Source: an uncultured Solimonas sp.
GTDB taxonomy: Bacteria > Pseudomonadota > Gammaproteobacteria > Nevskiales > Nevskiaceae
Length of the DNA: 21,018 nucleotides
Reading direction: 5' to 3'
Assembly: GCA_946478985.1 (NCBI GenBank)
Contig: CAMLDZ010000053.1
Span: 1-21,018, forward strand
Part shown: positions 1 to 21,018 of the stretch, in pieces
How positions within the stretch are numbered: position 1 is the first letter of the stretch
Layout: every line of letters begins with the position of its first letter
Notes under the pieces: generated by a model
The model's input: only the letters and a program-made list of their open reading frames with translations
What the model was told of the DNA's origin: nothing
The model's database searches: none
Position numbers and translations under genes: made by a program

Positions 1-1743
1 TCAGGGCGCGGGCACGAAGTCCAGCAGGAACTGCCGGAATACCGCGGCGGCCAGCGCCGCGTCGTCCTCGCTCAGGGTTTCTTCGGGGTTGTGGCTGACA
101 CCGCCGGCGCCGCAGCGGACGAACAGCATGCCGACCTCGGTCAGGTGCGCCAGCATCATCGCGTCGTGGCCGGCGCCGCTGGGCAGATGGCGGACCTCGC
201 CGCTGCCGGTGACTTTGCGCACGGCAGCGGCGAGCCCGTGCTGCAGCCGCGGTGCGCAGGGCGTGGCGTCGGCGTGGACGATCTGCTCGTGCCACAGCTG
301 CACGCCGCGGCGCGCGGCGATCACCGCCGCTTCGGCGAGCACGTCGGCGACGGCAGCGTCGCGCAGCGCATCGTCCGGCGCGCGGATGTCGAGCGTGAAC
401 TCGCAGCGCCCCGGCACCACGTTGACGGCGCCGTTGGGGACATCGAGCCTGCCGACGGTGCCGACCAGGCCCGGCGCGCCGCTGCAGCGGCGCTCGACCG
501 CCAGCACGATCTCGGCGGCGGCGGCGGCGGCGTCGCGGCGCAGGTGCATCGGCACCGTGCCGGCGTGGCCGGCGCGGCCGTCGACGCGCAGGCGGAAGCG
601 GCGGCTGCCGGCGATGGCGCTGACCACGCCCAGCGGCAGATCCTCGTCGAGCAGCACCGGACCCTGCTCGATGTGCACCTCGACATAGCCGAGCGTGCGC
701 GCCGGATCGCGCGCCAGCGCGGCGATGTCCCGCGGATCATGGCCCGCCGCGCGCAGCGCGGCCTCCAGCGTGACGCCGTCGGCGTCCTGGCGCTGCAGCA
801 GGGCCGGGTCGAAACGGCCGGCGACGGCGCTGCTGCCGAGGAAGGTCGAGCGGAAGCGCACGCCCTCCTCCTCGCTGAAGGCGATGATCTCCAGATCGAA
901 CGGCAGGCGCAGGCCCTGCCGGCGCAGCTGCTGGACGACGACGATCGGCAGCAGGATGCCGAGGCGGCCGTCGTAGCGGCCGGCGTCGATCACGGTGTCG
1001 TAGTGCGAGCCGGTGATCAGCGTGCCGGCCTGCGGATCGCTGCCCGGCCAGCGGCCGACGACGTTGCCGACCGCGTCGATGGTGGCGTCGAACCCGGCCT
1101 GCAGCATCCAGTCGCGCAGGCGCCGCGCGGCGGCCTGGTGTGCCGCGCTCAGATAGGTGCAGCTCAGCGCCGGCGGCGTCTCGGTGTACTGCGCGAGCGC
1201 GTCGGCCATCGCCAGGATCTCGCGGCCCGGCGGCTCGGCGCAGCGGTCGGCGAGGCGGAAGTCGGCGATGCGCGCGATCTCGGCCAGCGCGGTGGCGCGC
1301 TCGGCATCGGCGTCGTGGCCGAGGCGGCGGCGCATCTCGGCGACGATGTCGTCGCGCTGGCGCCCCTTCACCGAGATGACGAACGGAAAGCCGAACTTGT
1401 CGCGATAGGCGGCGTTGAGCGCCTGCAGTTCGCTGACCGCGCCCGGTGCCGCGCCGGTCAGGCCGGCGCCGGCCTGTTCGGCGGTGGAGTCGACGGTCAG
1501 CTCGCCGCGCTGCGCGGCGGCGCCGGCCAGCTCCGGGTGCGCACGGATCAATGCCAGCTGCTGCGCCGGCGGCGCTTCGAACATCGTCGCGCAGAGCGCT
1601 TCGAGCAGGGTGAAGCGGCAGGCGAACGGCCGCCGCGCCGCCGTCTGTTCGGCGATCCATGGCGAGTGCTCGAAGATGCCGTCGAGCGCGGCGGCGAAGT
1701 CCGCCACCGTTGCCGCATTCAACGCGCTGAGATCCAGGGGCAT
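1..1743 (-). CDS. uraD-allC: Bifunctional OHCU decarboxylase / allantoate amidohydrolase fusion
   Basis: This 580-residue protein carries two purine-pathway enzymes. Residues 1-165 match OHCU decarboxylase (UraD), which converts OHCU to (S)-allantoin: a FEHSPWIAE start, the HPEL motif with catalytic His69, Ser86 and Glu89, and the FGFPFVISVKGR motif ending in Arg128. Residues from about 170 to 580 match M20-family allantoate amidohydrolase, a cytoplasmic metal-dependent enzyme: GSHYDTV (His247), the YDG aspartate (Asp258), FSEEEGVRF (about 289-297), HIEQG, and a C-terminal SHNPEE motif. All key residues in both halves look intact. The ATG at 1743 lies 6 bases after the puuE stop. It is the last gene of the operon in view; the TGA occupies bases 1-3, so any terminator lies outside. 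The two activities flank the PuuE step (allantoin to allantoate), so the fusion joins non-consecutive reactions. Family assignment is confident; a regioselective M20 amidase on a related ureide is a minor alternative. Confidence 0.93.
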   Translation of the reverse strand: MPLDLSALNAATVADFAAALDGIFEHSPWIAEQTAARRPFACRFTLLEALCATMFEAPPAQQLALIRAHPELAGAAAQRGELTVDSTAEQAGAGLTGAAPGAVSELQALNAAYRDKFGFPFVISVKGRQRDDIVAEMRRRLGHDADAERATALAEIARIADFRLADRCAEPPGREILAMADALAQYTETPPALSCTYLSAAHQAAARRLRDWMLQAGFDATIDAVGNVVGRWPGSDPQAGTLITGSHYDTVIDAGRYDGRLGILLPIVVVQQLRRQGLRLPFDLEIIAFSEEEGVRFRSTFLGSSAVAGRFDPALLQRQDADGVTLEAALRAAGHDPRDIAALARDPARTLGYVEVHIEQGPVLLDEDLPLGVVSAIAGSRRFRLRVDGRAGHAGTVPMHLRRDAAAAAAEIVLAVERRCSGAPGLVGTVGRLDVPNGAVNVVPGRCEFTLDIRAPDDALRDAAVADVLAEAAVIAARRGVQLWHEQIVHADATPCAPRLQHGLAAAVRKVTGSGEVRHLPSGAGHDAMMLAHLTEVGMLFVRCGAGGVSHNPEETLSEDDAALAAAVFRQFLLDFVPAP

Positions 1744-1749
1744 AGGGCT

Positions 1750-2685
1750 CTACGGAGGCGGAAAGCGGGCGCGCCAGTGCTCGGCGATGTCGATGCGGCG
1801 ACAGATCCAGACCTGCGCGTGCGCGCAGGCGTAGTCGACGAAGCGCTGCAGCGCGGCGAAGCGCGCCGGCCGGCCGACGATGCGGCTGTGCAGGCCCACC
1901 GACAACATCTTCGGCGCGTCCAGCCCTTGTGGATCGCCTTCCGCGTAAAGCGTGTCGAAGGCATCGCGCAGGTAGTCGAAGAACTGCGTGCCGCTGTTGA
2001 AGCCCTGCGCGGTGGCGAAGCGCATGTCGTTGGTGTCGAGCGTGTACGGCACCACCAGATGCGGCACGCGGCCGGCAGCGGTGTCGACCGCCGTCCAGTA
2101 CGGCAGGTCGTCGGCATACGAATCGGCGTCGTAGACGAAACCGCCGTGCTCGACCAGCAGCCGCCGCGTGTTGGGACTGTCGCGGCCGGTGTACCAGCCC
2201 AGCGGCGCGCTGCCGGTCAGCGTGCGGAAGATCCGCACCGCCTCGGCGATGTGCGCGCGCTCGGTGGCCTCGTCGATGTTCTGGTAGCTGATCCAGCGCA
2301 GGCCGTGGCAGGCGATCTCATGGCCCAGTTCGCGACAGACGGCGACCAGCTCCGGCGTGCGCGCCAGCGCCTGCGCGACGCCGAACACCGTCAGCGGCAG
2401 GCCGCGCGATTCGAACAGGCGCAGCACGCGCCAGACCCCGGCGCGCGCACCGTACTCGTAGAGCGATTCCATGCTCAGATGCCGCGCCGCGAACGGCTGC
2501 GCGTTGATGATCTCCGACAGGAAGGTCTCCGAGGCCGCGTCGCCGTGCAGCACGCAGTTCTCGGCGCCCTCCTCGACATTGAGGACGAACTGCAGCGCCA
2601 GCCGCGCGCCGCCCGGCCAGCGCGGATGCGGCGGCTGCCGCCCGTAGCCGAGCAGATCGCGCGGATAGGGCTGCACGGCGCTCAC
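1750..2685 (-). CDS. puuE: Cofactor-independent allantoinase PuuE
   Basis: PuuE hydrolyses (S)-allantoin to allantoate in the cytoplasm. It belongs to the polysaccharide-deacetylase-like superfamily and is unrelated to the metal-dependent AllB. The 311 residues match the usual family length. Visible family motifs include YPRDLLGYG near the N-terminus, the LNVEEGAEN block, LGHEIACHGLRWISYQ in the middle, and GWYTGRDSPNTRRLL followed by YDADSYADDLPYW. I chose the GTG at 2685 because it overlaps the TGA of the preceding regulator gene (GTGA) and the recognisable protein begins directly after it; an upstream extension of the frame shows only arginine/alanine-rich shadow sequence. The TAG stop is 6 bases before the uraD-allC start. 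It supplies the step between the two halves of that fusion protein. Confidence 0.93.
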   Translation of the reverse strand: MSAVQPYPRDLLGYGRQPPHPRWPGGARLALQFVLNVEEGAENCVLHGDAASETFLSEIINAQPFAARHLSMESLYEYGARAGVWRVLRLFESRGLPLTVFGVAQALARTPELVAVCRELGHEIACHGLRWISYQNIDEATERAHIAEAVRIFRTLTGSAPLGWYTGRDSPNTRRLLVEHGGFVYDADSYADDLPYWTAVDTAAGRVPHLVVPYTLDTNDMRFATAQGFNSGTQFFDYLRDAFDTLYAEGDPQGLDAPKMLSVGLHSRIVGRPARFAALQRFVDYACAHAQVWICRRIDIAEHWRARFPPP

Positions 2686-3419
2686 GCCTCGGCCGCCCCA
2701 AGCACTGCATAGAGATCGACACCCGGCGATTCGACGTCCTCCAGGCGCAGGTCGGCCAGCACATGGCCGAGATGGTCGGTCATCATCTGCGCCGCTTCGG
2801 CGCGGCGCTGCGTCAGCGCCGCCAGCAGATCCTGGTGCTCGTCCGGCGGACACAGCGCCGCACCCGGCTTCTGGTAGACGGCGACGATCAGCGAGGAGCG
2901 CGAGATCAGCTCGCGCAGCAGTTGCAGCAGCGTGGCGTTGCCGGCGCCTTCGGCGACCAGCAGGTGGAACTCGCCGGACAGGCGGATGCAGGCGCGGCGA
3001 TCCTTGGCGCGCCAGGCCAGCTTCTCCTGCTGCACGTGCTCGCGCAGCTTCTGCAGATCGGCGCGCGTCGCCCGCTCGATGAAATGCGCGACGGTGCCGG
3101 CCTCGATCAGGCGCCGCGCCTCGAAGATGTCGCGCGCCTCCTGCACGGTGGGGATCGACACCACGCCGCCGCGGTTCGGCAGCAGCGTCACCAGCTGGTC
3201 GTTGGCGAGCCGTTGCAGCACCTGGCGCACGCGCGTGCGGCCCAGGCCGAAGATCTCGCAGAGCCGGTTCTCGACCAGCCGCGAGCCCGGCGGCAGGCTG
3301 TGATCCATGATCGCCGCGAAGATGCGCTCGTAGGCCTGCTCGACGCCGTTGCCGCGCGCGGCGGCACGCGGCGCGCGGCGCACCGCGGCCAGCGCATTCT
3401 TTTCCAGTGGTTTGTTCAT
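2682..3419 (-). CDS. GntR-family transcriptional regulator with FCD ligand domain
   Basis: This 245-residue protein has an N-terminal winged helix-turn-helix (the ERIFAAIMDHSLPPGSRLVE and FGLGRTRVRQVLQRLANDQL region, followed by the LLPNRGGVVS wing) and a C-terminal helical FCD domain. Histidines in SGEFHLLVAE, DEHQDLLAAL and TDHLGHVLADL fit the FCD metal/ligand site. It lies inside the purine operon between guaD and puuE, so it probably controls the locus and itself; the ligand (perhaps a ureide or purine intermediate) is unknown. Two starts are possible. The ATG at 3449 overlaps the guaD stop as ATGA but has its AGGAG only 3 bases away. I prefer the ATG at 3419, which has GAGGAG about 11 bases upstream and a locally AT-rich start region. 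Candidate operators lie in the divergent promoter region (see 14884, 15209, 15409). Confidence 0.9.
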   Translation of the reverse strand: MNKPLEKNALAAVRRAPRAAARGNGVEQAYERIFAAIMDHSLPPGSRLVENRLCEIFGLGRTRVRQVLQRLANDQLVTLLPNRGGVVSIPTVQEARDIFEARRLIEAGTVAHFIERATRADLQKLREHVQQEKLAWRAKDRRACIRLSGEFHLLVAEGAGNATLLQLLRELISRSSLIVAVYQKPGAALCPPDEHQDLLAALTQRRAEAAQMMTDHLGHVLADLRLEDVESPGVDLYAVLGAAEA

Positions 3420-3445
3420 TGTTTCTTTTGCTCCTCGCACGTTGC

Positions 3446-4774
3446 TCATCCGCTCCTGACGGCGGTCAGGTCCTGCTCGCGGCCCTGCACCCAGCTGCCG
3501 CGGACTGTCGCGGTGTCGCCGAGCGTCATCAGCACCAGCAGTTTTTCCGCGAGCGTGGCGCAGGCGTCGAGCCGGCGCGACAGCAGCGGCGTCGCACGCA
3601 GATCCAGGACGATGAAGTCGGCCTCCCGCCCCGGCAGGAACGAGCCGATGCGATCTTCTAGGTCGAGGATCCGTGCGCCGCCGAGCGTCGCGAGGTAGAA
3701 CGCCCGCAGCGGCGTCAGGCGCTGCCCGCGGAGTTGCGCGACCTTATACGCTTCGCCGAGCGTGCGCAGCATGCTGAAGCTGGTGCCGCCGCCGACGTCG
3801 GTGGCGACGCCGTAGCGCAGGCCGCACAGATCGCTGGCGTCGAAGTCGAACAGGCCGCTGCCCAGATACAGGTTGGAGCTCGGCGCATGCGCCGCGCAGG
3901 CGCCGCAGGCCGCCATGCGGCTGCGCTCGCGCGCATCCAGGTGGATGCAGTGCGCGTAGATCGCCCGCTCGCGCAGCAGGCCGTGGCGGTCATAGACGTC
4001 GAGATAGCCGTCGGCATCCGGGAACAGCTGCGCCACCCAGTCGATCTCGCGCCGGTTCTCGGCCAGATGGCTGTGGATGTAGACGTCCGGGTAGTCGCGC
4101 GCCAGCCGTCCGGCCGCCTGCAGCTGCGCCGGCGTCGAGGTCGGCGCGAAGCGCGGCGTGATCGCATAGGCGAGCCGGTCCCGGCCGTGCCAGCGCTCGA
4201 TCAGCGCGCGCGAATCGCGCTCGCCGGTTTCGGCGCTGTCGCGCAGGTCCTCGGGGCAGTTGCGGTCCATCAGCACCTTGCCGGCGATCATCCGCAGGCC
4301 GCGTCGCTGCGCGGCATCGAAGAAGGCCTCGACCGAGGCGGCGTGCACGGTGCAGAACACCAGCGCGGTGGTGGTGCCGTTGCGCAGCAGCTCGTCGAGG
4401 AAGAACTCGGCGGTCTGCAGCGCGTAGTCGAAGTCACCGAAGCGGCGCTCGAACGCGAAGACGTAGCGCTGCAGCCATTCCAGCAGATCGCGGCCGGCCG
4501 AGCCGATCACGTCGGTCTGCGGAAAATGGATATGCGTGTCGATGAAGCCCGGCAGCAGCAGCGCATCGCGATGCTCGCGCAGCGCCACGTCGGCGCCGAG
4601 CTGCGGCAGCAGCTGCGCGGCGGCGCCGGCCGCCTCGACGCGGCCGTCGCGGATCAGCAGCAGGCCGTCGTCGTGATAGACGCAGTGGCCGGCGGCCAGC
4701 GCGGCGTCCGCCTCGGCCGCGCCCGGATCGGCGGTGAAGTACAGCAGCGCGCCGCGGTGTGCCTGCAGGCTCAT
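3446..4774 (-). CDS. guaD: Guanine deaminase
   Basis: GuaD is a zinc-dependent amidohydrolase that converts guanine to xanthine and ammonia, feeding the xanthine dehydrogenase in the same operon. The 442-residue protein shows the family pattern: GFIDTHIHFPQTD with metal ligands His81 and His83, the NGTTTALVF segment, HSHLAEN, a YAHCIHLD motif, and TDVGGGTSFSML with the metal-binding aspartate. The C-terminal part includes LGGARILDLEDRIGSFLPGR, typical of amidohydrolases (quoted in part). The ATG at 4774 overlaps the puuD TGA as ATGA and is preceded by GGGAG 7 bases away. The gene ends in an ATGA overlap with an alternative start of the GntR gene. The open frame continues far upstream through the puuD region, but that extension is an out-of-frame shadow and not part of GuaD. 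Confidence 0.95.
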   Translation of the reverse strand: MSLQAHRGALLYFTADPGAAEADAALAAGHCVYHDDGLLLIRDGRVEAAGAAAQLLPQLGADVALREHRDALLLPGFIDTHIHFPQTDVIGSAGRDLLEWLQRYVFAFERRFGDFDYALQTAEFFLDELLRNGTTTALVFCTVHAASVEAFFDAAQRRGLRMIAGKVLMDRNCPEDLRDSAETGERDSRALIERWHGRDRLAYAITPRFAPTSTPAQLQAAGRLARDYPDVYIHSHLAENRREIDWVAQLFPDADGYLDVYDRHGLLRERAIYAHCIHLDARERSRMAACGACAAHAPSSNLYLGSGLFDFDASDLCGLRYGVATDVGGGTSFSMLRTLGEAYKVAQLRGQRLTPLRAFYLATLGGARILDLEDRIGSFLPGREADFIVLDLRATPLLSRRLDACATLAEKLLVLMTLGDTATVRGSWVQGREQDLTAVRSG

Positions 4775-5985
4775 CGCGGCGCTCCCTGATCGATCCAGTC
4801 GAGCAGCTGCTGGCGCTCGTCGGCGCTCATGCCGGTGACATTGCCCAGCGGCATGGTGCCGGCGGCCAGCTGCGCGCGCAGCAGCGGCGCCTGGCGCTGC
4901 AGCAGCGCGTCGTCGTCGAGGCGCAGGCCCAGCGGCGGCGCGGCGAAGCCCGGAAAGCTCGGCCGGGCGGCGTGGCAGCCGACGCAGCGCTGCTCGACGA
5001 TCTGCCGCACCGTCGCGAACGGCACCGCACTGGCCGCCGCCGGTGCGGCGGTGCCGGCGACCGGCAGCGGCCGCACCAGCAGCAGCACGCCGAGCAGCAG
5101 CACCGCCGCCAGCAGCAGCGGCCAGACCGGCGTGCGGCCCCCGCGCTCGTGTGCCTTGTGCCGCGCGACGAACCAGGCGCGCACCGCAGCACCGGCGGCG
5201 GCGATGCCGATCAGCGCCAGCGCGCGCTGCTCGGCGCCGTACAGCAGCGCGTAGTGGTTGCTGATCATCGCCAGCAGCACCGGCAGCGTGAAATAGGTGT
5301 TGTGCAGCGAGCGCTGCTTGCCGCGCAGGCCGTCGCGCGGCTCCGGGGCGCGGCCCTCGCGCATCGCCGCCACCGCGCGGCGCTGGCCGGGAATGATCAC
5401 GAAGAAGACGTTGGCGACCATGATCGTGCCGAGCAGCGCGCCGAAGTGCAGGTAGGCGCCGCGGCCGCTGAACACCGCGCACAGGCCCCAGGCGGCGGCG
5501 GCGACCAGCAGTCCGATCGCCAGCGCCAGCAGGCGCGGCCGCGCGGCGAGCGGCGAGCGGCACAGGCCGTCGTAGACCAGCCAGCCGCCGAGCAGCGCGC
5601 CGGCGCCGAGCGCCACCGCCTGCCAAGCGGCCAGCGGCAGCACCGCCGGATCGATCAGGTAGCGCTGCGGCGCCAGCCAGTACAGCAGCGCCAGCAGCGC
5701 GATGCCGCTGAGGAAGGTGCTGTACGCCTCCCAGTAGAACCAGTGCAGCGTCGCCGGCAGCTGCGGCGGCGCCAGCTGGTATTTCTGCGCGTGGTAGAAG
5801 CCGCCGCCGTGCACCGCCCACAGCTCGCCGGCGACGCCGCGCGCGGCGTGCTGCGGATCGGCCGGCTTGAGCAGGTGGTTGTCGAGCCAGACGAAGTAGA
5901 AAGAGGCGCCGATCCAGGCGATGCCGACGACCAGATGCGTCCAGCGCAGCAGCAGGCTCAGCCAGTCGAGCAGATAGGCTTCCAT
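4771..5985 (-). CDS. puuD: Membrane urate oxidase with cytochrome c domain (PuuD)
   Basis: PuuD oxidises urate to 5-hydroxyisourate and passes electrons to its own cytochrome c domain, and presumably on to the respiratory chain, rather than making hydrogen peroxide like soluble uricase. The 404-residue protein has an N-terminal integral-membrane region (DUF989 type; several hydrophobic helices between residues 8 and 305, with conserved HWFYWEAYSTF near 81-91 and the NVFFVIIPGQRR segment near 192-203). A C-terminal cytochrome c domain has the haem motif CVGCH (Cys334, Cys337, His338) and a candidate axial methionine at Met378 in TMPLGN. The ATG at 5985 is 3 bases after the preceding permease stop, with GGGAAG 7 bases upstream. 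UraH and UraD, which act on its product, are in the same operon. Confidence 0.94.
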   Translation of the reverse strand: MEAYLLDWLSLLLRWTHLVVGIAWIGASFYFVWLDNHLLKPADPQHAARGVAGELWAVHGGGFYHAQKYQLAPPQLPATLHWFYWEAYSTFLSGIALLALLYWLAPQRYLIDPAVLPLAAWQAVALGAGALLGGWLVYDGLCRSPLAARPRLLALAIGLLVAAAAWGLCAVFSGRGAYLHFGALLGTIMVANVFFVIIPGQRRAVAAMREGRAPEPRDGLRGKQRSLHNTYFTLPVLLAMISNHYALLYGAEQRALALIGIAAAGAAVRAWFVARHKAHERGGRTPVWPLLLAAVLLLGVLLLVRPLPVAGTAAPAAASAVPFATVRQIVEQRCVGCHAARPSFPGFAAPPLGLRLDDDALLQRQAPLLRAQLAAGTMPLGNVTGMSADERQQLLDWIDQGAPR

Positions 5986-5988
5986 GGG

Positions 5989-6915
5989 CTAGCTTCCCGG
6001 ATGAAACGGCTTGCCCAGCGCCGCCGGCTGGTTGAGCAGGATGCTGCGGCCGTCGCGGCAGATCAGCACCAGCACGACGATGGTCGCGGCGTACGGCAGC
6101 ATCGACAGGAACTCCGGCGAGAGGCGCAGGCCGAAGCCCTGCGCGTGCAGCTGCAGCACGGTGACGCCGCCGAACAGATAGGCGCCGGCCAGCACCCGCA
6201 GCGGTTTCCAGGTCGCGAACACCACCAGCGCCAGGGCGATCCAGCCGCGGCCGGCGCTGATGCCCTCGACCCACATCGGCGTCAGCGCGGTGGTCAGGTA
6301 GGCACCGGCGACGCCGCTGCAGGCGCCGCCGAAGGCCACCGCGGCGTAGCGGATCTTCTGCACCGGATGGCCGATCGCATGCGCGGTGGCCGGCGACTCG
6401 CCGATCGCGCGCAGCAGCAGGCCGCCGCGCGTGCGCCTCAGGAACCATTGCACGGCGACGAACAGCGCCACCGTCGCGTAGACCGGCACGTCGAAGTGGA
6501 ACAGCAGCGGCCCGAGCAGCGGGATGTCACCGAGCAACGGAATCGACAGCGCCTTGAGGCCGTCGATCGGCTGGCCGACCAGCGGCCGGCCGGCGAACGC
6601 CGACAGGCCGATGCCGAACAGCGTCAGCGCCAGGCCGGTGGCGACCTGGTTGGTCTGCAGCTGCAGCGTCAGGAAGCCGAACAGCAGCGACATCGCCACA
6701 CCGGCGGCGAGCGCCGCCAGATAGCCGAGCAGCAGGCTGCCGCTGGCCAGGCCGACCGCGAAGCCGCTCATCGCGCCGACCAGCATCGTGCCTTCCACGC
6801 CGAGGTTGAGCACGCCGGCTTTCTCGCTGACCAGCTCGCCGAGTGCCGCCAGCGCCAGCGGCGTCGCCGCGGCGACGGTGCTGGCCAGGATCGCGATCAG
6901 CATGTCGGCGTTCAT
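5989..6915 (-). CDS. ABC transporter permease, nucleoside/purine type (second permease)
   Basis: This 308-residue inner-membrane protein is a BPD_transp_2-type permease of the kind found in BMP-dependent nucleoside and purine ABC importers (NupQ/YufQ group). It is highly hydrophobic, with about 8-10 probable helices. The segment LGELVSEKAGVLNLGVEGTM near residues 26-45, and the later ATAHAIGHPVQKIRYAAVAF and GRGWIALALVVFATWKP segments, are typical of the group. The ATG at 6915 overlaps the TGA of the first permease as ATGA; an internal ATG at 6903 is a weaker alternative. It works with the neighbouring permease and the double ATPase. The substrate is inferred from context as a purine base or nucleoside, or a ureide. 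Confidence 0.9.
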   Translation of the reverse strand: MNADMLIAILASTVAAATPLALAALGELVSEKAGVLNLGVEGTMLVGAMSGFAVGLASGSLLLGYLAALAAGVAMSLLFGFLTLQLQTNQVATGLALTLFGIGLSAFAGRPLVGQPIDGLKALSIPLLGDIPLLGPLLFHFDVPVYATVALFVAVQWFLRRTRGGLLLRAIGESPATAHAIGHPVQKIRYAAVAFGGACSGVAGAYLTTALTPMWVEGISAGRGWIALALVVFATWKPLRVLAGAYLFGGVTVLQLHAQGFGLRLSPEFLSMLPYAATIVVLVLICRDGRSILLNQPAALGKPFHPGS

Positions 6916-7991
6916 GTGGTGCCGCGCGCCGCGGCCGGCGCGACGCGGCGCAGGCGGAAATTGACGAAGGCATCCATCGCCAGCAGGTAGAACAGCAGCA
7001 GGCCCTGGAACAGGCCGGTGACGGCGGCCGGCAGCGCGAGGTCGATCTGCGCCTGCTCGCCGCCGAGGTACAGCAGCGACATCAGCAGCGCCGCCAGGAC
7101 GATGCCGAAGGCGTGCAGGCGGCCGACGAAGGCGATGATGATCGCCGCGAAGCCGTAGCCCGGCGACACCTGCGGCTGCAGCTGCCCGATCGGCCCGGCG
7201 ACCTCGCCGATGCCGGCCAGGCCGGCGGCGCCGCCGCTGATCAGCAGCGCGATCCACACCGTGCGCTTGTCGCTGAAGCCGGCGTACGCCGCCGCCGCCG
7301 GCGCCAGGCCGGCGACCTGCATGCGATAGCCGGCGTGCGAGCGGGCGGTGAACAGCCACGAGGCCAGCGCCGCCAGCAGCGCGAAGACGATGCCGAGATT
7401 GATGCGCGTCTGCTCGACCAGGACCGGCAGCAGCTCCCAGTCGTTGAAGCTGCGCGACTGCGGGAAGTTGAACCCGGCCGGATCGCGCCAGGGGCCGTGC
7501 ACCAGATACGCCAGCAGCAGCTGCGCGATGTAGACCAGCATCAGGCTGGTGAGAATCTCGTTGGTGCGCCAGGCGCTGCGCAGCAGCGCCGGGATCGCCG
7601 CCCAGGCCATGCCGCCGGCGATGCCGGCGAGCATCATCAGCGGCAGCAGCCAGTGCGAAGGTGCATCGCCGAAGGCCAGCGCGACGCCGCTGCCGCAGAT
7701 CGCGCCGAGCACCAGCTGGCCTTCGGCGCCGATGTTCCAGACGTTGGCGCGGAAGCCGATCGCCAGACCCAGCGCGCACAGCGTCAGCGGCGCGGTCTTG
7801 ACCAGCAGCTCGCCGATGCCGAACAGCGAGTCCAGCGGCTTGAGGAAGACCACCGCAAAGGCGTGCAGCGGCTCCTTGCCGAGCGCCAGGAAGATCACGA
7901 AGCCGGTCGCGAACATCAGCAGCGCCGCCAGCAGCGGCGCCGCCAGGCGCATCGCCCGCGACGGACTCGCGCGCCGTTCAAGCCGCCACAT
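6912..7991 (-). CDS. ABC transporter permease, nucleoside/purine type (first permease)
   Basis: This 359-residue membrane protein is the partner permease (NupP/YufP-like, BPD_transp_2 family). It has a basic N-terminus, a first hydrophobic helix at roughly residues 14-36, then the family segment LAIGFRANVWNIGAEGQLVL in the first third and VSPGYGFAAIIIAFVGRLHA in the last third. I chose the ATG at 7991 (protein beginning MWRLERR) because GGAGG lies 6 bases upstream; the ATG 15 bases further upstream at 8006 has no ribosome-binding site. The start lies 14 bases inside the 3-prime end of the ATPase gene, and the stop overlaps the next permease as ATGA. No BMP-type substrate-binding lipoprotein gene lies beside it, where one is usually found. 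Confidence 0.9.
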   Translation of the reverse strand: MWRLERRASPSRAMRLAAPLLAALLMFATGFVIFLALGKEPLHAFAVVFLKPLDSLFGIGELLVKTAPLTLCALGLAIGFRANVWNIGAEGQLVLGAICGSGVALAFGDAPSHWLLPLMMLAGIAGGMAWAAIPALLRSAWRTNEILTSLMLVYIAQLLLAYLVHGPWRDPAGFNFPQSRSFNDWELLPVLVEQTRINLGIVFALLAALASWLFTARSHAGYRMQVAGLAPAAAAYAGFSDKRTVWIALLISGGAAGLAGIGEVAGPIGQLQPQVSPGYGFAAIIIAFVGRLHAFGIVLAALLMSLLYLGGEQAQIDLALPAAVTGLFQGLLLFYLLAMDAFVNFRLRRVAPAAARGTT

Positions 7992-9549
7992 GGCGCGCCT
8001 CCGCATCAGTGATGAAACCGCCGGCCATCCAGGCGCCGATCGCCGCGACGCTGGTCTGCTCGCGCGGCAGCGGCGGCGACAGCCGGCCGCCGGCGATCAC
8101 GCAGAGCAGATCGCAGATCTCGAACAGCTCGTCCAGTTCCTCGGAAATCACCAGCACCGCGACGCCGTCGTCGCGCAGGTCGATCAGCGCCTGGCGGATG
8201 CGCTGCGCGGCCGCGACGTCGACGCCCCAGGTCGGCTGCGCGACCACCAGCACCTGCGGATTCCAGCCGATCTCGCGGCCGACGATGAACTTCTGCAGAT
8301 TGCCGCCGGACAGGCTGGCCGCCGCGCTGTGCTCGTCGCGGCATTTGACGGCGAAGCGCTCGATGATGCCGCGCGCCCGCGCGCGCGCCGCGCCGCGGCG
8401 GACCAGACCGTGCCGCACCAGGCCGTGCCCGGCGTCGGTCAGCACGGTGTTGTCGCCGAGCGACAGCTCCGGCACCGCGCCGCGGCCGAGGCGCTCCTCG
8501 GGCACGAAGGCCAGGCCCAGGCGCCGCCGCGCCGCCGCGCCGAGCTGCGCCGCCGGCTGGCCGCCGATGCGCACGGCGCCGCGGTCGGCCAGCGTCGCCT
8601 CGCCGGAGATCGCCGCCAGCAGCTCTTTCTGGCCGTTGCCGGAGACGCCGGCGATGCCGACGATCTGGCCGGCGCGCACGCGCAGGTCGATGTCGTGCAG
8701 CGCGGTGCCGAACGGCGAATCGGCCGGGCGGCACAGCGCCGTCAGCTCCAGCTCGATGCCGCCGGCGGCGCGCGGCAGCAGCCGGCAGGCGGCCAGCTCG
8801 CTGCCGATCATCAGCCGCGCCAGTTCGGCGTTGCTGCACTGGCGCGGATCGGCGCTGCCGGCGACGCGGCCGCCGCGCAGCACCGTGGCGGCATGGCACA
8901 GCGCGCGGATCTCGTCGAGCTTGTGACTGATGTAGAGAATGCTGACGCCTTCGGCGGCGAGCCGGCGCAGCGTGGCGAACAGCTGCTGCACCGCCTGCGG
9001 CGTCAGCACCGAGGTCGGCTCGTCCATGATCAGCAGCTGCGGGCTCTGCAGCAGGCAGCGCACGATCTCGACGCGCTGGCGCTCGCCGACCGACATGCTG
9101 TGCACCAGCTGCTGCGGATCGACCGGCAGGCCGTAGCGCGCCGACAGCTCGCGGATCTGCGCGTCGAGCGCCGCCGGCGGCGGCCGGTCGAGCGCCAGCG
9201 CGATGTTCTCGGCGACCGTCAGCGATTCGAACAGCGAGAAGTGCTGGAACACCATGCCGATGCCGAGCGCGCGCGCCTGCGCCGGGCTGTCGATGCGCAC
9301 GGCACTGCCCTGCCATTCGATCGTGCCCCGGTCCGGCCGCGTCACGCCGTAGACGATCTTCATCAGCGTGCTCTTGCCGGCGCCGTTCTCGCCGAGCAGC
9401 GCGTGGATCTCGCCGGCCTGCACGCACAGATCGATGGCGTCGTTGGCGATCACGCCGGGATAGCGCTTGCCGATGCCGCGCAAGCGCAGCCGCGGCACGC
9501 CGGTGTCTGTCGTCGCTCTCATCGCCTCGCTCTCATCGCCTCGCTTCAT
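7978..9549 (-). CDS. ABC transporter ATP-binding protein with two nucleotide-binding domains
   Basis: This 523-residue cytoplasmic ATPase carries two fused nucleotide-binding domains, as in sugar and BMP-type nucleoside importers (NupO/YufO-like). Domain 1 has Walker A GENGAGKST (residues 53-61), signature MSVGERQ (about 152-158), Walker B LLIMDEPT (about 172-179) and the ISHK switch. Domain 2 (about 265-505) has the degenerate Walker A usual for this family (GVSGNGQKE), an intact signature LSGGNLQKF and a diverged Walker B VLVVAQPT, where Gln replaces the catalytic Glu; this asymmetry is normal for the family. The ATG at 9549 overlaps the xdhC TGA as ATGA and has GGAG 9 bases upstream. The first ten codons lie in a short tandem repeat, leaving a second in-frame ATG at 9522. 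Substrate is inferred as purine-related from the surrounding xdh and puu genes. Confidence 0.93.
   Translation of the reverse strand: MKRGDESEAMRATTDTGVPRLRLRGIGKRYPGVIANDAIDLCVQAGEIHALLGENGAGKSTLMKIVYGVTRPDRGTIEWQGSAVRIDSPAQARALGIGMVFQHFSLFESLTVAENIALALDRPPPAALDAQIRELSARYGLPVDPQQLVHSMSVGERQRVEIVRCLLQSPQLLIMDEPTSVLTPQAVQQLFATLRRLAAEGVSILYISHKLDEIRALCHAATVLRGGRVAGSADPRQCSNAELARLMIGSELAACRLLPRAAGGIELELTALCRPADSPFGTALHDIDLRVRAGQIVGIAGVSGNGQKELLAAISGEATLADRGAVRIGGQPAAQLGAAARRRLGLAFVPEERLGRGAVPELSLGDNTVLTDAGHGLVRHGLVRRGAARARARGIIERFAVKCRDEHSAAASLSGGNLQKFIVGREIGWNPQVLVVAQPTWGVDVAAAQRIRQALIDLRDDGVAVLVISEELDELFEICDLLCVIAGGRLSPPLPREQTSVAAIGAWMAGGFITDAEARHVAA
9513..9540. repeat. Perfect 14-base tandem duplication at the xdhC/ABC ATPase junction
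   Basis: The unit tcgctctcatcgcc occurs at 9513-9526 and again at 9527-9540, followed by a partial third copy to about 9552. On the coding (minus) strand this gives three successive ATGs at 9549, 9536 and 9522. The first and third are in the same frame. The middle one reads a 5-codon frame (MRARR) whose TGA overlaps the third ATG. Confidence 0.9.
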
Positions 9550-10658
9550 GGCGTCGCGCTCCGCCGGCAGCCGCCGCAGCTGCCGCCGGCCTGCACTGCG
9601 CAGTCGTCCGCCACCGCCAGCGCTGCGGACCGGCGCGGCGCCGGCGGCGCCAGTGTCTGCAGCAGTTGCGCGGCGACACTGACGGCGATCGCGCCCGGCC
9701 ACTTGCTGCGCGTCTGGCCCAGACCCAGCGGGCAGACCAGCCGCGCGATCGTCGCCGCGTCGAAGCCGTCGCGTGCCAGCCGCGAGCGAAAGCGCGCCGC
9801 CTTGCTCTGCGAGCCGATCAGGCCGGCGAATGCGAAGTCGCCGCGGCGCAGGATCGCCGCGCAGAGCTGGTAATCGAGCTCGTGGTCGTGCGTCATCACC
9901 ACGAAGCGCGCCTGCGCCGGTGCCGCCGCGACGCTGGCCACGGGCTCGACGCCGGCCAGCGCGCGCGCATTGGCCGGCAGCGCCGCCGGGAACAGCTGGC
10001 TGCGGCTGTCGACCCAGCTCAGCCGCAGCGGCAGGTCGGCGACGATGCGCACCAGCGCCTGGCCGACATGGCCGGCGCCATACAGCCACAGCGGCGCGCC
10101 GGCGGCGAGCGGTTCGATCAGCTCGATCTCCTCGCCGCAGCGGCGCAGCTCCACCGCGGCGGCGCCGTCGTCGAGCTGCCAGTGCTGGGTGACGCCGGCG
10201 GCGCCGCAGCAGCTGCGCAGCCTCAGCGACTGGTGACGGCGCAGCGCGGCGCCGACGCTGCGCAGCCAGACGCGGTCGGCGGCGCCATGGCGCTGCAGCC
10301 AGAGTTCCACCGCGCCGCCGCAGCACTGGCCGAGTTCGCGGCCGAGGATGAAGCGCTGCAGCCGCACCGGCGACGCCGGCGCGGCGCTGTCCAGCAGCTC
10401 GCGCGCGGCAGCCAGCGCCTGCCATTCCAGATGACCTCCGCCGATGCTGCCGAGCAGCTGCGAGGGCGTGACCAGCATCGACGCGCCGGGCTCGCGCGGC
10501 GCCGAGCCGCGCACCGTCGCGACGACCACGCGGACCACCGCCGCCTCGCGGCGCAGCAGATCTTCGAGCGCCAGCGGCCAGTCACCCAGCGCGCCGAGCG
10601 CCAGCGCCGTGGGCCCGATCGCCAATGACGGCATGGGGGCCGGTGCGGTCATGCTCAT
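9546..10658 (-). CDS. xdhC: Xanthine dehydrogenase accessory protein XdhC (molybdenum cofactor chaperone)
   Basis: XdhC binds molybdenum cofactor, promotes its sulfuration, and delivers it to the large subunit of xanthine dehydrogenase; it is not part of the mature enzyme. The 370-residue protein has the N-terminal XdhC/CoxI block (VVVATVRGSAPREPGASMLV, about residues 43-62, then SIGGGHLEW), the cysteine-bearing GQCCGGAVELW motif, and a C-terminal Rossmann-type domain (LWLYGAGHVGQALVRI, DSR, THDHELDYQL, AGLIGSQSKAARF, CPLG). It is somewhat longer than Rhodobacter XdhC. The tail adds a cysteine-rich stretch (DDCAVQAGGSCGGCRR) of unknown purpose. The ATG at 10658 overlaps the xdhB TGA as ATGA and has GAGG 7 bases upstream. 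Confidence 0.95.
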   Translation of the reverse strand: MSMTAPAPMPSLAIGPTALALGALGDWPLALEDLLRREAAVVRVVVATVRGSAPREPGASMLVTPSQLLGSIGGGHLEWQALAAARELLDSAAPASPVRLQRFILGRELGQCCGGAVELWLQRHGAADRVWLRSVGAALRRHQSLRLRSCCGAAGVTQHWQLDDGAAAVELRRCGEEIELIEPLAAGAPLWLYGAGHVGQALVRIVADLPLRLSWVDSRSQLFPAALPANARALAGVEPVASVAAAPAQARFVVMTHDHELDYQLCAAILRRGDFAFAGLIGSQSKAARFRSRLARDGFDAATIARLVCPLGLGQTRSKWPGAIAVSVAAQLLQTLAPPAPRRSAALAVADDCAVQAGGSCGGCRRSATP

Positions 10659-12976
10659 GCCCAGACCTCGCCGCGCGCCCGGCAGACCGCGCGCAGCACC
10701 GCTTCCGGCGTCGCCGGCGCCGGCAGCTCGACCGCCTGCCCCTGCGGCGCGCAGGAGGCGACCGCGTCGCGGATCGCGTGGTAGACCGCCATGCCGAGCA
10801 TCAGCGGCGGCTCGCCGACCGCCTTGGAGCGGTGGATGGTCGCCTCGCGGTTGGGTTGCGGCCACAGCTGCAGATTGACTTCGGCCGGCCAGTCGCGCGC
10901 GGTGGGAATCTTGTAGGTGGACGGCGCGTGCGTGCGCAGCCGGCCCTGGGCGTCCCACACCAGTTCTTCGGAGGTCAGCCAGCCGGCGCCCTGCAGGAAG
11001 CCGCCCTCGATCTGGCCGCGATCCAGCGCCGGGTTCAGCGAGCGGCCGGCGTCATGCAGGATGTCGGCGCGCAGCAGCCGCGTCTCGCCGCTAAGCGTAT
11101 CGATCGCCACCTCGGCCACCGCCGCGCCGTAGGCGAAGTAGTAGAACGGCCGGCCGTGCAGGCGCACGCGGTCCCAGTGGATCTTCGGCGTGCGGTAGAA
11201 GCCGGTGGCGGACAGCTGCACGCGCCCCATGTAGGCCTCGCGGACCAGGCTGGCGAACGGCAGGCGGCGCTGCGCGTCGAGCCGCACCTCGCCGTCGACG
11301 AAGCGCACGCCGGTGGCGGCGACGCCATAGGCGCCGGCGGCGAACTCGGCGAGCCGCTTCCTGATCTGTCGCGCCGCGTCCTGCGCCGCCATGCCGTTGA
11401 GGTCGGTACCACTCGACGCCGCGGTGGCCGAGGTATTGGGCACCTTGCTGGTATCGGCCGCCGACACGCGGACTGCGTCCAGCGGCAGGCCGAACTCGGC
11501 GGCGACGATCTGCCGGACCTTGGTGTACAGGCCCTGGCCCATCTCGGTGCCGCCGTGGTTGAGCAGCACGGTGCCGTCGTTGTAGACGTGCAGCAGCGCG
11601 CCGGCCTGGTTGTAGAAGGTGGCGTTGAAGGAGATGCCGAACTTGACCGGCGTCAGCGCCAGGCCGCGGCGGATCACCGGTGCCGTGCTGTTCCAGCGCG
11701 CGATCTCGCGGCGGCGCTGCTGATAGCTGCTGTCTTTTTCGAGGCGCCCGAGCAGCGCCGGCAGGATGTTGTCGTCGACGCGCTGCCCGTACGGCGTGAC
11801 GTTGCGGCTGCGCAGCCCGTACAGATTGCGCTTGCGCACGCGCAGCGGGTCCAGGCCCAGCACGCGGGCGATGTCGTCGACGATCTTCTCGATGATCATC
11901 ATGCCCTGCGGACCGCCGAAGCCGCGGAACGCGGTATTGGACACCGTATGCGTCTTGCAGCGGTGCGAGACGATCTCGATGTGTTCGAGGAAGTAGGCGT
12001 TGTCGACGTGGCAGATCGCGCGATCGTTGACCGGCCCGGACAGGTCCGCGGAGTAGCCGCAGCGCGAGGCCATCATCAGCTTCAGCGCAATGATGCGGCC
12101 ACCGGCATCGAAGCCGACTTCGTAATCGGCGATGAAATCGTGGCGCTTGCCGGTGGCGATCATGTCGACGTCGCGGTCCAGGCGCAGCTTGACCGCGCAG
12201 CCGTTGCGCTGCGCCAGCACCGCGGCGATCGCCGCGATCAGCGCCGGCTGGCTTTCCTTGCCGCCGAAGCCGCCGCCCATGCGCCGGCACTGCACGCTGA
12301 CCTCGTGCGCATGGCGGCCGAGCGCATGCGCGACGATGTGCTGCACCTCGGTCGGATGCTGGGTGGAGCTGATCACCTGCATCGCGCCGTCTTCCTGCGG
12401 CAGCGCGACGGCGATCTGGCCTTCCAGATAGAAGTGATCCTGGCCGCCGATCTCGACCGTGCCGGCCAGCCGCCGTGGCGCCGCCGCCAGCGCCGCATCG
12501 GGATCGCCGCGGCGCAGGCGCTGCGTCGGCAGCACGAAACTGTGCTGGGCGAGCGCGCTGCGCGCATCGAGGATCGCCGGCAGTTCCTCGTAGTCGACGT
12601 GCGCGCGCAGCGCCGCGCGGCGCGCCGCGTCCTCGCTGCGCGCGGCCACCGCGAACAGCGGCTGGCCGGCGTACTGCACCAGGCCGTCGGCCAGCAGCGG
12701 ATCGTCGGCGACGGAAGCGCCGTAGTTGTTGTCGCCCGGCAGGTCGGCGGCGACGATCACGTCGACCACGCCGGGCGCGGCGCGCACCGCCGCCAGATCG
12801 ATCGCCAGCACGCGCGCATGCGGCTTGCCGCTGAGGCCGAAAGCCGCGTGCAGTGCGCCGGCCGGCAGCGGCAGATCGTCGCAGTACGGCGCCCGGCCGC
12901 TGACGTGCAGATGCGCGCTCTCGTGGGCGATCTCGCCGCCGATCAGCACGCCGGCCGGCTCGCCGAGGGCGCTCAT
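10655..12976 (-). CDS. xdhB: Xanthine dehydrogenase large (molybdopterin-binding) subunit XdhB
   Basis: This 773-residue subunit carries the molybdenum centre that hydroxylates hypoxanthine to xanthine and xanthine to urate. Residues expected from the well-studied bovine enzyme are visible: Gln179 in GGQDHFYLE, Glu241 in GGGFGGKES, Arg351 in AFRGFGGPQ and the catalytic Glu722 in KAVGEPP. The substrate-orienting Glu and Arg are both kept, which argues for a true xanthine dehydrogenase rather than an aldehyde oxidase. Length fits the large subunit of the two-gene Rhodobacter-type enzyme. The ATG at 12976 overlaps the xdhA TGA as ATGA. It should assemble with XdhA as a cytoplasmic (alpha-beta)2 complex. 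Confidence 0.97.
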   Translation of the reverse strand: MSALGEPAGVLIGGEIAHESAHLHVSGRAPYCDDLPLPAGALHAAFGLSGKPHARVLAIDLAAVRAAPGVVDVIVAADLPGDNNYGASVADDPLLADGLVQYAGQPLFAVAARSEDAARRAALRAHVDYEELPAILDARSALAQHSFVLPTQRLRRGDPDAALAAAPRRLAGTVEIGGQDHFYLEGQIAVALPQEDGAMQVISSTQHPTEVQHIVAHALGRHAHEVSVQCRRMGGGFGGKESQPALIAAIAAVLAQRNGCAVKLRLDRDVDMIATGKRHDFIADYEVGFDAGGRIIALKLMMASRCGYSADLSGPVNDRAICHVDNAYFLEHIEIVSHRCKTHTVSNTAFRGFGGPQGMMIIEKIVDDIARVLGLDPLRVRKRNLYGLRSRNVTPYGQRVDDNILPALLGRLEKDSSYQQRRREIARWNSTAPVIRRGLALTPVKFGISFNATFYNQAGALLHVYNDGTVLLNHGGTEMGQGLYTKVRQIVAAEFGLPLDAVRVSAADTSKVPNTSATAASSGTDLNGMAAQDAARQIRKRLAEFAAGAYGVAATGVRFVDGEVRLDAQRRLPFASLVREAYMGRVQLSATGFYRTPKIHWDRVRLHGRPFYYFAYGAAVAEVAIDTLSGETRLLRADILHDAGRSLNPALDRGQIEGGFLQGAGWLTSEELVWDAQGRLRTHAPSTYKIPTARDWPAEVNLQLWPQPNREATIHRSKAVGEPPLMLGMAVYHAIRDAVASCAPQGQAVELPAPATPEAVLRAVCRARGEVWA

Positions 12977-14409
12977 GCCTGCACCGCCGACAGCCGCAGC
13001 CGCGCCGCCTGTTCGCCGGAGGCTTCGAGGAAATGGCGCTCGAACAGGTTGGCGGCGGCGCGCAGGCGGTACTGGCGGCTGGCGCGCAGATCGCTGAGCG
13101 GCTCGAACTCGTCGACGAAGGCGCTGCGCGCCGCGGCGAACGTCGCCGCCGACCAGCGCTGGCCGCCGAGCGCGGCCTCGGTGGCATGCGCGCGGCGCGG
13201 CGTCGCCGCCATGCCGCCGACGCCGATCCGTGCGGCAACGATGCGGCCGCCGTCCAGTTGCGTGGCGATGCCCAGGCACACCGCCGAAATGTCCTGGTCG
13301 TGACGCTTGGCCAGCTTGTAGCCGGCAAAGCGCCAGCCGCTGCCGTGATGCGGCACGCGCACCGCTTCGATGAACTCGCCGGGCAGCAGATCCTTCTTCT
13401 GGTAGCCCAGATAGAAGCGATGCAGCGGCAGCACGCGGCTGGCGCCGCCGCGGCGCAGCAGCAGCTGCGCGTCGAGCGCCAGCAACACCGGCATCGAGTC
13501 GCCGATCGGCGAGCCGTTGGCGAGGTTGCCGCATAGCGTCCCGGCGTTGCGCACCGGCGGCGAGGCAAAGCGCTCGGCCAGCTCGGCGAAGGCCGGATAG
13601 CGGGCGCACAAGGCCGCCCAGGCGGCGGCCAGCGTCACGCCGGCGCCGATCGTCAGCGCCTCGCCGTCGTCGTCGATGCGGCGCAGCGCGGCCACCTCGC
13701 CGAGATAGATCAGCGGCGGCAACTCGCGCAGCTGCTTGGTCACCCACAGGCCGATGTCGGTGCCGCCGGCCAGCAGCAGCGCGTCCGGCTGCAGCAGCAG
13801 CCGCGTCGCCAGCTGTTCGAGCGTGCGCGGCGCGTAGAAACCGGGCAGGTCCAGCGGCTGCGCGCGGGCCGGCAGCGCCGCCGCCTCGGCAGCCGGCGGC
13901 GGGGCTGGCTGCGGATAGGCGCCCATGCGCATGCCGGCTTCGATGATCGGCCGGTAGCCGGTGCAGCGGCACAGGTTGCCGGACAGCGCGCTGAGCACGG
14001 CCTCGCGGTCCGGCGACGGCTGGCGCAGGTACAGCGCATACAAGGACATCACGAAGCCCGGCGTGCAGAAGCCGCATTGCGAGGCGTGGCAGTCGACCAT
14101 CGCCTGCTGCACCGGATGCAGGGCGGCGCCCGGTGCCGACAGGCCTTCGACGGTGGTCACCGCCAGACCGTCGACGGTCGGCAGCAGGCGGATGCAGGCG
14201 TTGATCGCGCGGGCGCTCGCGGCAGTGGGCTCGCCGGGATCGGCGAGCACCACGGTGCAGGCGCCGCAGTCGCCTTCGGCGCAGCCTTCCTTGGTACCGC
14301 AGCGGCCGGCGTGCTCGCGCAGATACTGCAGCAGCGTCATCGTCGGCGACGGCTCGCGGACCTCGGCCGGCCGACCGTCGAGCAGGAAGCGGATCGTGCG
14401 CTCGTGCAC
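12973..14409 (-). CDS. xdhA: Xanthine dehydrogenase small (2Fe-2S / FAD) subunit XdhA
   Basis: This 478-residue subunit carries the electron-transfer centres of xanthine dehydrogenase. Residues 1-85 form a plant-ferredoxin-like domain with Cys43, Cys48, Cys51 and Cys72 as cluster ligands. Residues 85-165 form the helical 2Fe-2S domain with Cys112, Cys115, Cys147 and Cys149 (QCGFC and LCRCTGYRP). Residues from about 190 form the FAD-binding domain (LLAGGTDIGLWVTKQ, then RNAGTLCGNLANGSPIGDS) followed by the CO-dehydrogenase flavoprotein C-terminal domain. The start is a GTG at 14409 with GGGAG 5 bases upstream, separated from the uraH stop by one base; the resulting VHERTIRFLLDGR matches the expected N-terminus. 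NAD is the likely acceptor, by family analogy. Confidence 0.96.
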   Translation of the reverse strand: MHERTIRFLLDGRPAEVREPSPTMTLLQYLREHAGRCGTKEGCAEGDCGACTVVLADPGEPTAASARAINACIRLLPTVDGLAVTTVEGLSAPGAALHPVQQAMVDCHASQCGFCTPGFVMSLYALYLRQPSPDREAVLSALSGNLCRCTGYRPIIEAGMRMGAYPQPAPPPAAEAAALPARAQPLDLPGFYAPRTLEQLATRLLLQPDALLLAGGTDIGLWVTKQLRELPPLIYLGEVAALRRIDDDGEALTIGAGVTLAAAWAALCARYPAFAELAERFASPPVRNAGTLCGNLANGSPIGDSMPVLLALDAQLLLRRGGASRVLPLHRFYLGYQKKDLLPGEFIEAVRVPHHGSGWRFAGYKLAKRHDQDISAVCLGIATQLDGGRIVAARIGVGGMAATPRRAHATEAALGGQRWSAATFAAARSAFVDEFEPLSDLRASRQYRLRAAANLFERHFLEASGEQAARLRLSAVQA

Positions 14410-14410
14410 C

Positions 14411-14770
14411 TCAGCTCCCGCGGTAGGTGGAGTAGCTCCACGGCGACAGCAGCAGGGGCACGTGATAGTGCGCGCCCGCATCGGCGATGCCGAAGCGCAG
14501 CAGCACGATGTCGAGAAACGGCGGTTCCGGCAGCTGCAGCCCGCAGCCACGGAAGTAATCCGCTGCCGCGAATTCGAGTTCGTAGACGGCGACCGTCAAC
14601 GCCGCCCCTTCCAGCAGCGGCGCGTCGGTCCTTCCCGTCGTATTTGTATGCAATTGCGCGAGCAGTTCGCGCGTGGCGCCGCAGCGGAACAAACGCAGTG
14701 CCAGACCCGCAGCCGGCATGCCTTGCGCGGTGTCGAGCACGTGGGTGGTGAGCTTTCCCGGCTTGGTCAT
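14411..14770 (-). CDS. uraH: 5-hydroxyisourate hydrolase
   Basis: UraH, a transthyretin-related protein, hydrolyses 5-hydroxyisourate (the PuuD product) to OHCU, the substrate of the UraD domain at 1-1743. The 119-residue protein shows the family signature: [12 protein letters not shown] with His10, GRTD with Arg47, [10 protein letters not shown] with His101/His103, and the diagnostic C-terminus YRGS. The ATG at 14770 gives the usual family length and no signal peptide; only a weak ribosome-binding sequence (GGCGGAA) precedes it. It is the first gene of the minus-strand operon. Codons 39-47 (CAA, TTG, CAT, ACA, AAT, then GGA, AGG) are unusually AT-rich or rare for this genome and coincide with a candidate operator on 14643-14654. 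Confidence 0.95.
14643..14654. promoter_or_regulatory. Candidate operator A, inside uraH
   Basis: TTTGTATGCAAT matches the palindrome ATTGCATGCAAT at 10 of 12 positions. It lies within uraH codons 40-44, in a run of codons atypical for this genome, about 120 bases downstream of the start. Binding there could act as a roadblock or a looping site. The binding protein is inferred to be the GntR/FCD regulator at 2682. Confidence 0.4.
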
Positions 14771-14883
14771 CGTGATGTTCCGCCGCGTGGCGGCGCGTCC
14801 GTTTGTGGTTCTGCCCGTGACCAGAGGTGGGGAGCAAAGTCCATGCCACGCAAAGCCCCGGGCACGCGATATCGGTATCGATG

Positions 14884-14895
14884 ATTGCATACATT
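14884..14895. promoter_or_regulatory. Candidate operator B upstream of uraH
   Basis: ATTGCATACATT matches ATTGCATGCAAT at 10 of 12 positions. Read on the minus strand it contains TGTATGCAAT, identical to sites A and E. It lies about 115 bases upstream of the uraH start, where the operon promoter may be, and 22 bases from site C. Confidence 0.5.
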
Positions 14896-14905
14896 TGGAT
14901 GATTC

Positions 14906-14917
14906 ATTGCATGTGAT
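14906..14917. promoter_or_regulatory. Candidate operator C upstream of uraH
   Basis: ATTGCATGTGAT matches ATTGCATGCAAT at 10 of 12 positions. Its centre is 22 bases from that of site B, close to two helical turns, so two dimers could bind the same DNA face. Confidence 0.45.
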
Positions 14918-15208
14918 CGACGCACCGTTTGCGTCCTGCCGGCGGCCAATCCTGTGCGCGTGCGCAGCTTGCGTGCAGTGCGCGACAGCGGCGGTGGCGG
15001 CCACCGCTGGCTGGCATGCGCGTTGCGGCGTCGATCAGCGATCCGGCACCGCGTTCCTGCAGGACGCCGTGCGCGGGTCACGGCTTGCGGCCGTGCGCGC
15101 ACCGTGCACCGCGATGGCAGTGGCTGCACCCGCCTGCGCTCACACCGCACCGCGGCGCGCCATGCATGCACGCCTGACAGGCGGCAGGCCGGATCGATGC
15201 CTCATGTT

Positions 15209-15220
15209 ATTGCATGCAAT
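15209..15220. promoter_or_regulatory. Candidate operator D, perfect palindrome
   Basis: ATTGCATGCAAT is a perfect 12-base palindrome and the best copy of the motif family. It sits in the GC-rich middle of the intergenic region, about 320 bases from site B and 200 from site E. This could be a shared or looping operator, by inference. Confidence 0.5.
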
Positions 15221-15408
15221 CCATGCCGCACGGTGTTCACGCGGTGCACGTGCCTCAGTTCGGCGCCTGTCGCGACGGCAGCGGACACGGGCGCGGCGTC
15301 GGCGCGGGCGCCGCTGCATCCTGCATATACAAGGCGCTTTCCGCGGCGCCACGAGCCGCCAGACAGCGTGTCAACGCTGCTGGCACGACCATTGCTCGTA
15401 CAGGCTCC

Positions 15409-15420
15409 GGTGTATGCAAT
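15409..15420. promoter_or_regulatory. Candidate operator E upstream of the TonB receptor gene
   Basis: GGTGTATGCAAT contains TGTATGCAAT exactly as in sites A and B and matches the full palindrome at 9 of 12 positions. It lies about 167 bases before the receptor start and overlaps a weak promoter-like element, consistent with repression of the plus-strand unit. Confidence 0.45.
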
Positions 15421-15494
15421 TTTCTTATCGCCCTGCACGCATTGGCCCGAGCGCAGCGGTTCGCGGCGTGCCCGCAGGCGAAGGACGACAGCAT

Positions 15495-15543
15495 CCGGGC
15501 GGCGCCAGGGATGGATCAGCGCCGCGGTCGCGCAACCGCCCGG
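15495..15543 (+). promoter_or_regulatory. Hairpin in the probable leader of the TonB receptor mRNA
   Basis: CCGGGCGG at 15495-15502 pairs perfectly with CCGCCCGG at 15536-15543, and GGCGC (15501-15505) can pair with GCGCC (15519-15523) inside it. The hairpin ends 43 bases before the receptor start and has no T-run, so it is not a simple terminator. It encloses a tiny frame, 15511-15546, encoding MDQRRGRATAR. It matches no riboswitch I recognise. Hairpins arise easily in DNA this GC-rich. Confidence 0.3.
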
Positions 15544-15586
15544 TAAAGAACAAGCGTTTCTCATATCTTGATCGGGAGTGGTGACC

Positions 15587-18163
15587 ATGAAGCAGGCCCT
15601 CAAACCAGCGGCTCCGAAGTGGAAGATGCGCGCCATCAGCATGATGGTCATCAGCGGCGGCTGCCTGTGCCAGCCCGCCTTGGCGCAGGAGGCCGAGGCG
15701 GAAGCCGCGGTCGAGGCACCCGCCGAGGCGGATGCCAGCGCGGCCCCTGAAGCCGCCGAGGAGACGGAGGTTTCGCAAGCGTCGGCCGAAGCCGTCCCGC
15801 AGGAGATCGCCGGCAGTGACGACGGCATCGACGAGGTGATCATCGAGTCGACGGTGAACCAGGAGTCGAATCTCATCCCCAGCGGCCGCAACGAATCGGT
15901 GTTCGGCTTCGGCAAGTCGATCGAGGAAACGCCGCGCTCGCTGACCTCGATCAGCAACGAGATGCTGACCAAGTTCAACATCGTCGAGCTCGACGACATC
16001 GTCTCGCTGACGCCCGGCGCGTTCACGCAATCGTTCTTCGGTGTGGCGGGCTCGCTCGATGTACGCGGCACGCCCGGCGAGAACTACTTCCGCGGCGTCA
16101 AGCGCATCGACAACCCGGGCAACTACCCGACGCCGATCGGCGCATCGGACCGCATCGACATCGTCCGCGGCCCGGCCTCGCCGATCTACGGCCCTTCGAA
16201 GATCGGCGGCTATCTGAACTTCGTGCCCAAGTCGGCGCGCGCGCAGGACGGCGCTTTCCTCAAGAAGCCCACCGGCGAAGTCGGCGTGACGCGCGGCAGC
16301 TGGGACAAGGACGTGATCCACGGCGAGGTCGGTGGCCCCGGCAAGCTGCTCGGCAAGGATTTCGGCTACTACTTCTACGCCGAGACCGAGGACTCCGGCT
16401 CGTACTACGAGAACAGTGCGACCGACCAGAGCATCTACCAGGCCTCGTTCGACGTGCAGCTGAGCGAAAAGTCGCGGATGGAGTTCGGCGGCATGTACCA
16501 CGAGTTCGAGGGCAACCAGGTGGCCGGCTGGAACCGCCTGTCGCAGGAGCTGATCGACGACGGCACCTACGTCACCGGCAGCCCGCGCTCGCTGGACACC
16601 AATGGCGACGGCTTCTTCTCGGCCAGCGAGGCCGCCAACGCGCCGCAGGGCGACGGCCTGGGCGTGTTCTTCTTCGGCGGCGTCGGCTCGTACAGCGCCG
16701 CCGACGTGCTCGCCGAGCTGGAGAAGCGTCCGGACATGGCGCTGCTCAATCCGGGCAAGACCCACATCAAGACCAGCCAGGTGCTGGTCAGCCAGGAGGA
16801 CGAGCTGACCGACGAGGTGATCACGCTGTACTTCGATTACTTCCATGATCTGGGCAACGATTTCACGCTGACCAACAAGTCGTTCTACGAATCGCTCGAC
16901 AACAACAACGAGAACGCCTACGGCTTCTCGCAGTTCGCCGATACCTGGGTGTTCGAGGACCAGCTGATTCTCGCCTGGAGCGGCGAGCACGGCAGCGTCG
17001 TCAAGGCGGCCTACCAGCTCAGCCCGTCGATCCGTCATCAGAACTTCGAGCACGGCGACAACTTCGCGTTCGAGTACTTCGACCGCCGCGACATCACCGG
17101 GCCGAGCACGCCGATCGACCGCCGCACGCTGTCGACCCGCGACGGCCACGCGGTGGAGCCGTTCTCCAGCCACCACAAGGGCACCTACACCGACATCGGC
17201 CTGGCCTTCCTCGGCGACTGGACCTTCTTCGACTCGCTGCACCTGCTCGGCGGCCTGCGCAACGACTGGATCGACATCGACTCGACCTGCGTCGAAGGCG
17301 GCGACTGCACCAGTGCCGGCACCAAGTTCACCGACAAGGACGATGCGTTGTCGTGGACGGTGAGCCTGAGCTACGACATCCCGGTGATCGGCGTGACGCC
17401 GTACGTGACCCGCGCCAAGCAGACGACGATGATCATCGGCCAGGGCGGCGAAGTGCCGGCCGACAACGTCGCCGACGGCAACGCGGTGGCCGATTCCAAG
17501 CTGACCGAGTTCGGCGCCAAGGGCAGCTTCTGGAACAAGCGCATCTACACCTCGGTGGCGCGCTTCAAGCAGGAACGCGTCGACTACAGCTCGCAGAACA
17601 CCGTCACCAACAACACCACCGAGGCCAAGGGCTGGGAAGCCGAGCTGCGCGCGCTGCTGACCGACAACATCGCCCTGGCCGGCACCTTCAGCCAGATCGA
17701 GGTCGTCAACCTGACGGCGCGCGAGAACGGCTTCCAGTTCGGCTTCGCCGGCGCCGATGACCTGCCGGCCGGTGTCGATCCCTCGCTGATCTACGGCGGT
17801 GTCGTCAACGGCCTGACCTTCACCACCGACGGCCGCAAGCAGGGCATCCCGGAACACATCTGGAGCCTCTACCTGATCTACAGCTTCAGCGAAGCGGTGA
17901 TCAAGGGCCTGACCGCGACGGTCGGCGTGACCAGTGTCGACTCGACGTACTCGGGCTTCTCCAAGGCGGTCAAGCTGCCCTCGTACACGCTGCTCAATGC
18001 CGGCTTCAACTACGAGACCGACTCGTGGAAGTTCGGCCTGCAGGGCCGCAACCTGACCAACGAGCGCTACTTCCGCTCGAACTTCCCGGACCTGTTCGGC
18101 TCCTCGGTGGTGCTGCCTGAAGTGCCGCGCAACTGGACGATGTCGATGGCCTACAAGTTCTGA
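15587..18163 (+). CDS. TonB-dependent outer-membrane receptor
   Basis: This 858-residue protein is an energised outer-membrane transporter. A Sec signal peptide with a likely cleavage in PALA-QEA after residue 33 is followed by an Ala/Glu-rich stretch (34-73), a candidate TonB box around DEVIIEST (82-89), a plug domain (about 110-216, with ETPRSLTSIS, VRGTPGENYFRGVKR and DRIDIVRGPASPIYGPS), and a beta-barrel ending in the terminal phenylalanine of MSMAYKF. Residues 337-348 (DTNGDGFFSASE) match an EF-hand calcium loop in a probable extracellular loop. I chose the ATG at 15587, with GGGAG 8 bases upstream, over the GTG at 15578. The plug resembles siderophore receptors, but the divergent purine operon and the downstream nucleoside and nucleobase permease genes suggest import of a purine compound; this is inference, and a siderophore substrate is possible. 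Confidence 0.93.
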   Translation: MKQALKPAAPKWKMRAISMMVISGGCLCQPALAQEAEAEAAVEAPAEADASAAPEAAEETEVSQASAEAVPQEIAGSDDGIDEVIIESTVNQESNLIPSGRNESVFGFGKSIEETPRSLTSISNEMLTKFNIVELDDIVSLTPGAFTQSFFGVAGSLDVRGTPGENYFRGVKRIDNPGNYPTPIGASDRIDIVRGPASPIYGPSKIGGYLNFVPKSARAQDGAFLKKPTGEVGVTRGSWDKDVIHGEVGGPGKLLGKDFGYYFYAETEDSGSYYENSATDQSIYQASFDVQLSEKSRMEFGGMYHEFEGNQVAGWNRLSQELIDDGTYVTGSPRSLDTNGDGFFSASEAANAPQGDGLGVFFFGGVGSYSAADVLAELEKRPDMALLNPGKTHIKTSQVLVSQEDELTDEVITLYFDYFHDLGNDFTLTNKSFYESLDNNNENAYGFSQFADTWVFEDQLILAWSGEHGSVVKAAYQLSPSIRHQNFEHGDNFAFEYFDRRDITGPSTPIDRRTLSTRDGHAVEPFSSHHKGTYTDIGLAFLGDWTFFDSLHLLGGLRNDWIDIDSTCVEGGDCTSAGTKFTDKDDALSWTVSLSYDIPVIGVTPYVTRAKQTTMIIGQGGEVPADNVADGNAVADSKLTEFGAKGSFWNKRIYTSVARFKQERVDYSSQNTVTNNTTEAKGWEAELRALLTDNIALAGTFSQIEVVNLTARENGFQFGFAGADDLPAGVDPSLIYGGVVNGLTFTTDGRKQGIPEHIWSLYLIYSFSEAVIKGLTATVGVTSVDSTYSGFSKAVKLPSYTLLNAGFNYETDSWKFGLQGRNLTNERYFRSNFPDLFGSSVVLPEVPRNWTMSMAYKF

Positions 18164-18188
18164 GGCTCCGCCCCCGCTCTCCGCCCCT

Positions 18189-18251
18189 GGTCCGCACACC
18201 GGGCGGCTGCCCGCCCGCAGCCACCCCCACCCGGTGTGTCGGACCATTTTT
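18189..18251 (+). terminator. Terminator-like long hairpin between the TonB receptor and NUP genes
   Basis: GGTCCGCACACCGGG (18189-18203) pairs with CCCGGTGTGTCGGACC (18230-18245), leaving a single bulged base. Inside, GGCTGC (18205-18210) pairs with GCAGCC (18217-18222) around a 6-base loop. A run of five T follows at 18247-18251. This is an intrinsic-terminator arrangement 26 bases after the receptor stop. It ends only 12 bases before the next gene's ATG, so it may be a partial terminator or attenuator. Confidence 0.7.
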
Positions 18252-18263
18252 CAGTACCGGACG

Positions 18264-19406
18264 ATGAAATCATTTTTCCTGCTGGACCCGGCCCGCAGCC
18301 GCGGCGCACTGCTGACCGCCGGTTTCGCCGCCGTCGTCGCGCTGACCGCCTGCGCCAGTGCGCCCACCCCGCCCGCGGCTGTCGTTGCCGCACCGGCACC
18401 GGTCGAGATCGCCAGGCCCATCGAGGTCAAGGTCGTGGTCGTGACGATGTTCGAGATCGGCCAGGACAGCGGCGACCTGCCCGGCGAGTTCCAGCTCTGG
18501 CACGAGCGCCAGAAGCTGACGCAGCGCTACGCCTTCCCGCATCACCATGATCTGTGGTTCAACCAGCAGACCGGCGTGCTCGGCATGGTCACCGGCATGG
18601 GCACCGCCAATTCCGCCTCGGCGGTGATGGCGCTGGGCCTGGACCCGCGCTTCGACCTGCGCAGGGCCTACTGGCTGGTCGCCGGCATCGCCGGCTTCGA
18701 TCCCAACGATGCCTCGATCGGCTCCGCCGCCTGGGCCGAGTACCTCGTCGACGCCGATCTCGCGCACGAGATCGACGCGCGCGAAATTCCCAAGGGCTGG
18801 AAGACCGGCTACTTCCCGCGCCGCGCCAAGAAGCCCTACGAGCAGCCGCGCCCGGAATCCGACGGCGAAGTGTTCCGGCTCAACCCGCAGCTGACCGAAT
18901 GGGCGTTCCAGCTGACCCGCGACACGCCGCTCGAAGACAGCGCACCGCTGCAGCGGCGCCGCGCGATGTTCAAGGGCTATCCGAACGCGCAGAAACCGCC
19001 GTTCGTGCTCAAGGGCGACCAGCTCGCCGGCATGACCTACTGGCACGGCAAGCTGCTCAACGACTGGGCCAACGACTGGGTCAAGTACTGGAGCGACGGC
19101 CACGGCGAGTTCGTCTCCTCGGCGATGGAGGACACCGGCAGCTACCAGTCGCTGAGCTATCTGCACGCGGCCGGCAAGGTCGACAAGAACCGCGTGATGG
19201 TGCTGCGCACCGCCAGCAACTACAGCATGCAGCCGCCCGGCGTCAGTGCCGCCGCCAGCCTGGCGATGGATCACGAGGGCTACGCCGGCCTGATCGCCTC
19301 GGTCGAGGCGGCCTACCGCGTCGGCTCGCGCGTGGTCGACGAGATCGCCGGCCACTGGGCGACGTATCGCGAGCAGATCCCGGGCGCGCCGGTTCCGGCG
19401 CCGTGA
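18264..19406 (+). CDS. Purine nucleoside permease (NUP family) lipoprotein
   Basis: This 380-residue protein resembles the NUP family (named for a Candida purine nucleoside permease). It has no multiple membrane helices and looks like a soluble nucleoside-binding or phosphorylase-like fold, so the family name may misstate its activity. Visible features are a lipoprotein signal peptide with lipobox LTAC (Cys30, followed by Ala, which favours the outer membrane), the core motif GMGTANSASAVMALG, then WLVAGIAGFDPNDASIGSAA, a GEFVSSAMEDTGSYQSL segment and the C-terminal RTASNYSMQPPG. The ATG at 18264 gives a good signal peptide but has a weak ribosome-binding site; a GTG at 18234 inside the hairpin is less likely. 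The next gene starts inside its stop codon (GTGA), so the two are probably translationally coupled. A periplasmic role in capturing or cleaving nucleosides is inferred. Confidence 0.87.
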   Translation: MKSFFLLDPARSRGALLTAGFAAVVALTACASAPTPPAAVVAAPAPVEIARPIEVKVVVVTMFEIGQDSGDLPGEFQLWHERQKLTQRYAFPHHHDLWFNQQTGVLGMVTGMGTANSASAVMALGLDPRFDLRRAYWLVAGIAGFDPNDASIGSAAWAEYLVDADLAHEIDAREIPKGWKTGYFPRRAKKPYEQPRPESDGEVFRLNPQLTEWAFQLTRDTPLEDSAPLQRRRAMFKGYPNAQKPPFVLKGDQLAGMTYWHGKLLNDWANDWVKYWSDGHGEFVSSAMEDTGSYQSLSYLHAAGKVDKNRVMVLRTASNYSMQPPGVSAAASLAMDHEGYAGLIASVEAAYRVGSRVVDEIAGHWATYREQIPGAPVPAP

Positions 19407-21018
19407 AGGCCGGCGCTGCGGCACCGGCCGTCGCCGTCCATCCGGTCGACGCGGTCCTGCCGCTGCCGCAGCTGTTCACCTACGGCGTCCAGCACGTGCT
19501 GGCGTTCTACGCCGGCGCGGTGCTGATCCCGATCATCCTCGCCGGCGCCCTCGGGCTCAGCCACGAGCAGCTGATCCATCTGATCAACGCCGACCTGTTC
19601 ACCTGCGGCATCGCCTCGATCCTGCAGGCCTGGGGCATCGGCAAGATCGGCGTGCGCCTGCCGCTGCTGCAGGGTGTGACCTTCACCGCGGTCAGTCCGA
19701 TGATCGCCATCGGCCTGGCCGCCGGCGGCGGCGTGCCGGGCCTGCTGCAGATCTACGGCAGCGTCATCGTCGCCGGCCTGTGCACCTTCTTCGCCGCGCC
19801 GTACTTCGCGCGGCTGCTGCGCTTCTTTCCGCCGGTGGTGACCGGCACGGTGATCCTGATCATCGGCATCGCGCTGCTGCCGGTGGCGGCCAGCGATGTC
19901 GTCAACGGCGTCGGCCCGCAGCGCATGCAGGAGCCGGTGGAACTGAAGAACGTGCTCTATGCGCTGGCCACGCTCGGCCTGATCGTGGCGATCCAGCGCT
20001 TCTTCCGCGGCTTCATCTCCACCATCGCCGTGCTGCTGGGCCTGGCCTGCGGCACGCTGCTGGCGTGGGCCTGCGGCGACGCCCACTTCGACGAGGTGCT
20101 GGCGGCGCCGCTGTTCGGCTACACGCAGCCGTTCCACTTCGGCATGCCCAGCTTCAACCTGTTCGCGATCGCCTCGATGCTGATCGTCATGCTGATCACC
20201 ATGATCGAGACCACCGGCGACGTCTACGCCACCGGCGAGATCGTGCAGAAGCGCATCCGCGGCGACGACATCGCCCGCGCGATCCGCGCCGACGGTGCCG
20301 CGACCTTCCTCGGCGGCATCCTCAACTCGTTTCCGTACACCTGCTTCGCCGAGAACGTCGGCCTGGTGCGGCTGACACAGGTCAAGAGCCGCTGGGTCGT
20401 GGTCGCCGCCGGCGTGGTGATGCTGGTGCTCGGCTCGCTGCCGAAGGCGGCGGCGGTGGTCGCCTGCATCCCACACCCGGTGCTGGGCGGCGCGGCGCTG
20501 GCGATGTTCGCGGCGGTGGCGGTGGTCGGCATCCAGACGCTGGCCAAGGTCGATTTCAACGATCACCGCAATATCGTCATCGTCGGCACCAGCCTCGGCC
20601 TGGGCATGCTGGCCACCGCCCAGCCGCATCTGGCCGCAGCGTTTCCGGGCTGGGCGCAGATCGCCTTCGGCAGCGGCATCACGCTGGCGGCGATCACCGC
20701 GATCGCCCTCAACCTGCTGTTCAATCATCTCGGCCGCGGCATGTTCAGCCCCGCGGTCGCCGTCGCCGGCCGGCCCGGCGAGCTGATTGGCCTGGATACC
20801 GTCAACGCCATGGACTTCGCGCGCTTCGAGCAGACCTTCGGCGGCCTGGTCGAGAACACGCCGTGGGTGCTCGAACGCGCCTGGGCGATGCGCCCGTTCG
20901 CCGACACCCTGGCGCTGCGCGCGGCGTTCCAGAACGCACTGATCACCGGCAGCGCCGACGAGCAGCTGCAGCTGATGAACTCGTTCGCCGATCTGGGCAG
21001 CGAGGGCGACGCGCACAA
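19403..21018 (+). CDS. NCS2 nucleobase permease with C-terminal OHCU-decarboxylase-like extension (partial)
   Basis: The frame opens with a GTG at 19403 overlapping the NUP stop (GTGA) and stays open for 538 codons to the window edge, so the C-terminus is missing. Residues 1 to about 465 are an NCS2 (uracil/xanthine/urate) proton symporter: YGVQHVLAFYAG near residue 30, IETTGDVYATG with the conserved Glu269, and NSFPYTCFAENVG (308-320) with Glu317-Asn318. From residue 470 the sequence MDFARFEQTFGG, ENTPWVLERAW, RPFADTLALRAAF, DEQLQLMNSFADLGS aligns by eye with the first 75 residues of UraD-type decarboxylases, including the one at 1-1743, but Phe stands where the catalytic His of the HPEL motif should be. 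Transport of xanthine, urate or uracil across the inner membrane is likely; the function of the extension is unknown. Confidence 0.9.
   Translation, partial: MKAGAAAPAVAVHPVDAVLPLPQLFTYGVQHVLAFYAGAVLIPIILAGALGLSHEQLIHLINADLFTCGIASILQAWGIGKIGVRLPLLQGVTFTAVSPMIAIGLAAGGGVPGLLQIYGSVIVAGLCTFFAAPYFARLLRFFPPVVTGTVILIIGIALLPVAASDVVNGVGPQRMQEPVELKNVLYALATLGLIVAIQRFFRGFISTIAVLLGLACGTLLAWACGDAHFDEVLAAPLFGYTQPFHFGMPSFNLFAIASMLIVMLITMIETTGDVYATGEIVQKRIRGDDIARAIRADGAATFLGGILNSFPYTCFAENVGLVRLTQVKSRWVVVAAGVVMLVLGSLPKAAAVVACIPHPVLGGAALAMFAAVAVVGIQTLAKVDFNDHRNIVIVGTSLGLGMLATAQPHLAAAFPGWAQIAFGSGITLAAITAIALNLLFNHLGRGMFSPAVAVAGRPGELIGLDTVNAMDFARFEQTFGGLVENTPWVLERAWAMRPFADTLALRAAFQNALITGSADEQLQLMNSFADLGSEGDAH

What the first reader, a model, noticed from the sequence alone, without database searches (positions are those of the whole stretch)
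20810..21018. Inner-membrane nucleobase permease fused to a UraD-like domain that has lost its catalytic histidine
After the last membrane segment, the NCS2 permease continues into sequence that follows the OHCU decarboxylase pattern (ENTPWVLERAW, RPFADTLALRAAF, EQLQLM). The intact UraD domain of this locus reads LALIRAHPELAG; the permease reads LQLMNSFADLGS, with His replaced by Phe and Pro by Ala. A non-catalytic copy of a pathway enzyme on the transporter could sense an intermediate (OHCU or allantoin), regulate transport, or dock the catabolic enzymes at the membrane. The first part is visible in the sequence; the role is inference, and I cannot tell whether this architecture has been described.
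Basis: partly seen in the sequence, partly recalled or inferred. Interest (0 to 1): 0.78.

Follow-up and report, generated by a model that had tools for sequence, protein, structure and literature searches.

The report
Urate-type transporter carrying dead enzyme domain
A bacterial purine transporter carries on its inner end a copy of a urate-breakdown enzyme that has lost its catalytic histidine, in this gene and in all the relatives we examined, yet is kept by selection, so the dead enzyme probably regulates or organises purine uptake.

Summary
The last gene (19403-21016, open at the window end) is an NCS2/SLC23 permease of the xanthine/urate type followed by a UraD (OHCU decarboxylase) domain. 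A near-identical complete copy (P0002, 641 aa) shows one uninterrupted protein. The domain's predicted fold has significant matches to UraD-family structures only.

The catalytic His is Phe or Tyr in all 145 full-length relatives aligned (F 80, Y 65), in all 120 listed of 304 hits of a second search, and in 11 fusions from ten further actinobacterial genomes. All 62 non-permease UraDs read in the same loci keep His-Pro. The active-site Glu is Asp in 140/145; the pocket Arg stays in 144/145. dN/dS is 0.09-0.25. The fused domains form one clade; the proteobacterial ones, including this one, nest among actinobacterial ones. All 35 fusion genomes examined have a second UraD match and a urate oxidase. 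A different, N-terminal fusion keeps the His.

So this is a pseudoenzyme tail on a transporter, visible in databases but not found described in the listings of nine paper searches. Most likely role: cytosolic sensing of a pathway metabolite; docking of the active enzymes is the main rival. The role is inference.

The parts
19403..21016 (+). NCS2 (SLC23) permease with C-terminal UraD-like domain; GTG start, open at window end; about 103 further residues and the stop lie outside (by comparison with P0002)
   Evidence: near-copy P0002, 641 aa, 6 differences over 538 residues, one of them the start residue
19481..20725 (+). membrane transporter domain (TIGR03173 pbuX 502 bits, cut-off 414; PF00860)
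20735..20782 (+). linker between the last membrane helix and the UraD-like domain (P0002 445-460, low confidence, pLDDT about 42-50, perhaps flexible)
20783..21016 (+). N-terminal half of the UraD-like domain (PF09349 match 20804-21004)
   Evidence: domain-only model of the L001 orthologue, pLDDT 84, matches UraD-family structures
20984..20989 (+). Phe528-Ala529 in the place of the catalytic His-Pro of UraD
18234..19406 (+). NUP family protein (PF06516), overlaps the permease start by 4 bases (GTGA), so probably co-translated
   Evidence: a relative lies directly upstream in 3 of 80 loci (L001-L003) and about 0.9 kb upstream in 2 more (L014, L015)
15578..18163 (+). TonB-dependent receptor-like ORF upstream on the same strand (named from its sequence; no profile run)
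   Evidence: a relative lies upstream of the permease in 2 of 80 loci
1..1743 (-). intact UraD domain (His-Pro, S..EQ) fused to an allantoate amidohydrolase-like enzyme: the catalytic counterpart in this locus
4771..5985 (-). PuuD-like membrane urate oxidase (assigned by eye from its sequence; no profile run on the window)
   Evidence: PF06181 is present in 14 related genomes; PuuD described in PMC4562309 (passages)
14411..14770 (-). UraH-like 5-hydroxyisourate hydrolase (assigned by eye from its sequence; no profile run on the window)
   Evidence: relatives near the permease in 3 of 80 loci

Best explanation
Shown: this is an NCS2 permease of the xanthine/urate type with a C-terminal UraD domain that lacks the UraD catalytic His, and it belongs to a family of apparently single origin kept by purifying selection. 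Inferred: the domain faces the cytosol and works as a built-in sensor. The relict pocket, which keeps the Arg but has swapped His for Tyr/Phe and Glu for Asp, holds a urate-oxidation intermediate or product (OHCU, allantoin or a look-alike) without decarboxylating it, and ligand binding changes transporter activity, in the way the C-terminal STAS domain matters for SLC26 carriers of the same fold superfamily. This would match purine uptake to the flux through uricase/PuuD, UraH and the separate catalytic UraD.
Against: No ligand, binding or transport measurement exists here, and no pocket geometry was measured. Loss of activity is inferred from sequence; that His67 mutants are dead is recalled, not read. 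One deep fusion (L115) lacks only the His and keeps Ser, Glu, Gln and Arg, and 4 of 145 keep Glu87. The swap between Tyr67/Ser84 and Phe67/Tyr84 is close to one clade split, so it is not repeated evidence. Tandem pseudo-UraD plus intact UraD in 8 proteins, and uraD genes next door, fit docking as well. The domain's dN/dS is about 1.1 to 3.8 times that of the permease part.
Confidence: 0.45

Rival explanations
1. Docking: the dead domain pairs with the catalytic UraD (UraD being a dimer, recalled) or other uricolytic enzymes, and holds them at the membrane next to the incoming substrate.
For: Eight of the 120 listed actinobacterial proteins, one from Nakamurella multipartita DSM 44233, carry pseudo-UraD and an intact HPSEQR UraD in one chain. 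A second UraD lies within 200 bp of the fused domain in 9 of 35 genomes (where the two are on different contigs no distance is known) and right beside it in L114, L116, L117, L118 and L125. The nearest rows to the fused clade are 8 catalytic UraDs, 4 of them such direct neighbours. A tail motif ANP after the fold is in 76 of 80 fusions and in 0 of 62 non-permease UraDs.
Against: The catalytic UraDs of most fusion genomes sampled belong to other, distant clades, so a cognate interface would have had to be rebuilt repeatedly. ANP is absent from 10 of the 11 further fusions.
Confidence: 0.3
2. Structural: the domain is a dimerisation or stability module for the permease and binds no small molecule.
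For: SLC23 permeases are dimers (PMC6497670 passages) and UraD is a dimer (recalled). The fold core is conserved.
Against: Does not explain the retained pocket Arg or the clade-specific, constrained pocket letters.
Confidence: 0.13
3. Still or newly catalytic: Tyr and Asp replace His and Glu, and the domain acts on OHCU or a related compound.
For: Arg161 is kept; L115 lacks only the His. Two Tyr-type members score above the NCBI UraD equivalog cut-off (112.6 and 127.7 against 96.25).
Against: 62 of 62 non-permease UraDs keep His-Pro. Each of 35 fusion genomes has a second UraD match. The window type scores under that cut-off (77).
Confidence: 0.1
4. Relic: a leftover of a gene fusion with no present role.
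For: The domain evolves faster than the permease part.
Against: dN/dS 0.09-0.25 and full-length frames with a stop in 78 of 80 loci; L077 runs off its contig and L053 changes frame near the end.
Confidence: 0.02

Closest known systems
NCS2/NAT/SLC23 permeases (pbuX/TIGR03173; UapA, UraA)
   Different: Carries a folded C-terminal enzyme-like domain; [quoted passage not shown]
UraD, OHCU decarboxylase (PF09349; zebrafish 2o70)
   Same: Fold, Arg161, Arg138, Glu146
   Different: His67 to Phe/Tyr, Glu87 to Asp, Ser84 to Tyr in the window type; tethered to a permease
SLC26 carriers with C-terminal STAS domain
   Same: Same transporter fold superfamily; a cytoplasmic domain after the last helix (PMC6497670 passages)
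   Different: The tail here matches UraD, not STAS; regulation not shown here
N-terminal UraD-permease fusion (P0132, P0144)
   Same: UraD and NCS2 permease in one chain
   Different: Reverse order, His-Pro and S..EQ intact, separate branch of the UraD tree
Rubrobacter xylanophilus permease and OHCU decarboxylase as neighbouring genes (PMC4016543, table passage read)
   Same: Gene order permease then uraD
   Different: Listed there as two separate proteins; no fused pseudo-domain mentioned in the passages read

Membership tests
NCS2/SLC23 permease | Profile match over curated cut-off and full-length transporter fold | tested here: met
UraD superfamily (fold and homology) | PF09349 match and UraD fold | tested here: met
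UraD (catalytic OHCU decarboxylase) | Catalytic His67 (role recalled) | tested here: not met
   Phe in window and P0002; F80/Y65/H0 of 145; all 62 non-permease UraDs His
UraD (catalytic OHCU decarboxylase) | Active-site Glu87 (role recalled) | tested here: not met
   Asp in P0002 and 140 of 145; this residue lies outside the window
UraD (catalytic OHCU decarboxylase) | Pocket Arg161 (role recalled) | tested here: met
   144 of 145, one gap; outside the window
UraD (catalytic OHCU decarboxylase) | NCBI equivalog cut-off TIGR03164 | tested here: not met
   P0002 77 bits against 96.25; two Tyr-type relatives do pass, 112.6 and 127.7
UraD (catalytic OHCU decarboxylase) | Decarboxylase activity | not testable with these tools
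   needs an assay
SLC26-like carrier with regulatory C-terminal domain (as an analogy) | STAS domain | tested here: not met
   Besides PF00860, only PF09349 was found in P0002 at E <= 0.01
SLC26-like carrier with regulatory C-terminal domain (as an analogy) | Tail domain alters transport | not testable with these tools
   needs a transport assay

The most novel reading that the evidence does not exclude
A uricolytic enzyme gene beside a permease was duplicated and fused to it, lost its catalytic His early, and became a metabolite-sensing gate of an SLC23 transporter: a transporter that reads the downstream pathway through a dead copy of one of its enzymes, spread through Actinobacteria and passed to Proteobacteria.
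Probability: 0.4. Interest if true: 0.8.

Novelty: new variant of a known kind. Interest (0 to 1): 0.62.

Why it matters
[quoted passage not shown] A conserved pseudoenzyme on the transporter gives a concrete, testable candidate regulator of urate/xanthine uptake. It also shows an annotation problem: public records name many of these permeases as OHCU decarboxylase although the catalytic His is missing, so genomes could be credited with UraD activity from a transporter.

Tried and rejected
Frameshift or misassembly: rejected, full-length homologues. Recent copy of the genome's own UraD: rejected, the window's UraD and the fused domain sit in different clades. Chance similarity: rejected by profile and fold. 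An intact-His C-terminal fusion: looked for, none found; but 184 of the 304 hits were not listed, and of the 32 genomes matched the letters of 14 were read (10 with fusions, plus the HP UraDs of G187, G272, G111 and G253) besides the centre genome, so such a fusion may exist. The 648-aa HP ORFs in L111-L113 are not counted as permease fusions: the one scanned (L111) gave only a UraD match. Generic clustering of all ORFs mixed spurious frames and was not used. Searches scored at most 11 and 8 candidates per genome, so their tallies are lower bounds; the weaker matches were not checked for permeases. Rows dropped: five fused copies cut off by locus ends had been sorted as stand-alone and were left out of the 62; L053 was left out of the 145. 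The 62 hold repeats (55 distinct domain sequences; the 145 hold 140). In one search the profile alignment put other letters than Ser/Glu/Gln at those columns in about a third of the non-permease UraDs; the MAFFT alignment (54 of them) puts Glu87 and Gln88 in all 54 and Ser84 in 51. In one search one genome (G026) may hold two fusions and only one was used.

Full report
The gene. The last ORF of the window starts at GTG 19403 and stays open to the end. It overlaps the stop of the NUP gene (18234-19406) by four bases. The translated part has the NCS2 permease profile (PF00860 351 bits; TIGR03173 xanthine permease 502 bits, cut-off 414) and then the first 66 of 155 positions of PF09349, E 1.4e-11. 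A database protein, P0002 (641 aa), differs from it in 6 of 538 positions, one of them the start residue, and matches the whole PF09349 profile with 105 bits. Of the 81 hits, 79 have both Pfam domains precomputed; P0082 lacks the second there but shows it when scanned, and P0073 has another first domain. No whole genome is held for the window.

The lost histidine is a family trait. I aligned 145 full-length fusions: 79 of the 80 loci kept (of 169 that encode a relative) and 66 proteins; the two sources overlap in part, and 140 domain sequences are distinct. In zebrafish numbering, position 67 is Phe in 80, Tyr in 65 and His in none. Position 87 (Glu) is Asp in 140, Glu in 4, Ala in 1. Position 84 (Ser) is Tyr in 82, Ser in 62, Thr in 1. 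Arg161 is kept in 144, with one gap. In the same loci and in the loci fetched from the same genomes, 62 UraD domains that are not on a permease all have His-Pro (55 distinct); the set of 54 used has His67, Pro68, Glu87 and Gln88 in all 54. A further search from an actinobacterial member gave 304 proteins, of which the best 120 were listed and examined: none has His in the domain next to the permease. Eleven fusions from ten further actinobacterial genomes of a phylum sample (L111-L120, L125) all have Tyr; PF00860 was confirmed by Pfam for five of them, the others rest on frame length and kinship. One of these, L115, lacks only the His and keeps Ser84, Glu87, Gln88 and Arg161, which fits a loss of the His before the rest of the site changed.

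Constraint. Synonymous and non-synonymous change within nine genera (31 loci) gives dN/dS of 0.09-0.25 for the domain and 0.03-0.15 for the permease part. The letters change in concert: Tyr67 with Ser/Thr84 in 63, Phe67 with Tyr84 in 80, both Tyr in 2 (Solimonas), never Phe67 with Ser84. On the tree this is close to one event, so I do not count it as repeated evidence.

Origin. In a tree of 145 UraD domains the 81 C-terminal fused ones form one group (100/99). In a second tree of 81 rows, with 35 fused domains including ten of the eleven further ones, they again form one group (100/99). The nearest rows are eight catalytic UraDs of the phylum sample (joint node 96/88): four encoded right beside such a permease, one about 2 kb from one, two fused to uricase, one alone. 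The trees are rooted at the midpoint and the order among these eight and the fused clade is not resolved. The proteobacterial members, the window's type among them, nest inside the actinobacterial ones. Two records labelled Pseudonocardiales/Pseudonocardia (L012, P0081) carry the FADLG type, and L012 has an actinobacterial-type uraD beside it. The simplest account is: duplication of a neighbouring uraD, fusion, early loss of the His, spread in Actinobacteria, transfer to Proteobacteria. In samples drawn across the phyla the family is uncommon: 11 of 296 actinobacterial genomes, the centre genome included, by my reading; in 398 Pseudomonadota only the centre genome matched with over 200 bits. 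Both are lower bounds.

Setting. Of the 80 loci I took 35 genomes. All 35 have a second PF09349 match; its letters were read in 32 and are His-Pro in all 32. Uricase is present in 21. PuuD is present in the 14 others (15 genomes given). UraH is present in 34. Homologues of the window's xanthine dehydrogenase subunits lie in the fetched neighbourhood of 57-58 of 80 fusions, and of its guanine deaminase in 42 (tblastn E <= 1e-25). A second UraD lies within 200 bp in 9 of 35. Eight of the 120 listed actinobacterial proteins continue into a second, intact (HPSEQR) UraD domain in the same chain. After the UraD fold, 76 of 80 fusions have the letters ANP, which 0 of 62 non-permease UraDs have.

An independent contrast. 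A search from the window's intact UraD (2914 hits, best 120 listed) found two 614-aa proteins (P0132, P0144) with UraD at the N-terminus, His-Pro and S..EQ intact, followed by the permease. They form a separate branch. So UraD and NCS2 permeases have been joined at least twice, and of the two kinds seen only the C-terminal one lost the His.

How it may work. The C-terminal position, the retained pocket Arg and the presence of the whole pathway suggest a cytosolic regulator. I put metabolite sensing first because the catalytic UraD that accompanies the permease comes from distant clades in different genomes, and on frame length (163 to 957 aa) probably with different fusion partners, though only the window's partner, allantoate amidohydrolase, was scanned. 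A dedicated protein partner is then harder to maintain than a shared ligand. The tandem proteins and the gene neighbours keep docking alive. Neither was tested.

Literature. Nine full-text searches on this subject and one on SLC26/STAS showed no paper on this architecture among the titles and abstract beginnings listed; several lists were cut (20 of 106, 20 of 98, 10 of 45 papers), and most subscription journals are not in the library. Read as passages only: PMC4562309 (PuuD), PMC4016543 (Rubrobacter, permease and OHCU decarboxylase as neighbouring genes), PMC2834698 (plant TTL), PMC6308229 (NCS2 survey; no mention of OHCU), PMC6597760 (transporter tails), PMC6497670 (SLC26; [quoted passage not shown] The domain combination itself is visible in databases (precomputed Pfam pairs; record names). 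That His67 is essential, which residues line the pocket, and that UraD is a dimer are recalled from the UraD structure papers, which I did not read.

Noticed in passing
P0132 and P0144 (614 aa): An N-terminal, apparently catalytic UraD fused to an NCS2 permease: a second, independent joining in reverse order.
   Followed up: partly
P0207, P0210, P0211, P0215, P0217, P0238, P0240, P0267: Permease, pseudo-UraD and intact UraD in one chain; P0240 is from Nakamurella multipartita DSM 44233.
   Followed up: partly
database names: Many of these permeases are named OHCU decarboxylase in public records; two Tyr-type members score over the NCBI UraD cut-off although the catalytic His is absent.
   Followed up: partly
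P0002 residues 627-630 (outside the window): A tail motif ANPI after the UraD fold: ANP in 76 of 80 fusions, 0 of 62 non-permease UraDs, 1 of 11 further fusions; possibly a docking peptide.
   Followed up: partly
window 15578-19406: TonB-dependent receptor-like and NUP genes directly upstream of the permease: a possible outer-membrane to inner-membrane purine nucleoside uptake unit; relatives of both also in a Nevskia (L001) and a Solimonas (L014) locus.
   Followed up: partly
L012 and P0081: Records labelled Pseudonocardiales/Pseudonocardia with the FADLG type of domain otherwise seen in Proteobacteria; a possible donor lineage or a binning error.
   Followed up: no
L053: Fused permease whose frame seems to change about 60 residues before the end; frame shift or sequencing error.
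   Followed up: no
P0073 (334 aa): A protein listed with a sigma-54 activator domain (PF00158) and PF09349, from a 1.8-kb contig; perhaps another UraD fusion or a chimera.
   Followed up: no
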